From the NCBI RefSeq assembly GCF_004959925.1, contig NZ_SPUW01000001.1, positions 1,054,001-1,118,000 of the forward strand: a stretch of 64,000 nt of DNA, in the 5' to 3' direction. Position 1 is the first letter of the stretch, and the number at the start of each line of letters is the position of its first letter. Positions 1 to 64,000 of the stretch are shown piece by piece. Position numbers and translations under genes: made by a program. The notes beneath the pieces are model-generated. The model did no database searches. It was given only the letters and a program-made list of their open reading frames with translations, and had not been told where the DNA came from. The DNA is from Pseudooceanicola onchidii. GTDB taxonomy: Bacteria > Pseudomonadota > Alphaproteobacteria > Rhodobacterales > Rhodobacteraceae.

Positions 1-854
1 TCGACCCGGCCACCGTCAGTCGGCGCATCGCCCGGCTGGAAGAGCAGATCGGCACGGTCCTTTTCGCCAAGTCCCCGCAGGGATACGCGCTGACCGACGC
101 GGGCCAGCGGCTTCTGGATCACGCGCAGCGCGCCGAACAGGCGGTCATGGCGGCCGGAGAGGAGATCGCCGGTCAGGCCGCCGGGGGCCTTTCGGGTCAG
201 ATCCGCATCGGCGCGCCCGATGGTGTGGCGAACTTCCTTCTGCCGCAGGTCTGTGCCCGCATCCATGCCGACAACCCCGATCTCGAGATCCAGATCGTCG
301 CCCTGCCACGGCTGTTCAACCTGTCCCGCCGCGAGGCCGACATGGCCGTCACCGTCTCGGCCCCCACGGCCGGGCGGCTGCTGGTTCAGAAGATCGCCGA
401 CTATCACCTGCACCTGGCCGCGACCCGGGATTACCTGGCAAGCCATTCCCCCATCCGGGACCTGCGCGATCTGAAGGATCACCCGATGGTCGGCTATATC
501 CCCGACATGATCTTCGACAAGGAACTCGACTACCTTGGCGATCTGGGGGCGGGGCGGCTGGCCTATGCGTCGAATTCGGTGCTGGTGCAGTTCAACTGGC
601 TGCGCATGGGGGCAGGGGTCGGCATCGTGCATGACTTCGCGCTGCCCTCGGCGCCCGAGATCGTGCGGATCCTGCGCGACAGCTTTTCCCTGACCCGCAG
701 CTTCCACCTTGTGCGCCACCAGGACGACGCGCGGCTGGACAGGATGAACCGGGTCGCCGCCCTTCTGACCGATGGAATCCGGCGGGAAGTCACGCATCTT
801 GAAGGCGAACTTGACAAAATGTCGCAGGCAGCGGACCCTGAACTGTACACATAG
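1..854 (+). CDS. LysR-family transcriptional regulator, 5' end missing
   Basis: The open frame runs in from the window edge (codons in phase with position 3), so the start codon and the first part of the helix-turn-helix are missing. What remains begins in the recognition-helix end of a LysR DNA-binding domain (TVSRRIARLEEQIG), followed by the usual linker helix and a substrate-binding-like effector domain to the stop at 854. The DNA-binding end places it in the LysR family with good confidence. The effector is unknown and the divergent target would lie outside the window. The next gene starts 11 bases downstream on the same strand, so the two may be co-transcribed. Confidence 0.85.
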   Translation, partial: DPATVSRRIARLEEQIGTVLFAKSPQGYALTDAGQRLLDHAQRAEQAVMAAGEEIAGQAAGGLSGQIRIGAPDGVANFLLPQVCARIHADNPDLEIQIVALPRLFNLSRREADMAVTVSAPTAGRLLVQKIADYHLHLAATRDYLASHSPIRDLRDLKDHPMVGYIPDMIFDKELDYLGDLGAGRLAYASNSVLVQFNWLRMGAGVGIVHDFALPSAPEIVRILRDSFSLTRSFHLVRHQDDARLDRMNRVAALLTDGIRREVTHLEGELDKMSQAADPELYT

Positions 855-865
855 CCAACGGAGGA

Positions 866-1306
866 ATGGCAATGATCGTACAGCAGATCCTCAAGTCCAA
901 GGGCGGCGGCACGGTGATCACGGTCTCACCCGAGACGACCATCACCGAGGTCACGAAGATCCTCGCCGAAAAGCGCATCGGCGGCGTGATCGTGTCCAAG
1001 CCCGGCGATACGGCGGATGGCATCCTGTCGGAACGCGACATCGTGCGCGCCCTGTCGCATCGCGGCGCGGGGATCCTGTCGGACACGGCCGAAACCCTGA
1101 TGACGCGTAACCCGGTCTGCTGTGAACGCGCCGACACCGCCGACGAGGTCCTGCGCCGCATGACCGACGGCCGCTTCCGCCACATGCCCGTGGTCGAGGA
1201 CGGCAAGCTGGTCGGCATCGTCACCATCGGCGACGTGGTCAAGGCACGGCTCAGCCAGCTGTCGATGGAACGCGACGCGCTTGAAGGGATGATCGCCGGT
1301 CATTGA
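866..1306 (+). CDS. CBS-domain pair protein
   Basis: A 146-residue protein made almost entirely of two CBS motifs, roughly residues 15-70 and 78-135 (MTRNPVCCERADTADEVLRRM opens the second repeat region, and DGRFRHMPVVEDGKLVGIV is its core strand-turn). Stand-alone CBS pairs bind adenine nucleotides such as AMP, ATP or NAD and act as energy or redox sensors on partner proteins. No catalytic domain is attached. A GGAGG stretch lies just upstream of the ATG. It follows the truncated LysR gene by 11 bases and precedes coaD. Its partner is not evident from context. Confidence 0.88.
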   Translation: MAMIVQQILKSKGGGTVITVSPETTITEVTKILAEKRIGGVIVSKPGDTADGILSERDIVRALSHRGAGILSDTAETLMTRNPVCCERADTADEVLRRMTDGRFRHMPVVEDGKLVGIVTIGDVVKARLSQLSMERDALEGMIAGH

Positions 1307-1325
1307 CCATCCGGTAAGAAATAAA

Positions 1326-1348
1326 GCCGGGGCCTTGCATTCCCCGGC
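1326..1348 (+). terminator. Stem-loop between CBS gene and coaD
   Basis: GCCGGGG and CCCCGGC form a perfect 7-bp stem around a 9-base loop, 20 bases after the CBS gene stop. There is no U-tract, so it is a weak or factor-dependent terminator, or an mRNA-stabilising hairpin. Confidence 0.4.
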
Positions 1349-1393
1349 GCAATAATGTTGCGTGCGCAGAAACCGCGATGACGAGAGGACGCC

Positions 1394-1888
1394 ATGCGCA
1401 TTGGTCTTTACCCCGGCACCTTTGATCCCATCACCCTTGGCCATGTCGATGTGATCCGTCGCGCGGCCACCCTGGTGGATCGGCTCGTCATCGGCGTGGC
1501 GATCAACCGCGACAAGGGCCCGCTCTTCGATCTGGAAGAACGCGTGGCCATGATCGAAGAGGAATGCGCAAAGCTCTCGGACCAGACCGGGACCGAGATC
1601 ATCGCCCATCCCTTCGAGAACCTGCTGATCCACTGCGCCCGCGATGTCGGTGCCAATGTGATCGTGCGCGGCCTGCGCGCGGTGGCGGATTTCGAATACG
1701 AATATCAGATGGTCGGGATGAACCGGTCGCTCGACAGTTCGGTCGAGACGGTGTTCCTGATGGCCGATGCCAAGCACCAGGCGATCGCGTCGAAGCTGGT
1801 CAAGGAAATCTGCCGCCTCGACGGCGACGTGGCCAAGTTCGTGACCCCTGCGGTCAACGATAAACTTCGGGCGAAGCTCGGGAAATGA
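1394..1888 (+). CDS. coaD: Phosphopantetheine adenylyltransferase
   Basis: A 164-residue protein of the usual CoaD length. It transfers AMP from ATP to 4'-phosphopantetheine, the penultimate step of coenzyme A synthesis in the cytosol. The nucleotidyltransferase signature GTFDPITLGHVDVIRRA is at residues 9-25, with the T/HxGH element that binds ATP phosphates. The C-terminal SKLVKEICRLDGDVAKFV matches the conserved end helix. An ATG with upstream GAGAGG-like purines is used. The 3' end overlaps the convergent hydrolase gene by 35 bases. Confidence 0.96.
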   Translation: MRIGLYPGTFDPITLGHVDVIRRAATLVDRLVIGVAINRDKGPLFDLEERVAMIEEECAKLSDQTGTEIIAHPFENLLIHCARDVGANVIVRGLRAVADFEYEYQMVGMNRSLDSSVETVFLMADAKHQAIASKLVKEICRLDGDVAKFVTPAVNDKLRAKLGK

Positions 1889-2852
1889 ACTTGCGGTCCT
1901 TCATCGCCTCATAGGCGTTGCGGATGAAGGCGCCGCTGTCCTCTGTGCGGGTCAGCGGCAGCATGTGCCCCCCCTCGATCAGCTTGAGCCCGATCTGCGG
2001 ATAGCGTCGGACCAGCAGCTCTCCGTGGTGTTCGGGGTTGAGCAGGCGGTCGTCCTTGCCGAACAGCACCCGCACCGGCACGGCCAGCCGCGAATAATCG
2101 CGCGTCATGCCCGCCAGGTCTTCCTCGGACGCCTGGAAATCGCGGCTGGCGTTGTAGAACGCGCCGGGGCGCAGGGCCAGCAGGCCACCGCCCTGAACGG
2201 CGAACTCGGGCGGAATGTCGTCCGGGCCGAAGATTTCCTCGCGCACGGGTTCGGGGTGGCGGACCATGTGCGGTACCGCCGTCGTCCAGGCCAGGATCCT
2301 GCGATAAAGATCCGACCCGATGCGATAGTCGTCCAGCACCGGCGCGGTGTCCTTGGGCGGCAGCGACAGCGGCGCCAGCAGCGCAAGGCCGCGCACCAGT
2401 TCGGGCTTTTCCAGCGCCAGCGCCAGCCCGATGGCCCCGCCAAGCGAATGACCGACCACCAGCGGGTTGTCGATTTCCAGCTTCTCGATCACCTCGGCCA
2501 CCTGCCGCGCCTGCGCGCGCACGTTGGCCGGTGCATCCGACGGGCGTTCGGAATAGCCCGATCCGGGCCGGTCGATCGCCACCACGCGGAAATCCCGCGC
2601 CAGATCGTCGATCAGCCCGCAGTCGAAATGGCCCAGGTTACCGCCCAGGCCGTGGATCATCAGGATCGCCGGCCCCGTCCCGCAGTCCAGGTAATGCAGC
2701 CGCCCGGTCGAAATGGTCGTGAACGCCCCGCGCGGCGGCACCAGCTTTTCCGAACGGCGTTTCTGCCGCCAGGAATAGCCGACGTAGCCAAGGATCATCA
2801 GGGCATAGAGCGCGACAAGCAGCGCAATGATATTGGGAAGAAATTCAATCAT
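1854..2852 (-). CDS. Membrane-anchored alpha/beta hydrolase
   Basis: A 332-residue protein with one N-terminal membrane helix (about residues 8-27) followed by a basic stretch, then an alpha/beta-hydrolase fold. Visible motifs are the oxyanion-hole region MIHGLGG (65-71), the nucleophile elbow GHSLGG with Ser136, an acid-containing strand LFGKDDRL and a C-terminal GGHMLPLT holding the likely catalytic His. The substrate is not predictable; esterases, lipases and epoxide-type hydrolases share this layout. It converges with coaD (35-base overlap of the 3' ends) and lies just downstream of a small membrane peptide on the same strand. Confidence 0.85.
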   Translation of the reverse strand: MIEFLPNIIALLVALYALMILGYVGYSWRQKRRSEKLVPPRGAFTTISTGRLHYLDCGTGPAILMIHGLGGNLGHFDCGLIDDLARDFRVVAIDRPGSGYSERPSDAPANVRAQARQVAEVIEKLEIDNPLVVGHSLGGAIGLALALEKPELVRGLALLAPLSLPPKDTAPVLDDYRIGSDLYRRILAWTTAVPHMVRHPEPVREEIFGPDDIPPEFAVQGGGLLALRPGAFYNASRDFQASEEDLAGMTRDYSRLAVPVRVLFGKDDRLLNPEHHGELLVRRYPQIGLKLIEGGHMLPLTRTEDSGAFIRNAYEAMKDRKFISRASPEVYR

Positions 2853-2879
2853 GTTTGCGGTCAGTAAGGTCCAGGTACA

Positions 2880-3023
2880 CTAGCGCCAAAAGGCCACCCA
2901 TTCCAACAATTCGGCGAACTTTCGGGCCAGAAACAGGCTGTTTGACCATTCGAACCCCTGCCAGTCGAAAATCACGAGCCCGATGATGATCACCGCCAGC
3001 ACGATGGCGATCCTGTTGGTCAT
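2880..3023 (-). CDS. Small single-pass membrane protein, 47 residues
   Basis: The reading frame extends further upstream, but the ATG at 3023 has a good ribosome site (GAGGAAAC, 4-5 bases upstream) and starts a classical membrane peptide: MTNRIAIVLAVIIIGLVIFD, then an amphipathic tail with several Trp/Phe residues. It lies 27 bases upstream of the alpha/beta-hydrolase gene on the same strand, so the two could form an operon. No function is recognised; short proteins with one hydrophobic helix often bind a membrane partner. Confidence rests on the start site and the helix, not on homology. Confidence 0.6.
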   Translation of the reverse strand: MTNRIAIVLAVIIIGLVIFDWQGFEWSNSLFLARKFAELLEWVAFWR

Positions 3024-3169
3024 GCCCGTTTCCTCGCTGCGCCGTCCTGAGCCTATGCCCGAGCGGGGGGCGCGGATCAAGTGGGCAGGGCCTATCCGAC
3101 AGAATAGATCTCCGGGGCGCAGTGTCCCGGACTAACATTTCGATTTCGCAAAAATGTGCCGACCCGTGG

Positions 3170-3191
3170 AAAAATCCTGCCGATCGGCAGG
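3170..3191 (-). terminator. Rho-independent terminator after gap (first copy)
   Basis: Read on the minus strand, CCTGCC-GATC-GGCAGG is followed by ATTTTT, beginning 3 bases past the stop of the GAPDH gene at 3194. The stem is short but perfect and the U-tract is clear. Confidence 0.7.
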
Positions 3192-3193
3192 GC

Positions 3194-4195
3194 TCAGATC
3201 AACCGGCCGACGGCCGCTGCCGTGTCCGCCATGCGGTTCGAAAAGCCCCATTCGTTGTCGTACCAGGCCAGCACCCGCACCATCCGGCCGTCCATCACCC
3301 GCGTCTGGTCCAGCGCGACCGTGGCCGAAGCCGGGGCATGGTTCAGGTCGATCGACACCAGCGGCGCCGTGGTCACGTCCAGGATGCCCTTCAGCGCGCC
3401 CCTCGCCGCGGCTTCGAAGGCTGCGTTGATTTCCTCGGCCGTGGTGTCGCGGCCCGCGTCGAAGGTCAGATCCACGCAGGAGACATTGGGCGTGGGCACC
3501 CGGATCGCCACGCCGTCCAGCTTGCCCGCCAGTTCGGGCAGCACTAGCCCCACGGCCCGGGCCGCCCCGGTCGAGGTCGGGATCATCGACATCGCCGCCG
3601 CCCGCGCGCGGTACAGATCCTTGTGCCCGGTATCCAGCGTCGGCTGGTCGCCGGTGTAGGAATGCACGGTGGTCATGAACCCCCGGTCGATCCCCACGAG
3701 GTCATTCAGCACCTTGGCCACCGGGGCCAGGCAGTTGGTGGTGCAGGAGGCATTCGACACAACGTGATGCTCGCCCCGCAGCGTGCCGTCATTGACCCCC
3801 ATCACGATGGTCGCATCCGCGCCCGCCCCGGGGGCCGAGATCAGGACCCGCGCCGATCCGTTCGACAGATGCTGCGCGGCCTTCTCGCGCGCGGTGAAAA
3901 GCCCGGTGCATTCCAGCGCCACGTCCACGTCCGACCAGGGCAGGGCGGCGGGATCGCGTTCGGCCGTCACGCGGATGCGCCCCCGGCCGATGTCGATCCA
4001 GTCCTCGCCCTCGGTCACCTCGTGGCCGAAACGGCCGTGCACGCTGTCATGGCGCAGCAGATGCGCGTTGGTCGCGACGGGGTAGAGATCGTTGATCGCC
4101 ACGACCTCCACGTCGCTGCGGCCGCTTTCGGCGATGGCGCGCAGCACGTTGCGGCCGATCCGGCCAAATCCGTTGATGCCCAGTCTGATGGTCAT
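3194..4195 (-). CDS. gap: Type I glyceraldehyde-3-phosphate dehydrogenase, NAD-type
   Basis: A 333-residue cytosolic enzyme converting glyceraldehyde-3-phosphate to 1,3-bisphosphoglycerate in glycolysis/gluconeogenesis. [10 protein letters not shown] (6-15) is the Rossmann phosphate loop. Asp36 in AINDLYP is at the position that normally binds the adenine-ribose hydroxyls and favours [12 protein letters not shown] carries the catalytic Cys151, and His178 sits in TVHSYTG. Length and motifs are canonical. It lies 168 bases downstream of a second gap gene on the same strand, separated by a terminator and a palindromic operator-like site, so it probably has its own promoter. Confidence 0.96.
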
Positions 4196-4232
4196 GATGC
4201 GCCTCCCCCTGAAGTCGATCCCGGGTGGAATC

Positions 4233-4246
4233 TGTTATCGCTAACA
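4233..4246 (-). promoter_or_regulatory. LacI/CceR-like palindromic operator upstream of gap (first copy)
   Basis: TGTTATCGCTAACA differs at one base from the perfect palindrome TGTTAGCGCTAACA, with the central CG typical of LacI-family operators. It lies 38 bases upstream of the start codon of the 3194-4195 gap gene, where it could overlap the promoter. Similar sites occur upstream of the second gap gene. In Rhodobacter the LacI-family regulator CceR controls central carbon genes; assigning this site to CceR is inference. Confidence 0.55.
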
Positions 4247-4312
4247 TATCAAGAAAACAGGCGGTTTCCAGAGCCCCGCCAGTCAATTTCGCAACCCGGT
4301 GTCCCACAACGG

Positions 4313-4337
4313 AAAAACGGGCCCGAAGGCCCGTTTT
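4313..4337 (-). terminator. Rho-independent terminator after second gap
   Basis: On the minus strand AAAACGGGCC-TTCG-GGCCCGTTTT is a perfect 10-bp stem with a stable UUCG-type loop, followed by one more T. It lies about 27 bases past the stop at 4364. It isolates the two gap genes transcriptionally. Confidence 0.8.
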
Positions 4338-4363
4338 CGCGAATTCAGGATGGGGGGTGGTCG

Positions 4364-5365
<1,002 letters not shown>

Positions 5366-5448
5366 GAGTGCAGCTCCTGTGTGATTTAGGCCGGTGCATA
5401 CCCGGAAGTTGGGCATTCCTTAAGGGCTAAATCACAGTTTCGCCAATG

Positions 5449-5570
5449 TGTTAGCGTTAACTTTGTCGTGGTGGCGCTAACCCGGGGAACGGTTTTCCGC
5501 TAACAGGCGACAGTGTCGCGCGATGCGGGACGATTGGCCGGTCTGTCGGGGGAATCGGTTAGCGCAAACC
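5449..5570 (-). promoter_or_regulatory. Cluster of four GTTAGCG/CGCTAAC operator-like sites
   Basis: Compared with TGTTAGCGCTAACA, four sites occur between the second gap gene and tkt: 5449-5462 (TGTTAGCGTTAACT, 12 of 14), 5469-5482 (11 of 14), 5492-5505 (10 of 14, one good half site) and 5557-5570 (11 of 14). They begin about 85 bases upstream of the gap start. The clustering suggests cooperative binding of a LacI-type regulator, as in CceR-like control of central carbon genes. The match count is direct; the regulator is inference. Confidence 0.5.
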
Positions 5571-5587
5571 CGGTGGCTGCGGTCGCA

Positions 5588-5646
5588 GGGGGCGCTGCCC
5601 CCGCCGCCTGCGGCGTCTCCCCCGGAGTATTTCGGGGAAGGTGAAG
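5588..5646. repeat. GC-rich multi-hairpin intergenic repeat element
   Basis: Three short palindromes in a row: GGGGGC-GCT-GCCCCC, GCCGC-CT-GCGGC and CCCCG-N9-CGGGG, ending GGAAGGTGAAG. This order of blocks is a familiar recurring intergenic motif in Rhodobacteraceae genomes. Only one copy is in the window, so dispersal here rests on recollection of the family, not on sequence in view. Confidence 0.45.
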
Positions 5647-5667
5647 GGGCAGGGCCCGGACTCAAAG

Positions 5668-5692
5668 GGGCGGGGCCAGTGCGGCCCCGCCC
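5668..5692 (-). terminator. Hairpin downstream of tkt
   Basis: GGGCGGGGCC and GGCCCCGCCC form a perfect 10-bp stem with a 5-base loop, starting 10 bases past the tkt stop. On the minus strand only CCTTT follows, so termination may be weak or factor-assisted. Confidence 0.5.
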
Positions 5693-5701
5693 GGTGGCGC
5701 G

Positions 5702-7717
5702 TCAGAGCAGCGCCTTGGCCTTGTCGGCGACATTCTGCGCCGTGATGCCGAAGTGTTCGTAAAGCGTTTCCGCCGGGGCCGAGGCGCCGAAGGAGGACAT
5801 GCCGACGAAATCGGCCTTGGCCTCGCGGCCCCGCTCGCCCAGCAGCCAGCGGTCCCAGCCCATGCGCGTCGCGGCCTCGACCCCGACCCGGACGGGGCCT
5901 GCGGGCAGCACGCGCTTGCGGTAGGCTTCGTCCTGCGCGGCAAACAGCTCCATGCAGGGCATGGACACGACGCGGGTGCCGATCTCCTCGGCTTCGAGCA
6001 GCTTCTTGGCTTCCATCGCGATGGCGACCTCGGAGCCGGTGGCGATCAGGATCACGCGGCGCTTGCCTGTCGCCTCGGCCAGGACATAGGCGCCCTGTTC
6101 GGTCAGGTTCTTCTGCTTGTGATCGACGCGCACGGTCGGGACGTTCTGGCGCGTCAGCGACAGGACCGAGGGCGTGCCCGACTGCGTCAGCGCGATTTCC
6201 CAGGCCTCGGCGGTCTCCACCACGTCGGCGGGGCGGAAGACCAGCGTGTTGGGCGTGGCGCGCGAAATCGCCAGGTGTTCGACCGGCTGGTGGGTCGGGC
6301 CGTCTTCGCCCAGACCGATGGAGTCATGCGTCATCACGTAGACCACCGGCTGCTTCATCAGGGCCGACAGGCGCATCGCCGGACGGGCGTAGTCGGTGAA
6401 GCACATGAAGGTGCCCGAATAGGGGCGGATGCCGCCATGCAGGGCCATGCCGTTCATCGCCGCCGACATGCCGTGTTCGCGGATGCCCCAATGCACGAAA
6501 CGACCTTCGCGGTTGTCGACATCGAAGATGCCCAGGTCACCGGTCTTGGTGTTGTTCGATCCGGTCAGGTCGGCCGATCCGCCGACGGTTTCCGGCAGCA
6601 CCGGGTTCACGACCTCTAGCACCATTTCGGATGCCTTGCGGGTGGCGACCTTGTGCTGCGCTTCCGAGGCCTGTTTCTTCAGCGCGCGGATGACCGAGCC
6701 GAGCTTCTTCGGGGCCTCGCCCGACATGGTGCGTTCGAATTCGGCCTTCTTGCGGTCCGAGACCTCGTTCAGGCGGCCTTCCCAGGCGAACCGTTCCTCG
6801 GTGGCACGGCGGCCGATGTCTTCCCAGGCGGATTTCACGTCGGCGGGCACTTCGAACGGGCCGGTGGTCCAGCCATAGGCGGCCTTGGCGGCGGCCATCT
6901 GGTCCTTGTCGGTCAGCGCGCCGTGGCCCTTCGAGGTATCCTGCGCCGCGTGGCCAAGCGCGATATGTGTCTTGCAGGCGATCATCTGCGGCCGCTTGCC
7001 CTTCTTGGCCTGGGTGATGGCGGCGTCGATCGCGACCGGGTCATGGCCGTCGATCTCCTGCACGTCCCAGCCGGACGCCTGGAAGCGCGCGACCTGATCG
7101 GTGCGGTCGGCCAGGTCGACCGTGCCGTCGATGGTGATGTTGTTGTTGTCCCAGAAGACGATGAGCTTGCTGAGTTCATGACGTCCGGCCAGCGAAATCG
7201 CCTCCTGGCTGACGCCCTCCATCAGGCAGCCGTCGCCGGCGATGACATAGGTGTGGTGATCCACCAGCTTCTTGCCGAAGCGCGCGCGCAGCATTTCCTC
7301 GGCCATGGCGAAACCCACGGCGTTCGAGATGCCCTGACCAAGCGGGCCTGTCGTCGTCTCGATCCCCTGGGCCAGGAAGTTCTCGGGATGGCCCGCGGTC
7401 TTCGCGCCCAGCTGGCGGAAGTTCTTGACCTCCTCCAGCGGGAAGTCCTCATAGCCCGTCAGGTGCAGCAGCGAATACAGCAGCATGGAGCCGTGGCCTG
7501 CCGACAGGATGAACCGGTCGCGGTCGGGCCACGCAGGCGCGGAGGCGTCGAATTTCAGGTGCTTTTCGTAAAGCACGGTCGCCACATCGGCCATCCCCAT
7601 GGGCATGCCGGAATGTCCGGAATTCGCGGCGGCGACGGCATCCAGCGTCAGGGCGCGGATGGCGGTGGCCTTGGACCAGTGATCGGGATGGGCGGAACGA
7701 AGGGCGGCGATATCCAC
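5702..7717 (-). CDS. tkt: Transketolase
   Basis: A 671-residue thiamine-diphosphate enzyme moving two-carbon units between sugar phosphates in the pentose phosphate pathway. The start is a GTG at 7717, preceded by AGGAG at 9 bases. The frame continues upstream but that extension is unlike the family, and the chosen length is normal for Tkt. [13 protein letters not shown] is the TPP-binding motif; [17 protein letters not shown] is the conserved pyrimidine-domain block with catalytic His/Glu. It lies upstream of the two gap genes on the same strand but is separated from them by a hairpin and 336 bases. Confidence 0.95.
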
Positions 7718-7850
7718 GGGCGGCAGCTCCTGATATGACGTGGCAGCAGTGCGGGCTGAATAGCAGCCGCGCCGCCAGTTGCAAGCTGCGCATTGGGATG
7801 GCGGCTGGACCTCGCGGCCCCCGGATGCCATTTTATCCCGTGGTTACAGG

Positions 7851-7893
7851 TAGATTTGGGCAATCCTTCATGTTTTGGATAGACTTGGGCAAT
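7851..7893 (-). promoter_or_regulatory. Direct repeat TAGAYTTGGGCAAT upstream of tkt
   Basis: TAGATTTGGGCAAT (7851-7864) and TAGACTTGGGCAAT (7880-7893) match at 13 of 14 bases and are offset by 29 bases, close to three helical turns. They lie 134-176 bases upstream of the tkt start and upstream of the divergent gene at 7979. They could be a paired operator or contain promoter elements. No regulator is recognised. Confidence 0.4.
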
Positions 7894-7978
7894 ATCGGCT
7901 GCGCGGATTGATTCGCGGGGTGGGTGGAACAAGGTCCGGAACGGACGGTATGGGACGATTGAAGGGGCGGCATCCGGA

Positions 7979-8386
7979 ATGAGTGAAATCGACGAGCTTC
8001 AGCGACGGATCGGGGCGGCCCTGGATCGGATCGGTCAGGGTGTGGCGGGCATCTCTGCCGCAGCACCTGCACCGCAAGCCCCGGATAACACGGAAAAAGA
8101 CGTGGCAGAGGCCCTCGCGGCCCGCGATCGTCTGCAGACCCAGCTGGCCGACATGGAACGTGACATGGCCCGCCTGCGCCAGTCCAACGACCAGCTGCGC
8201 GAGGTCAACGAGGCCCTGCGCGCCGCCAACGAGGCGCAGGTCGGCGACTCGCAACTGATCAACAGCGCGCTCTCGGCCGAGGTCGAAGCCCTTCGCGCCG
8301 CCCATGCCGCCAGCCAGACCGAGGTGCGCGCGATCCTCGACGCCCTCACGCCGCTTGTCGGCGACAGCGAGACGGAGGAGGCCTGA
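7979..8386 (+). CDS. Coiled-coil protein preceding ZapA
   Basis: A 135-residue hydrophilic protein dominated by heptad-like helix from about residue 40 to 110 (repeated Leu/Ala with Glu, Arg and Gln), with an Ala/Pro-rich break around residues 25-38. No enzyme motif, signal or membrane segment. Its stop codon overlaps the zapA start by one base (TGATG), so the two are translated together. Co-occurrence with zapA suggests a structural or accessory role in cell division, but that is inference from position. It is divergent from tkt. Confidence 0.75.
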   Translation: MSEIDELQRRIGAALDRIGQGVAGISAAAPAPQAPDNTEKDVAEALAARDRLQTQLADMERDMARLRQSNDQLREVNEALRAANEAQVGDSQLINSALSAEVEALRAAHAASQTEVRAILDALTPLVGDSETEEA

Positions 8387-8799
8387 TGCCCGAACTGGAG
8401 ATCCTGATCGGCGGACGCGCCTTCGAAGTGGCCTGCCAGGAAGGCGAAGAGCACTATCTTCAGGCCGCCGCCGAGATGCTGAACGTCGAGGCCCAGACCC
8501 TTGTGTCCCAGACCGGCCGCATCCCCGAAGCGCGGATGCTGTTGATGTCGGGCCTGATGCTGGCCGACCGCACCGCCGGGGTCGAAGACCGCCTGAAGAT
8601 CCTAGAGGACGAGGCCGAGGGCTACCGGATGGAGATCGAGCGCCTGAAGACCGCGCTGAAGCGGGCCGAGACGATGGCGTCGGAGCCCGAGAAGGTCGAA
8701 GTGCCGATGATCCCCGCAGGCCTGTCGGACAGGCTGAGCGCGCTCGCCACCCGGGCCGAGGCGCTGGCGGACGAGGTCGAGGCGAAAGCCAAGGGCTGA
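8386..8799 (+). CDS. zapA: Cell division protein ZapA
   Basis: A 137-residue protein. The N-terminal globular ZapA head begins LEILIGGRAFEVACQEGEE, followed by a helical tail rich in Glu, Leu and Ala. ZapA binds FtsZ at mid-cell and promotes bundling of Z-ring protofilaments. It is somewhat longer than the E. coli protein, extended at the C-terminus as in alphaproteobacteria. It overlaps the upstream coiled-coil gene by one base and ends before a bidirectional terminator. Confidence 0.88.
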   Translation: MPELEILIGGRAFEVACQEGEEHYLQAAAEMLNVEAQTLVSQTGRIPEARMLLMSGLMLADRTAGVEDRLKILEDEAEGYRMEIERLKTALKRAETMASEPEKVEVPMIPAGLSDRLSALATRAEALADEVEAKAKG

Positions 8800-8843
8800 G
8801 GGCCATCGGCGGGCCGACGGGCGGCTATCAGCCAGCGCACACG

Positions 8844-8869
8844 AAAAAGGCCGGGTAACCCCGGCCTTT
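8844..8869. terminator. Bidirectional terminator between zapA and grx4
   Basis: AAGGCCGGG-TAAC-CCCGGCCTT is a perfect 9-bp stem. On the minus strand it is followed by TTTTT in total, on the plus strand by a short TTTC. It serves the convergent zapA and monothiol glutaredoxin genes. Confidence 0.75.
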
Positions 8870-8892
8870 CGCATCCTGAACCGATCGGATGA

Positions 8893-9255
8893 TCAGGCGT
8901 TGGCCGCCCGGATCTTTTCCGCCGCGTCCTTGTCGTAGGTGACGCCGTTGGTCTCGAACAGGGTGTCCAGCTCGCCCGACAGGGTCATTTCGGTGATGAT
9001 GTCGCAGCCGCCGACGAATTCGCCCTTCACGTAAAGCTGCGGGATGGTCGGCCAGTCGGAGTAGTCCTTGATGCCCTGGCGGATCGCATCGTCGGCCAGC
9101 ACGTTCACGTCAGCGAAGTCGACGCCCATGTAGTTCAGCACACCGGCCACGCGGGACGAAAATCCGCACTGCGGCATGGACTTGGTGCCCTTCATGAACA
9201 GGACCACGTCGTTGGACTTGACGGTTTCGTCGATCTGGGTGTGTGCGTCGGTCAT
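8893..9255 (-). CDS. grxD: Monothiol glutaredoxin, Grx4 family
   Basis: A 120-residue protein with the monothiol active site CGFS at residues 30-33 inside MPQCGFSSRV, preceded by the KGTKSMP glutathione-binding element. Such proteins bind a [2Fe-2S] cluster with glutathione and deliver iron-sulfur clusters, often as a heterodimer with a BolA protein. The gene lies 123 bases from a bolA-family gene on the same strand, which supports this. The ATG at 9255 with GGAG upstream is preferred over an in-frame TTG two codons earlier. Confidence 0.94.
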   Translation of the reverse strand: MTDAHTQIDETVKSNDVVLFMKGTKSMPQCGFSSRVAGVLNYMGVDFADVNVLADDAIRQGIKDYSDWPTIPQLYVKGEFVGGCDIITEMTLSGELDTLFETNGVTYDKDAAEKIRAANA

Positions 9256-9378
9256 TCTCAACTCCGATGATAGATGCGGCGTCTTTGGCGTCGCGTGACC
9301 CGCCAGTACCGGGGGCCGTGTTTCAGGAAACCTGCGATATCAGGGCAGAGGTGCCAGATATCGAACAGGTCCGACATG

Positions 9379-9615
9379 TCATTCCGGGGCGCGGGTCGTC
9401 AGCGCCAGGGCGTGAAGCTCTCCGGCGGGGCCGTCCATCTTGCCCTTCAGGGCGGCATAGACGGCGCGCTGTTGCTGCACCCGGTTCTTGCCGCGAAAGC
9501 TTTCGTCGACCACGGTCGCGGCGAAATGCTGGCCGTCGTCGCCCTGGACGTCGATTTTCGCGTCCGGGAAGCTTTCACGGATAAGGTCTTCGATATCCTG
9601 GGCCTGGATGGGCAT
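9379..9615 (-). CDS. BolA/IbaG-family protein
   Basis: A 78-residue BolA-like protein starting at the ATG at 9615 (MPIQAQDIEDLIRESFPDA), with AAGGCGG upstream; the longer frame is not family-like. The conserved region includes DGQHFAATVVDESFRGKNRVQQQ, containing the His and the helix-turn expected to contact the glutaredoxin-bound cluster, and a C-terminal GELHALALTT. It probably works with the neighbouring Grx4 in iron-sulfur trafficking. It sits between purL and grx4, all on the minus strand. Confidence 0.92.
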   Translation of the reverse strand: MPIQAQDIEDLIRESFPDAKIDVQGDDGQHFAATVVDESFRGKNRVQQQRAVYAALKGKMDGPAGELHALALTTRAPE

Positions 9616-9695
9616 GATCCGCCTTGTGATTGATGGGTCTGTCAAAGATGTAATCCCCGGCCATCTGTCTTGCAAGACGGCCGGGAGGGGCGATT

Positions 9696-11855
9696 TCAGG
9701 CGAAAGCCTCACCAAAGGTGCCGCGGTAGAGCGCCGACAGTTCTGCCAGCGGCGCGCTGCTGCCGCCCATGCTGACGTGATCGCCGGTGAACTTGCCGAC
9801 GGTCGTGACCGACACGCCCGCCTGGCCGGCGGCCACCATCAGCGCCTCGGCGGCGTCGAAGTTGCAGGCCACCAGGTAGCGGCCCTGGTCTTCGCCGAAC
9901 AGGTGACCCTGATCGCTGTCGTCGAGCACGACCCCCACGCCCGAGGCTTCGGCCATCTCGAAGGCCGCCAGCGCAAGGCCGCCATCGCTCAGATCGGTGC
10001 AGGCGCGGATGGTGTCGCGGTTGGCCAGGATGAACTCGCCCGCCGCGCGCTCGGCTGCCAGGTCCACATGCGGCGCGTCGCCTTCGACACGGCCAAAGAC
10101 CTCGGCCAGCAGGGCCGACTGGCCCAGATGCCCCTTGGTCTCGCCCACCAGCAGCGCGACGTGTCCGTCCCGCGCCAGCCCGGTGATCGCGTGATCGACA
10201 TGGTCGATCAGCCCCACGGCGCCGATGGTCGGGGTCGGCAGGATCGCCTGGCCGTCGGTTTCATTGTAAAGCGACACGTTGCCCGACACGATCGGCATGT
10301 CGAGCGCGGTGCAGGCCTGCCCGATGCCTTTGATCGCGCCGACGAACTGGCCCATGATCTCGGGCTTTTCGGGGTTGCCGAAGTTCAGGTTGTCGGTCGA
10401 GGCCAGCGGCCGCGCGCCCGAAGCGACAAGGTTCCGGAACGCCTCGGCCACCGCCTGTTTGCCGCCCTCGACCGGGTTCGCCTTGACGTAGCGCGGGGTG
10501 ACGTCGGACGTGAAGGCCAGCGCCTTGTCCGTCCCGTGCACCCGGATGATGCCCGCGCCAAAGCCCGGGATGCGCATCGTGTCGGCCATCACCTGGCTGT
10601 CGTATTGCTCATAGACCCACTGCCGCGAGGCATAGTTCACCGACCCGATCAGCGCCTTCAGACCGTCGATCGGATCGACCGCCGGGATGTCGCCCAGGGG
10701 CGCGGCGGCTGGCGTCGGCACGTGCGGCCGGTCGTACTCCGGTGCCATCGACGACAGTTTCGACAGCGGCAGGTCGGCCCAGACCTTGCCCTTGTGTTCG
10801 ATCAGGAAGCGGTCTTCGGGGATGGTTTCGCCCACGATGGCGAAGTCGAGGTCCCACTTGTCGAAGACGGCCTTCGCCTCGGCTTCCTTGGACGGATCCA
10901 GCACCATGAGCATCCGCTCCTGGCTTTCCGACAGCATCATCTCGTAGGCGGTCATGCCCTCTTCGCGGCAGGGGACGCGGTCAAGCTCAAGCTTGATGCC
11001 GAGGCCGCCCTTGTCGCCCATCTCCACCGCCGAACAGGTCAGACCGGCGGCCCCCATGTCCTGGATCGAGATCACGGCACCGGTGCGCATCAGCTCCATG
11101 CAGGCTTCCATCAGCCGCTTTTCGGTGAACGGATCGCCCACCTGCACCGTGGGGCGCTTTTCCTCGATGGTGTCGTCAAACTCGGCGCTGGCCATGGTCG
11201 CGCCGCCGACGCCATCGCGGCCCGTCTTGGCACCCAGGTAGACGACCGGCATGCCGACGCCCGAAGCGGCAGAGTAGAAAATCTTGTCCGCATCGGCCAG
11301 ACCGGCGGCAAAGGCATTGACCAGGCAGTTGCCGTTATAGGCCGGATCGAACCGCACCTCGCCGCCCACGGTCGGCACGCCGAAGCAGTTGCCGTAGCCG
11401 CCCACGCCTTCGACCACGCCATGCACCAGCTGCCGGGTCTTGGGATGCGCGACTTCGCCGAAGGACAGCGAATTCATCGCCGCCACCGGACGCGCGCCCA
11501 TGGTAAAGACATCGCGCAGGATGCCGCCCACGCCGGTCGCCGCGCCCTGGTAGGGTTCGATGTAGGACGGGTGGTTATGGCTTTCCATCTTGAAAACCAC
11601 GGCCTGGTTGTCGCCGATATCGACCACGCCCGCGTTTTCGCCCGGCCCGCAGATGACCTGCGGCCCGGTGGTGGGCAGGGTCTTGAGGTGGATCTTCGAC
11701 GACTTGTAGGAACAGTGTTCGTTCCACATGGCCGAAAAGATGCCCAGTTCAGTGAACGTCGGCTCCCGGTTCAGGATCTTGAGGATCTCGGCATATTCAT
11801 CGGGCTTGATCCCGTGGCTCGCGATCAGCTCTTCTGTGATGGCCGGTTCCTGCAT
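9696..11855 (-). CDS. purL: Phosphoribosylformylglycinamidine synthase subunit PurL
   Basis: A 719-residue protein of the small (multi-subunit) PurL type. It makes formylglycinamidine ribonucleotide from FGAR, ATP and ammonia supplied by PurQ, with PurS as bridge, in purine synthesis. Family landmarks: SHGIKPDEY near the N-terminus, [12 protein letters not shown] with the conserved His, [10 protein letters not shown], the [11 protein letters not shown] segment and two AIRS-like halves. It shares strand with bolA and grx4 downstream. purS and purQ are not in the window. Confidence 0.96.
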
Positions 11856-12072
11856 GTCGTCCCCCGTCTGGCGCCTGGTCGAAGATGGCCTCCTTTACGA
11901 CAGGTCGCCCATGGGGGGAAGGGGCGCGAAGGGGGAATGACGTGCCCGAGGCCCGACCTACCGCCCGTTGCAGGGGGCGGAATGAGTATTTCTGGCAAGA
12001 TGAAGCCCGCCCGGGGCGTGATTCGACACGCTGCGGTGCAGAGAAGTTTTCGCCGCGACTACAAGCGGAAAG

Positions 12073-12099
12073 AAAAAAGGCCGGACATAAAGTCCGGCC
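12073..12099 (-). terminator. Rho-independent terminator
   Basis: A perfect 8-bp stem (GGCCGGAC/GTCCGGCC), 5-base loop and six T on the minus strand. It ends the candidate small RNA and any read-through from the LysR gene at 12254. Confidence 0.85.
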
Positions 12100-12154
12100 A
12101 AGTCCAACAGGGAGGTATGAAGATGATGAAGCGTTAAGCAGCATCACCGTCACG
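12073..12154 (-). ncRNA. Candidate small RNA with anti-Shine-Dalgarno segment
   Basis: Downstream of the minus-strand LysR gene, a possible promoter (CTTGAT at 12183-12188, 16 bases, CATATG at 12161-12166) precedes about 80 bases ending in GGCCGGAC-TTTAT-GTCCGGCC and six T. The single-stranded part includes UUCAUACCUCCCUG, which is complementary to a ribosome site plus start codon. Alphaproteobacterial regulatory RNAs (for example the AbcR type) use such CUCCC segments to block translation of transporter mRNAs. It may instead be a 3' UTR product of the LysR transcript. The terminator is clear; the promoter and function are inferred. Confidence 0.5.
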
Positions 12155-12253
12155 AGTGCACATATGCGTCGTGTCAGAGTCGATCAAGTTGCAAAATGAC
12201 GCAGGTGCAGCATGGCCGATATGCGATTTGTGCAAGCCTTGATGGTGCGGACC

Positions 12254-13177
12254 TCAGCTGCGCTGGCCAACCTCGTCGGGGCGCGTTTCCTTCAGCCGCT
12301 TGCGGTGTGCGATGATCTCTTCCTGCACGAAGTCGCGGAAAGCCGCGATCCGCTTGGAATGCCGCAGCTCTTCTGGGAAGGCGAGGAACACGGGCACTTC
12401 CTGGCTTTCGACATCCGGCAGCACGCGTTCGAGGGTCGGGAAATCCTCGACCAGGTAGTCCGGCAGCACGCCGATCCCCAGCCCGTTGATCACCGCCTGC
12501 AACACGCCGAAATAGCTGTTCACGGTCAGCAGCGACGCGACATCATGGCTGAGCAGTTCGTTGACCAGCCCGGCGCCCGCCGCGACCTGCGCCGCCGCGG
12601 GGCTTTGGCAGATCAGCCGGTGTGCGCCGATGTCCTCCATCGTCTCGAGCCGCCCGCGCCGATCCAGGTACTCGGGGCTGGCGTACATGCGCATCCGCAC
12701 CGACATCAGCCGCTTGCGGATCAGGTCGGCCTGGCTGGGTTCCTTCATGCGGATCGCCACGTCGGCTTCGCGCATGGGCAGGTCCAGCACGCGTTCTTCC
12801 AGCATCAGGTCGATCTTCAGGTCCGGGTACTTCTCGTAGAACTTCGGCAGGCGCGGCGCGAGCCAGAGCGACCCGAAGCCGGTTGTCGTGGTCACGCGCA
12901 GCTCTCCGAAGACCTCTTCCTCGCTGTCGCGGATCCGCGCGGTCGCGGTATCAAGCCGCTTGGCCATGGCGCGGGTGGCGTCGAACAGCAGCTCGCCCTG
13001 CTCGGTGAGAATCAGGCCCCGCGCGTGGCGGTGGAACAGGGTGGCATTCAGCGATTCTTCCAGCGCCCGCACCTGGCGGGACACCGCCGATTGCGACAGG
13101 TGCAGCGTATCGCCGGCATGCGTCAGGCTGCCCGCGTCCGCCACCGCGTGAAAGATTCTGAGTTTATCCCAATCCAT
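12254..13177 (-). CDS. LysR-family transcriptional regulator
   Basis: A 307-residue LysR protein. The winged helix-turn-helix covers about residues 3-60 (FHAVADAGSLTHAGDTLHLS, then QSAVSRQVRALEE), followed by a type 2 periplasmic-binding-like effector domain. It is divergent from the indolepyruvate ferredoxin oxidoreductase gene with 155 bases between the starts. LysR regulators usually control the divergent gene and themselves, so it may respond to aromatic or branched 2-oxo acids. That is inference from position. A 6-bp inverted repeat lies in the shared region. Confidence 0.9.
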   Translation of the reverse strand: MDWDKLRIFHAVADAGSLTHAGDTLHLSQSAVSRQVRALEESLNATLFHRHARGLILTEQGELLFDATRAMAKRLDTATARIRDSEEEVFGELRVTTTTGFGSLWLAPRLPKFYEKYPDLKIDLMLEERVLDLPMREADVAIRMKEPSQADLIRKRLMSVRMRMYASPEYLDRRGRLETMEDIGAHRLICQSPAAAQVAAGAGLVNELLSHDVASLLTVNSYFGVLQAVINGLGIGVLPDYLVEDFPTLERVLPDVESQEVPVFLAFPEELRHSKRIAAFRDFVQEEIIAHRKRLKETRPDEVGQRS

Positions 13178-13239
13178 GATGCTAACTTTCCGCCCTCAAA
13201 CCTGCGATACGGGTAATCATCCGTCACATAGACCGTCAT

Positions 13240-13257
13240 CCCCTTCACGTTAAGGGG
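13240..13257. promoter_or_regulatory. Inverted repeat in the LysR/oxidoreductase divergent region
   Basis: CCCCTT-CACGTT-AAGGGG is a perfect 6-bp dyad between the divergent starts (13177 and 13333). About 20 bases further on, GTCA-N7-TGAC (13281-13295) is a second, shorter dyad. Either could be the LysR-type binding site. Confidence 0.35.
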
Positions 13258-13332
13258 AATTCCGGCAAAAACCAAAATCAGTCATATATTCTGACCCTTT
13301 TCTCGGTTAATATCGAGGCAGGGAGAACACAC

Positions 13333-16300
13333 ATGACCAAGCCAGAGATTACGCTCAACGACCGTTTCGATCTTGAGAAAAGCCCGGTCCTGCTCAACGG
13401 GACGCAGGCCCTTGTCCGTCTGATGCTGATGCAGAAGGCGCGCGACAGGGCGGCGGGGCTGAACACCGCCGGATATGTCACGGGCTATCGCGGATCGCCT
13501 CTGGGCGCCGTCGACATGCAGATGACCCGCGCCGCCAAGCAGCTGGCCGCCGCGGACATCAAGTTTCACGAGGGGTTGAACGAAGACCTGGCCGCCACCG
13601 CGCTCTGGGGATCGCAGCAGGCCGAGCTGCGGGGCGAAGGGCGCTTCGACGGGGTCTTTGGCCTGTGGTACGGCAAGGGGCCGGGGGTCGACCGGTCGGG
13701 CGACGCGATGAAACACGCCAACATGGCGGGCACGTCGCCCCATGGCGGCGTGCTGATGGCCATGGGGGACGACCATACGGGCGAATCCTCGACCGTGCTG
13801 CACCAGTCCGAATGGGCGCTGGTCGATGCCTACATGCCCGTGGTCTCTCCGGCCGGGGTGCAGGAGATTTTGGACCTTGGCGTCTATGGCTGGGCGCTGT
13901 CGCGCTATGCGGGCGTCTGGGTGGGGCTGAAGACCATGAAGGACACGGTCGAGGCGACGAGCGTTGTGGACGGCCGCCCCGATCGCATGTCGCTGGTCAC
14001 GCCCACGGATTTCCCGATGCCCGAGGGCGGGCTGAACATCCGCCTTGTCGATACGCCGACCGAACAGGAAACCCGGATGATCGACCACAAGCGGTTCGCG
14101 GCCGAGGCGTTTTCGCGCGCCAACCGGCTGGACCGTCGGCACTGGGGCAAGCCCGGTGCCAAGATCGGCTTTGTCGCGGCGGGCAAGAACTGGCTCGACC
14201 TGCAGCACGCGCTGGCCCTGCTGGGCATCGATGAGGGCGAGGCCGAACGGCTGGGCATCACCACCTACAAGGTCGCGCAGGTCTTCCCGCTGGACATGCT
14301 GAGCTTTCACGACTGGGCCGAGGGGCTGGACCTGATCGTCGTGGTCGAGGAAAAGCGCAAGCTGATCGAGGTCCAGATCAAGGAGGCACTGTTCGACGAC
14401 AACCGCTACCGCGTCTGGGGCTGGTACAAGGGCGGCGCCGGCGGCCTGCACCGCGAGGAACTGTTCCCGACCCGCGGCGCGCTGGATCCCATCTGGATCG
14501 CGCAGAAGCTGGGCGGCATCCTGATCGACGAAGGCCGCGACACCGATCGCATCCGCGCGGGCCTGAGCGCGCTGGATGAGGCCAAGCGCAACGACAACGC
14601 GCCCGAGATCGCGGCGCGTCTGCCGTATTTCTGTTCCGGCTGCCCGCACAACTCCTCGACCAAGGTGCCCGAGGGATCGCGCGCCTATGCCGGGATTGGC
14701 TGCCACTACATGGTGCAGTGGATGGACCGCTCGACCCAGGGCTTTACCCACATGGGGGCCGAGGGCGCGAACTGGATCGGCGAGGCGCCGTTTTCCAGCA
14801 CCGGGCACGTCTTCCAGAACCTTGGTGACGGCACCTACAACCATTCGGGGGTGCAGGCGATCCGGGCCGCGCTCGCCTCGGATGCGAACATCACCTACAA
14901 GATCCTCTTCAACGACGCCGTCGCCATGACCGGTGGCCAGAAGAACGAAGGCGGTCTGACCCCCGACCGGATCGCGCACGAGCTGACCGCCATGGGCGTG
15001 CGCCGGCTGAGCGTGGTCTACGATGAAAAGGAAGAACCCCGGCGCGAGGATTTCCCCAAGTCCGTCGGCTGGCACGAACGGGCCGAGCTTGAGAGCGTCC
15101 AGAAGGAGATGGCCAAGGTCCAGGGGGTGAGCGTCATCCTTTATGTGCAGACCTGCGCCGCCGAAAAGCGCCGTCGTCGCAAGCGCGGGCAGTTCCCCGA
15201 TCCCGACAAGCGGGTCTTCATCAATTCGGATGTCTGCGAAGGCTGCGGCGATTGTGGCGTTCAGTCGAACTGCGTCTCGATCGTCCCGAAGGAAACCGAA
15301 CTGGGCCGCAAGCGCCAGATCGACCAGTCGTCCTGCAACAAGGACTTCAGCTGTCTCAAGGGCTTCTGCCCATCCTTCGTTACGCTGGAAGGCGCGAAGG
15401 TCAAGAAGGCGACCGGGCAGGGCATCGACCTGCCGGACCTTCCCGCCCCGGTGCTGCCCGCGATCCAGGGCACCCATAACGTGGTGATCACCGGCGTTGG
15501 CGGCACCGGCGTCGTCACCGTCGGTGCGCTGCTGGCGCAGGCCGCGCAGCTGGACGGCAAGGGCGCGGGCATGATGGAGATGGCTGGCCTCGCCCAGAAG
15601 GGCGGCGCGGTGCATATCCATGTCCGACTGGCGGAAAAGCCCGAAGATATCAGTGCGATCCGCGTCGCTACCGGCGAGGCGCACGCCCTGATCGGCGGCG
15701 ATCTGGTGGTCAGCGCCGGCGCCAAGACCCTGGGCCTGACGCGCCAGGGACAGACCGGAGCGGTGGTGAACTCTCACCAGATCATCACCGGGGATTTCAC
15801 CCGCAACACCGAATTCCAGATCCCCTTCGACCGGCTTGAAATGCAGCTTGAGGCGCGGCTGGGCGACCGGGTGGCGCTGTTCGACGCGTCCGAGCTGGCG
15901 CGGGTGGTGATGGGGGATTCCATCTTCTCGAACATGATGGTGCTGGGGGCGGCCTGGCAGAACGGGCTGCTGCCCCTGACTTTGGACGCGATAGAAGGGG
16001 CGATCCGGTTGAACGGCGCGGCGGTCGACAAGAACCTGCACGCCTTCGCCATCGGTCGCTGGGCCGCGCTGCACCCCGAAGAGGCCGCAAAGCGCGCGAC
16101 CACGACCGTGGTGCAGAAGCCCTTGTCCTTGCAGGAAAAGATCGACTTCCGGGCCGATCACCTGCGCGCCCACACCGGGCGCGGGCTGGCCAAGAAGTAC
16201 CGCAAGATGGTCGAGGGGATCAGCGACGATACCCTGAAGCTGGGCGTGGCGCAGGGCTATCACAAGCTGCTGGCCTACAAGGATGAATACGAGGTCGCGC

Positions 16301-16749
16301 GGCTTCTTCTGGACACCGAGAAGAAGGCCAAGGCCGAATTCGACGGCGATTTCCGCATGACCTATCACCTTGCTGCGCCCGTCGTGGCCGGGAAAGAGGA
16401 GAACGGTCGCCCCGGCAAGCGCCAGTTCGGGCCGTGGATGAAGACGCCGCTGTCAGTTCTCGCCCGGCTGAAGGTGCTGCGCGGCACGCCGTTCGATCCC
16501 TTCGGCCGGTCCGAGGAACGCCGGATGGAGCGCGCCCTGATCAAGCAGTACGAGGCCGACATGGCCGAGGTGCTGCCCAAGGTCACGCCCGCCACCCGTG
16601 ACATCGCCGTGGCCATCGCCGAATTGCCCCTGAAGATCAGGGGCTTCGGCCCGGTCAAGGCGGCCAACGAGGCCAAGACCGCCAAGGAACGCGAGGCGCT
16701 GCTGGCCAGCTTCCGCGCCGGTGGCGGGATGGCCAAGGCCGCAGAATAA
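13333..16749 (+). CDS. Indolepyruvate ferredoxin oxidoreductase family protein, fused subunits
   Basis: A 1138-residue single-chain enzyme of the 2-oxoacid:acceptor oxidoreductase family. Such fusions oxidise indolepyruvate and other aryl/branched 2-oxo acids to acyl-CoA, passing electrons to ferredoxin or another carrier. Order: pyrimidine-binding part with GYRGSPLGAVD near residue 45; TPP-binding domain with GIGCHYM and GDGTYNHSG; a Cys-rich cluster region CEGCGDCGVQSNC, then SCNKDFSCLKGFCPSF; and a gamma domain starting ITGVGGTGVVTVGALLAQAA. An ATG with GGGAG upstream is used. A strongly open antisense frame here is a codon-bias shadow. Confidence 0.93.
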   Translation: MTKPEITLNDRFDLEKSPVLLNGTQALVRLMLMQKARDRAAGLNTAGYVTGYRGSPLGAVDMQMTRAAKQLAAADIKFHEGLNEDLAATALWGSQQAELRGEGRFDGVFGLWYGKGPGVDRSGDAMKHANMAGTSPHGGVLMAMGDDHTGESSTVLHQSEWALVDAYMPVVSPAGVQEILDLGVYGWALSRYAGVWVGLKTMKDTVEATSVVDGRPDRMSLVTPTDFPMPEGGLNIRLVDTPTEQETRMIDHKRFAAEAFSRANRLDRRHWGKPGAKIGFVAAGKNWLDLQHALALLGIDEGEAERLGITTYKVAQVFPLDMLSFHDWAEGLDLIVVVEEKRKLIEVQIKEALFDDNRYRVWGWYKGGAGGLHREELFPTRGALDPIWIAQKLGGILIDEGRDTDRIRAGLSALDEAKRNDNAPEIAARLPYFCSGCPHNSSTKVPEGSRAYAGIGCHYMVQWMDRSTQGFTHMGAEGANWIGEAPFSSTGHVFQNLGDGTYNHSGVQAIRAALASDANITYKILFNDAVAMTGGQKNEGGLTPDRIAHELTAMGVRRLSVVYDEKEEPRREDFPKSVGWHERAELESVQKEMAKVQGVSVILYVQTCAAEKRRRRKRGQFPDPDKRVFINSDVCEGCGDCGVQSNCVSIVPKETELGRKRQIDQSSCNKDFSCLKGFCPSFVTLEGAKVKKATGQGIDLPDLPAPVLPAIQGTHNVVITGVGGTGVVTVGALLAQAAQLDGKGAGMMEMAGLAQKGGAVHIHVRLAEKPEDISAIRVATGEAHALIGGDLVVSAGAKTLGLTRQGQTGAVVNSHQIITGDFTRNTEFQIPFDRLEMQLEARLGDRVALFDASELARVVMGDSIFSNMMVLGAAWQNGLLPLTLDAIEGAIRLNGAAVDKNLHAFAIGRWAALHPEEAAKRATTTVVQKPLSLQEKIDFRADHLRAHTGRGLAKKYRKMVEGISDDTLKLGVAQGYHKLLAYKDEYEVARLLLDTEKKAKAEFDGDFRMTYHLAAPVVAGKEENGRPGKRQFGPWMKTPLSVLARLKVLRGTPFDPFGRSEERRMERALIKQYEADMAEVLPKVTPATRDIAVAIAELPLKIRGFGPVKAANEAKTAKEREALLASFRAGGGMAKAAE

Positions 16750-16772
16750 ACGATCTGTACCGCCGCATGACC

Positions 16773-17287
16773 TCATGCGGTGGTGCCTGCGCGCCAGTCG
16801 TCCAGCGCGGCGTTCGGCGCGCCATCGTCCTGCGGGACGGGCGTGGAGGCTGTGGTGACCGGGGGCGTCGAACGTGACAGGGTTTCGGCGATTTCGCGTT
16901 GAAATTGCTGGCCTTTCAGCTGATGGCGCGCGCCGAAATAAAAGCTCACCACGGCGCCCATCAACCACCACAAAGCCTCGGGCACCAGGGCCAGGCCCTG
17001 CATCCGTTCGCCGAACCACGCCGGGTCCGTCATAGCGGATATGAACAGACCGATCGTTCCGAATGCCAGCATTGGGCGGGGCAGGCGGTTCAGCCCGTCG
17101 ATCATCACGTCGAACCCCGACCGTGTGGCGCGGAATTCGGCGGCATGCTGGGCCAGCGCGGCCGAGAGCCGGTCGCATCGCGCTGACCGGCATTTTCCGC
17201 ATTCTCGCGAAAGACTTCTGCCGTTTCGCGCAGCACGTTTCGATGGCCGCCGAAGACGGTGTTGAGCAGGGTCGAGATCAGTCCCAT
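16773..17287 (-). pseudogene. Holin-family gene with a single-base frameshift
   Basis: The gene starts at the ATG at 17287 (MGLISTLLNTVFGGHRNVLR) and reads well to GQRDA, then leaves phase. The sequel DRLSAALAQHAAEF, two membrane helices (about PMLAFGTIGLFISAM and ALWWLMGAVVSFYFGA) and a polar tail continue in the neighbouring frame to 16773. Adding one base near 17174-17176 (GATGCGACC to GATGCCGACC) restores one product of about 170 residues. The start overlaps the end of the endolysin gene by 10 bases. It is either a true inactivating deletion or a sequence error. Holins make the membrane hole that lets endolysin reach the wall. Confidence 0.75.
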
Positions 17288-17892
17288 GAGGCGGTCCTTT
17301 TGCGGAACTCTTGTTCTGTGAGGTGGTAGCGGGGGGCGATGAAGGCCTCGGCCCGGGTGATCCAGCCTCCTTTGCCACCCGCGCGGGTGCGGGCGAATTT
17401 GCGGCTGGCCGGGCGGCGGTCGGCGAGGGCGAAATAGTAGTTCCGGCGCGCGATCCCGTAGGCATCGGTCAGATGATCGGGCGCGCGGCGGGCGGCATCC
17501 TGAGCGGCGGCCACGGTCTGCGGTCCGATCACGCCGTCGGTGGTCAGCCGTGCGCCCATGCGGTTCAACAGGCCTTGAAGGATCTTGACCGCGTTGGCGC
17601 CTGCGTTGACCTGCATGTCAAAGACGCTGTCCCAAAGCATCTCAGGCAGTTGGTCGATGCCCGGCGCGTGGAAGTACCGGTCGACAAAGATCTGCGCGGC
17701 GCGGTCGCGGGTCAGTGCCCGCACGTCCTGAGCCGTGATCTGGCCATCGCCGGTCAGGTCCAGCCCAAGCTGGCGCATCGTGCCGATGGTCACGCCGAAA
17801 TTGGTGGCGCCACCCGGATCATCGGGATCGTCCACATAGCCGCCCTCGCGGGCGACGATGGCCTGCGCCATCTGTCGGATCTTCTGCATCAC
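17278..17892 (-). CDS. Endolysin: glycoside hydrolase 108 with peptidoglycan-binding domain
   Basis: A 204-residue N-acetylmuramidase-like lysozyme. The GH108 signature is at the N-terminus with likely catalytic Glu16 in AREGGYVDDPDDPGGATNFG. A C-terminal peptidoglycan-binding segment carries ARLTTDGVIGPQTVAAAQ. There is no signal peptide, as expected for a holin-dependent endolysin. The holin gene starts inside its last codons. In Rhodobacter capsulatus a similar unlinked endolysin/holin pair releases gene transfer agent particles. No phage structural genes surround this pair, so that role is the best guess. Confidence 0.88.
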   Translation of the reverse strand: MMQKIRQMAQAIVAREGGYVDDPDDPGGATNFGVTIGTMRQLGLDLTGDGQITAQDVRALTRDRAAQIFVDRYFHAPGIDQLPEMLWDSVFDMQVNAGANAVKILQGLLNRMGARLTTDGVIGPQTVAAAQDAARRAPDHLTDAYGIARRNYYFALADRRPASRKFARTRAGGKGGWITRAEAFIAPRYHLTEQEFRKRTASWD

Positions 17893-18145
17893 TGCCTCGC
17901 GTTTTGTTATGCGCGAGAGGATGCCGGGGGATGGTTAACGAAGTCTTGGACCACCGCGCGGCGGTCGGGACGACGGGGCAACGCCTGTCCGCCGGGTGGG
18001 CGATCCACGGGTGAGGGCTTCGATTTATGGCACCTTCACATCGAAGAACTGAACCTGCGCTGGCGTCAAAACATCGCCCGCCCGAGGGGGCGGACGGGCG
18101 ATGGCCCGGCGGCGCTGCGCGCCTTGTTCCGGGCCAGAGGCGACC

Positions 18146-18592
18146 TCAGTTGGTCTCGGGCTCCTGGTAGACGCCCTGTTCCTTCAAGGCGTCCACGACC
18201 TCTTTCGGCATGTAGCTTTCGTCGTGTTTCGCAAGGATCTCAGTCGCTTCGAAGGTGCCGTCCACGTAGCGCCCGGTGCCGATCATGCCCTGGTTCTCGG
18301 CAAAGAGGTCGGGCAGGATGCCGGTGAAGGTGACGGGGATCGAGGCATTGCCGTCGGTCACCGAAAAGCGCACCGTTTCACCCTGGCCGCGGGCCAGCGT
18401 GCCGCCTTCGACCAGCCCGCCCAGGCGGAAGGTTTCGTTCGGCGCAGGCGGTTCGGTGGCGACCTGCGTGGGCGACCGGAAGAAGTTGATGCCGTCGCGC
18501 ATGGCATAGCCGACCAGCGCGGTGGCCGTGACCAAAGCCACGACCGCCAGCAGGATGATCTGGATACGGCGCTGTTTTTTCAGACCTTTCAT
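18146..18592 (-). CDS. ccmE: Cytochrome c maturation heme chaperone CcmE
   Basis: A 148-residue periplasmic heme chaperone anchored by one N-terminal helix (about residues 10-29). It carries heme covalently to the CcmF/H lyase. The heme-binding motif is HDESYMP, with His123 and Tyr127 at the expected positions. The beta-barrel body includes FRLGGLVEGGTL. It lies 8 bases from argC on the same strand, whereas the partners ccmF and ccmH are 3.3 kb away on the other strand. Confidence 0.95.
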   Translation of the reverse strand: MKGLKKQRRIQIILLAVVALVTATALVGYAMRDGINFFRSPTQVATEPPAPNETFRLGGLVEGGTLARGQGETVRFSVTDGNASIPVTFTGILPDLFAENQGMIGTGRYVDGTFEATEILAKHDESYMPKEVVDALKEQGVYQEPETN

Positions 18593-18599
18593 GCAGCCC

Positions 18600-19628
18600 T
18601 CACGGGAAGAGGGGGGCCATCATCAGCCCCTGGGTTTCCGGCAGGCCCAGCATCAGGTTGGCGTTCTGAAGCGCCTGGCCCGACGACCCCTTGCACAGGT
18701 TGTCGAGCGCGGTGACCACGATGGCGCGGCCCGCGATGCGGTCGCCGGTCACGCCGATATGGACAAAGTTCGACCCGCGCACGTCGTGGGTCGAGGGCGT
18801 CTGGCCAAAGGGCAGCACCTGCACGAAGGGTTCGTCCGCATAGGCCGCGACCAGCGCGTCGTAGACCGCCTGCGGCTCGCCCGAGACGTAGCCCGTGGAC
18901 AGGATCCCGCGATTCACCGGCAGCAGGTGCGGGGTGAACTGGATCTGCACCGGACGCCCGGCAAGCTTCGAGAATTCCTGGTCAAATTCGCCCTGGTGCC
19001 GGTGCGTGCCGCCGACCGCATAGGCGTTGTAGCCCTCGGAGAGTTCGGCATGCAGCAGGTTTTCCTTGAGCGACCGGCCCGCGCCCGACACGGCGCATTT
19101 CATGTCGAGGATGATGTCATCGAGCCCGATCACCCCGGCGGAGATCAGCGGCCGCAGGGTGAACTGCCCGGTCGCCGCATTGCAGCCCGTGCCCGCCACC
19201 AGCCGGGCGCCCGCGATCTCGTCACGGTAGAACTCGGTCAGGCCATAGACGGCCTCTTTCTGCATCTCGACGGCGGCGTGATCGTTGCCGTACCACTTCT
19301 TGTAGGCCTCGGGGTCGCGCAGCCGGAAGTCGGCGGACAGGTCGACGATCTTCATGTCGGCGGGCAGCTGGGAAATCACCTCCTGGCTGGTCTTGTGCGG
19401 CAGGGCGCAGAAGCACAGGTCGATGCCGGAGAAGTCGATCTGTTCCCAGGTCACCAGTTCCGGCAGGTCGAGGTGGCGCAGGAAGGGGAAGACATCCGAC
19501 ATCTTCTGGCCCGCCTTGGAATTGGCGGCGAGGGCGGCGATCTCCATCCCCGGGTGGGAGGAGATGAGCCGGATGAGTTCCGCACCGGTGTAGCCGGATG
19601 CGCCGATGATTGCGATTTTCTTGGTCAT
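18600..19628 (-). CDS. argC: N-acetyl-gamma-glutamyl-phosphate reductase
   Basis: A 342-residue NADPH-dependent enzyme, third step of arginine synthesis (acetylglutamyl phosphate to the semialdehyde). The nucleotide-binding start [15 protein letters not shown] is at residues 7-21, and the active-site Cys is Cys149 in [12 protein letters not shown]. Length is normal. It is 8 bases from ccmE and 64 bases from murI, all on the minus strand, so these may be co-transcribed although their functions differ. Confidence 0.96.
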
Positions 19629-19692
19629 GATGGCCCTCTTGGGGTCGGACGCCTTGGCGTCGAGATAGGTACGGGGCGCAGGATGCGCCAGA

Positions 19693-20505
19693 TCAGGCAG
19701 AGACGAAGGTGATCTTTCGTCGCAGGAACTGCGTGGCCGCGTTCGACACCTTGGCCGGGTTGCCGGTGGTCAGGAACATCGACTCGCGGCCCGAGCCGAT
19801 GAATTCGGGCTTGCGCGACAGGTAGTCCGCCAGGCTGTCCGCGACCAGGTTGGCCTGGGAATAGACCGCGACGTCGGGGCCAAGCGCGTCCTGGAAGATC
19901 TCTTGCATCAGGGGATAGTGGGTGCAGCCCAGGATGGCGGCCTCGGGGGTGGGCATCTTGCGCTTGAGCGCGTCGACATGGGACCGCACCAGCGCTTCGG
20001 CCAGGATCATGTCGCCGTCCTCGATCGCGTCGACGACGCCGCCGCAGGCCTGCGCCTCGACATCGACGCCGATGGCGCGGAAGGCCAGTTCACGCTGGAA
20101 GGCGCGGCTGGCCACGGTCGCCGGTGTGGCGAAGAGCGCGACGTGTTTCACCGCAACCTCGCGCGGGGGGGAATTGTCGCCCCACTGGCGTTCGGTCAGC
20201 GCCTCGATCAGCGGCACGAAGACACCCAGCACCCGCTTGTCGCGCGGCACCCAGCCTTCCTGCATGCGCCGCAGCGCGGCCGCCGAGGCGGTGTTGCAGG
20301 CGATGATCGCCAGGTCGCAGCCCGCGTCGAACATGCGCGTCACGGCGGCGGTCGTCAGGTCGTAGATATCGTCCGCGTCGCGCACGCCATAGGGCGCATG
20401 CGCGTTGTCCCCGAAGTAGACGAAGGGCACCTCGGGCAGGCGCTTGACCACCGCGTCCAGCACCGTGAGCCCGCCAAGGCCGCTGTCGAAAACACCTACT
20501 GCCAT
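19693..20505 (-). CDS. murI: Glutamate racemase
   Basis: A 270-residue cofactor-independent racemase providing D-glutamate for peptidoglycan. The start is the ATG at 20505 ([15 protein letters not shown]); the upstream frame extension lacks similarity. Two catalytic cysteines are visible, Cys70 in IIACNTASA and Cys194 in LGCTHYPLM, with the substrate-binding GDNAHAPYG. It sits between argC and an acyltransferase gene on the same strand. Confidence 0.95.
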
Positions 20506-20545
20506 CACACTATCCCGTTTTGCGCCAAGCCTCTGGCGCGGGCCG

Positions 20546-21466
20546 TCAATATACCCGGCGCGGTTCGTCGCCGGTGCGGTGCTTATCTTCGAATTCAAAC
20601 CCATATTCAAAGGATTTGAGAGGCTGCGGCGAAAGTTCGTACGTGCGCTTGCGCAGGAAATCCATCAGCGCCTTGGTGTCCTTGATATAGGGCGCAAGGT
20701 CGGTGCGGGTCAGCGGATCACCGATCACCACCTCAACGGGCGTGCCGACGCGGGATCGGAATTCCTTGATCAGAAGCCCCATGCGCAGGGTCGAATGCAG
20801 GTGCGAGGCCAGCTGGAACAGTCGCGAGGTATGGCCCGCAAAGAACATCGGCACCACGGTCGCTTCGGATTTCGCGATCATCCGGGCGGTGAAACCGCGC
20901 CAGCCCGGGTCCATCGGCTTGGAGAACGGGCGCAGCGCCGTCGACACGGTGCCGCCGGGAAACACGCCGATCGCGCCGCCGTCGGCCAGGTAGCGCAGGG
21001 ATTCCTTGCGGGTTTCGATGTTCTGCTGCACCGCTTCCTTGGTCTCGTCGAAGGAGATCGGCAGGATGATCTTGTTGATGTCCTCGGCCTTGCGGAAGAC
21101 GCGGTGTGCCAGGATGCGGAAGTCGCCGCGCTGCTGCTGCAGCACGTGCCCCATCATCAGCCCGTCAAGGATGCCATAGGGGTGGTTCGCGATGAGGATC
21201 AGCGGCCCGGTGCGGGGGATATTGTCAAGCGACCCGCCGGTGACGCGCAGCGAAAGCCGGTAGCGGTCGACCATGACGGACCAGAAATCGCGGCCGCTTT
21301 CGACCTCTTGCGCATAGCCGTCGGCGCGTTTGATCAGGCCGGGGCGGCCGGTCATGTTCTCCATCACCCGGATCAGCGCGCGTCCGCCCTTGGTCGCGGC
21401 GGAGTGCGCGTAAGAGATGTCGCGGGCGATCTGCCGGTTCGAAGGTTTGTCGATCTGGGAGGTCAT
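20546..21466 (-). CDS. Lysophospholipid acyltransferase family protein
   Basis: A 306-residue protein, starting at the ATG at 21466 ([20 protein letters not shown]). The acyltransferase block is NHPYGILDG, where His and Asp are separated by five residues, the spacing seen in hemolysin/OlsB-like branches rather than the PlsC HX4D. The second block reads FPGGTVST, with Gly where Glu is common in PlsC. It probably transfers an acyl group to a lipid at the inner membrane. A role in phospholipid or ornithine-lipid synthesis is plausible but unproven. It lies 40 bases upstream of murI. Confidence 0.82.
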
Positions 21467-21643
21467 GGCGTTGCCTCTGCGGGATTGGGACGAATGTAAC
21501 CGCTGCCCGCGCGTGTTTCCAGAGCCGGAGGCCCGCCGCGCAGGATGTCGGCAGGCCATATGATGCTTTCGTGACGCCTTTGTGACGGGGGGTGAGCGGG
21601 TGGGGCAGTGTGCGGAGCGGCGGGACGGGGTCCTTTATGCGGA

Positions 21644-21679
21644 CCCCCTCCCTAACCCTCCCCCGATCCGGGGGAGGGG
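21644..21679 (+). repeat. REP-like palindromic element, copy 1
   Basis: The element reads CCCCCTCCCTAACCCTCCCC, then CGATCCGGGGGAGGGG. It contains the self-complementary core CTCCCCCGATCCGGGGGAG. Copy 2 at 21760-21795 is its reverse complement at 35 of 36 bases. Confidence 0.8.
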
Positions 21680-21759
21680 ACTGTGTTGCGTGGGGCGTCG
21701 GGTGTGGCGTTGTGCTCTCGGGGCAGGGCGCGCACCGTTTCCACCGGGTGCGCGGCCAT

Positions 21760-21795
21760 TCCCTCCCCCGGATCGGGGGAGGGTTAGGGAGGGGG
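21760..21795 (-). repeat. REP-like palindromic element, copy 2 (inverted)
   Basis: The reverse complement of copy 1 with one mismatch, 80 bases away. Together they form a long possible cruciform or mRNA hairpin. The pair layout resembles bacterial REP doublets (BIMEs) mobilised by RAYT transposases; no such gene is in the window. Confidence 0.8.
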
Positions 21796-21876
21796 CCACC
21801 GACCCGCGACAATGTGATCCGGCCCAAGCGCGCGAAGTCGTTGGCGCTTTTCCGGGGGCGGATTATAACCTTCGGC

Positions 21877-23838
21877 ATGGTTACAGAACTTGGTCACTTC
21901 GCCCTCATCCTCGCGCTTGTCGTGGCGCTTATCCAGACCGTCGTGCCGTTGATCGGCGCCCACAAACGCTGGCCGGGCTGGATGGCGGTGGCGGAACCTG
22001 CCGCCAACGCGCAGTTCCTGCTGGTCGGCTTTTCGTTCGCGGCCCTGACCTATGCCTTTGTCACGTCCGACTTTTCGCTCAAGCTGGTGACGGACAATTC
22101 GCATTCGCTGAAGCCCATGCTTTACAAGGTGACGGGCGTCTGGGGGAACCACGAGGGCTCGATGCTGCTGTGGATCCTGATCCTGGCGCTGTTCGGCGCC
22201 TCGGCCTCGTGGTTCGGGGGGGCGCTGCCGCCCACGCTGAAGGCCCGCGTGCTGGCGGTGCAGGGGGCGATCGGGTTGGCCTTCCTGGCCTTTCTTCTGT
22301 TCACCTCGAACCCCTTCCTGCGGCTCGCCGTGCCGCCGATGAATGGCCATGACCTGAACCCGCTGCTGCAGGATCCGGGCCTCGCCTTCCATCCGCCTTT
22401 CCTCTACCTCGGCTATGTCGGGCTGAGCATGGCCTTCTCATTCGCCGTCGCCGCGCTGATCGAAGGCCGGGTGGATGCCGCCTGGGGCAGGTGGGTCCGC
22501 CCCTGGACACTGGCCGCCTGGGTGTTTCTGACCATCGGCATCGCGCTTGGATCCTGGTGGGCCTATTATGAGCTTGGCTGGGGCGGCTTCTGGTTCTGGG
22601 ACCCGGTCGAGAACGCGTCGTTCATGCCCTGGCTCATCGCGGCGGCGCTGCTGCATTCGGCCATCGTGGTGGAAAAGCGCGAAAGCCTGAAAAGCTGGAC
22701 GATCCTTCTGGCCATCGTCGCCTTCGGGTTTTCGCTGATCGGCGCCTTCATCACCCGCTCGGGCATCATCACCTCGGTGCACGCTTTCGCGACCGACCCG
22801 GAGCGCGGGGTCTTCCTGCTGGCAATCACGGCGCTGTTCATGGGCGGCGCGCTGACGCTGTTCGCCGCCCGGGCAGAGGTGCTGTCGTCGAAGGGCGTCT
22901 TTGCCTTGATGAGCCGCGAGAGCATGCTGGTGCTGAACAACATCCTGCTGGCGGTCGCGGCCTTCGTCGTCTTCGTCGGCACGGTCTGGCCGCTGATTTC
23001 CGAACTGCTGTTCGACCGCAAGCTGTCGGTCGGGGCACCCTTCTTCGACATGGCCTTCACGCCCTTCTTCGTGGCGCTTGGCGTGGCGCTGCCCCTGGGC
23101 GCGCTGATGCCCTGGAAACGCGCCAAGGCGGGCCGCGCCCTGCGGCAGCTGGTGCCGGCGCTGGTGCTGGCCGTGGCGGTGCTGGTGCTGATCTTCGCGG
23201 TGCAGACTGGGCGCAGTGCGCTTGGACCCGTGGGGCTGATGCTGGCGACATGGCTGGTGATCGGCGCGGGGATCGATCTGTGGGCGCGCAAGGGCAAATC
23301 CGACTGGCGCCGCCTGCTGCGGCTGCAACGGTCGGATTACGGCCGGGTTGTCGCCCATGCCGGGCTGGGCGTGACCATCGCCGGTGTCGCCGGGCTGACC
23401 GCCTGGCAGACCGAGGATATCCGCGTCATGACCGAAGGCGACAGCCTGACGCTGTCTGGCTACACGATCACGCTGGACGCGGTCGAACGGGTGCAGGGGC
23501 CCAACTATATCTCGACCACCGGGACGGTGCGGCTGGCCAAGGGCGACCGCGCGATTGCGACGCTCTATCCCGAGAAGCGGTTTTATCCCGTGGCGCGGAT
23601 GCCCACGACCGAAGCCGCCATCGACGGCGGGCTGATGCGCGACGTCTACGTGGTGATCGGTGACCCGCAGGACGGTGGGGGCTGGGCCTTCCGCACCTAC
23701 GTCAAGCCGCTGGCGAACTGGATCTGGGGCGGGGCGATCCTGATGGCCCTGGGCGGCGCGCTGAGCCTGAGCGACCGCCGGTATCGCGTGGCCGCAGGGG
23801 CACGCAAGGCGCCGATGCAGGGGGTGCCCGCGGAATGA
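21877..23838 (+). CDS. ccmF: Heme lyase CcmF for cytochrome c maturation
   Basis: A 653-residue polytopic inner-membrane protein (about 15 membrane helices) that attaches heme to apocytochrome c together with CcmH. The start chosen is the ATG at 21877 (MVTELGHFALILALVVALIQ), giving the usual CcmF N-terminus; the longer open frame runs through the repeats. The WWD heme-handling region reads GWGGFWFWDPVENASFMPWL. The 3' end overlaps ccmH by 4 bases (ATGA). ccmE lies upstream on the other strand. Confidence 0.95.
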   Translation: MVTELGHFALILALVVALIQTVVPLIGAHKRWPGWMAVAEPAANAQFLLVGFSFAALTYAFVTSDFSLKLVTDNSHSLKPMLYKVTGVWGNHEGSMLLWILILALFGASASWFGGALPPTLKARVLAVQGAIGLAFLAFLLFTSNPFLRLAVPPMNGHDLNPLLQDPGLAFHPPFLYLGYVGLSMAFSFAVAALIEGRVDAAWGRWVRPWTLAAWVFLTIGIALGSWWAYYELGWGGFWFWDPVENASFMPWLIAAALLHSAIVVEKRESLKSWTILLAIVAFGFSLIGAFITRSGIITSVHAFATDPERGVFLLAITALFMGGALTLFAARAEVLSSKGVFALMSRESMLVLNNILLAVAAFVVFVGTVWPLISELLFDRKLSVGAPFFDMAFTPFFVALGVALPLGALMPWKRAKAGRALRQLVPALVLAVAVLVLIFAVQTGRSALGPVGLMLATWLVIGAGIDLWARKGKSDWRRLLRLQRSDYGRVVAHAGLGVTIAGVAGLTAWQTEDIRVMTEGDSLTLSGYTITLDAVERVQGPNYISTTGTVRLAKGDRAIATLYPEKRFYPVARMPTTEAAIDGGLMRDVYVVIGDPQDGGGWAFRTYVKPLANWIWGGAILMALGGALSLSDRRYRVAAGARKAPMQGVPAE

Positions 23839-24317
23839 GACGGATCTGGGCCATGGTGCGTGAGATCAAGCACCCCACGGCGCTGGCGCTTCTGATCGCC
23901 CTGGCGACGACACCCGCCATGGCGGTGCAACCCGACGAAATCCTGGCTGATCCGGCGCTGGAACATCGCGCGCGTGAGATCTCGAAGGAACTGCGCTGCC
24001 TGGTATGTCGCAATGAGAACATCGATGACAGCAACGCCGACCTCGCCCGCGACCTGCGCCTTCTGGTGCGCGAAAGGCTGACCGAGGGCGACACCGACGA
24101 TGAGGTGATCGATTTCGTCGTCGACCGGTACGGCGAATACGTGCTGCTGAACCCGACGACGCGCGGGTCGAACTGGGTGCTCTGGGCTGCGGGGCCCGCG
24201 ATGCTGGCCCTGGCGCTGCTGATCGGCGGGCTGTTCCTGCGCCGCCGCGCCGCCGCCCCGGAACAGGAGTTGTCCGAGGAAGAAGAGGACCGGCTGCGCC
24301 AAATTCTCGATCGGTGA
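23835..24317 (+). CDS. ccmH: Cytochrome c-type biogenesis protein CcmH
   Basis: A 160-residue membrane-anchored thiol protein that reduces and presents the apocytochrome CXXCH motif to the heme lyase. A signal peptide ends near Ala30 (TTPAMA). The redox motif is LRCLVCRNENI, Cys55 and Cys58. A membrane helix covers about residues 114-134 (VLWAAGPAMLALALLIGGLF), followed by an acidic tail. It is translationally coupled to ccmF by an ATGA overlap. ccmI is not next door. Confidence 0.94.
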   Translation: MRRIWAMVREIKHPTALALLIALATTPAMAVQPDEILADPALEHRAREISKELRCLVCRNENIDDSNADLARDLRLLVRERLTEGDTDDEVIDFVVDRYGEYVLLNPTTRGSNWVLWAAGPAMLALALLIGGLFLRRRAAAPEQELSEEEEDRLRQILDR

Positions 24318-24383
24318 CGGAGGGTTTCTCTTGCCCCTGCCGGGCAATCTGATTGGATCGGCCCCCAGACAGGAGGGCCCGCC

Positions 24384-25160
24384 ATGAGCTACGACACCAT
24401 CACGCTTGAGATCGACACCGACACCGCCGTCATCCGGATGAACCGGCCGGACAAGTACAACGCGCTGAACAGCCAGATGCGGGCCGAACTGGCCGACGCG
24501 GTGCGCACCGGCGCACGGGACGCGCGGGTCGTCGTGCTGACCGGCAACGGCAAGGCCTTCTGTTCGGGCCAGGATCTGAGCGACAGCGGCGACATCGCCA
24601 ACCCTGACCTCGAACGCACCCTGCGCGACGAATACCAGCCCCTGATCCGCGCGATCGCCGAGGCGCCCGTGCCCGTGATCGCCGCCGTGAACGGCCCGGC
24701 CGCCGGGGCAGGGGCCAATATCGCGCTGGCCTGCGACGTGGTGATCGCGACCGAAAGCGCCTACTTCCTTCAGGCCTTCAGCAAGATCGGCCTGATCCCC
24801 GATGCAGGGGGCACCTATGTGCTGCCCCGGTCGGTCGGCACGCCCAAGGCCATGGGCGCGGCGCTGTTCGGCGAAAAGATCAGCGCGCGGGACGCCGACG
24901 CCTGGGGCATGATCTGGGAAGCCGTGGCCGATGACGCCTTCGAGGCTACCTGGAAGGCGCGCGCGGCGCAGCTGGCCAGCGGCCCGACGGTTGCCTTCGC
25001 GCGCATCAAGGACGCGATCCGGGGCAGCTGGCACAACGACCTGCAGCAGCAACTGGACCACGAGGGCAAGGCCCAGGGCGCCTGCGGCGGGTCGCGGGAC
25101 TTCAAGGAAGGTGTGATCGCCTTCCTTGAAAAGCGCGCGCCGAAATACGAGGGGCGGTGA
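24384..25160 (+). CDS. Enoyl-CoA hydratase/isomerase family protein
   Basis: A 258-residue crotonase-fold protein. NRPDKYNALNSQM near residue 17, FCSGQDLSDSGD and NGPAAGAGANIALACDVVIA give the oxyanion hole and CoA-binding loops; SKIGLIPDAGGTY follows. The GQDL and PDAGGTY forms are like PaaG-type 1,2-epoxyphenylacetyl-CoA isomerases, but the family is broad and a general enoyl-CoA hydratase is equally possible. It is preceded by AGGAGG. It follows ccmH by 66 bases with no functional link evident. Confidence 0.88.
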   Translation: MSYDTITLEIDTDTAVIRMNRPDKYNALNSQMRAELADAVRTGARDARVVVLTGNGKAFCSGQDLSDSGDIANPDLERTLRDEYQPLIRAIAEAPVPVIAAVNGPAAGAGANIALACDVVIATESAYFLQAFSKIGLIPDAGGTYVLPRSVGTPKAMGAALFGEKISARDADAWGMIWEAVADDAFEATWKARAAQLASGPTVAFARIKDAIRGSWHNDLQQQLDHEGKAQGACGGSRDFKEGVIAFLEKRAPKYEGR

Positions 25161-25315
25161 TGGCCACCGGTGCGCGCAACCTGAGGGTGTAAAGCGACAA
25201 GACAATGACCCGCGCGGCCCCATTATTGTCGCGCGGTTTCCGCAATGCCGCCGTTGCACATCTGTACACAGGTATGGGGCGCAGATGACCCTGCGCCGTC
25301 GAAACCTGTGGATGT

Positions 25316-26464
25316 ATGGCGAACAACGTAACCATATCAACGCTCTATCTGGGCGCCTTGGCGGATCTCGACACGGACGAGACCGACAAGGATATGGAAT
25401 CGCCGGGCAGCCTGATCGGCACCTATGGGTCCGTTGGCACCCCCCTATACAAAGGCCGCACCGATGTCGTGACGAACAGCCCGCCGGATGGCTTCGGGGT
25501 GGACGACGACAATTCGGTCACGGCCGATCACAGCGACAACGGCACGCCCGACACGATCAGCTATGACCTTGGTGGCGGGCCCGTCACCACGCAGATCGAC
25601 AGCATCGCGCTGGTCACCGGCACGATCACCTTCAACGACGGCACGACGCTGACCGACACTTTCGCGGTGTTCCAGGACCAGACCGGCGCACTGTTCCTGA
25701 CGATCTACGACAGCCAGGCGACGCTGGACGACAAGGGCGTCGTGTCCTTCCAGATCACCAGCGTCAACAGCAGCGGCTATGACGCGCTGAACCAGTTCAC
25801 CCGCGACGACAATTCGTTCGTGCCCTGCTTTACCGGGGATGCGCGGATCCTGACTCCCACGGGCCCGGTTCCGATCAAGAAGCTGCAGGTGGGCGACCTG
25901 GTCATGACCCGGGACCACGGGCCGCAGCCGATCCGCTGGATCGGGTCGACCCAGATCGGGCGGCGGCGGCTTGAGGCCGAACCCAACCTGCGCCCGTACC
26001 GGATCAGGGCCGATTGCTTCGGGCCCGGCCTGCCGGATCGGGATCTGACCCTGTCACCGCAGCATCGCGTGCTGACCGGCGGCAAGCTGATGGCGCAGAT
26101 GTTCGGCGAGGACGAGATGCTGATCGCGGTCAAGCACCTGGCCAAGGTCAACAAGGTGCAGCAGTGCAAGGTCAAGGGCGGCATCCGCTATCGTCACATC
26201 CTGCTGGACCGGCACGAGGTGATCTATGCCAACGGCCTGCCGACCGAGACCCTGCTGATCGGGCAGGAGGCGCATCGCAGACTGCCGCGCAGCCTGATGC
26301 AGGAGATCGAGGCGGTCTTCCCGCATCTCGCCCTGGGGCCGGCGGCGCATCCCCCGGCCCGGACGCTGGCACGTGGCCATCACGGGCGGCTGCTGACCGA
26401 ACGCCTGCGACGTCGGCGCGCCCACGGCCGCAGCCATGATGCGACGGTCATCGCGGTGCGCTGA
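25316..26464 (+). CDS. Hint-domain protein
   Basis: A 382-residue protein with two parts. Residues 1-165 are acidic, rich in Asp, Thr and Gly with beta-strand character. A Hint (Hedgehog/intein-type) domain starts at Cys171 in NSFVPCFTGDARILTPTGPV, continues through GDLVMTRDHGPQPIRWIG and LSPQHRV, and reaches the HEVIYANGLPTETLL end block. The C-tail is Arg/His-rich. Cys171 fits the position of the splicing nucleophile, but no downstream His-Asn-Cys/Ser splice junction is seen, so at most N-terminal cleavage is expected. Such proteins are common in Rhodobacteraceae and often secreted by type I systems; no transporter gene is adjacent. Confidence 0.85.
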   Translation: MANNVTISTLYLGALADLDTDETDKDMESPGSLIGTYGSVGTPLYKGRTDVVTNSPPDGFGVDDDNSVTADHSDNGTPDTISYDLGGGPVTTQIDSIALVTGTITFNDGTTLTDTFAVFQDQTGALFLTIYDSQATLDDKGVVSFQITSVNSSGYDALNQFTRDDNSFVPCFTGDARILTPTGPVPIKKLQVGDLVMTRDHGPQPIRWIGSTQIGRRRLEAEPNLRPYRIRADCFGPGLPDRDLTLSPQHRVLTGGKLMAQMFGEDEMLIAVKHLAKVNKVQQCKVKGGIRYRHILLDRHEVIYANGLPTETLLIGQEAHRRLPRSLMQEIEAVFPHLALGPAAHPPARTLARGHHGRLLTERLRRRRAHGRSHDATVIAVR

Positions 26465-26481
26465 CCCCATCCCCGCAAACG

Positions 26482-26512
26482 AAAACCGCCGGACCCATGG
26501 CCCGGCGGTTTC
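26482..26512. terminator. Bidirectional terminator between Hint gene and gltA
   Basis: AAACCGCCGG and CCGGCGGTTT form a perfect 10-bp stem around a 9-base loop. TTTTCG follows on the minus strand and TTTCC on the plus strand, between convergent genes. Confidence 0.7.
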
Positions 26513-26530
26513 CTTCAACTGTCTGACAGA

Positions 26531-27826
26531 TCAGCGATTTTCGACATCGACATAGTCGCGCTGCGTCGGGCCGGTGTACAGCTGACGCGGGCGGCCGATC
26601 TTCATCTGCGGATCTTCGATCATCTCTTTCCACTGCGAAATCCAGCCGACGGTGCGCGACAGCGCGAAAATCGGCGTGAACATCGAGGTCGGGAAGCCCA
26701 TGGCCTCGAGGATGATGCCCGAATAGAAGTCGACGTTCGGGAACAGCTTCTTCTCGGCGAAGTAGGGGTCCGCAAGCGCCTGCTTTTCCAGTTCCTTCGC
26801 GGTGGCGAGGATCGGGTTGTTTTCCACACCCAGCAGGTCCAGCACTTCGTCCGCGGACTGCTTCATCACCGTCGCGCGGGGATCGAAGTTCTTGTAGACG
26901 CGGTGCCCGAAGCCCATCAGGCGGAACGGATCGTTCTTGTCCTTGGCGCGGGCGATGAATTCGGGGATGCGGTCGGGCGTGCCGATTTCCTTGAGCATCT
27001 CGAGGCAGGCCTGGTTGGCGCCGCCGTGCGACGGACCCCAGAGACAGGCGATACCGGCCGCGATGCAGGCAAAGGGGTTCGCCCCCGACGAAGACGCCAG
27101 ACGCACGGTCGAGGTCGAGGCGTTCTGTTCGTGATCGGCGTGCAGGGTGAAGATCCGGTCCATGGCGCGCGCCAGGATCGGGTCGACGTGATATTCCTCG
27201 CACGGGACCGAGAAGCACATGCGCAGGAAGTTCGACGCATAGTCCAGATCGTTGCGCGGGTACACGAAGGGCTGGCCGATCGAATACTTGTAGGCCATCG
27301 CGGCGATGGTCGGCATCTTGGCGATCAGGCGGATCGAGGCGACCTCGCGGTGCCAGGGGTCCGAGATGTCGGTGCTGTCGTGATAGAAGGCCGACATCGC
27401 GCCGACGACGCCGGTCATGACCGCCATCGGGTGCGCGTCACGACGGAAGCCGGTGAAGAACCGGTGCATCTGTTCGTGCACCATCGTGTGGTTGGTCACG
27501 CGCTTTTCGAAGTCTTCCAGCTGCGCGGCGGTCGGCAGTTCCCCGTAAAGCAGCAGGTAGCAGACTTCGAGGAAGTGCGATTTGCCGGCCAGCTGGTCGA
27601 TCGGGTAGCCGCGGTGCAGCAGCACGCCCGCTTCGCCATCGATATAAGTGATGGAGCTGTCGCAGGACGCGGTGGAGGTGAAGCCCGGGTCATAGGTGAA
27701 CACGTCTGCCTGACCATAGAGCTTGCGGATGTCGACCACATCGGGCCCGGCGCTCGGCGAGAGGATCGGAAGATCGTAGGTCTTGTCACCAATGCTGAGC
27801 GTTGCCGATTTGTTCGTGTCTGTCAT
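26531..27826 (-). CDS. gltA: Citrate synthase
   Basis: A 431-residue type II (hexameric, Gram-negative type) citrate synthase, condensing oxaloacetate and acetyl-CoA in the TCA cycle. Visible landmarks are [10 protein letters not shown], the His-containing [13 protein letters not shown] (GPSHGGAN), the signature [14 protein letters not shown] and a C-terminal GRPRQLYTG. Length is typical. It lies 75 bases downstream of gltX on the same strand, a common neighbour in this family of bacteria. Confidence 0.97.
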
Positions 27827-27901
27827 ACTCTTCCCTTCTCTCTTCCTTCCGCGCGTGGTCTTCGCCGCGCGCCCTTGTAGTCCAGGGGAGTTGCCGGATC
27901 C

Positions 27902-29311
27902 TTACGATCCCTCGGCCGTCCCCGCATCGTGCAGGCGCGCGATCACCTCGTCGCGCCCGAGAACCGTCATCATGTCGAAAACACTGGGCGTTGCGGCCCG
28001 TCCCGCCAGAGCTGCACGCAGCGGCCCCGCAAGCTGTCCGAACTTGAGCCCGCGCTCTTCGGCAAAGCTGTTCAACCGGCCCTCCAGTTCGTGACGATCC
28101 CACGTAGCATTTTGCAGCTGCGGCGTCAAATCGTTCAGTATACCACGGGATTCAGAGGTCAGGTTCTTCGCCGCCTTGGGTTCGATGTCGAGCGGCCGGT
28201 CGGCCAAGCAGAAGTGTGCTTTTTCAAGAAGTTCCGGGAACGTCTTGGCGCGTTCCTTCAGCACCGGCATGGCCGCTTCGACCAGCGCGGCCTTGGCCGG
28301 ATCCAGTGTCGGCTGGCCGGTGGCCGCAAGGAAAGCCTGCAGTTCATGCAGCAGCGCAGCATCGTCCGAGGCCGCGATGTGCTGGCCGCAGATATTCTCG
28401 AGCTTCTTGAAGTCGAGCCGGGCAGGCGATTTGCCGATGCCTTTAAGGTCGAACCACTCGCGCGCCTGCGCATCGGTGAAGAATTCGTCGTCGCCATGGC
28501 TCCAGCCCAGGCGGGTCAGATAGTTGCGCATGCCCGCCGCCGGATAGCCCATGTCGCGGTATTCCTCGACGCCGAGCGCGCCGTGCCGCTTGGACAGCTT
28601 CTTGCCGTCGGGCCCGTGGATCAGCGGGATATGCGCATAGGTCGGCACCGGCCAGCCCATGGCCTCGATGATCGCCATCTGGCGCGCGGCGTTGTTCAGG
28701 TGGTCGTCGCCGCGGATCACATGGGTCACGCCCATGTCGTGGTCATCCACGACCACCGCCAGCATGTAGACCGGTGTCCCGTCCGACCGCAGCAGGACGA
28801 AGTCGTCCATCAAACTATTTCGGAATTGTACGTCGCCCTGAACGGCGTCGTGAACAATCGTATGACCCTCTTGCGGAAACTTAATACGAACAACAAAAGG
28901 TCGATCAGGATGAGTGGACGGGTCAGCGTCCCGCCACGGCGATCGAAAAAGCGCTTTTCCATCCTTGTTCGTAATTTTCTTCTGCTTTTCGATTTCATCC
29001 TGCGTGGCAAAGCACTTGTACGCTTTCCCGGCGTCCAGCAGCTCAAGCGCGACGGCGCGGTGGCGGTCGGCGCCTTCGGCCTGCGACACGGCTTCGCCAT
29101 CGTAATCAAGGCCCAGCCAGTCCATCCCGGCAAGGATGGCGGCGGTCGCCTCGGGGGTCGAACGTTCGCGGTCCGTGTCTTCGATCCGCAGCAGGAATTT
29201 CCCGCCACGGCCACGCGCGTAAAGCCAGTTGAACAGGGCCGTCCGGGCGCCTCCGATATGAAGGAAACCAGTGGGGGACGGGGCAAATCGGGTAACGACC
29301 TCGGTGGACAC
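27902..29311 (-). CDS. gltX: Glutamate-tRNA ligase
   Basis: A 469-residue class I aminoacyl-tRNA synthetase charging tRNA-Glu. The HIGH-like motif is [16 protein letters not shown] (near residue 9), and the KMSKS-like motif is [11 protein letters not shown]. Length is normal. The segment at roughly 28795-29035 is clearly richer in A+T, with codons such as AGT, TTG, CGA and GTA that neighbours avoid, although the protein stays in frame and family-like. A milder patch occurs around 28090-28250. This looks like intragenic recombination from a lower-GC relative. It is divergent from comEC. Confidence 0.95.
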
Positions 29312-29388
29312 GGTGGAGAAGTAACCTTTCGTTTACCAGGCGGGGCCAAGCTGTCGCAGTATCTAGCGGGCGATCACGGAGGAGACAA

Positions 29389-31440
29389 GTGCCGCACGGG
29401 GGCGCCGATGTGCTGCACCGCACAGCTGCTGTGCCGGCCGGGATCATCCTGGCGCAGCGCGGTCACCTGTTCCCGTGGGTGCCGGTGGCCCTGGGGCTGG
29501 GGATCGGCCTGTATTTCCTGGTGGACGAAGAACCCGACGTCACCCGGGTGCTGATGCTGGCCGGGATCGCCGCGCTGCTGTCGGGGATGGTGATCCTTGC
29601 AGGGGCGGTGCTGCGTCCGCTGGTCTGGGGTGTCGCGCTGGTCTGCGCCGGTCTGGCGCTGGCGGCGACGCGGGCCCAGATGGTGGCCGAGCCGGTGCTG
29701 GGCTGGCGCTATTACGGCGCGGTCGAGGGGCGGATCGTCGGCATCGACAGATCCGGATCGGACGCGGTGCGCCTGACGCTGGACCGGGTGCGGCTGGACA
29801 GCGTGTCGACCGCCAGAACACCGGCCCGGGTGCGCCTGTCCCTGCACGGGCAGCAGGGGTTCATCGACCCGGTGCCGGGGCTGACCGTGATCACCACGGC
29901 GCATCTGTCGCCGCCGGGCGGGCCGGTCGAACCGGGCGGCTTCGATTTCCAGCGCCACACCTGGTTCGATCGGCTGGGTGCCATCGGCTATACCCGCGTG
30001 CCGGTGCTGGCCCTGGCCCCGCCGCAGGCCGGAGAGACCCGGATCTTCACCACCCGCATGGCCCTGTCGGCCCGCATCCGCGCCGCCCTACCGGGCGAGA
30101 CGGGGGGCATCGCCGCCGCGCTGATCACCGGCGACCGATCGGGTCTGAGCCTGGAGGTGACCGAGGCGCTGCGCCGCACCAACCTGGCGCATCTTCTGGC
30201 GATCTCGGGGCTGCACATGGGGCTGGTGGCGGGGTTCGTCTATGCCAGCCTGCGGCTGATCGGGGCGGCGGTGCCGCGCATCGCGCTCAATTGGCCGGTG
30301 CGGTCGATGGCGGCCATGGGCGCGCTGGCGGCGGGGGCGGGGTATCTGGCGCTGTCGGGCGGGGCCATCGCCACGGAACGCGCCTTTGTCATGGCGGCCG
30401 TCGCCTTTGTCGCGCTGATCGCCGACCGCCGGGCCATCACCCTGCGCGCGCTGGCGCTGGCCGCCCTGGTGGTGCTGATCCTGCGGCCCGAGGCGCTGTT
30501 GTCGCCGGGGTTCCAGATGTCCTTTGCCGCGACCACGGCGCTGGTGGCGGTCTTTGCCCTGCTGCGGGGCCGGATGACCGGTTGGCCGGGCCCCGTGAAA
30601 GCCGTGGCAACTGTGGTGATCTCATCCTCGGTGGCGGGGCTGGCGACGGCGCCGGTCGGCGCGGCGCATTTCAACATGCTGGCGCACTACGGGCTGATCG
30701 CGAACCTTGCCGCCGTGCCGCTGATGGGCGCGCTGGTGATGCCCGCGGGCGTGCTGTCGCTGGTGGTGATGCCCCTGGGGCTCGAGGTCGTGCCGCTGAC
30801 CGTGATGGGCTGGGGGTTGGACTGGGTGCTGGGCGTCGCGCGGGTGGTGCAGGGCTGGGAGGGCGCCGTGGGTCACATGCCCGCGCCGGGCCCCTGGGTC
30901 CTGCCGCTTTATGCCGCGGGGGGGCTGATGCTGGCGCTGTGGCGGGGGCCGGGGTGCCTGGCCGGGGTGGTGCCGTTGATCCTGGCCGGGGTGCTCTGGG
31001 TCGGGGCCGAACGTCCGCCAGTCCTGATCGACGATGGCGGAGAGATCGTGGGCGTCCTGACCCCCGAGGGCCGCGCGCTGAGCCGGGACAAGGGCGCGGG
31101 ATTTGTTGCCGAGGTCTGGCTTGAAAACGACGGATCCGGCTCGACGCAGGCCGAGGCGGCCGGGCTGTGGCCCGTTGCGGATGTGCCGGTGATCCACCTG
31201 CGGGGCAAGCGAGCGGCAGCGGCGGCGCAGTGCCGGGCGGGCGAGGTTCTGGTGTTGAACCAACCCGCGCCCAAGGGGCTGCCGTGCGAGGTCTTCGACC
31301 CGCCGCGCCTGCGCGACACCGGAGCCGTGGCCCTGCGCTGGACCCAAAGCGGCCTGCATGTGCAAACCGCCCGGGAGGTCTCCGGGCGGCGGCTTTGGAA
31401 CGATCCGCGGGTGCGGGATGCGGCGTGGTTCCGGCGCTGA
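29389..31440 (+). CDS. comEC: ComEC/Rec2-family membrane channel, without metallo-lactamase domain
   Basis: A 683-residue polytopic protein starting at a GTG with GGAGGA just upstream. The N-terminal DUF4131-like part (about 30-200) is followed by the competence domain with LLAISGLHMGLVAG (near residue 270) and many membrane helices up to about residue 540. In other bacteria ComEC passes single-stranded DNA across the inner membrane. The usual C-terminal metallo-beta-lactamase domain is replaced by about 140 residues lacking HxHxDH. It lies next to lexA, convergent. Confidence 0.9.
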   Translation: MPHGGADVLHRTAAVPAGIILAQRGHLFPWVPVALGLGIGLYFLVDEEPDVTRVLMLAGIAALLSGMVILAGAVLRPLVWGVALVCAGLALAATRAQMVAEPVLGWRYYGAVEGRIVGIDRSGSDAVRLTLDRVRLDSVSTARTPARVRLSLHGQQGFIDPVPGLTVITTAHLSPPGGPVEPGGFDFQRHTWFDRLGAIGYTRVPVLALAPPQAGETRIFTTRMALSARIRAALPGETGGIAAALITGDRSGLSLEVTEALRRTNLAHLLAISGLHMGLVAGFVYASLRLIGAAVPRIALNWPVRSMAAMGALAAGAGYLALSGGAIATERAFVMAAVAFVALIADRRAITLRALALAALVVLILRPEALLSPGFQMSFAATTALVAVFALLRGRMTGWPGPVKAVATVVISSSVAGLATAPVGAAHFNMLAHYGLIANLAAVPLMGALVMPAGVLSLVVMPLGLEVVPLTVMGWGLDWVLGVARVVQGWEGAVGHMPAPGPWVLPLYAAGGLMLALWRGPGCLAGVVPLILAGVLWVGAERPPVLIDDGGEIVGVLTPEGRALSRDKGAGFVAEVWLENDGSGSTQAEAAGLWPVADVPVIHLRGKRAAAAAQCRAGEVLVLNQPAPKGLPCEVFDPPRLRDTGAVALRWTQSGLHVQTAREVSGRRLWNDPRVRDAAWFRR

Positions 31441-31476
31441 GGGGTAGGGCGCGAGGCCCCGCCACGACCGCCCGGA

Positions 31477-32178
31477 TCAGTAGGTCCGGATCAGGCCGAC
31501 CAGCCGACCCTGCACCTTCACCCGGTTGTCGGGCAGCACGCGGGTTTCATAGGCCGGGTTCGCCGCGACCAGTTCGATCTGGCCCGCGCGTTTGAAGAAC
31601 CGCTTCAGCGTGGCTTCCTGGTCGTCGACCAGCGCCACGACGATATCGCCGTTGTCGGCCGAGCTTGTTTCCCGGATCACCACGACGTCGCCGTCGTTGA
31701 TCCCGGCGTCGATCATGGAATCCCCGCGCACTTCCAGCGCGTAATGTTCGCCCTTGCCCGAGAGCATCGACCCGGGCACCGCCACGTGGTGCGACACCTG
31801 GTTGATCGCCTCGATCGGCACGCCGGCGGCGATGCGGCCCATGACCGGCAGTTCCAGCGCATGGACCGTTTCGACCGACATCGGCGCGCTGACATCGGGT
31901 TGGCGCGGGGTGGCGCCGCCTTCGATGACGCGGGGGGTGAAGCCCGAGGCCTCTCCGCCCATGCTTTCGGGCAGTTTGACGATTTCGATGGCGCGGGCAC
32001 GATGTGCGAGGCGGCGGATGAAGCCGCGTTCCTCTAGCGCCGTGATCAGCCGGTGGATGCCGGATTTGGACCGCAGATCCAGCGCTTCCTTCATCTCGTC
32101 GAAAGAGGGCGGAACGCCGTCGCGCTGCACCCGTTTGTGAATGAACTCCAGCAGGTCCAACTGCTTTCTTGTCAGCAC
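31477..32178 (-). CDS. lexA: LexA repressor
   Basis: A 233-residue SOS repressor. The N-terminal winged helix (about 1-65) is followed by a long hinge and the self-cleaving peptidase domain. The scissile bond is Ala118-Gly119 (GRIAAGVP), with catalytic Ser154 in [13 protein letters not shown] and Lys192 in EATLKRFF. RecA-stimulated self-cleavage lifts repression after DNA damage. A GTTC-N7-GTTC box 47-61 bases upstream indicates autoregulation. It is convergent with comEC and divergent from the LLM oxidoreductase gene. Confidence 0.97.
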
Positions 32179-32224
32179 GGCACTACTCCCTCGTGTGTTT
32201 TATCGGGTCGTGTTGTTAACTTTT

Positions 32225-32239
32225 GTTCTACACGTGTTC
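32225..32239 (-). promoter_or_regulatory. LexA (SOS) box of the lexA promoter
   Basis: GTTCTACACGTGTTC is an exact GTTC-N7-GTTC direct repeat, the operator form used by LexA in alphaproteobacteria such as Rhodobacter. It lies 47 bases upstream of the lexA start codon and marks an autoregulated promoter. Confidence 0.85.
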
Positions 32240-32390
32240 ACGTTTTGTGTCAACCGCGCCCTCCGCACCGGTGCACAGGGGCTGCGCGGCGGCGAAGGGC
32301 GCACCCCGTTGTCGCGTCGCGCGGTCCTTCATAGGTAGGGGGCAAGTGAAACCCGGCGCGGCATGACCCCGCGCCAGAAGGGAGCAAAAG

Positions 32391-33410
32391 ATGAAAACCA
32401 TTGGGTTCCTGTCCTTCGGGCATTGGTCCGATCAACGCGGCTCGGCCACGCGCACGGCCGGGGATGCGCTGCTGCAGGCGATCGACATTGCCGTGGCGGC
32501 CGAAAGCATGGGCGTCGATGGCGCCTATTTCCGCGTGCACCACTTCGCGCGCCAGCATGCCTCGCCCTTCCCGCTGCTCTCGGCCATCGCCGCGCGCACC
32601 TCGTCGATCGAAATCGGCACCGGTGTCATCGACATGCGGTATGAAAACCCGCTCTATATGGTCGAGGACGCGGGTGCGGCCGACCTGATCTCGCGCGGGC
32701 GGCTGCAGCTGGGCCTGTCGCGCGGATCGCCCGAACAGGTGATCGATGGCTGGCGGTATTTCGGTTATGCCCCGGGCGAGGACGAGACCGACGCCGACAT
32801 GGCGCGGCGGCACACGCAGGTCTTCCTGCAGATGCTGGAAGGGGGCGGCTTTGCCGAACCCAACCCGCGCCCGATGTTCCCCAACCCGCCGGGCAAGCTG
32901 CGGCTTGAGCCGCATTCCGAGGGGCTGAAGGACCGCATCTGGTGGGGCGCCGGGTCGAACAAGACCGCCGAATGGGCCGCGATGATGGGGATGAACCTGC
33001 AAAGTTCGACCCTCAAGGACGACGAGACCGGAGAGCCGTTCCACGTCCAGCAGGCCGCCCAGATCCGCGCCTACCGCGAGGCCTGGAAGGCGGCGGGGCA
33101 CAAGCGCAGCCCGCGCGTGTCGGTCAGCCGGTCGATCTTTGCGATCACCAACGACATGGACCGGATGTATTTCGGACGCGGCGGCAAAGAGGACGACAGC
33201 CTGGGCTACATCGAACAGCAACGGTCGATCTTTGGCCGGTCCTACGCGGACGAGCCCGACAAGCTGATCGCCCAGCTGGCCAAGGACGAGGCGATCGCCG
33301 AGGCCGATACGCTGCTGCTGACGATCCCGAATTCGCTTGGCGTCGATTACAACGTCCACGCGCTGGAAAGCATCCTGACGCATGTCGCGCCGGGACTTGG
33401 CTGGCGCTAG
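32391..33410 (+). CDS. LLM-class flavin-dependent oxidoreductase
   Basis: A 339-residue luciferase-like TIM-barrel protein. KTIGFLSFGHWS at the start, AESMGVDGAYFRVHHFA and SIEIGTGVIDMRYENP are the barrel strands and loops typical of bacterial-luciferase-like FMN/F420 enzymes. LLM enzymes oxidise varied substrates with reduced flavin supplied by a separate reductase; the substrate here is unknown. It is preceded by AGGGAG-like purines and is divergent from lexA with 212 bases between. It stands alone as a transcription unit. Confidence 0.88.
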   Translation: MKTIGFLSFGHWSDQRGSATRTAGDALLQAIDIAVAAESMGVDGAYFRVHHFARQHASPFPLLSAIAARTSSIEIGTGVIDMRYENPLYMVEDAGAADLISRGRLQLGLSRGSPEQVIDGWRYFGYAPGEDETDADMARRHTQVFLQMLEGGGFAEPNPRPMFPNPPGKLRLEPHSEGLKDRIWWGAGSNKTAEWAAMMGMNLQSSTLKDDETGEPFHVQQAAQIRAYREAWKAAGHKRSPRVSVSRSIFAITNDMDRMYFGRGGKEDDSLGYIEQQRSIFGRSYADEPDKLIAQLAKDEAIAEADTLLLTIPNSLGVDYNVHALESILTHVAPGLGWR

Positions 33411-33416
33411 GGCATG

Positions 33417-33440
33417 GCCCGGTCCCCAAGGGGGCCGGGC
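33417..33440. terminator. Strong GC hairpin between convergent genes
   Basis: GCCCGGTCCCC and GGGGGCCGGGC pair over up to 11 bp (one G-U) around a tiny loop, 6 bases after the LLM gene stop. No U-tract, so intrinsic termination is uncertain. Confidence 0.45.
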
Positions 33441-33456
33441 GACACCGCAAGGTTGA

Positions 33457-33960
33457 TTAGCAGCTGCGCCGGATCTCGCGGTCCAGCAGGCCGGTTTCCA
33501 CCAGCATGCAGCGGTCGCGGGCGTCATAGTAGTAGCCGCGCGCATAATAGCCGACCGCCGCCCCCTGATCGCCGTCCGACAGAAGCCAGGCGCCGCGCAG
33601 GTATTTCACCGCCCAGGTCAGGTTGGTTTCGGCATCCAGAAGATCATGCGCATCACCCTGGAACCCCATTCCGCGCGCGGTGGCGGGCAGGATCTGCATC
33701 AGGCCATAGTAGGGGCCGTTGCGCGCACCGGGGCGGTAATCGCTTTCGCGCTGGATGACGCGGTGGACCAGGCTGCGCGGGACCTCGTAATGGTCGGCGT
33801 ACTTGTTCACCAGCTGTCGCAGCTCCGGCGTTTCGCCGGGATGCAGGGACATCACCTGCGGCGCCGGATCCGGCGCGGGGGCGGCACAGGCCGCAAGCAG
33901 AACAACACCAATACCGCACCCAAGGCGCCTGGCCCAACTTATCATCATGCACGTCCGCAT
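33457..33960 (-). CDS. Lytic transglycosylase lipoprotein
   Basis: A 167-residue protein. The signal region ends in a lipobox LLAAC (Cys near residue 25), so it is probably a lipoprotein. The SLT domain carries the catalytic Glu in IQRESDYRPGA, the GLMQILPATARGMGF motif and NLTWAVKYLRG. It cleaves peptidoglycan glycan strands non-hydrolytically at the envelope. Several ATGs lie within six codons at the start; the first is given but none has a clear Shine-Dalgarno. It is small for the family, essentially the bare catalytic domain. Confidence 0.87.
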   Translation of the reverse strand: MRTCMMISWARRLGCGIGVVLLAACAAPAPDPAPQVMSLHPGETPELRQLVNKYADHYEVPRSLVHRVIQRESDYRPGARNGPYYGLMQILPATARGMGFQGDAHDLLDAETNLTWAVKYLRGAWLLSDGDQGAAVGYYARGYYYDARDRCMLVETGLLDREIRRSC

Positions 33961-34075
33961 TGTTTCTAAACGCAGATGTTATCCCCGCCGACGTGGCCAC
34001 CGGGCAAGTGTGGTATTTTCCCATGCGCGGCTTTCCGCAAAGGCCGCAGGCCACTGGATGGGCATTTGGTTGGCT

Positions 34076-34091
34076 ATGTTAACCATAACAT
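34076..34091 (+). promoter_or_regulatory. Inverted repeat upstream of the GntR gene
   Basis: ATGTTA-ACCA-TAACAT is a perfect 6-bp dyad 79 bases upstream of the GntR/FCD regulator start. The size and symmetry suit a GntR-type dimer, so it may be an autoregulatory operator. Confidence 0.4.
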
Positions 34092-34169
34092 GGGCTTCCG
34101 CGACGTTAACGGATTGATTTAAGTCTGGGGACGGGGCAGATAGCGGCGGATTTCCCCGTCGGGGGATCT

Positions 34170-34985
34170 GTGACGGGGGTAATATTGACGACTCTGCACG
34201 CTCTGAAGGCGACTCTGAAGGCTCGGTTCGACGCAGAATCAGCGAATGCCGAGGCCTCGCGGCCCAAGCGCCGGTACGAAGTGCTGGCCGAGGAACTGCG
34301 CGCCCTGATCACCGGCGGCGCCCTGAAGGTCGGAGAGCCGCTGCCCGCCGAACGTGACCTGGTCGACCTGACCGGACTGGGCCGGGGGTCCGTCCGCGAG
34401 GCGATCCGCATCCTGGAAATCGAGGGGCTGCTGGCCCCGAAGAAGCCGGGCCGCAATGGCATGAGCGTGGTGCAGAACGCCTCGGACCAGACGGTGCAGC
34501 GGCAGCTTGAGCTGTTCATCGGCGGCGACCGGGTGTCGAACGAACAGCTTCTGGAAGCGCGCTTGATCATCGAACCCGCATTGGCCAAGCTCGCCGCCGC
34601 GAACCGGTCGGACGACGACATCGCGCGCCTGCGCGACATCAACGCGGTGATCGGCCAGAAGGGCATTTCCGATGTGGCCGAACTGGTGCAGCTGAACCTC
34701 GACTGGCACACCACCCTGTTCCACGCCAGCGGCAACGACCTTATGGCGGCGATCGCGACGGGGCTGACCAAGACCCAGCACACGCCGACCGTGCTGCACG
34801 ACCACGGGGAAGAGATCCACATCGAGAAGACGCTGCAGCAGCACGACGCGATCCTGGCAGCGGTCGTCGACGGCAACGGCGATCTGGCCAGCGACAAGAT
34901 GCGCTGCCATCTCGAGGCCTATCGGGATTCCCTGGCCCAGCTGAACCCGCCGGAATTCGAACTGGCGCCGCTCAGCCTGCGCTGA
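34170..34985 (+). CDS. GntR-family regulator with FCD domain
   Basis: A 271-residue FadR-subfamily regulator. The winged helix-turn-helix covers about residues 33-105 (EVLAEELRALITGGALKVGE, PAERDLVDLTGLGRGSVREA), and the FCD helical effector domain about 120-250, with the His residues of DWHTTLFHASGN and HDAILAAVVDGN that usually hold a metal. FCD regulators answer to carboxylates such as pyruvate, lactate or sugar acids. No obvious target gene adjoins; the convergent neighbour is moeA and the two stop codons abut in a TGATCA sequence. Confidence 0.9.
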   Translation: MTGVILTTLHALKATLKARFDAESANAEASRPKRRYEVLAEELRALITGGALKVGEPLPAERDLVDLTGLGRGSVREAIRILEIEGLLAPKKPGRNGMSVVQNASDQTVQRQLELFIGGDRVSNEQLLEARLIIEPALAKLAAANRSDDDIARLRDINAVIGQKGISDVAELVQLNLDWHTTLFHASGNDLMAAIATGLTKTQHTPTVLHDHGEEIHIEKTLQQHDAILAAVVDGNGDLASDKMRCHLEAYRDSLAQLNPPEFELAPLSLR

Positions 34986-36155
34986 TCAGAGCGGCAGGTA
35001 CTCGACCTCGGTTCCCGCAGGTGCCGCGGGCGCGTTCGGTGCGCGCACCAGCAGCGCCCCGGCGTCCGACAGCACCGACAGAAGCGCGCTGTCCTGGCGG
35101 GTGGCCGGGGTGATCCCATCAGCCCCGAGCGTGGCGCGCATGTAGTGTTCGCGCGGGCCGTTGGCCGCGATGTCCACCGCCAGCCGGGCCTGAAGGCGCG
35201 GCGCCGGGCCAGTGCCCAGCCCCAGCATGTGGCGGATCACCGGCACCGCGAAGATATGCCCGCAGACCATGGCCGACACCGGATTGCCCGGCAGGCCGAT
35301 CATCGCCGCATCCCCCAGACGCCCCGCCATCAGCGGTTTGCCCGGACGCATCGCGACCTTGTAGAAGACCTGCTCCATCCCGATGCCCTGCGCTGCGCGG
35401 GCGACCAGATCATGATCCCCGACAGATGCGCCGCCGATGGTGATGACCAGGTCGGCCCCCTCGGCCAGGTGCAGGACCGTCTCCAGCGCCTCCATCCGGT
35501 CGCGGGCGATCGGCAACAGCCGCGCCTCGGCCCCGGCCTGTTCGAACAGCGCCTGCAACCCGTAGGAGTTCGACGCGACGATCTGGTCCGGCCCGGGCTC
35601 TTCCCCTGGCTGGACAAGTTCGTCACCGGTCGGGATCAGCGCGATCCGGGGTTTTCGCGTGACCGAGACCTCGGGCACGTTCATCGCGGCCATCAGCGCG
35701 ATGTCGGAGGGCGAGATCACGCGCGGCGCGCCGATCTGATCGCCGATGCGGAAATCGCCGCCCGCCGCGCGGACATTCGCGCCCTGGGCTGTGGCCTCGG
35801 TCACGGTGATGCGGTCGCCGTCGCGGGTGACGTCTTCCTGGATCACCACGGTATCGGTACCCTGGGGCAGGGGCGCGCCGGTGAAGATCCGGGTGGCCTG
35901 GCCTGCGCCGACGGTGCCGCCGAAGCCCCGGCCGGCGGCGGCCTCTCCGATCACGTCGAATGTCGCGCCGGTGTCGGCTGTGCCTGCCACGGCATATCCG
36001 TCCATGGCCGATCCGGCGAAGGGCGGCTGGTTGCGGCGGGCGGTCACGGGGGTGGCCAGCACCCGGCCGCGTGCTGCCGTCAGTTTCACATTTTCAACCG
36101 AAAGAGGCGAGGTCAGGGCGAAAAGCCGGTCCAGGGCCTCGGTGACTGAAATCAC
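34986..36155 (-). CDS. moeA: Molybdopterin molybdotransferase MoeA
   Basis: A 389-residue enzyme inserting molybdate into adenylylated molybdopterin. The start is the GTG at 36155, overlapping the moaC stop (GTGA), followed by [14 protein letters not shown], the normal MoeA N-terminus. Landmarks are [36 protein letters not shown] and [13 protein letters not shown]. It follows moaC in the order trpD-ung-trpC-moaC-moeA on the minus strand, all nearly overlapping, so it is probably one operon. Confidence 0.95.
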
Positions 36156-36628
36156 GGCTTCGCCTCGTAACGCCCCGACTTGCCGCCATCCTTGAGCGCG
36201 ACGTGCAGCCCTCCGATCTCCATCCCGCGGTCCACGGCCTTGCACATATCGTACACCGTCAGCGCGGCGGTGGAGGCGGCGGTCAGGGCCTCCATCTCGA
36301 CCCCGGTCTTGCCGGTGGTCTTGACCGTCGCCTCGATCCGCACGCCGGGCAGGTCCGCGTCTGGGGTCAGATCGACCGTCACCTTTGTGATCGGCAAGGG
36401 ATGGCACAGCGGGATCAGGTCGGCGGTCTTCTTGGCGCCCATGATGCCCGCCAGCCGCGCCACGCCCAGCACATCGCCCTTCTTGGCGTCGCCCGACCGG
36501 ATCAGCGCCAGCGTTTCGGGCAGCATCTTGATATGGCACCGGGCGACGGCAATGCGGTCGGTGTCGGCCTTGTCGGACACGTCGACCATGTGGGCCTGCC
36601 CGGACGGGTCGAAATGCGTCAGGCTCAT
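36152..36628 (-). CDS. moaC: Cyclic pyranopterin monophosphate synthase MoaC
   Basis: A 158-residue enzyme forming cPMP, the first stable intermediate of molybdenum cofactor synthesis. Conserved blocks are [36 protein letters not shown] (residues 55-74), CHPLPITKV and [10 protein letters not shown], with functional Lys50 and Lys130 ([10 protein letters not shown]). It overlaps trpC upstream and moeA downstream by 4 bases each. Confidence 0.97.
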
Positions 36629-37449
36629 AGCCCCGGCCCCATACCGACGCCCCCGACGGGGTTGGACAGCAGGTCGCGCGTGGCGGTCTGTACGTCGTCC
36701 TGCCGCATCAGGCTTTCGCCGATTAGGAAGCAGCGCGCGCCGTATTGCGCCATGTCGGCCAGATCCTCGGGCGTGAAGAGCCCGCTTTCCGAGATCACCA
36801 TGCGATCCTCCGGCGTCAGCCGGGCCAGCGTGCGCGTGGTGTCGAGCGAGGTCTCGAAGGTCTTGAGATTTCGGTTGTTGATGCCCATCAGCGGCGATTT
36901 CAGCCGTGTCGCGCGGTCCAGTTCCTCGCGGTTGTGGACCTCGATCAGCACGTCCATGCCCCAGTCGAAGGCGGCGGCTTCCAGTTCGGCGGCCTGCCCG
37001 TCTTCGAGCGAGGCCATGATCAGCAGGATGCAGTCCGCGCCAAGCGCCCGGGCCTCGGCCACCTGGTAGGGGTCGTACATGAAATCCTTGCGCAGCACCG
37101 GCAGCTCGCAGGCCTCGCGCGCCTGGACGAGGAATTCCTTCGCGCCCTGGAAAGACGGCGTGTCGGTGAGCACCGAAAGACAGGCCGCGCCCCCCGCGGC
37201 ATAGGCGGCGGCGATCGTCGCGGGGTCGAAGTCTTCGCGGATCAACCCCTTGGAGGGGCTGGCCTTCTTGACCTCTGCGATCAGACCATAGCCTTCGCGG
37301 GCAGCTTCGTGCAGCGCGGCGGCGAAGGGTCGGACCGGAGAGGCGTTGCGGGCCTCGGCCTCCACGTCGGCCATGGGCTTCGCGGCCTTGTCGGCGGCGA
37401 CTTCCTCCAGCTTGTAGGCCTTGATGCGGTCGAGAACGGTGTCGCTCAT
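36625..37449 (-). CDS. trpC: Indole-3-glycerol phosphate synthase
   Basis: A 274-residue TIM-barrel enzyme of tryptophan synthesis. Motifs: [17 protein letters not shown] (55-71) with the catalytic Lys, [24 protein letters not shown] and [12 protein letters not shown]. Length is canonical. It overlaps ung and moaC by 4 bases, placing it between a DNA-repair gene and a cofactor gene. trpG and trpE are not in the window. Confidence 0.96.
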
Positions 37450-38096
37450 GTCGGGTCGGTCCAGTTGATCGGGGTATCCCCCCGTGATGTAAGCCAGTTG
37501 TTCACCGATGAAAATGGCCGCGACCCGAAAAACCCCCGCCGCGCGGACAGGGGCGAAGGATGGGCCGACGCCAGGATCAGGTGATCTTGGCCCCGGATCG
37601 CATCGCGAAACCCCTGCGCATGACCGCCCCAGAGGACGAAGGCGCGCGGCCGGTCCGACAGCCGATCCAGCACCTGCCGCGTCAGGCGCGACCAGCCCAG
37701 CTTGGCGTGGCCGCCCGCATTGCCCGCAGGCACCGACAGCGCGGTGTTCAGCAAAAGCACCCCCTGCCGGGCCCAGAACCGCAGGTCGCCGGTCTGGGGG
37801 GCGTGGCCCAGATCTTCGACCATCTCCTTGTAGATATTGGTCAGCGACCGGGGCAGGGGGCGGACATCGGGTTCGACCGAAAAGGCCAGCCCGTGAGCAT
37901 GGCCCGGGGTCGGATAGGGATCCTGGCCCAGGATGACCACGCGGGTGTCCTCGGGCGGGGTCAGCTCCAGCGCGGCAAAGCGCTGCGCGGCAGGCGGCAG
38001 CACGTCATCGCCCGCCGTCGCTTCGGCAATCGCCGGGTAATCCGTTGCAAAGAAGGGCAGATCGGCCCAGGCGGCGGGGATTGCAGGCAGGCTCAC
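37446..38096 (-). CDS. ung: Uracil-DNA glycosylase, family 1
   Basis: A 216-residue enzyme removing uracil from DNA. The start is the GTG at 38096 overlapping the trpD stop (GTGA); the frame stays open further upstream inside trpD, but that is a shadow. Family 1 motifs are present: [20 protein letters not shown] with Asp59 as the water-activating residue, LLLNTALSV with Asn117, and HPSPLS with His179. It lies between trpD and trpC, a typical arrangement only in some relatives, and would be expressed with them. Confidence 0.94.
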
Positions 38097-39115
38097 GCGG
38101 CGGCCGAGGTGATCCGGGCCAGCCCTTCGACCTTGGCCAGCGCCGCACCGCTGTCGATGCTCTCGGCCGCCTGGGCCACGCCCGCGCGCAGGTCGTCGAC
38201 CTTGCCCGCCACCACCAGCGCCGCCGCCGAATTCAGCAGCACCGCGTCGCGATAGGCCGAGGGTTCGCCCGCCAGAAGCGCCCGGAAGGCCTGACCGTTT
38301 TCGGCCGGGGTGCCGCCGAGGATTGCCTCGAACGGGTGCACGGGCAGGCCCGCGTCTTCGGGGTGCAGTTCGACCTCGCGGATGGTGCCGTCCTCTTCCA
38401 GCGCGGCGACCCAGCTGACCCCGGTGATCGTCAGCTCGTCCGTGCCGTCCGAGCCGTGCACCAGCCAGGCGCGGTCCGACCCGAGCCGTTGCAGCGTCTC
38501 GGCCATCGGGCGGATCAGGTCGCGGGTGAAGGCGCCGGTCAGCTGCCGGGTGACGCCCGCGGGGTTGGTCAGCGGCCCGAGGATGTTGAAGATCGTGCGC
38601 GTCGCAAGTTCCTGCCGGGCGGGCATGACATGGCGGATCGCGGGGTGGTGCATGGGCGCCATCATGAAGCCGATGCCGACCTCGCGCAGGGCCTCTTCGA
38701 CCACGTTGGCCTCGACCATGACCTCGATCCCCATCTGGCCCAGGGCATCCGCCGCGCCGGATTTCGACGACAGGTTGCGGTTGCCGTGCTTGGCCACCGG
38801 CACACCGGCGCCCGCCACGACAAAGGCCGTCGCGGTCGAGATGTTCAGCGTCCCCTTGCCGTCGCCGCCGGTGCCGACGATGTCGATGGCGCCCGCGGGC
38901 GCCTTGACCGGGTTGCACTTGGACCGCATGACGGCGGCGGCTGCGGCATATTCGTCCACGGTCTCGCCCCGCGTGCGCAGCGCCATCAGCAGACCGCCCA
39001 TCTGGGCCGGGGTCGCTTCGCCTTCGAACAGGATCTGGAAGGCCGTCTCGGCCTCCTGTCGCGAAAGGGGCCGCTCTGCCGCCGCAGCGATCATCGGTTT
39101 CAGCGCATCGCTCAT
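38093..39115 (-). CDS. trpD: Anthranilate phosphoribosyltransferase
   Basis: A 340-residue enzyme joining anthranilate and PRPP in tryptophan synthesis. The start is the ATG at 39115 with GGGAG upstream; the longer upstream frame is not protein-like. Motifs: [17 protein letters not shown] (PRPP loop) and [12 protein letters not shown], then [10 protein letters not shown] and [14 protein letters not shown]. It is the first gene of the trpD-ung-trpC-moaC-moeA run. Confidence 0.96.
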
Positions 39116-39331
39116 TTCTGCTCCCTTTCCGACACTTGGGTCGTCCACCCACTGGTGCGGGGCGGGTGGTGTGGTATCATCATGCCCGACCCTTGCCTGC
39201 CGGTGCGAACCTGCGGGATTGCCGTCAGGCCATTCGGGCCCTAAATGAGCCGCGCCCGGAACCGGCGTCAAGGGCGGGCATGTGACGACAGGACAAGACC
39301 GGGGCCAATCCCGGCGATAGGAGTGAGCAGA

Positions 39332-41200
39332 GTGCTACGTGGTATCCTCCTCGGATCGGCTTGGGGCGTTGTCCTGGGGGGCGGGTTCCTGGCGATCATG
39401 TCGCTGAGCTTTCCGGCCACCGTCCTGCCACCGCCGCAGACCGAAAGCGAACTGGCCACCCCCGAACCCCGGGCCGAGGCCGTTGGCGATGACGCGCCCT
39501 CGGATCTGCCCAGGCCGCTGACCCAGCCCGAACGCCACGACGTGTCGCAGATCACCCGGCCCGACGGCGACACGCTGGCCGCGATCGGCACCGAGGGGCG
39601 CGACCCCGGGGCCGCGCCCGAACTGTCGCCGCCCGAAGCGGTGCTGGGGCAGGGGCCCGACGCCACGCCGACCGACGACCTGCCGCAGCCCGGGCCCGAG
39701 GTGGCCGTGCTGCCCAGCCCGCAATCCATGGCCCCCGCCGCGCCGATGGCCGAAGCCGAGCCGGTGATCGTGACCACGCCCGCCACGCCGCCCCGCGCGG
39801 AGGATGGCGAGGAAGTGACGGGCTTCCCCATGGGCGATCTGAGCGAGACCGCGCAGGCGCCCGAACCGGCCCCGACCGATCTGGCCCCGACCGATCTGGT
39901 CGAGACGCCGGAAGCCGAGGTGACCGCGCCCGATGTGACCGCGCCCGATGTGACTGTGCCCGGTGTGACTGTGCCCGAAGCGAGTGAACCCGCGCAGATC
40001 GCCGAGGCCGCGCCAGACACCGCGCCCGAACTGGTCATCGTCGAAGAGGTCGCGCCGAGAGATCAGGCCGGTGCGCCCGCACAGCCCGGCGCAGGCGCGG
40101 CCAAGCCATCGGCTCAGTCCGGCGCATCACCGACCGACAGCCCCGTCACGATCACCGAGGCCCCCGAGGCGCCGACCGACGATACGGAAGATCTGGCCGA
40201 GGTCGCCTCGGAAGCGGTCGCTGACGCGTCGGCTGATCGTGCGACCGACGCGCCAGACAGTTCTGCCGAGGCCCCGGTGGAGGAGGCCCAGACCTCTGAG
40301 CCGGACGCGGAAGTCGCCACGGCCGCGCCGACCGCCGATCCTGTCGCTGACGCCCAGCCCGCAACCGATCCAATGACCGACCCTGCAACCGACCCTGTGC
40401 CGACCGTGACCGCGCCGCCGACCGTCGCGATGCCCGGCCAGCCCGGCATCCGCCTGACCCAGGACCAGCCCGATCCGGCCCCCGCCGCGCCGGAGCCCGC
40501 TGGCGACCCGGTGCTGACGGATCTGCCGCCGATCGACCGCTATGCCGTCCCCTTCGAGAACCCCGAGGGCAAGCCAATCGTGTCCATCGTGCTGATCGAC
40601 AGCGCAGAGGACGGATCCACCACCGACATGCCCTCTCGCTTCCCCTATCCGGTCTCGGTCGCCGTGCCGATCGACGCGCCCGACGCCACAGCGCGGATGC
40701 GCCGCTATCGCGCGGCGGGCTACGAGGTGCTGGCCCTTGCGACGCTGCCCGAGAACGCGGCCCCCGAAGTGGTCCGGCAGGCCGCAGTCAGCTGGGCCAC
40801 GGCCCTTCCCGAAGCGGTCGCCGTCATGGAACGCCCGCCCCATGCCCTGCAATCCACCCGCGCGGCGGGCGAGGCTTTGGCCGATGCGCTGGCCGACAGC
40901 GGTCACGGGCTGCTGCTGTTCCCCGACGGGCTCGACACCACGCGCAAGCTGGCCTCGCGCCGGGGCGTGCCCGCCGCCACGGTCTTTCGCGATCTCGACG
41001 GGGCCGGGCAGGACGAGGCCGTGGTGCGCCGGTTTCTCGACCATTCGGCCTTCAAGGCGGGCGTCGAAGGGTCGGTCATCCTGGTGACCCGCCTGCGCCC
41101 CGAAACGCTGGCGGCGCTGCTTGTCTGGGGCCTGGCCGACCGTGCCAACCGGGTGGCCCTGGCCCCCGTGTCCCACGCGCTGAAGGCCGCCACACCCTGA
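39332..41200 (+). CDS. Divergent polysaccharide deacetylase (YibQ-like) with long acidic linker
   Basis: A 622-residue protein starting at the GTG at 39332 (AGGAG 8 bases upstream) rather than at earlier in-frame codons. Residues 3-25 are one membrane helix ([20 protein letters not shown]). Residues about 35-395 are a low-complexity Pro/Ala/Glu/Asp/Thr-rich linker with short repeats. Residues about 405-622 are the YibQ/DUF610-type divergent polysaccharide deacetylase domain ([39 protein letters not shown]). It would expose the catalytic domain to the periplasm on a flexible tether. The domain looks degenerate, so activity on wall polysaccharide is uncertain. Confidence 0.78.
39920..39979 (+). 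repeat. Four 15-base in-frame tandem repeats in the linker
   Basis: Four units encode [15 protein letters not shown] and VTVPE. Nearby [11 protein letters not shown] is a second short repeat. They lie in the disordered linker of the YibQ-like protein, where slippage can change length without breaking a fold. Confidence 0.85.
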
Positions 41201-41262
41201 GCCATATTGCGCCGCCGGCCCGTCGGCCCTACACCTTTGCATAGGTGCTGCGGAGGGGTGTG

Positions 41263-43765
<2,503 letters not shown>

Positions 43766-43801
43766 TCCCCCGTGATACGGCCTGTTCGCCCCCGGGGCGG
43801 A

Positions 43802-43845
43802 CAGCCGCCAGCGACAGGCCAGCCGCCAGCGACAGGCCAGCCGCC
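43802..43845 (+). repeat. 18-base tandem repeat downstream of guaB
   Basis: CAGCCGCCAGCGACAGGC occurs twice (43802-43819, 43820-43837) followed by a partial third CAGCCGCC. It lies in the 152-base gap between guaB and the LysR gene and may have arisen by slippage. Confidence 0.85.
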
Positions 43846-43917
43846 GCACGCCCCGCACCAGATTGACCGCCGTGCCGCCGGTCTGCTTTACCGGAGCGGG
43901 ATCTTTCCACATCGGGG

Positions 43918-44877
43918 GTGCAACCGCAGGCCATGGCCATAGACCGGCGATTTGACATGGGCGACTGGCAGCCAGAGCTGCGGACGCTTCGCTATTTCCT
44001 TTGCGTGGCCGAGGAAAAGAACATGACCCGCGCGGCTGAACGGTTGCGGATCGCGCAGCCTGCGCTGAGCCGCCAGATCGCGCGGCTTGAGGAAGACCTG
44101 GGCCTGCCGGTGTTCCGCCGCACCTCGCGCGGGGTCGATCTGACCGAAGCCGGTGAGATCCTGTCGACCCGCGCCTATGCCATCATGGCCCAGATTGCCC
44201 AGGCCCATCACGATGTCACCTCGCGGTCGGAAACGCCGCGCGGCGTGGTGGTCGTGGGCATGCCGCCGACGCCCGGGGAATTCATCGTGCCGCCGCTGCT
44301 GGCACGGATCAAACGGGACTACCCCGAGATCGAACTGCGGTTTGTCGAAGGGTTTTCGCGCGATCTGGAAACCAAGCTGACGCGGGGCGAGATCGGGCTG
44401 GCGGTCATGCACGACGCCCCCAAACGCGAAGATATCGTGGTGACCGATCTGCTGGTCGAACATCTGTATGTCATCGGCCCCTGCGGGTCGCTGACCCGCG
44501 ACAGCTATCCCCTGGCCGAAGCCGCTGCGCTGCCGCTGGTGATGCCCAGCCGCCAGAATTACCTGCGGATCCTGATCGACCAGCACTGCGACAGCATCGG
44601 CATCGCGCTGAACGTGACGCAGCGGGTCGACGGGGTCTGGCACCTGAAATCGCTGGTGCGGCATGGCCATGGCTTCACCATCCTGACCTTCGGCGGCGTG
44701 CTGACCGAGGTCGAAGCGGGGACGTTGGATGCCCGCCCGATCACCGACCCGCAGATCGACTGGACGCTGTGCGTGGCCAGCAAGTCCGACCAGAAGGACA
44801 AGCCCGCCGTTCAGGCCGTGCGACAGGTGACGCAAGACATCGTCAACGACCTGGTGGCGCGTGGCATCTGGCACTGA
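43918..44877 (+). CDS. LysR-family regulator of TRAP unit 1
   Basis: A 319-residue LysR protein. The helix-turn-helix lies at about residues 22-75 (LRYFLCVAEEKNMTRAAERL, QPALSRQIARLEE), with a periplasmic-binding-like effector domain after residue 105. It is read in the same direction as the TRAP operon 140 bases downstream, not divergent as is usual. The gap contains a phased GTAT repeat array. It is the obvious candidate regulator of that operon, and the effector may be the imported acid or a pathway intermediate. A later in-frame ATG (MGDWQPELRTLRYF) is an alternative start. Confidence 0.9.
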   Translation: MQPQAMAIDRRFDMGDWQPELRTLRYFLCVAEEKNMTRAAERLRIAQPALSRQIARLEEDLGLPVFRRTSRGVDLTEAGEILSTRAYAIMAQIAQAHHDVTSRSETPRGVVVVGMPPTPGEFIVPPLLARIKRDYPEIELRFVEGFSRDLETKLTRGEIGLAVMHDAPKREDIVVTDLLVEHLYVIGPCGSLTRDSYPLAEAAALPLVMPSRQNYLRILIDQHCDSIGIALNVTQRVDGVWHLKSLVRHGHGFTILTFGGVLTEVEAGTLDARPITDPQIDWTLCVASKSDQKDKPAVQAVRQVTQDIVNDLVARGIWH

Positions 44878-44899
44878 CGCGGCCCCAGCATGACCTATC

Positions 44900-44948
44900 G
44901 GTATTCCTAAAAGGTATCGAAGGTATGATTTTATAGTATTTGAAGTAT
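44900..44948 (+). promoter_or_regulatory. Phased (G/A)GTAT repeat array before TRAP operon 1
   Basis: Five copies of GGTAT or AGTAT begin at 44900, 44913, 44922, 44935 and 44944, spaced 13, 9, 13 and 9 bases. This makes two 22-base units, about two helical turns, on one DNA face. The stretch is A+T-rich, about 70-118 bases upstream of the dctP start. It probably combines the promoter with a regulator array. Confidence 0.5.
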
Positions 44949-45017
44949 ATCGCGCCCTGGGTCAGCTTGTCGCGGACGACCACGAGGAGCGGGTCGGCAT
45001 GAAGACTGGGAGGAACC

Positions 45018-46034
45018 ATGACCAAGACGACACTTCGCGCGGCGGGCATTGCGCTTGCCGCCTCTCTGGCAACGGCGGGCGTAGCCCAGGCCGAAACCTA
45101 CAAATGGATCACGTTCAAGCCGCAGGGCGCAGGGGACGCGCAGGCGATCACCACGCAGTGGCTTGTCGATGAATTCGCCAAGCGCACCGACGGCAAGCAC
45201 GAGATCGAGGTCTTCTGGGGCGGTTCGGTCGCCAAGACCCGCGAGATCCCCGAGGCGCTTGCCGCGGGCGTGGGGGACTTCGGCGATGTGATCACGCCCT
45301 ACTTCCCCGACCTGATGCCCATGAACAATGCCGTGGGCTTCTTCATCCCGCAGCCGATGGGCGCGCTCGAGGTCGGGCAGTTCATGGAGAAGATGCACGC
45401 CACCTATCCCGAGTTCTCTCAGGAACTGGCCGAGAACAACCTGCACGCCTTCGGGTTCCGCCCGCTGGAAAGCTACGGGATGCTCTGCACCAAGCCGGTC
45501 ACGTCCGCCGCGGACATGAAGGGCCTGCGCATCCGGTCCTATGGCTTTGCCTATCCCCGCCTGATCGAGGCGCTTGGCGCGACCCCGGTGTCCATCGCGA
45601 CCTCGGAAGCCTACGAGGCGCTGCAGCGGTCGATCATCGACTGCACCCCGATCGGCCCGGCGCTGGCCCGCGGCTGGAAATACGACGAGGTCGCCAAGTA
45701 CTACATCGAGATCCCGCTTGGCGCCTCGTTCGGGCACCTGCTGGCGATGAACCTGGATACCTACAACGGCATGGATGACGAAACCAAGGCCGTCGTGGAT
45801 CAGCTGGGCAAGGACTACCTGGTCGAATATTCGCGCGTTCTGGACGAAGACGCCGCCCGCGTGCGCGAGATGTGGACCGGCGATCTGGGCGTCGAGGTCG
45901 TGTCCTTCCCGACCGAGGAACTGATGGGCGCGATCGAGGACGAAGGCGTGCAGGCCGTGCGCCAGGAATGGATCGACAAGGCGACGGCGGCCGGCCTTCC
46001 GGCGGACGAGATCGTCAAGAACTTCCAGTTCTGA
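45018..46034 (+). CDS. dctP: TRAP transporter substrate-binding protein, unit 1
   Basis: A 338-residue periplasmic DctP-type protein. The signal peptide is about residues 1-25 (LAASLATAGVAQA before ETYKW). MKGLRIRSYG holds the conserved Arg that normally salt-bridges a substrate carboxylate, followed by the SEAYEALQRSIIDC helix. It binds an organic acid and delivers it to the adjacent DctQ/DctM permease. The leader has GGGAGG. It is first in an operon running to the SDR at 50810, and a hairpin separates it from dctQ. Confidence 0.94.
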   Translation: MTKTTLRAAGIALAASLATAGVAQAETYKWITFKPQGAGDAQAITTQWLVDEFAKRTDGKHEIEVFWGGSVAKTREIPEALAAGVGDFGDVITPYFPDLMPMNNAVGFFIPQPMGALEVGQFMEKMHATYPEFSQELAENNLHAFGFRPLESYGMLCTKPVTSAADMKGLRIRSYGFAYPRLIEALGATPVSIATSEAYEALQRSIIDCTPIGPALARGWKYDEVAKYYIEIPLGASFGHLLAMNLDTYNGMDDETKAVVDQLGKDYLVEYSRVLDEDAARVREMWTGDLGVEVVSFPTEELMGAIEDEGVQAVRQEWIDKATAAGLPADEIVKNFQF

Positions 46035-46045
46035 TCCAAAACCTC

Positions 46046-46071
46046 GGGCCCCGGCCGCAATGCCGGGGCCC
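46046..46071 (+). promoter_or_regulatory. Intercistronic hairpin between dctP and dctQ, unit 1
   Basis: GGGCCCCGGC-CGCAAT-GCCGGGGCCC is a perfect 10-bp stem, 12 bases after the dctP stop and 26 before dctQ. There is no U-tract. Such hairpins protect the binding-protein mRNA and lower permease expression relative to it. Confidence 0.65.
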
Positions 46072-46096
46072 ACGTTATTCCCCAAAGGACATCCCC

Positions 46097-46615
46097 ATGC
46101 AGACTTTCGAAAGCCTGCGGCAGGCCTTCGGCAGGTTCCTGTCCCTGTGCGGCCTGATCGCCGGGGCCATCACCTTCGCCGTCATGTGCCTTGTCGTGAC
46201 CAACGCGCTGATGCGCTACGGCTTCAACCAGCCGGTCAAGGGCACGCTTGAACTGACCGAGGCCTCGCTGCCGCTGATGATCTTCCTGTCGCTTGCGCTG
46301 ACCCAGTTTCACGGCGGCCACATCAAGGTGGTCCTGCTGACGCAGCACCTGGGGCAGGGTGGCCAACGGGTGCTGACCGTTCTGGCCATGCTGATGGGGG
46401 CGGGGCTGTTTGCCTGGGCGGCCTATGCCGGGTGGCTGATGGCCGAGAAAAGCTTTCGCATCGGAGAGCTTGAGCGCGGATCGATCCGCTTCCCGATCTG
46501 GCCGGTGAAAGGCGCGATCTGCTTCGGCCTGGCCCTGTTGTCGATCCAGTTCCTGATCGACGCGATATACGCGGCCCTTGGCGGTCGGCTGGAAGAAGGG
46601 GAGGCCACGGAATGA
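46097..46615 (+). CDS. dctQ: TRAP transporter small permease, unit 1
   Basis: A 172-residue membrane protein with four predicted helices (for example LCGLIAGAITFAVMCLVV and LPLMIFLSLALTQF). The DctQ family fold scaffolds the large permease. MRYGFNQPVKGTLELTE and HGGHIKVVLL are conserved family blocks. The start is the ATG at 46097 after the hairpin. It overlaps dctM by 4 bases (ATGA). Confidence 0.92.
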   Translation: MQTFESLRQAFGRFLSLCGLIAGAITFAVMCLVVTNALMRYGFNQPVKGTLELTEASLPLMIFLSLALTQFHGGHIKVVLLTQHLGQGGQRVLTVLAMLMGAGLFAWAAYAGWLMAEKSFRIGELERGSIRFPIWPVKGAICFGLALLSIQFLIDAIYAALGGRLEEGEATE

Positions 46616-47922
46616 GCTCTCTTGCGATTGGCCTGATCGGCACCGGGGCGCTGTTTGCCCTAATCCTGATGGGTGTGAACGTGATGGTGGCGCTTGGCAT
46701 GGTCGGCGCGCTTGGCCTGGCCGCGCTGGTCGGCTTCGGGGCGGCGACCTCGATCCTTGGCACCGTCTTCTTCGACACCACGCATTCCTTCCACTTCTCG
46801 GTCATCCCACTGTTCCTGCTGATGGGCTTCTTCGCCATGCGGGCCGGGCTGGGCGAAGACCTGTTCGAGGCCACCACCAAGTGGCTGGGCAACCTGCGCG
46901 GCGGGCTGGCGATTTCCACCACGCTCGGCGCGGCGGCCTTCGGCGCGGCCTCGGGGTCGTCGGTCGGGACCGCCACGGTCTTCACCAAGCTGGCGCTGCC
47001 GCAGATGCTGGACCGCGGCTATGACAAGCGGCTTGCCTCGGCCTCGATCGCCATCGCGGGCACGCTGGCGGTGATGATCCCGCCCTCGGCCCTGGTCGTG
47101 GTCTATGGCATCCTCACCGACAGTTCGATCGGATCGCTGCTGATCGCCGGGTTCATCCCCGGGATCGTCTTTGCCCTGGTCTTGTGCCTGGCGATCTGGC
47201 TGACGGTTCTGCGCAACCCGGCGCTCGCGCCGCTGGAACGGCAAAGCTTCACGCTGCGCGAAAAGCTTGCCTCGCTGCGGCTGGCCGGGCCCCTGGTGCT
47301 GATCATCATCCTGATCGTCGCGGGCCTGTACCTGGGCGTCTTCACCCCGACCGAGGCCGGTGGCATCGGCGCCTTCGCCACGTTGCTGCTGGCGCTGATC
47401 CGGCATCGCAGCCTGGCGGGGGTCGAGCTGAAGAAGACCCTGCTCGAGACCATCCGCACCTCGGCCATGATCTTTGCCATCCTGATCTGCGCACTGGTCT
47501 TTTCCAAGTTCCTGGCGCTGTCGGGCGTGGCCAATGCCGTGGGCGGCTACCTGACCGGGCTGGACGTGAACCGTTGGGTCATCGTGGCGCTGGTGTCGCT
47601 GATCTACCTGGCGCTTGGCATGATGATGGACGCGCCTGCGCTGCTGGCGATCACCCTGCCGATCACCCACCCGGTGATGATGTCGCTTGGCTTCGATCCG
47701 ATCTGGTTCGGCATCTTCGTTGTGCTGCTGGTCGAAATCGGCGCCGTGACGCCGCCCGTGGGCATCAACTGCTTCGTGGTGCAATCCGCCTCTGAAGGCA
47801 GGGTGAAGCTGGAACAGATCTTCGCGGGCCTCGTGCCCTTCGTGCTGGCGGGCTTCGCGATGCTGATCCTGCTGTGTCTTTTCCCGCAGATCGCACTGTT
47901 CCTGCCGGAGACGATGCAATGA
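46612..47922 (+). CDS. dctM: TRAP transporter large permease, unit 1
   Basis: A 436-residue polytopic DctM-type protein (about 12 helices), carrying the sodium-driven transport path. Conserved blocks are FFAMRAGLGEDLFEAT, ASGSSVGTATVF, TLAVMIPPSALVVVYG, the TPTEAGGIGAF loop and PPVGINCFVVQS. It overlaps dctQ and the following glutathione transferase-like gene by 4 bases each, so transporter and enzymes are one translational unit. Confidence 0.95.
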   Translation: MSSLAIGLIGTGALFALILMGVNVMVALGMVGALGLAALVGFGAATSILGTVFFDTTHSFHFSVIPLFLLMGFFAMRAGLGEDLFEATTKWLGNLRGGLAISTTLGAAAFGAASGSSVGTATVFTKLALPQMLDRGYDKRLASASIAIAGTLAVMIPPSALVVVYGILTDSSIGSLLIAGFIPGIVFALVLCLAIWLTVLRNPALAPLERQSFTLREKLASLRLAGPLVLIIILIVAGLYLGVFTPTEAGGIGAFATLLLALIRHRSLAGVELKKTLLETIRTSAMIFAILICALVFSKFLALSGVANAVGGYLTGLDVNRWVIVALVSLIYLALGMMMDAPALLAITLPITHPVMMSLGFDPIWFGIFVVLLVEIGAVTPPVGINCFVVQSASEGRVKLEQIFAGLVPFVLAGFAMLILLCLFPQIALFLPETMQ

Positions 47923-48560
47923 GCCAGCTGAACCTAGCCGCAATCCCCGGAGAGGCCCGCGCCGTCCTGCGCACCACCCTGACTTCGCCCTATGGCCGCA
48001 AGGTCCGCATGGCGGCGCAGGTGCTGGGCCTGGACGACCGGATCGAGATCCGCCCGGCCGACACGCTGGATGCCGGCGACGACCTGCGCGATCAGAACCC
48101 CCTGGGCAAGATGCCCTGCCTGATGGCCGATGGCATGACGATGTTCGACAGCCGGGTGATCGTCGAATATCTGGATGCGCTGGCGGGGGGCGGGCGGCTG
48201 ATCCCGGCCGGAGGTGTCGACCGCTTTCACTGTCTGACCCGCGTGGCCCTGGCCGACGGCATCGCCGATGCGGCGCTGCTGATGGTCTACGAAGGCCGGT
48301 TTCGCGACGCCGCGCAGATGTCGGCGCGCTGGCTGGATCACCAGAAGGGCAAGGTCACGCGCGGGCTGACGGCGTTGCAGGCCGATCTGCCCGATCCCGA
48401 CACGACCGATGCCGCCGCGATCTCCGTGGCCTGCATGCTGGGATACCTCGACTGGCGCCGCCCGGTCGAATGGCGCGGCGACTGGCCCGCGCTGGTCGAC
48501 TGGCTGGATCGCTTCGCCGCCCACGAACCCGCCTTTGACGCAACAAGGATACCCGCATGA
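47919..48560 (+). CDS. Glutathione S-transferase family protein
   Basis: A 213-residue protein, starting at the ATG at 47919 inside the dctM stop. The N-terminal thioredoxin-like domain contains TSPYGRKVRMAAQVLGL, KMPCLMADG (the cis-Pro turn binding glutathione) and FDSRVIVEYLDAL. The C-terminal half is helical. In catabolic operons such proteins open rings, isomerise maleyl-type products or remove ethers/halogens with glutathione. Which of these applies is unknown. It is coupled to the CMD-family gene by ATGA. Confidence 0.85.
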   Translation: MSQLNLAAIPGEARAVLRTTLTSPYGRKVRMAAQVLGLDDRIEIRPADTLDAGDDLRDQNPLGKMPCLMADGMTMFDSRVIVEYLDALAGGGRLIPAGGVDRFHCLTRVALADGIADAALLMVYEGRFRDAAQMSARWLDHQKGKVTRGLTALQADLPDPDTTDAAAISVACMLGYLDWRRPVEWRGDWPALVDWLDRFAAHEPAFDATRIPA

Positions 48561-49135
48561 CCGACTGGCCCAAGCAGCGGATGCCCGCACCCGACCCGGC
48601 CACTTACGATGACCATCAGCGCGAGGTGGCCGAAGCCATCGCCGCAGGCCCCAGGGGCAGCGTGCGCGGCCCGCTGGCTGTCTGGCTGAACCGCCCCGGG
48701 CTGGCCGAAAAGGCGCAGGAGCTGGGGCAGTACTGCCGCTATGACAGTTCGCTTGAACCGCGCCTGTCCGAACTGGCCATCCTGGTCATGGCCCGGACCT
48801 ATGCGGCCGAATTCGAATGGTACGCGCACAAGCCGATCGCGATCGCGGCCGGCATTTCCGAAGCGGCGGTCGAGACGATCCGCACCGGCGGCATCCCCGA
48901 TCTGCCCGACCCCGAGGAATCGGTGGTCTACCGCGTGGCGCGCGCCGCGCTGGACACTCGACAGGTGCCCGACGATCTCTATGCCGAGGCCGAGGCCACA
49001 CTGGGGCGCGACCGACTTGTCGATCTGGTCGGCGTGCTTGGCTACTATTCGCTGATTTCCCTGACCCTCAACATCTTCCGCGTCTCGCCCCCGGCCGACG
49101 CGCCCATGGAGTTCGCCAAGAAGGACCCGGCATGA
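48557..49135 (+). CDS. Carboxymuconolactone decarboxylase-family protein
   Basis: A 192-residue helical protein of the CMD/AhpD superfamily: LSELAILVMARTYAAEFEWYAHKPIA and the helix AAVETIRTGGIPD. There is no CxxC, so it is not an AhpD-type peroxidase. The EFEWYAH block fits catabolic CMD-like enzymes that handle lactones or decarboxylate ring-cleavage products. It lies between the glutathione transferase-like and LigI-like genes and is coupled to both by ATGA overlaps, which supports a role in the same pathway. Confidence 0.86.
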   Translation: MTDWPKQRMPAPDPATYDDHQREVAEAIAAGPRGSVRGPLAVWLNRPGLAEKAQELGQYCRYDSSLEPRLSELAILVMARTYAAEFEWYAHKPIAIAAGISEAAVETIRTGGIPDLPDPEESVVYRVARAALDTRQVPDDLYAEAEATLGRDRLVDLVGVLGYYSLISLTLNIFRVSPPADAPMEFAKKDPA

Positions 49136-50010
49136 ACGACGCGCCCATCACCTGGAACGCCACCCCGTCGACACCTAAGCTGACGCTGCCGAAAGGCGCC
49201 ACGGACTGTCACGTCCATGTCTTCGGTCCGACCGCGGTCTTCCCCTATGCCGAAAGCTCGGGGTTCAAGCCCGGGGACGCGCCGAAGGAACAGCTGTTCG
49301 CGCTGCACGACATGCTGGGGATCGACCGCTGCGTGATCGTCCAGTCGGGCTGTCACGGGCATGACAATCGCGTGGTGGCCGATGCCATGGCGGCGCGTCC
49401 CGGCCGTTACCTTGGCGTGGCACTGACGCCGCCGGATGTGTCCTCGGACGCGCTGAAGGATCTGCGTACGCAGGGCTTCCGCGCGGTGCGGTTCAACTAC
49501 ATGTCGCACCTGGCCCCCGGGGCCACCCATGACCAGCTGCGCGCGCTCGCGCCCCGGCTGGCCGATCTGGACATGCACCTGCTGGTTCACATGGAAGACA
49601 CGCTGATCGCCGACCTGGCGCCGGTTCTGGCCGACCTGCCGATCCCGGTGGTCGTTGATCACATGGGGCGGGTCGATGCCTCGGCCGGGATGGACCAGGA
49701 CCCGTTCAACAGGCTGATCGCACTGGGCGAGAATGACCATATCTGGATAAAAGTCTCGGGCTCGGAACGCTGTTCGCGGACCGATCCGCCCTATGCGGAC
49801 GCCACCCCATTTGCGCGGCGGCTGGTCGAACTTTACCCCGATCGCACGATCTGGGGCACCGACTGGCCGCACCCCAATTTCCGCGCCGCCCCGCCCGACG
49901 ACGGGATCCTTGTCGATCTGCTGTCGGACATCTGCCCGGACGATGAGGCGCTTGAACGGCTTCTCGTCACCAACCCCGCCCGTCTTTACGACTTTGCGGA
50001 GGACCTGTGA
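49132..50010 (+). CDS. Amidohydrolase-family lactonase, LigI-like
   Basis: A 292-residue TIM-barrel hydrolase. The start is the ATG at 49132 overlapping the CMD stop. Metal/active-site elements: ATDCHVHVFGP with His27 and His29, VQSGCHGHDN, VVDHMGRVD and WGTDWPHPN with the catalytic Asp. The order and wording match 2-pyrone-4,6-dicarboxylate lactonase (LigI) of aromatic degradation, which needs no metal. A related lactone or sulfolactone-like substrate is possible. Its neighbours (TRAP, CMD, GST, SDR) suit degradation of an aromatic or cyclic acid. Confidence 0.86.
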   Translation: MNDAPITWNATPSTPKLTLPKGATDCHVHVFGPTAVFPYAESSGFKPGDAPKEQLFALHDMLGIDRCVIVQSGCHGHDNRVVADAMAARPGRYLGVALTPPDVSSDALKDLRTQGFRAVRFNYMSHLAPGATHDQLRALAPRLADLDMHLLVHMEDTLIADLAPVLADLPIPVVVDHMGRVDASAGMDQDPFNRLIALGENDHIWIKVSGSERCSRTDPPYADATPFARRLVELYPDRTIWGTDWPHPNFRAAPPDDGILVDLLSDICPDDEALERLLVTNPARLYDFAEDL

Positions 50011-50810
50011 TGGTGGGACGTCTTGACGGCAAGGTCGCGATCATCACCGGCGCGGGCTGCGTCGGGCCGGGCTGGGGCAACGGACGCGCCGCCTGCGTGC
50101 GCTTTGCCGAAGAGGGGGCAAAGATCTTTGCCGTCGACCTGCGGGCCGACACCCTTGCGGAAACCATCACCCGAACCAAAGCGGCGGGCGGCGAGATCGA
50201 GACCCATCTTTGCGACGTCACCGACCGCGCGGCGGTCGAGGCAATGGTGGCCGCCTGCATCGCCCGGTTCGGCCGGGTCGACATCCTGGTGAACAATGTC
50301 GGAGGCTCGGCCAAGGGCGGTCCGGCGCAGATGGACGAAGACACCTGGGACCGCCAGATCGACTTCAACCTCAAGTCCGTCTACCTGACCTGCCGCGCGG
50401 TGTTGCCGGTGATGGAAGCACAGGGCGGTGGCGCGATCGTCAACACCTCGTCGACCTCGGGGATGCGCTGGACCGGCGCGGCGCAGTCCGCCTATGCGGC
50501 GACCAAGGCGGGGGTCATCCAGTTTTCCAAGGTGGTCGGCGTCGAATACGCCGCCAGGGGCGTGCGGGTGAACACCGTCGTGCCCGGCCAGCTGCATACG
50601 CCGATGGTCGAGGCCCGGCTGGCCGGGCAGCGCGCGGGCGGCGACGTCGACGCGCTGTTGCAGTCGCGGCTGGCGCGCATCCCGCTTGGCTTCATGGGCG
50701 ACGGGCGCGATACGGCCAATGCCGCGCTGTTCCTTGCGTCGGATGAGGCACGGTTCATCACGGCGACCGAGATCGTGGTCGATGGCGGGATGACCGCGCG
50801 CTGCGACTGA
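50010..50810 (+). CDS. SDR-family oxidoreductase
   Basis: A 266-residue short-chain dehydrogenase. The ATG at 50010 is preferred because GGAGGA sits 7 bases upstream; a GTG three bases earlier overlaps the previous stop and is an alternative. The cofactor loop reads TGAGCVGPGWGNGRAA, longer than the usual TGxxxGIG. NNVGGSA, the catalytic Ser/Tyr/Lys set NTSSTSG...YAATKAG and a C-terminal VDGGMTARCD are clear. It ends operon 1. Its substrate is probably an alcohol or lactol of the same pathway. Confidence 0.88.
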   Translation: MVGRLDGKVAIITGAGCVGPGWGNGRAACVRFAEEGAKIFAVDLRADTLAETITRTKAAGGEIETHLCDVTDRAAVEAMVAACIARFGRVDILVNNVGGSAKGGPAQMDEDTWDRQIDFNLKSVYLTCRAVLPVMEAQGGGAIVNTSSTSGMRWTGAAQSAYAATKAGVIQFSKVVGVEYAARGVRVNTVVPGQLHTPMVEARLAGQRAGGDVDALLQSRLARIPLGFMGDGRDTANAALFLASDEARFITATEIVVDGGMTARCD

Positions 50811-50817
50811 TCTGCGC

Positions 50818-51753
50818 CTAACCCGCGTCCACCAGCTGCGCCTCCCAGGCGCCGCTCTCCACCGCGTCCCGCACGAGGGTCAGCAGCGTCTCGCGCATGG
50901 CTTCCGAGGCAAAGGTCGGTGGGCGCGAGGCGAGGCGGCACAGATGCAGGGTCCGCGACAGTTCCGGGTTGCGGATGGGGCGGGCGCGGACGGTGCCACG
51001 GGCCAGCTGATCCTGCATGAACAGCCTTGTGCCGATGACGCAGCCCAGCCCGGCCTCGATCGACCCGGCGATCGCCTGTACGGAATTCATCTGCAGGATC
51101 GCCCGCGTCTCGATCTTCTTCAGCAGCGTTACGTCGTCCATGATCGCCCGCGCCGAAAGACCCTGGCGCAGCAGGATGATCGGCAGGTCCTGCAGGGCGT
51201 CGAAGTCGATCGGGTCTTCTGTGTCGCCGACGACGTCGCTGCGGCCGATGCAGACCATCTTTTCTTCCAGCACTGGCTCGGTGTGAAAGATCGGATCGCT
51301 TGGCGGGTTGTAGACCAGCGCCAGATCCACGTCCGACGCCAGCAGATGGGGCAGGGCGGCGCCGGACAGGCTTTCGGTCAGGGCCAGCTGCACGTTGGGA
51401 AAATCACGCACGACCTTGGTGACGAAGGCCACGCCGACCGCCTTGACCGCCGAGAAGGACATGCCGACCGACACCGGGCCCGAGATCAGGGCCGATGTGT
51501 CGGTCATGTCCGTCTCGGCGACCTCGATCAGCCGCAGGATGGATCGCGCGTGATCATAAAGCCGGTGCCCCGAAGCCGTCGGCTCCATCCCCCGGGGCTT
51601 TCGGGTGAACAACGGCGCGCCAAACCGCGCCTCAAGCTGGGCCAGGTGGTGGCTGAGCGCCGACGAGGCGATGCGCAGCTGCACCGACGCCTGGGCCAGC
51701 GACCCCTTTTCGTAGATCGCGGTGAAGTACTGCAGCTGGCGTGTATCAAGCAT
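50818..51753 (-). CDS. LysR-family regulator of unit 2
   Basis: A 311-residue LysR protein. The helix-turn-helix lies at about residues 3-60 (FTAIYEKGSLAQASVQLRIA, SALSHHLAQLE), and an effector domain follows. It is divergent from the CoA-transferase gene with 85 bases between the starts. A perfect dyad with T-N11-A form abuts its start codon and would cover the -35 region of the divergent promoter. It probably controls the CoA transferase-lyase-TRAP operon. It is convergent with the SDR of unit 1 (7-base gap). Confidence 0.91.
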   Translation of the reverse strand: MLDTRQLQYFTAIYEKGSLAQASVQLRIASSALSHHLAQLEARFGAPLFTRKPRGMEPTASGHRLYDHARSILRLIEVAETDMTDTSALISGPVSVGMSFSAVKAVGVAFVTKVVRDFPNVQLALTESLSGAALPHLLASDVDLALVYNPPSDPIFHTEPVLEEKMVCIGRSDVVGDTEDPIDFDALQDLPIILLRQGLSARAIMDDVTLLKKIETRAILQMNSVQAIAGSIEAGLGCVIGTRLFMQDQLARGTVRARPIRNPELSRTLHLCRLASRPPTFASEAMRETLLTLVRDAVESGAWEAQLVDAG

Positions 51754-51767
51754 TCTGGTTTCCAGAA
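51753..51767 (+). promoter_or_regulatory. LysR-type dyad in the divergent promoter of unit 2
   Basis: TTCTGG-TTT-CCAGAA is a perfect dyad containing T-N11-A. A perfect TATAAT (51785-51790) lies 17 bases further downstream on the plus strand, so the dyad occupies the -35 position of the CoA-transferase promoter and touches the LysR start codon. Confidence 0.55.
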
Positions 51768-51838
51768 GGGTAGCGTCAAAACATTATAATATTCCGCATA
51801 TTCCGCTTTGGCTATGGTCCGAGTCGGGAGGAACGCAC

Positions 51839-53023
51839 ATGACCACAGACATCAGGCCCCTGGACGGTATCCGCGTCGTCGAGATGACCCATATGATCAT
51901 GGGGCCGTCCTGTGCGATGTTCCTTGGGATGCTGGGCGCCGAGGTGATCAAGGTCGAACCGCCCGAGGGCGACAAGACCCGCAACCTGACCGGCATGGGG
52001 CGCGGGTTCTATCCGACGTTCAATCGCGGCAAGAAATCGGTGACGCTGGATCTGAAGTCAGACGCCGGCAAGGCCGCGCTGCACACCCTGCTTGCGACCG
52101 CCGATGTCTTTGTCGAAAACTTCCGCGATCAGTCCCTGGCCAGGATGGGCTTTGCCCCCGATGTGCTGAAGGCGCGTTATCCATCGCTGATCGTCTCGTC
52201 TCTCAAGGGGTTTCTGAAGGGCCCCTACGAGAACCGGACGGCCATGGACGAGGTGGTGCAGATGATGACCGGCATGGCCTACATGACCGGCCCGACCGGG
52301 CGGCCGCTGCGGATCGGGTCGTCGGCCAACGACATCATGGGGGGGCTGTTCGGGGCCTTTGCCGTACTGGCCGCGCTGCTGGAACGCCAGAAGGATGGCA
52401 GGGGACACGTCCTGCGCACGGGCCTGTTTGAAAACTGCCTTTTCCTTGTCGCGCAGCACATGGTCCAGTTCGACATCGAGGGGCGCGAGGCGCCGCCGAT
52501 GCCCGAGCGTGAATTCTCCTGGCCGGTGTATGATATCTTTGAAACCCGCGACGCCCGGCAGATCTTCGTCGGCGCCGTGACCGAAGGCCAGTGGGTGACG
52601 CTGTGCCGGATCCTGGGCCTGCAGGACCTCCTGGACGACCCGGCGCTGCAGACACGTATGGATCAGATCAACGACCGCGACCGGACCATCCCCGTGGTGG
52701 CCGAGGCCGTGCGGACCCGCGATTTCGCCGATCTGATCGCGGCGTTTGAGCCGGCGGGTATTCCGTTTTCGCCGATCCACCGTCCGGCCGAGATGTACGA
52801 CGATCCGCATGTGAACCGGCCGGGGGGGCTCTTTGCCTCGACCCTGCCCGAGGGCCAGACCTACCGCGCGCCCGCCATGCCGTTCGAAATCGACGACCGG
52901 CCGCTCACTGGCGGCACGCTTGATATCCGCGATATCGGGGCGGACACGCAGGCGGTGCTGTCGGCCGCAGGTCTCGATGCACGCGATATCGCACGCGCCT
53001 CGGGCCGGGCGGTGCAGGCGTGA
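51839..53023 (+). CDS. CaiB/BaiF-family (class III) CoA transferase
   Basis: A 394-residue protein starting at the ATG at 51839 with GGGAGG upstream. Family blocks: LDGIRVVEMTHMIMGPSCAM, GAEVIKVEPPEGD, FNRGKKSVTLDLK and NRTAMDEVVQ, with Asp137 the likely nucleophile forming the acyl anhydride. These enzymes move CoA from a donor such as succinyl-CoA to a carboxylic acid. The next gene, a HMG-CoA lyase-family enzyme, overlaps it by 4 bases (GTGA), so the CoA ester made here is probably split there. Confidence 0.92.
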   Translation: MTTDIRPLDGIRVVEMTHMIMGPSCAMFLGMLGAEVIKVEPPEGDKTRNLTGMGRGFYPTFNRGKKSVTLDLKSDAGKAALHTLLATADVFVENFRDQSLARMGFAPDVLKARYPSLIVSSLKGFLKGPYENRTAMDEVVQMMTGMAYMTGPTGRPLRIGSSANDIMGGLFGAFAVLAALLERQKDGRGHVLRTGLFENCLFLVAQHMVQFDIEGREAPPMPEREFSWPVYDIFETRDARQIFVGAVTEGQWVTLCRILGLQDLLDDPALQTRMDQINDRDRTIPVVAEAVRTRDFADLIAAFEPAGIPFSPIHRPAEMYDDPHVNRPGGLFASTLPEGQTYRAPAMPFEIDDRPLTGGTLDIRDIGADTQAVLSAAGLDARDIARASGRAVQA

Positions 53024-53973
53024 CCCTGCGCACCGATATCTACCCCGCCGACCGCGTGACCCTGCGCGAGGTTGGGCTGCGCGACGGCCTGCAGCTGGCC
53101 AAGGCCCTGCCATCGACCGACGCCAAGATCGACTGGCTGACACAAGAGGCCGCCGCCGGGGTGCGTCATTACGAAGTTGGCTCGTTCCTCCCTGCCGGGC
53201 GCTTTCCGCAATTCGCGGATGTCCGGCAGATGATCGAGACGGCGCAGGCGCTGGATCTGCATTCAGCGGCCCTGACCCTGAACGAACGCGGCGCCGAGGC
53301 GGCGCTGGCGTCCGGTGTCCGGGAAATGGTCTGCGTCGTCTCGGCCACGGAAGACCACAGCCGGGCCAACATGCGCCGGTCCCGCGCGGCTGCGGTCGAC
53401 CTGGTGGCGGATATCGTGGCGATGCGCGACGCGCAAGCGCCGGACAAGCTGGTGAATGCCGGGATCGCGATGGCCCTGGGCTGTTCGCTGTCCGGGGACG
53501 TCGACCCGGCCGAGGTGCTGCGCCTGGCCGAGGCCTGCCTGGAGGCCGGAGCCGATATCGTCGGGCTGGCCGATACCGTCGGCTATGCCGGGCCGCGCGC
53601 CGTGGGGGCGCTGTGTGCGGGCATGGAAAAGCTGTGCGGTGACCGGCCCTTCATCATCCACCTGCATGACACGCGGGGGATGGGGGTGGCCAATGTCGCC
53701 GCCGCGCTGGACAACGGCGCGCGGGTGATCGACGCGTCGCTTGGCGGGTTGGGCGGATGCCCCTTCGCCCCGGGCGCCACCGGCAACGTTGTATTCGAAG
53801 ACGTCGTGTTCCTGGCGGAATCCATGGGTTTCCGCACCGGGATCGATCTTGAGAAACTGACGGACGTACGGCGCATCGCAGAGGAGGCGATGCCCGGAGA
53901 GGCCTTTCACGGCGCCCTGCATCGCGCAGGCCCGCCGGTGAATGCAACCTGGCAGGCGGCCCCCGCCGCCTGA
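53020..53973 (+). CDS. Hydroxymethylglutaryl-CoA lyase-family protein
   Basis: A 317-residue TIM-barrel aldolase of the DRE-TIM superfamily. The GTG start overlaps the CoA-transferase stop. LREVGLRDGLQ holds catalytic Arg21 and Asp22; HLHDTRGMG has metal ligands His214 and His216; LGGLGGCPFAPGATGN has the active-site Cys247. It cleaves a 3-hydroxy-3-methylacyl-CoA to acetyl-CoA plus a keto acid. Pairing with a CoA transferase rather than leucine-pathway genes suggests a substrate such as a citramalyl-CoA or related ester; this is inference. Confidence 0.9.
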   Translation: MTLRTDIYPADRVTLREVGLRDGLQLAKALPSTDAKIDWLTQEAAAGVRHYEVGSFLPAGRFPQFADVRQMIETAQALDLHSAALTLNERGAEAALASGVREMVCVVSATEDHSRANMRRSRAAAVDLVADIVAMRDAQAPDKLVNAGIAMALGCSLSGDVDPAEVLRLAEACLEAGADIVGLADTVGYAGPRAVGALCAGMEKLCGDRPFIIHLHDTRGMGVANVAAALDNGARVIDASLGGLGGCPFAPGATGNVVFEDVVFLAESMGFRTGIDLEKLTDVRRIAEEAMPGEAFHGALHRAGPPVNATWQAAPAA

Positions 53974-53997
53974 CCGGACACTAGGGAGGAGACCCAA

Positions 53998-54984
53998 ATG
54001 AAACAGTTCGCATCCGCCGCCATCGGTGCGGCCCTTCTGGCCACCACGGCCCCTGCGGCCATGGCCGCCACCGAAATGCGCTGCAGCCACCAGCTGCCGC
54101 CGGCGCATCACATCGCCAAGGTCGTCGACCGTTGGGCGGCCGAGGTCGAGACCCTTTCGGAGGGGGAGATCGACGTGCAGGTCTTTGGCGCCGACAGCCT
54201 TGTGGGCGCGCGCGAAAACATCGTCGCCACGGCCAAGGGCGACATCGAATGCGCCTTCTCGCTGAACTTCCAGTGGGGCAAGACCCTGCCGATCATGAAC
54301 GTCACCGTGGCGCCTTTTGCCTTCGGCGACATCGAGATCTGGAAAAAGTGGCCGACCTCGGAAGCGGCGGCCTTCCTTGAAGAAAAGCTGCTTGAGAAGG
54401 GTGTGAAGAACGTCGTCTGGATGTTCCAGACCAACACCAGCGTCTTCACCACCAACGGCGAGCCGCTGGTTGCGCCCGAGGATTTCGAAGGCCTCAAGTT
54501 CCGCGGCCTGACACCGCCCTTCGATGCGGCCTTCAAGGCGCTTGGCGCGACGCCGACCGCGATGCCGGGCTCCGAGGTGTACCAGGCGCTGGCCACCGGC
54601 GTGATCGACGGGGCCATCACCGATGTCGCAGCCGCAGTGTCGCGCAAGTACTACGAAGTGCAGGACGCCTTCACGGTGGTGCCGGTGCTGTCGGCCTACC
54701 TGCACGGCTATCTGAACCCCGAATTCTATGACGGCCTGTCGGACAAGTCGAAAGAGGCGCTGCGCGAGGCCGGTCTGAAAGCCTCGGAATGGGCGATCGA
54801 GGCCTCGACGGCAGCGGGCGACGCAGGCCCGGCGGAACTGGAAGCCAAGGGCGTGAAGGTCCACATCGCGACGCCGGAAGAGAACGCGGCGCTCGAGGCG
54901 GTCATGCGTCCGGCCTTCGACAAGGCCTTCGGCGAAGGCGATGCGGACAGCCAGCGGCTGCTCGATCTTCTGGGCAAGATGTGA
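53998..54984 (+). CDS. dctP: TRAP transporter substrate-binding protein, unit 2
   Basis: A 328-residue periplasmic DctP-type protein. The signal peptide ends near residue 24 (TAPAAMAA before TEMRC). FEGLKFRGLTPPF holds the conserved carboxylate-binding Arg, and PGSEVYQALATGVIDG is the following helix. The leader has AGGGAGGAG. It lies 24 bases after the lyase gene, so import and CoA activation appear co-expressed. It differs clearly in sequence from the other two binding proteins here. Confidence 0.94.
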   Translation: MKQFASAAIGAALLATTAPAAMAATEMRCSHQLPPAHHIAKVVDRWAAEVETLSEGEIDVQVFGADSLVGARENIVATAKGDIECAFSLNFQWGKTLPIMNVTVAPFAFGDIEIWKKWPTSEAAAFLEEKLLEKGVKNVVWMFQTNTSVFTTNGEPLVAPEDFEGLKFRGLTPPFDAAFKALGATPTAMPGSEVYQALATGVIDGAITDVAAAVSRKYYEVQDAFTVVPVLSAYLHGYLNPEFYDGLSDKSKEALREAGLKASEWAIEASTAAGDAGPAELEAKGVKVHIATPEENAALEAVMRPAFDKAFGEGDADSQRLLDLLGKM

Positions 54985-54993
54985 TCCGCCGCC

Positions 54994-55518
54994 ATGCAGC
55001 CTGACCAGACGGAGGGAGCGGCGACCGCTCCCTTCTTCCCCGACCGGATCGTGTCCGGGCTGATCCGCCTGTGTGGCGCGCTCAGCACCGCGCTGATCCT
55101 CGTGATCTTCGTGCAGATCGTCGTCGCCGTGACGCGCCGCTATCTGCTGGACCGTCCCCTGCAGTGGAATGACGAGATGCTGGGTTACCTGCTTGTCCTG
55201 ATCGTCATGCTTGGCGCGGCCGAGGCGCTGCGGCGCGGTGACCATATCGCGATCGACCTGGTCTCGGCCCGGGTCGGCCCGCGCCTTGGACGGGCACAGC
55301 GCGCGCTGGCGCATCTGTCGGTGCTGGCCTTCGCGGCCATCGTCGGCCTGTCGATGTGGGACAGCATCGCCTTCGCCCGCAGCTTCGGGTCCTATTCCAT
55401 CGGCTATATCGAGATCCAGACATGGATCCCGCAGGTGCCGATCGTCCTTGGCATGGTCCTGATGGCGCTATGCGCGCTGCTGGGCCTGTACCGCACACTT
55501 CGGAAGGCCACACAGTGA
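54994..55518 (+). CDS. dctQ: TRAP transporter small permease, unit 2
   Basis: A 174-residue DctQ-type membrane protein with four helices. VTRRYLLDRPLQWNDEMLGYL and RRGDHIAIDLV are the conserved family blocks. It starts 9 bases after dctP with GGAGGG inside the preceding codons region and overlaps dctM by 4 bases (GTGA). Confidence 0.92.
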   Translation: MQPDQTEGAATAPFFPDRIVSGLIRLCGALSTALILVIFVQIVVAVTRRYLLDRPLQWNDEMLGYLLVLIVMLGAAEALRRGDHIAIDLVSARVGPRLGRAQRALAHLSVLAFAAIVGLSMWDSIAFARSFGSYSIGYIEIQTWIPQVPIVLGMVLMALCALLGLYRTLRKATQ

Positions 55519-56801
55519 TCCTTGCCAGCGTCTTCATCGGCCTGATCCTGCTTTTGCTCACAGGCATTCCGATCTTCGCCGCCCTTGGCCTGACCGCCAG
55601 TTCGATCCTTCTGCTGATCGAAGGCGACATCGACGGGCTGGGCGATGCGGTCTATGTCCACCTCAACAAGCCCATCCTGGCCACGATCCCGCTGTTCGTC
55701 TTCATGGCGCAGGTGATGATCCGCGCGCGGGTGATCGACGATCTGTATTCCTTCGCCCACACGGTGATCGGCCACGTCAAGGGCGGGCTGGGGGTCGCGA
55801 CGGTGCTGGCCTGCACGATCTTTGCCGCGATTTCAGGATCCTCGGTCGCCACGGCCCTGTCGATCGGGTCCAGCGCCATCCCGCAGATGAAGCGCTTCGG
55901 CTATGCCGAACGGGACGCGCTTGGCGTGGTGGCGGCCGGCGGCACGCTTGGCATCCTCATTCCGCCGTCGGGGCCGATGATCCTTTATGCCATCGTGTCA
56001 GAGGCCTCGATCGGGGCGCTGTTCCTGGCGGGCATCGTCCCGGGGCTTCTGCTGGCGCTGATGTTTTCGGCCTGGTGCATGATCCAGGCGCGCGGGCGTC
56101 AGGGCATGGACGCGCCGGACTGGGCCGGCTGGCAGGCCGCCACCGCAGCGCTGCGCCGGTCGGTCTGGGCGATCCTGGCGCCGCCTGTCGTCATGGGCGG
56201 CATCTATTTCGGCATCTTCACCGCGTCCGAGGCCGCCGCCGCAGGTTCGCTCTATGCCCTGCTGGTCGCCGTGCTGGTCTATCGCAATTTCGGCCTGCGG
56301 GACCTGTGGGACTGTGCCTATGCGACCATGCGGACCTCGATGATGGTGTTCATGATCATCGCGGGTGCGGCCATGTTCGCCCATGCGATCACCCTGGCGC
56401 GGCTGCCCGTCGGCGTGACCGAGGCCGTCGCGGCGCTTGGCCTGGGGCAGATCGGCTTCATCCTCGTGGTCATGGCGCTGATCTTCGTGCTGGGGATGTT
56501 CCTGGAATCCATCGCGATCATCCTGATCACCACGCCGATCCTGCTGCCAACGATGATCAGCCTGGGCATCGACCCGATCTGGTACGGAGTCCTGCTGATG
56601 ATCAACCTGGAACTGGCGATGATCACGCCTCCGGTCGGGATGAACCTGTTTGTGATCAAGGGCATCACCGACGCCCCGCTTGGCACCATCGTCCGCGGCG
56701 CGGCGCCGTTCGTGCTGATCATGATGGCCGGTCTGGCCCTGCTGATCGCGGTGCCGGAACTGGCGACCTGGCTTCCCACGGCGTCCGGCTTCGGCCGCTG
56801 A
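55515..56801 (+). CDS. dctM: TRAP transporter large permease, unit 2
   Basis: A 428-residue polytopic DctM protein, starting at the GTG at 55515 within the dctQ stop (the frame is open further upstream but overlaps dctQ). Blocks: AISGSSVATALSIGS, GGTLGILIPPSGPMILYA, GIFTASEAAAAGSLYA and TPPVGMNLFVIKG. The usual TPTEA loop reads TASEA here. It ends unit 2 before a hairpin between convergent genes. Confidence 0.95.
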   Translation: MILASVFIGLILLLLTGIPIFAALGLTASSILLLIEGDIDGLGDAVYVHLNKPILATIPLFVFMAQVMIRARVIDDLYSFAHTVIGHVKGGLGVATVLACTIFAAISGSSVATALSIGSSAIPQMKRFGYAERDALGVVAAGGTLGILIPPSGPMILYAIVSEASIGALFLAGIVPGLLLALMFSAWCMIQARGRQGMDAPDWAGWQAATAALRRSVWAILAPPVVMGGIYFGIFTASEAAAAGSLYALLVAVLVYRNFGLRDLWDCAYATMRTSMMVFMIIAGAAMFAHAITLARLPVGVTEAVAALGLGQIGFILVVMALIFVLGMFLESIAIILITTPILLPTMISLGIDPIWYGVLLMINLELAMITPPVGMNLFVIKGITDAPLGTIVRGAAPFVLIMMAGLALLIAVPELATWLPTASGFGR

Positions 56802-56823
56802 GGGATCCGCGACGGGCAGGGAC

Positions 56824-56848
56824 GGGCCGGGGTGAAAACCTCCGGCCC
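56824..56848. terminator. Hairpin between TRAP unit 2 and hydratase gene
   Basis: GGGCCGG and CCGGCCC pair, extended inward by GGT-GAAA-ACC with one bulge. It lies between convergent genes. No U-tract. Confidence 0.5.
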
Positions 56849-56854
56849 GGGGTG

Positions 56855-57631
56855 TCAGCCAAGCGTCAGAACCGCCTCGCCCAGACCGGACATGGCCAGA
56901 TCGATCCGGCCCGTGCCCTCGTGATACCAGATCGGGCTGTGGGTTCCGCACAGCACGATCTGCCCGGCCTCCAACGTCAGGCCCCGCGCCGACAGGTGGT
57001 TCGCCAGCCAGGTCACCGCCTCGAGAGGATGCTGCGGCGCGGCCCCGGTGACGTCGTGGCGCAGCTCTCCGTCGATGGTCAGGGTCGTGCGGATGGTGGA
57101 CACATCCAGCGCATCCGGCGCGACGCCCGGGCCGCCGATCACCGCACCCACGTTCGAGATGTTCTGCGCGATCGCGTCTGGCAGGTGGATCGCCCCCATG
57201 TCGGCACCGCGCATGTCCAGAAGCTCCATCGCCGGGACGAACCGGGCGATGGCTGCCTGCACTGTGGCGGCATCGTAGGGCGCGTCCTGCGCGGCCAGGG
57301 TGGTGCCGATGACGGCGGCGATCTCGGGTTCGAGCGCGAACTGGCGATAGGCCCCGGCGTCCAGCGTGGCAGGGCTGTCGCGGCGCTGCGCGACGAAGAC
57401 GCGGCCGCTTGCGGGCTCTCCGATGCCGAACCGTTCCAGCAGCGCCGGAGAGTTCGCGGCGATCTTCCACCCGGCCACCGGGCCGTAGCGCGGGTCGGAC
57501 GTCAGACCGTCCGCCACGGCATCCTGCAGCGCGTAGGCCTGCGCGATCGAACGCGGCGGTGTGGTCGAGCGCGTGTCGAAGGCGGCAGCGGTGCGGATAT
57601 CCTGCAGGATCAGGTCGCGCGTGTCGGTCAT
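56855..57631 (-). CDS. 2-keto-4-pentenoate hydratase / 2-oxohepta-3-enedioate hydratase family protein
   Basis: A 258-residue protein of the fumarylacetoacetase-like hydratase/decarboxylase group (MhpD, XylJ, DmpH and relatives). PVAGWKIAANSPA, FALEPEIAAVIG with the metal-binding Glu pair, and PAMELLDMRGAD are the conserved active-site blocks. It would add water to, or decarboxylate, a 2-oxo-4-enoic acid. It overlaps the isomerase gene by 4 bases, so both act together. The pairing with a sugar-acid-type isomerase is unusual and leaves the substrate open. Confidence 0.87.
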   Translation of the reverse strand: MTDTRDLILQDIRTAAAFDTRSTTPPRSIAQAYALQDAVADGLTSDPRYGPVAGWKIAANSPALLERFGIGEPASGRVFVAQRRDSPATLDAGAYRQFALEPEIAAVIGTTLAAQDAPYDAATVQAAIARFVPAMELLDMRGADMGAIHLPDAIAQNISNVGAVIGGPGVAPDALDVSTIRTTLTIDGELRHDVTGAAPQHPLEAVTWLANHLSARGLTLEAGQIVLCGTHSPIWYHEGTGRIDLAMSGLGEAVLTLG

Positions 57632-58407
57632 GAAAGAGCCTTTCTGAAGCTGTCCATCCAGCCCAGACCCGCAAGCGTCGTGCCGGCGGGCCGATATTCT
57701 GCTGAAATCACGTCGTCATAGCCGGTCGCCCGCAGGGCCCGCAGGGCGGCGCCGAAATCGATGTCGCCATGCCCCGGTTCGTGTCGGCCCTGGGTGTCGG
57801 CGAACTGCACGTGGCCGATCATCGGGGCGGCCTCGGCGATGGCGGCACTGAGGTCCGGTTCGGTGATCGCCATGTGATAGAAATCGAACTGCAGGAACAG
57901 GTTCGGATGTGCCGCGTCTTTCAGCAGCTGAAGCGCCGGGGCCAGCCCGGTGAGGTAAAAACCGGGCACATCCACCGGATTGACCGGTTCGACCATTACC
58001 TTCACCCCGATCCCGCCCATAACATCGGCCGCATGACGCAGGTTGTCGATCAGCACCCGCCGACACTCCGCGGGATCCGACCCCGCAAGGGGACGCCCGG
58101 ACAGCACGTTGACCTTCTGCACTCCAAGCACGCGGGCCTGTTCGGCGCAGACCGCCACGGCGGCGCGGAAGTCCTCGACACGGTCGGGCAGGCAGGCCAG
58201 GCCGACCTCGTCGCCCGTACCACGCGGTACGTTGATCAGCACGACGGGCAGGCCGGTGGCGTCGATCGCGGCGCGCAGGGGGGCCAGGTCGGCGGTCTCG
58301 GGAAACTGGATTTCAACCCCGTCGAAGCCCGCGGCCTGCGACGCGGCGATGCGGTCGGCCAGCGGATGCTCGGGAAACAGCATCGAGATATTGGAGATCA
58401 GTCGCAT
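57628..58407 (-). CDS. Hydroxypyruvate isomerase / 2-oxo-tetronate isomerase family protein
   Basis: A 259-residue TIM-barrel sugar isomerase-like enzyme. The start is the ATG at 58407 with AAAGAGG upstream; the much longer antisense frame over ilvD is a shadow. Catalytic Glu140 (VMVEPVNPVDVPGFYL) and Glu237 (SAEYRPAG), with Asp174 and His200 near QFDFYHM and HVQFAD, match Hyi/OtnI. Hyi interconverts hydroxypyruvate and tartronate semialdehyde; OtnI acts on 2-oxo-tetronate in four-carbon sugar-acid breakdown. It is divergent from ilvD. Confidence 0.9.
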   Translation of the reverse strand: MRLISNISMLFPEHPLADRIAASQAAGFDGVEIQFPETADLAPLRAAIDATGLPVVLINVPRGTGDEVGLACLPDRVEDFRAAVAVCAEQARVLGVQKVNVLSGRPLAGSDPAECRRVLIDNLRHAADVMGGIGVKVMVEPVNPVDVPGFYLTGLAPALQLLKDAAHPNLFLQFDFYHMAITEPDLSAAIAEAAPMIGHVQFADTQGRHEPGHGDIDFGAALRALRATGYDDVISAEYRPAGTTLAGLGWMDSFRKALS

Positions 58408-58506
58408 CGGCCTCTTTCCGGAAATGAACATTGACAGGAAAGAAGATTCGCGTGTTTGTTTCAACCATGAATATTCTTGAATAAAACTTTCTTGGAAGGG
58501 AATGCC
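58408..58506. promoter_or_regulatory. Divergent promoter region of unit 3
   Basis: An A+T-rich 99-base region between the isomerase and dehydratase starts. It contains TTGACA (58431-58436), the palindrome GAATATTC (58469-58476) and flanking TTCAA/TTGAA half sites (58460-58481). One regulator could control both directions; none is encoded nearby. Confidence 0.4.
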
Positions 58507-60273
58507 ATGTCCGCGCCGACTGATCGGAAGCAGCCAGACCCCACCTCCCGCACCGCCGAACTGCGGTCGCGGATCACCACTGACGGGATCGACCGGACAC
58601 CGCACCGCGCCTTCATGCGGGCCATGGGCCTGGACGATGCCGCCATCGCCAAGCCGATGATCGGTGTGGTCAGCCAGAAGGGCGAAGTGACCCCCTGCAA
58701 CATGACACACTACGATCAGGTCGACTATGCCAAGGAAGGCGTGACCATGGCCGGGGGCACCCCGCGCGAATTCACCACCATCTCGGTCTCGGACGGGGTG
58801 GGGATGAACCACGAGGGCATGAAGTTCAGCCTCGTCAGCCGCGAGATCATCGCCGACAGCATCGAAGCCGTGGTCCATGGCCATGCCTACGACGGGCTGG
58901 TCGGCTACGGCGGCTGTGACAAGACCCTGCCGGGCGTCATCATGGGCATGGTGCGCTGCAACGTGCCCTCGGTCTTCGTCTACGGCGGATCGGCCCTGCC
59001 GGGGCGGTTCAAGGGCGAGGACGTGTCGGTCCTGAACACCTACGAGGCCGTCGGCGCCGTTCAGGCGGGCACCATGACCGAGGACGAGCTGACCCAGCTG
59101 GAAGACGCCTGCAAACCCACCATCGGCGCCTGCGCGGGCCAGTTCACCGCCAACACAATGGCCATGGTGTCCGAGGCGCTTGGCATCACGGTGCCGAATT
59201 CGGCCATGATCCCGGGGGTCTATTCCAAGCGGCGCGGTGTCGGCCAGCGGGCGGGCCAGCTGGTGATGGAGATGGTCGAACGCGGCGGCCCGCTGCCGCG
59301 CGACATCGTCACCCGCAAGGCGCTGGAAAACGCCTGTGCCATCGTTGCGGCCACCGGCGGGTCGACCAACACGGCGCTGCACATCCCTGCCATCGCGAAC
59401 GAAGCGGGCATCCGGTTCACCGCCGACGACGTGGCCGAGGTGCTGCAACGCACCCCCTTCATCGGCAACCTGCGCCCGGGCGGCAAGTACCACGCCAAGG
59501 ACGTCTACGAGATCGGCGGCGCGCATGTCGTCATCAAGGAGCTGATCACCCATGGCTTCATGCACGGCGACACGATGACCGTCACCGGCCGTACGCTCTG
59601 GGAAGAGGTCGAACACGCGCCTGCTCCGGACGGAGAGGTCATCCGCACCGTGCCGGATGCCATCATGGCCTCGGGCGGGGTGGTGGTGCTGAAGGGCAAC
59701 CTGTGCCCGGATGGCGCGCTGCTGAAGGTGGCGGGCCTGGCCTCGCTGACCTTCACCGGGACGGCGCGGGTCTTCGAATCCGAAGACGATGCGGTCGAGG
59801 CCGTGCATTCGCGCGACTATTCCGAGGGGCAGGTTCTGATCGTGCGCAACGAAGGCCCCGTCGGCGGCCCCGGCATGCGCGAGATGCTGGGCCTCACCGC
59901 GCTGATCTATGGCCAGGGCATGGGCGAGAAGGTCGCGCTGCTGACCGATGGCCGGTTCTCGGGGGCGACGCGCGGCATGTGCATCGGCCACGCCGCACCC
60001 GAAGCCGCGACCGGCGGACCGCTTGGGCTGGTGCGCAACGGCGACCAAATCACCATCGACGGCAAGGCCGCGACCATCAGCGTCGATCTGAGCGACGAGG
60101 AAATGGCCGCCCGCCGCGAGACCTGGACGCCGCCGGTATCGCGCCACCGTGCGGGCCTTCTGCACAAGTACGCCGCGACCGTCGGTCAGGCCCATGAAGG
60201 CGCCGTGACCCATCCGGGCAACGCCCAGTGGCCGGAACAACCCCGCGGCAAGATCAAGGGAGCACGCGCATGA
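58507..60273 (+). CDS. ilvD: Dihydroxy-acid dehydratase family protein (IlvD/Edd)
   Basis: A 588-residue iron-sulfur dehydratase. The ATG at 58507 with GGAAGGG upstream is preferred over an in-frame TTG ten codons earlier. Cluster-type cysteines: Cys64 (VTPCN), Cys137 (GGCDKTLPG) and Cys209 (GACAGQFTAN); the substrate site includes DGRFSGATRG. The block before TPCN reads VVSQKGE instead of the common SSWND, so this may be a sugar-acid (pentonate or aldonate) dehydratase rather than the branched-chain enzyme. Clustering with an isomerase, a dehydrogenase and a TRAP system supports that. The gene symbol marks the family only. Confidence 0.85.
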   Translation: MSAPTDRKQPDPTSRTAELRSRITTDGIDRTPHRAFMRAMGLDDAAIAKPMIGVVSQKGEVTPCNMTHYDQVDYAKEGVTMAGGTPREFTTISVSDGVGMNHEGMKFSLVSREIIADSIEAVVHGHAYDGLVGYGGCDKTLPGVIMGMVRCNVPSVFVYGGSALPGRFKGEDVSVLNTYEAVGAVQAGTMTEDELTQLEDACKPTIGACAGQFTANTMAMVSEALGITVPNSAMIPGVYSKRRGVGQRAGQLVMEMVERGGPLPRDIVTRKALENACAIVAATGGSTNTALHIPAIANEAGIRFTADDVAEVLQRTPFIGNLRPGGKYHAKDVYEIGGAHVVIKELITHGFMHGDTMTVTGRTLWEEVEHAPAPDGEVIRTVPDAIMASGGVVVLKGNLCPDGALLKVAGLASLTFTGTARVFESEDDAVEAVHSRDYSEGQVLIVRNEGPVGGPGMREMLGLTALIYGQGMGEKVALLTDGRFSGATRGMCIGHAAPEAATGGPLGLVRNGDQITIDGKAATISVDLSDEEMAARRETWTPPVSRHRAGLLHKYAATVGQAHEGAVTHPGNAQWPEQPRGKIKGARA

Positions 60274-61151
60274 CCACCACGCTTGGCTATATCGGAACCG
60301 GCCTGATGGGCGCGCCCATGGCGGGTCGGCTGATCGATGCGGGCAATCCCGTCACTGTCTGGAACCGCAGCGCCCACAAGGCCGAACCGCTGGTCGCGCG
60401 CGGCGCGTCCCTGGGCGACAGCCCGGCGGATGTGGCGGCCAAGTCGGATATCGTCTTCCTCTGCCTCACCGACACGGCGGCGATGCGCGATGCGGTCTTT
60501 GGCGACAATGGCGTGGCCAAGGGCGCGCGGGCGGGATCGGTGCTGGTCGATTTCTCGTCGATCCAGCCCGAGGCCACGCGCGAGATGGCGGCGAAGCTGA
60601 AGGCCGAGACGGGGATGGAGTGGATCGACGCCCCGGTGTCGGGCGGCGTGCCCGGCGCCGAGGCCGGGACGCTTGCGATCATGGCGGGCGGCGATCAGGC
60701 GGCCTTCGACCGGGTCGAACCCTTCGTGATGCAGATGGCGTCGCGCTTCACGCTGATGGGGCCAAGCGGGGCAGGGCAGACCACCAAGCTTTGCAACCAG
60801 GTGATCGTCGGCTGCACCATGGCCGTGCTGGCCGAAGCCGCGCGACTGGCCACCAACGCGGGCGTCGACGCCGCGCGCCTGCCCGAGGCGCTGGCGGGTG
60901 GGTTCGCCGACAGCAAGCCGCTGCAGCTGTTCGTGCCGCGCATGGTCAATGCCCAGCACGAACCACCGCTTGGACATGTCTACACGATGCTCAAGGACCT
61001 CGACTCGGTCTGCGATCTGGCGCGGGCCTCGACCTCGCCCGTGCCCTTCACCGCCATGGCGGCGGAACAGTTCCGGCTGCTGACCGTCCGCGGCGGCGCC
61101 ACGGCGGATGCGCTTGAAATCTTCAAGCTAAGCGCACCCACCCAACTATAA
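60270..61151 (+). CDS. GarR/LtnD-type beta-hydroxyacid dehydrogenase
   Basis: A 293-residue NAD(P)-dependent dehydrogenase of the 3-hydroxyisobutyrate/tartronate semialdehyde reductase superfamily. The ATG at 60270 overlaps the dehydratase stop. GYIGTGLMGAPMAGRL is the Rossmann start, DAPVSGGVPGAEAGTLAIM the substrate block, and GAGQTTKLCNQ contains the catalytic Lys. It may reduce tartronate semialdehyde or oxidise a four-carbon sugar acid (LtnD role). It is followed 39 bases later by dctP of unit 3. Confidence 0.9.
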   Translation: MTTTLGYIGTGLMGAPMAGRLIDAGNPVTVWNRSAHKAEPLVARGASLGDSPADVAAKSDIVFLCLTDTAAMRDAVFGDNGVAKGARAGSVLVDFSSIQPEATREMAAKLKAETGMEWIDAPVSGGVPGAEAGTLAIMAGGDQAAFDRVEPFVMQMASRFTLMGPSGAGQTTKLCNQVIVGCTMAVLAEAARLATNAGVDAARLPEALAGGFADSKPLQLFVPRMVNAQHEPPLGHVYTMLKDLDSVCDLARASTSPVPFTAMAAEQFRLLTVRGGATADALEIFKLSAPTQL

Positions 61152-61190
61152 GAAAAGAAAGACAAACCAAACCAACACGGAGAGAACGCG

Positions 61191-62237
61191 ATGAAACACT
61201 GGACCTCCCTGGTCTTATCGACCGCCATCGGCCTTGTCGGCCTGCCTGCCCTGGCGCAGGATGTCACGACCCTGCGCATCGGCAACTGGCTGCCGCCGCA
61301 CCACCTCATCGTGACCGAGATCCTGCAGCCCTGGGCCGCCGCGATCGAGGACGAGACGGAAGGATCGCTCAAGTTCGAGATCATGACCTCGGCGCTCGGG
61401 CCGCCCCCGGCGCAGTTCGACCTGTTGCTCGACCGGTCGTTTGACGTAGGTTACGGCGTAAGTGGCCACAACGCGGGCCGGTTCACCATGACCCAGGTGA
61501 TGGATCTGCCCTTCATGTCGCCCGATCCCTGGGCGGGCTCTGCCGCCGCCTGGCTGACCTATGAAAAGTTCGGCGCCGATTACGGCGAACACGAGGGCGC
61601 GCATGTCGTCGGGCTGTTCACCCATTCCAACCCCAACATCAACATGGCGGGCGGCAAGGTCGAAACCCTGTCCGATCTGGAAGGCAAGACGATCCGCGTG
61701 GGCGGTAACGTCACCGGCCGGATGATGTCGGAACTGGGCGCATCGCCCGTGCAGCTGCCGCCGACCGAAGCGCAGACCGCCATGTCGCGCGGCGTGGCGG
61801 ACGGCATCACCTTCCCGTCGGAATCCATCGACTTCTTCGGGATCACGCCGGTCATCACCTCGATCACGCGGATCCCGGGCGGTCTTTACACCGATACCTT
61901 CTGGGTCGCGTTCAACGAGGAAAGCTGGAACGGCCTGACCGACGACCAGAAGGCGGCCGTGGAAAAGCATTCGGGCATGGCGATTGCCATGAACGCGGGC
62001 TTTGCCTGGACCAATGCCGACATCAAGGGCGAAAAGAACCTGATGGACAACGGGGCCGAGTTCATCACGCTGTCCGACGAAGACCTCGCCGCAGCGCATG
62101 AAAAGCTGAAGCCGCTGGAAACCGAATGGCTGCAGCAGGCGTCCGACAAGGGCTTCGACGGGGAGGCCATCCTGGGCTACGCCCGCGACATGGTGCAGAA
62201 CTACCTGGCCAGCCAGCCCGGACTCGACGCCAAATGA
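61191..62237 (+). CDS. dctP: TRAP transporter substrate-binding protein, unit 3
   Basis: A 348-residue periplasmic DctP-type protein. The signal peptide is about residues 1-22 (GLVGLPALAQ before DVTTLRI). LEGKTIRVGGNVTG holds the conserved Arg for the substrate carboxylate, and PPTEAQTAMSRGVADG is the next helix. The leader has GGAGAG. It overlaps dctQ by 4 bases (ATGA), without the hairpin seen in unit 1. Confidence 0.93.
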   Translation: MKHWTSLVLSTAIGLVGLPALAQDVTTLRIGNWLPPHHLIVTEILQPWAAAIEDETEGSLKFEIMTSALGPPPAQFDLLLDRSFDVGYGVSGHNAGRFTMTQVMDLPFMSPDPWAGSAAAWLTYEKFGADYGEHEGAHVVGLFTHSNPNINMAGGKVETLSDLEGKTIRVGGNVTGRMMSELGASPVQLPPTEAQTAMSRGVADGITFPSESIDFFGITPVITSITRIPGGLYTDTFWVAFNEESWNGLTDDQKAAVEKHSGMAIAMNAGFAWTNADIKGEKNLMDNGAEFITLSDEDLAAAHEKLKPLETEWLQQASDKGFDGEAILGYARDMVQNYLASQPGLDAK

Positions 62238-62803
62238 CAGGGATCCGTCCCGACCGGCCGGAGCAGTCTCCGGCCGGTCATTCGCCGTCCGGACCTTTTC
62301 TGCTGACCCTGTTTGACCGGCTGTGCCTTGCGTTGGTCTGGCTGTCGGGGCTGATCGCGGCCGGGGTCATGACCGTGACCTTCGTCGGCGTGGTCATGCG
62401 CTATGTCTTCCGCAATCCGCTGATGGGCGGGTTCGAGATGATCGAGATCGGCATGGGCCTGATGGTCTTTACCGCGCTGCCCTGGATGATCCGCAAGGGC
62501 GGCAATATCCGGGTGACGATCCTGTCCGAACGCTTCCCGCCCGCCTTTGCCCGCCTGATGGATGTCATCGGCCAGTGTCTCGGGGCCGCCCTGATGGGCT
62601 TCATCGCCTGGCGCGTCTGGCTGCAGGGCAATCGCCTGCTGCGCTACAACGAGGTAACGATGGAACTGCGGGTGCCCAAGGGGCTGATCGCGCAGGGCAT
62701 GTCGGTGATGCTGGTCATCGCCGCGCTGGCCTTCCTGATCTGCGCGGTCGAGGCGCTGCGCCGCCGCGCGCCGGATACCACCCTGCAGACGGGGGGCCTG
62801 TGA
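62234..62803 (+). CDS. dctQ: TRAP transporter small permease, unit 3
   Basis: A 189-residue DctQ-type membrane protein with a 25-residue polar N-terminal extension (Pro/Arg-rich) before the first helix. MRYVFRNPLMGGFEMIEIGMG and MIRKGGNIRVTIL are family blocks. It overlaps dctP by 4 bases and dctM by one base (TGATG). Confidence 0.91.
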   Translation: MTGIRPDRPEQSPAGHSPSGPFLLTLFDRLCLALVWLSGLIAAGVMTVTFVGVVMRYVFRNPLMGGFEMIEIGMGLMVFTALPWMIRKGGNIRVTILSERFPPAFARLMDVIGQCLGAALMGFIAWRVWLQGNRLLRYNEVTMELRVPKGLIAQGMSVMLVIAALAFLICAVEALRRRAPDTTLQTGGL

Positions 62804-64000
62804 TGGGTGTCTGGGAAACCGCCGCGCTGAGCTTCGGGCTGATCCTGGGCCTGATGATCCTTGGCATCCCGATCGCCTTTGCCATGCTGGTCGTCGGCCT
62901 TGCGGGCATCGCCCTGACGATTTCCGAAGGCGCCGCCATGGGGATGATCGGACAGCTGCCGATCAATGCCACCATGTCCTATGAACTGTCGGTCCTGCCG
63001 ATGTTCGTGCTGATGGGCGTCTTCGTGACCCGCGCACGCATGTCGGGCGACCTCTACCGGCTGAGCCACGGGTTCGTCGGCCACCGCAGGGGCGGCCTGG
63101 CCGCCGCGACGATCCTGGCCTGTGGCGGCTTTTCCGCACTTTCGGGGTCGTCCATCGCCACCGCCGCCACCATGGCCAAGGTCGCCATCCCGGAAATGCG
63201 CCGTTATGGCTATGCCGATGGCTTTGCCGCCGCGACCGTGGCTGCGGGCGGCACGCTTGGCATCCTGATCCCGCCGTCGGTGATCCTTGTGCTCTACGGC
63301 ATCACCACGGGCACCGACATCGGCGCGCTCTTCATCGCGGGGATCCTGCCGGGTGTGCTGGCGGTGGTGCTCTACCTCGTCGCGATCCGGGTGACGGCGC
63401 AGCTGGATCCCACCTGCGCCCCGGCCGCGCCACGGGCTGAATGGTCGGAACGGCTGGCCAACCTGCGCAATGTCGGGCCGATCCTGGCGCTTTTCGTGGC
63501 GATCATCGGCGGGCTCTACCTGGGTGTCATCACCCCGACCGAGGCCGGCGGCGTCGGCGCAACCGGCGCGCTGATCTTCGCGATCTGGCGGCGCACCATG
63601 ACCCCGCGCGTCTTCCTCGACTCGCTGATCGAGACAGTGACGACCACCGCAAGCCTCTTCATGGTTCTGATCGGCGCGATGGTCTTTTCCAACTTCATGA
63701 ACCTGCTGGGCCTGCCCGCCGCGCTGTCGGGGCTGATCCGGGACATGGGACTTGGCCCGACCGCGGTGATCTTCGTCATCCTCGGCATTTACCTCGTGCT
63801 GGGGATGTTCATGGAGAGCCTGTCGATGGTCCTGCTGACCATTCCGATCTTCTTTCCGATCGTGTCCGATCTGGGGTTTGATCCGGTCTGGTTCGGCATC
63901 TTCGCGGTCATGGTGACCGAGCTGTCGATGATCACCCCGCCGGTCGGGCTGAACCTGTTCGTGATCAAGTCGGCGATCGACGACCTGTCCTCGGGCGCGA
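62803..64000 (+). CDS. dctM: TRAP transporter large permease, unit 3, 3' end missing
   Basis: The frame opens at the ATG at 62803 and runs to the window end without a stop, giving 399 residues of a DctM protein (usual length about 425-440), so only a short end is missing. Visible blocks: MFVLMGVFVTRARMSGDLY, SALSGSSIATAATMAK, GGTLGILIPPSVILVLYG, GVITPTEAGGVGA and TPPVGLNLFVIKS. It belongs with the two genes before it. More catabolic genes may follow outside the window. Confidence 0.93.
   Translation, partial: MGVWETAALSFGLILGLMILGIPIAFAMLVVGLAGIALTISEGAAMGMIGQLPINATMSYELSVLPMFVLMGVFVTRARMSGDLYRLSHGFVGHRRGGLAAATILACGGFSALSGSSIATAATMAKVAIPEMRRYGYADGFAAATVAAGGTLGILIPPSVILVLYGITTGTDIGALFIAGILPGVLAVVLYLVAIRVTAQLDPTCAPAAPRAEWSERLANLRNVGPILALFVAIIGGLYLGVITPTEAGGVGATGALIFAIWRRTMTPRVFLDSLIETVTTTASLFMVLIGAMVFSNFMNLLGLPAALSGLIRDMGLGPTAVIFVILGIYLVLGMFMESLSMVLLTIPIFFPIVSDLGFDPVWFGIFAVMVTELSMITPPVGLNLFVIKSAIDDLSSGA

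Follow-up and report, generated by a model that had tools for sequence, protein, structure and literature searches.

Does a short interval downstream of a LysR-type gene of Pseudooceanicola onchidii encode a regulatory RNA and, if so, which one, and under whose control? The question is raised by the minus strand of the window (the whole stretch of DNA analysed, 64,000 nucleotides), where a promoter-like pair of boxes is followed, from 12188 down to 12073, by about 80 nt, and then by a perfect GC-rich stem and six T. These are the parts on which a sequence-only reading had based its proposal of a small RNA, and conservation among relatives supports it. The predicted sRNA is 81 nt long (12073..12153, minus strand), as delimited by Rfam, by synteny and by the published start of SorY (1,632,642), which was mapped on an R. 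sphaeroides-like genome, G051, and transferred by homology to 12153 to 12151.

The RNA comprises a 5' hairpin (12117..12153), recognized by folding and covariation, an invariant core, ACCUCCCUGUUGGAC (12102..12116), which is the putative anti-Shine-Dalgarno seed and is delimited by its conservation in regions anchored on the LysR gene, and an intrinsic terminator (12073..12099), found by a terminator scan and by folding, with a perfect 8-bp stem at 12099-12079 and T6 at 12078-12073, all on the minus strand. The RNA strand folds 5 standard deviations better than its shuffles (z of -5.0), and the core (12116-12102) is the part predicted to be mostly single-stranded, with a mean unpaired probability of 0.71. 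It had also been proposed that the unpaired part mimics the complement of a whole ribosome site, Shine-Dalgarno and start codon together, and the complement of CAGGGAGGTATGAAGATG is found on the plus strand at 12108-12125. The Shine-Dalgarno part of this proposal holds, with ACCUCCCUGUUGGAC exposed; the start-codon part falls, as CAUCUUCAU, the complement of the start codon, is paired within the 5' hairpin, whose 3' arm it forms, and is not conserved. Within the 3.67-Mb genome, exact copies of the 12-mer CCTCCCTGTTGG stand at two places, this locus and the true SorX, and the sole Rfam match at gathering level in the whole window is that of the SorX model (RF02784) at 12073-12153, with 53.4 bits against a gathering score of 46.6 (E 3.7e-10). 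Model R2 gives the locus 85.6 bits, its own sequence being among the 75 from which this model was built. Judged by its sequence, the suspected RNA looks like a real sRNA gene.

The gene order at the locus, with an indolepyruvate ferredoxin oxidoreductase (IOR) family gene divergent from LysR, followed by the RNA, purL, bolA and grxD, is that found around SorY in G051, a genome which is taken as R. sphaeroides given that its SorX (C4:2598225) and its SorY (C4:1632645) lie within 3 bases of the positions published for that species (2,598,224 and 1,632,642, respectively). The synteny markers in the window are purL downstream (9696..11855, minus strand; NCBIfam NF002290, 974 bits) and the IOR gene (13333..16749, plus strand; NCBIfam NF009588, 1458.8 bits), and the SorY of G051 is flanked by the same LysR (80% identical) and the same purL (78%), with IOR, bolA and grxD around. 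The RNA of P. onchidii thus has the traits of SorY, since it lies between LysR and purL, with IOR divergent, and starts about 7 nt past its -10 element, as placed by sequence and homology. It resembles the SorY of R. sphaeroides (RSs1543, RF02651) in its gene order, its promoter with a matching start, its 5' hairpin, the exact TTCATACCTCCCTGTTGGACTTG and its terminator; it differs in the sequence of the 5' hairpin and in that no takP target was detected in its own genome at E<=1e-100. The SorY model (RF02651) reaches 44.6 bits at 12073-12153, below its gathering cutoff of 111, and gives 115 bits in G051 and 58.1 in a syntenic copy of Paracoccus; this cutoff seems to mark near-identity rather than the orthologous group, and was not treated as defining. 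The preferred reading, to which a probability of about 0.85 is assigned, is that 12073..12153 (minus strand) is the SorY orthologue, jointly with a circuit that would combine stress, LysR, Hfq and anti-Shine-Dalgarno pairing.

The 23-mer TTCATACCTCCCTGTTGGACTTG was found, with at most 2 mismatches, in 133 of the 295 genomes of the family (its reversed control in 0), at 137 places, of which 131 were read, the window included, a set that is chosen by the motif itself. The same LysR stands upstream of the RNA in 124 of these 131 loci, with a median gap of 143.5 nt, and is present at E<=1e-90 in 287 of the 295 genomes. A second set was chosen by LysR rank, by taking the 40 highest-ranking LysR places without an adjoining match to the 23-mer, and ACCTCCCTGTTGGAC lies downstream of 37 of them exactly, of one with 1 mismatch, and of 2 not at all. 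In the 38 LysR-anchored regions with the ACCUCCCUGUUGGAC core, the core columns are 97-100% identical, each core being by selection within 1 mismatch, and the flanks are at 36-37%, i.e., the background level. The conserved block extends upstream of the mimicked Shine-Dalgarno, and not into the start codon. The CCUCCC segment, the conservation of which beyond the terminator the sequence-only reading had proposed as a check, is therefore kept in relatives.

The sequence of the 5' hairpin varies and its pairing is kept, given that 101 of 102 homologues have z<-1 against mononucleotide shuffles (22 of the 124 loci, those lacking CTTGAW at -85 to -45 or a T-run, were left out of this set). In the alignment A1, which contains 75 of the 102 RNAs and favours an alignable hairpin by the omission of shorter and longer 5' parts, all five measures of covariation exceed those of 500 shuffles (0/500), which do not keep relatedness, and 94.2% of the cells are paired, against at most 54.7% when the hairpin is slid. 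At least 118 stretches with the motif come from named genomes, and the 80 listed are taken, judging by their names, to be Rhodobacterales or unnamed MAGs; these named relatives would make the RNA a Rhodobacterales family. Model R2 gives at least 74.8 bits in 5 listed genomes of the family, and none of the 380 others in the class rises above 45.8. Weak matches to R2, of 34.7-45.8 bits, occur in 39 of these 380 genomes outside the family and are perhaps RNAs of the alphaR8 type, with CCUCCC and a terminator. No RNA at the place of SorY was found in the passages searched of papers on the sRNAs of Ruegeria and Paracoccus. The LysR-SorY pair is also present on other replicons: on the 63-kb plasmid pOA307_63 of Octadecabacter antarcticus (L467) it adjoins repC, without purL, and in Paracoccus the two genes stand together on large plasmid-labelled replicons of at least 1.4 Mb, among them L466, in which purL comes next.

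The upstream neighbour of the RNA (12254..13177, minus strand) encodes a LysR-type regulator that appears to belong to the LsrB/VtlR group. In the PDB, its top match is 9hh1 (3.7e-75; the next is 2.7e-31), which is the LsrB of A. tumefaciens (PMC11975290), and 50 of its first 64 residues agree with LsrB. Its sole match at E<=1e-60 in each of three rhizobial records is the lsrB/vtlR gene, i.e., in S. meliloti CP090106 (39.4%), in R. leguminosarum (41.5%, annotated VtlR) and in Shinella (41.5%), the matches coming from plasmid-labelled records. One of these records, the 3.7-Mb S. meliloti CP090106.1 (L459), is titled pSymB and carries trxB-lsrB-ar15-arsR; the label looks wrong, and the region lsrB-ar15 of S. 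meliloti is placed on the chromosome in PMC7486931. The LsrB of S. meliloti scores 236-250 bits with the LysRs of four Rhodobacterales SorY loci and 55-67 bits with three other LysR in 464 kb of P. onchidii DNA. A tree of the LysR proteins did not resolve, its outgroups being too long. The redox cysteines of LsrB, C144 and C273, both of which are reported to be kept in the LsrB of B. abortus and S. meliloti, are aligned with Val and Ala, and Cys190 is the only cysteine of the protein, which speaks against full LsrB/VtlR membership and implies that the signal sensed may differ. Similarly, trxB precedes lsrB in L459 and L460, whereas the LysR of the window has no adjoining trxB, and IOR is divergent instead. 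LsrB was called unique to Rhizobiales in PMC11975290; the closest relatives of the neighbouring LysR are those with which it groups in these sequence comparisons, i.e., LsrB/VtlR. As no palindrome with at most 1 mismatch was found in the LysR/IOR intergenic stretch, autoregulation of LysR is not supported.

A candidate operator of the LsrB/VtlR type, GCAT-N7-ATGC (12210..12224; minus strand GCATATCGGCCATGC; -71 to -57), lies 29 bp past the stop of LysR and some 36 bp ahead of the -35 element, and was recognized by its conservation and by the published form of the box, GCAT-N3-TG-N3-T, which is reported with abcR1/2 beside lsrB/vtlR (PMC8844928, PMC7486931). A logo anchored on the -35 of SorY alone, and covering 134 of 162 loci, has a conserved GCAT...C.G...TG at -36 to -22 before the -35, with G at 85% and T at 82% in the positions of the published box. 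In its strict form, this box is present in 13 of the 162 SorY regions (12/124 and 1/38); with one T relaxed (GCAT-N4-G-N3-T), a form chosen after the logo was seen, it is present upstream of SorY in 149 (114/124 and 35/38), against about 4 in shuffles (2.9 and 0.8, respectively) and 1 of 32 in the SorX regions used as a control. The palindrome GCAT-N7-ATGC, with at most 1 mismatch, is found in 141 of 162 regions (6.3 in shuffles, 12 in the downstream control), its distance to the -35 element being 36 or 35 bp in 90 of 117. In the named set, LysR is present in 72 of 80 loci and the box in 64 of the 75 usable ones, 5 of the 80 being too short for this count. As 464 kb of P. onchidii DNA contain 19 exact copies of GCAT-N7-ATGC, against 5 to 7 in shuffles, it is the fixed place, and not the palindrome alone, that is specific. 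The conserved site suggests that the neighbouring LysR may also control SorY. The logo has, in addition, a second conserved GCATGC-like half site, upstream of the SorY -35 by some 51 to 43 bases, which would suit a two-site LysR.

The promoter itself consists of a putative -35 element, CTTGAT (12183..12188, minus strand), assigned from the conservation of CTTGAW, and a putative -10 element, CATATGT (12160..12166, minus strand), assigned from column counts, where the family consensus is CCTAAAT. A sigma-70 scan of the locus found no promoter. Among the 124 LysR-linked loci, 104 have CTTGAW at most 130 nt upstream (the background being 0.06 per stretch), with CCTAAAT-like letters 16 nt past it, and the published start of SorY in G051 is 7 nt past the -10, the start at 12153 in the window being placed by homology. 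Published promoters read CTTGAA-N15-16-CCTATAT for RpoH1 and CTTGCC-N15-16-CCTATCT for RpoH2 (PMC4843759), and those of RpoHI/RpoHII have TTG at -36 to -34, A-12 and T-9 (PMC3441632), all of which are present in the window. The boxes resemble the RpoH/RpoD consensus of alphaproteobacteria more than the form sought by the sigma-70 scan, and are RpoH-like in sequence; given that the RpoD consensus of the class, CTTGAC-N17-CTATAT, is similar to the RpoH form, the letters alone do not decide between RpoH and RpoD. This is the ground on which the strongest of the alternatives stands, namely that the housekeeping sigma factor reads the promoter, with LysR as the activator and a small role for RpoH: the spacing, of the type CTTGAT-N17-CTAAAT, also fits RpoD, a LysR-type operator is present, and position -14 in the window is A, where RpoHII promoters favour C. 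Such a division of roles is rather unlikely, considering that A-12 and T-9 are as in RpoHI/II promoters both in the window and in most loci, that C-14 and T-13 are found in most loci, and that SorY is reported in R. sphaeroides to be RpoHI/RpoHII-dependent, stress-induced and Hfq-bound. The genome of P. onchidii also has one clear rpoH (373.6 bits) and a second, weaker rpoH-like gene (269.1 bits; cutoff 323.1).

SorY as an RNA family of its own, together with SorX, has to be weighed against descent from alphaR8 (MmgR/SisA) or from ar15 (AbcR). The RNAs of alphaR8 (MmgR, SisA-D) are reported to follow the same plan, i.e., a weak hairpin, an exposed CCUCCC anti-Shine-Dalgarno stretch and a terminator, and many reported targets of SisA are membrane transporters; the suhB/MmgR model finds a weak 26.8 bits at the locus, and in rhizobia ar15 lies next to lsrB in the corresponding position, directly 3' of an LsrB/VtlR-type gene, as does the RNA of the window, with a relaxed box. 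Against this, the suhB score lies below its gathering cutoff of 41, and the alphaR8 (MmgR) 10-mer UUUCCUCCCU is absent, the locus having UACCUCCCUG; LysR and purL flank the RNA instead of an adjoining FGase gene. The ar15 model (RF02345) has no listed match at the locus either at gathering level or at E<=1; two SorY loci likewise gave none at E<=0.1, nor did three ar15 loci give a SorX/SorY match in return. Sequences intermediate between SorY and alphaR8/ar15 were looked for in four loci from other orders (L461-L464), and none was seen. Descent from either family is therefore improbable, and SorY works like ar15 (AbcR) without being a member of it.

That the locus is SorX, as Rfam labels it, is very improbable, even though the gathering score of RF02784 is passed and the 15-nt core is identical. 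SorX (RSs2461) shares ACCUCCCUGUUGGAC and the plan of the terminator with this RNA; it is reported, however, to be cut from the 3' UTR of an OmpR-like gene, its place in the genome is different, and its loci lack the LysR box (1/32). The published position of SorX in R. sphaeroides, downstream of an OmpR-like regulator (PMC8625941, PMC6238624), is matched in P. onchidii by the best SorX of the genome, at C2:470259 (77 bits), which follows an OmpR-like response regulator, whereas the RNA of the window has LysR, and no 3' end of an OmpR-like mRNA, as its neighbour, and agrees with SorY in its place, its promoter and the genes around it. The SorX model also cross-hits, as the SorY of G051 itself scores 43.6 bits with it, and the label arises because the core and terminator are common to SorX and SorY. 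A response regulator is found at 30 of 30 SorX loci and the exact core in 24 of 30, and SorY and SorX are, by sequence, seed siblings with a common core. Two further SorX-like candidates of the P. onchidii genome, at C1:1578670-1578735 (L003) and C2:957120-957185 (L004), fall short of the cutoff with 33.5 and 26.6 bits, respectively, and the former reads CUUCCUCCCUGUCUGAC ahead of its terminator. The weakest alternative is that the locus only terminates the LysR mRNA and has no function as an sRNA, or else that a leader peptide is encoded on the plus strand (ATG AAG ATG ATG AAG CGT TAA). It draws on the position of the RNA after the LysR gene and on a plus-strand Shine-Dalgarno with a 6-codon frame, and is very improbable, given the promoter and operator, which are the RNA's own and are conserved, the invariant core with variable flanks, the covarying hairpin, the would-be codon bases that vary among relatives, and the SorY transcript with its own start that is reported in R. 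sphaeroides.

If the RNA is SorY, its pairing with this particular LysR calls for comparison with AbcR, a comparison already drawn by the sequence-only reading and an apt one, since LsrB/VtlR, the group into which the neighbouring LysR falls, adjoins AbcR in rhizobia. Regulators of this type are reported to control the AbcR RNAs in rhizobia and their kin, AbcR2 is described as RpoH1-driven (PMC8844928), and the accounts of LsrB control of AbcR in S. meliloti differ between PMC8844928 and PMC7486931. In the Rfam scan of LysR loci, from which Microvirga (L468) was left out, two tandem ar15/AbcR RNAs (97-127 bits) were found directly 3' of the lsrB-type gene in all three rhizobial records, and no such RNA beside LysR in two Azospirillum, Tistrella and Methylobacterium loci, although the LysR there is closer (47-50%). 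The three rhizobial records have the same palindrome 61 to 47 bp before the first copy of ar15, counted from the Rfam start, and R. leguminosarum has it before the second copy too; the box of SorY, at -71 rather than -61, is therefore about one helical turn further out. AbcR1/AbcR2 (ar15, RF02345) are like SorY in being anti-Shine-Dalgarno sRNAs directly 3' of an LsrB/VtlR-type gene, with a GCAT-type box upstream and, as reported, an RpoH1-type promoter (AbcR2) and transporter targets; they differ in their Rfam family, their two tandem copies, their flanking genes and the place of the box, and the LsrB and RpoH1 inputs of S. meliloti are reported on different RNAs. Because the LysR groups with LsrB/VtlR and a relaxed box lies upstream, SorY is probably the Rhodobacterales counterpart of AbcR, with a combined RpoH and LysR input. 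The wider proposal towards which we lean, with some reserve, is that of an old alphaproteobacterial circuit of LysR and anti-Shine-Dalgarno sRNA in which the RNA was swapped (AbcR in Rhizobiales, SorY in Rhodobacterales), with LysR and RpoH on one promoter, a frozen seed and changing targets. No report linking SorY with VtlR, LsrB or AbcR was found in the literature searched, which was largely open-access.

With respect to the targets, the suggestion of an RNA that acts in trans on the Shine-Dalgarno regions of transporter and catabolic mRNAs fits the identity with SorY, whose published target in R. sphaeroides is the transporter mRNA takP. At E<=1e-100, takP is present in 43 of the 295 genomes, and not in that of P. 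onchidii. A dctP protein of G051 aligns over its full length with PDB 2hzk (E 3.1e-254); the file is titled SmoM, and we take 2hzk to be TakP. The takP gene of G051 served as a positive control: it carries GTCCACAAGGGAGG ahead of its ATG, and of the 9 dctP genes of that genome it gives the strongest duplex (-24.2 kcal/mol). Pairing beat that of a shuffled upstream stretch in 15 of 30 takP orthologues and is not conserved beyond the Shine-Dalgarno, so that pairing with takP was rejected as the conserved cause of the core.

The targets proposed within the window were ranked among 396 gene starts, called heuristically in 464 kb of P. onchidii DNA, by hybridisation energies that take neither accessibility nor conservation into account. 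The leader GTCC...GGGAGG...ATG (51817..51841, plus strand) of a CaiB-type CoA-transferase gene (51839-53023) is a good candidate target site, given that its duplex of -21.5 kcal/mol is 6th, with 5 of the 396 better; dctP2 (-18.7, about 28th, 27 better) is a fair one and dctP1 (-16.2, about 84th, 81 better) is ordinary, and 105 gene starts are better than dctP3 (-15.7). The GGGAGG leaders, which had been read as a pointer to dctP units 1 and 2, do not single them out, as they are common among the dctP genes of this genome. Of the 19 TRAP binding proteins of the DctP type in the genome, three are encoded in the window (at 45.0, 54.0 and 61.2 kb), and many of the 19 have a GGGAGG leader. Elsewhere in the genome, the best ungapped complement, CCAACAGGGAG, stands before the gene of an amino-acid ABC binding protein (C1:876693), and a dctP starting at C4:56648 reaches -21.0. 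Extended complements are in no surplus at the 396 gene starts (7 real against 10.75 with a permuted tail). With at most 2 mismatches, 35 complements were found in the genome, against 18 for the reversed control, and a gene-start filter left five of the 33 outside the two self loci; among these five, the dctP at C4:56648 is the one whose start looks genuine, the other four being GTG/TTG starts of short or doubtful frames. A duplex scan of the whole window was set aside as a source of targets, being dominated by GC-rich coding DNA.

Given the identity, structure, conservation, promoter and box of SorY as read from the DNA, the expression of this RNA in P. onchidii, its control by LysR and RpoH, and its targets may be pictured as follows. 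SorY would be made under stress through RpoHI/RpoHII, and the neighbouring LysR would activate it further through the upstream box. The hairpin and the terminator would most likely protect the RNA, and Hfq would bind it, holding its U tail. The mRNAs covered at their Shine-Dalgarno regions by the exposed ACCUCCCUGUUGGAC, in a manner reported as shown for AbcR and proposed for SisA, would be transporter and catabolic ones, in a set that changes, and the pairing would lower the translation or the stability of these targets. In this way, SorY and its LysR would be to Rhodobacterales what the LsrB/VtlR-AbcR circuit is to rhizobia, the sRNA belonging to a different Rfam family.

The finding names a candidate regulator gene for SorY, one open to deletion in common laboratory strains, and it turns a stress RNA that was studied in one species into a module that would extend across many genera of its family. 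The SorX label of Rfam can hide a SorY, and annotations may therefore conflate the two. If the proposed relationship is true, SorY and AbcR would belong to circuits of the same kind, which goes against the view of LsrB as confined to Rhizobiales.
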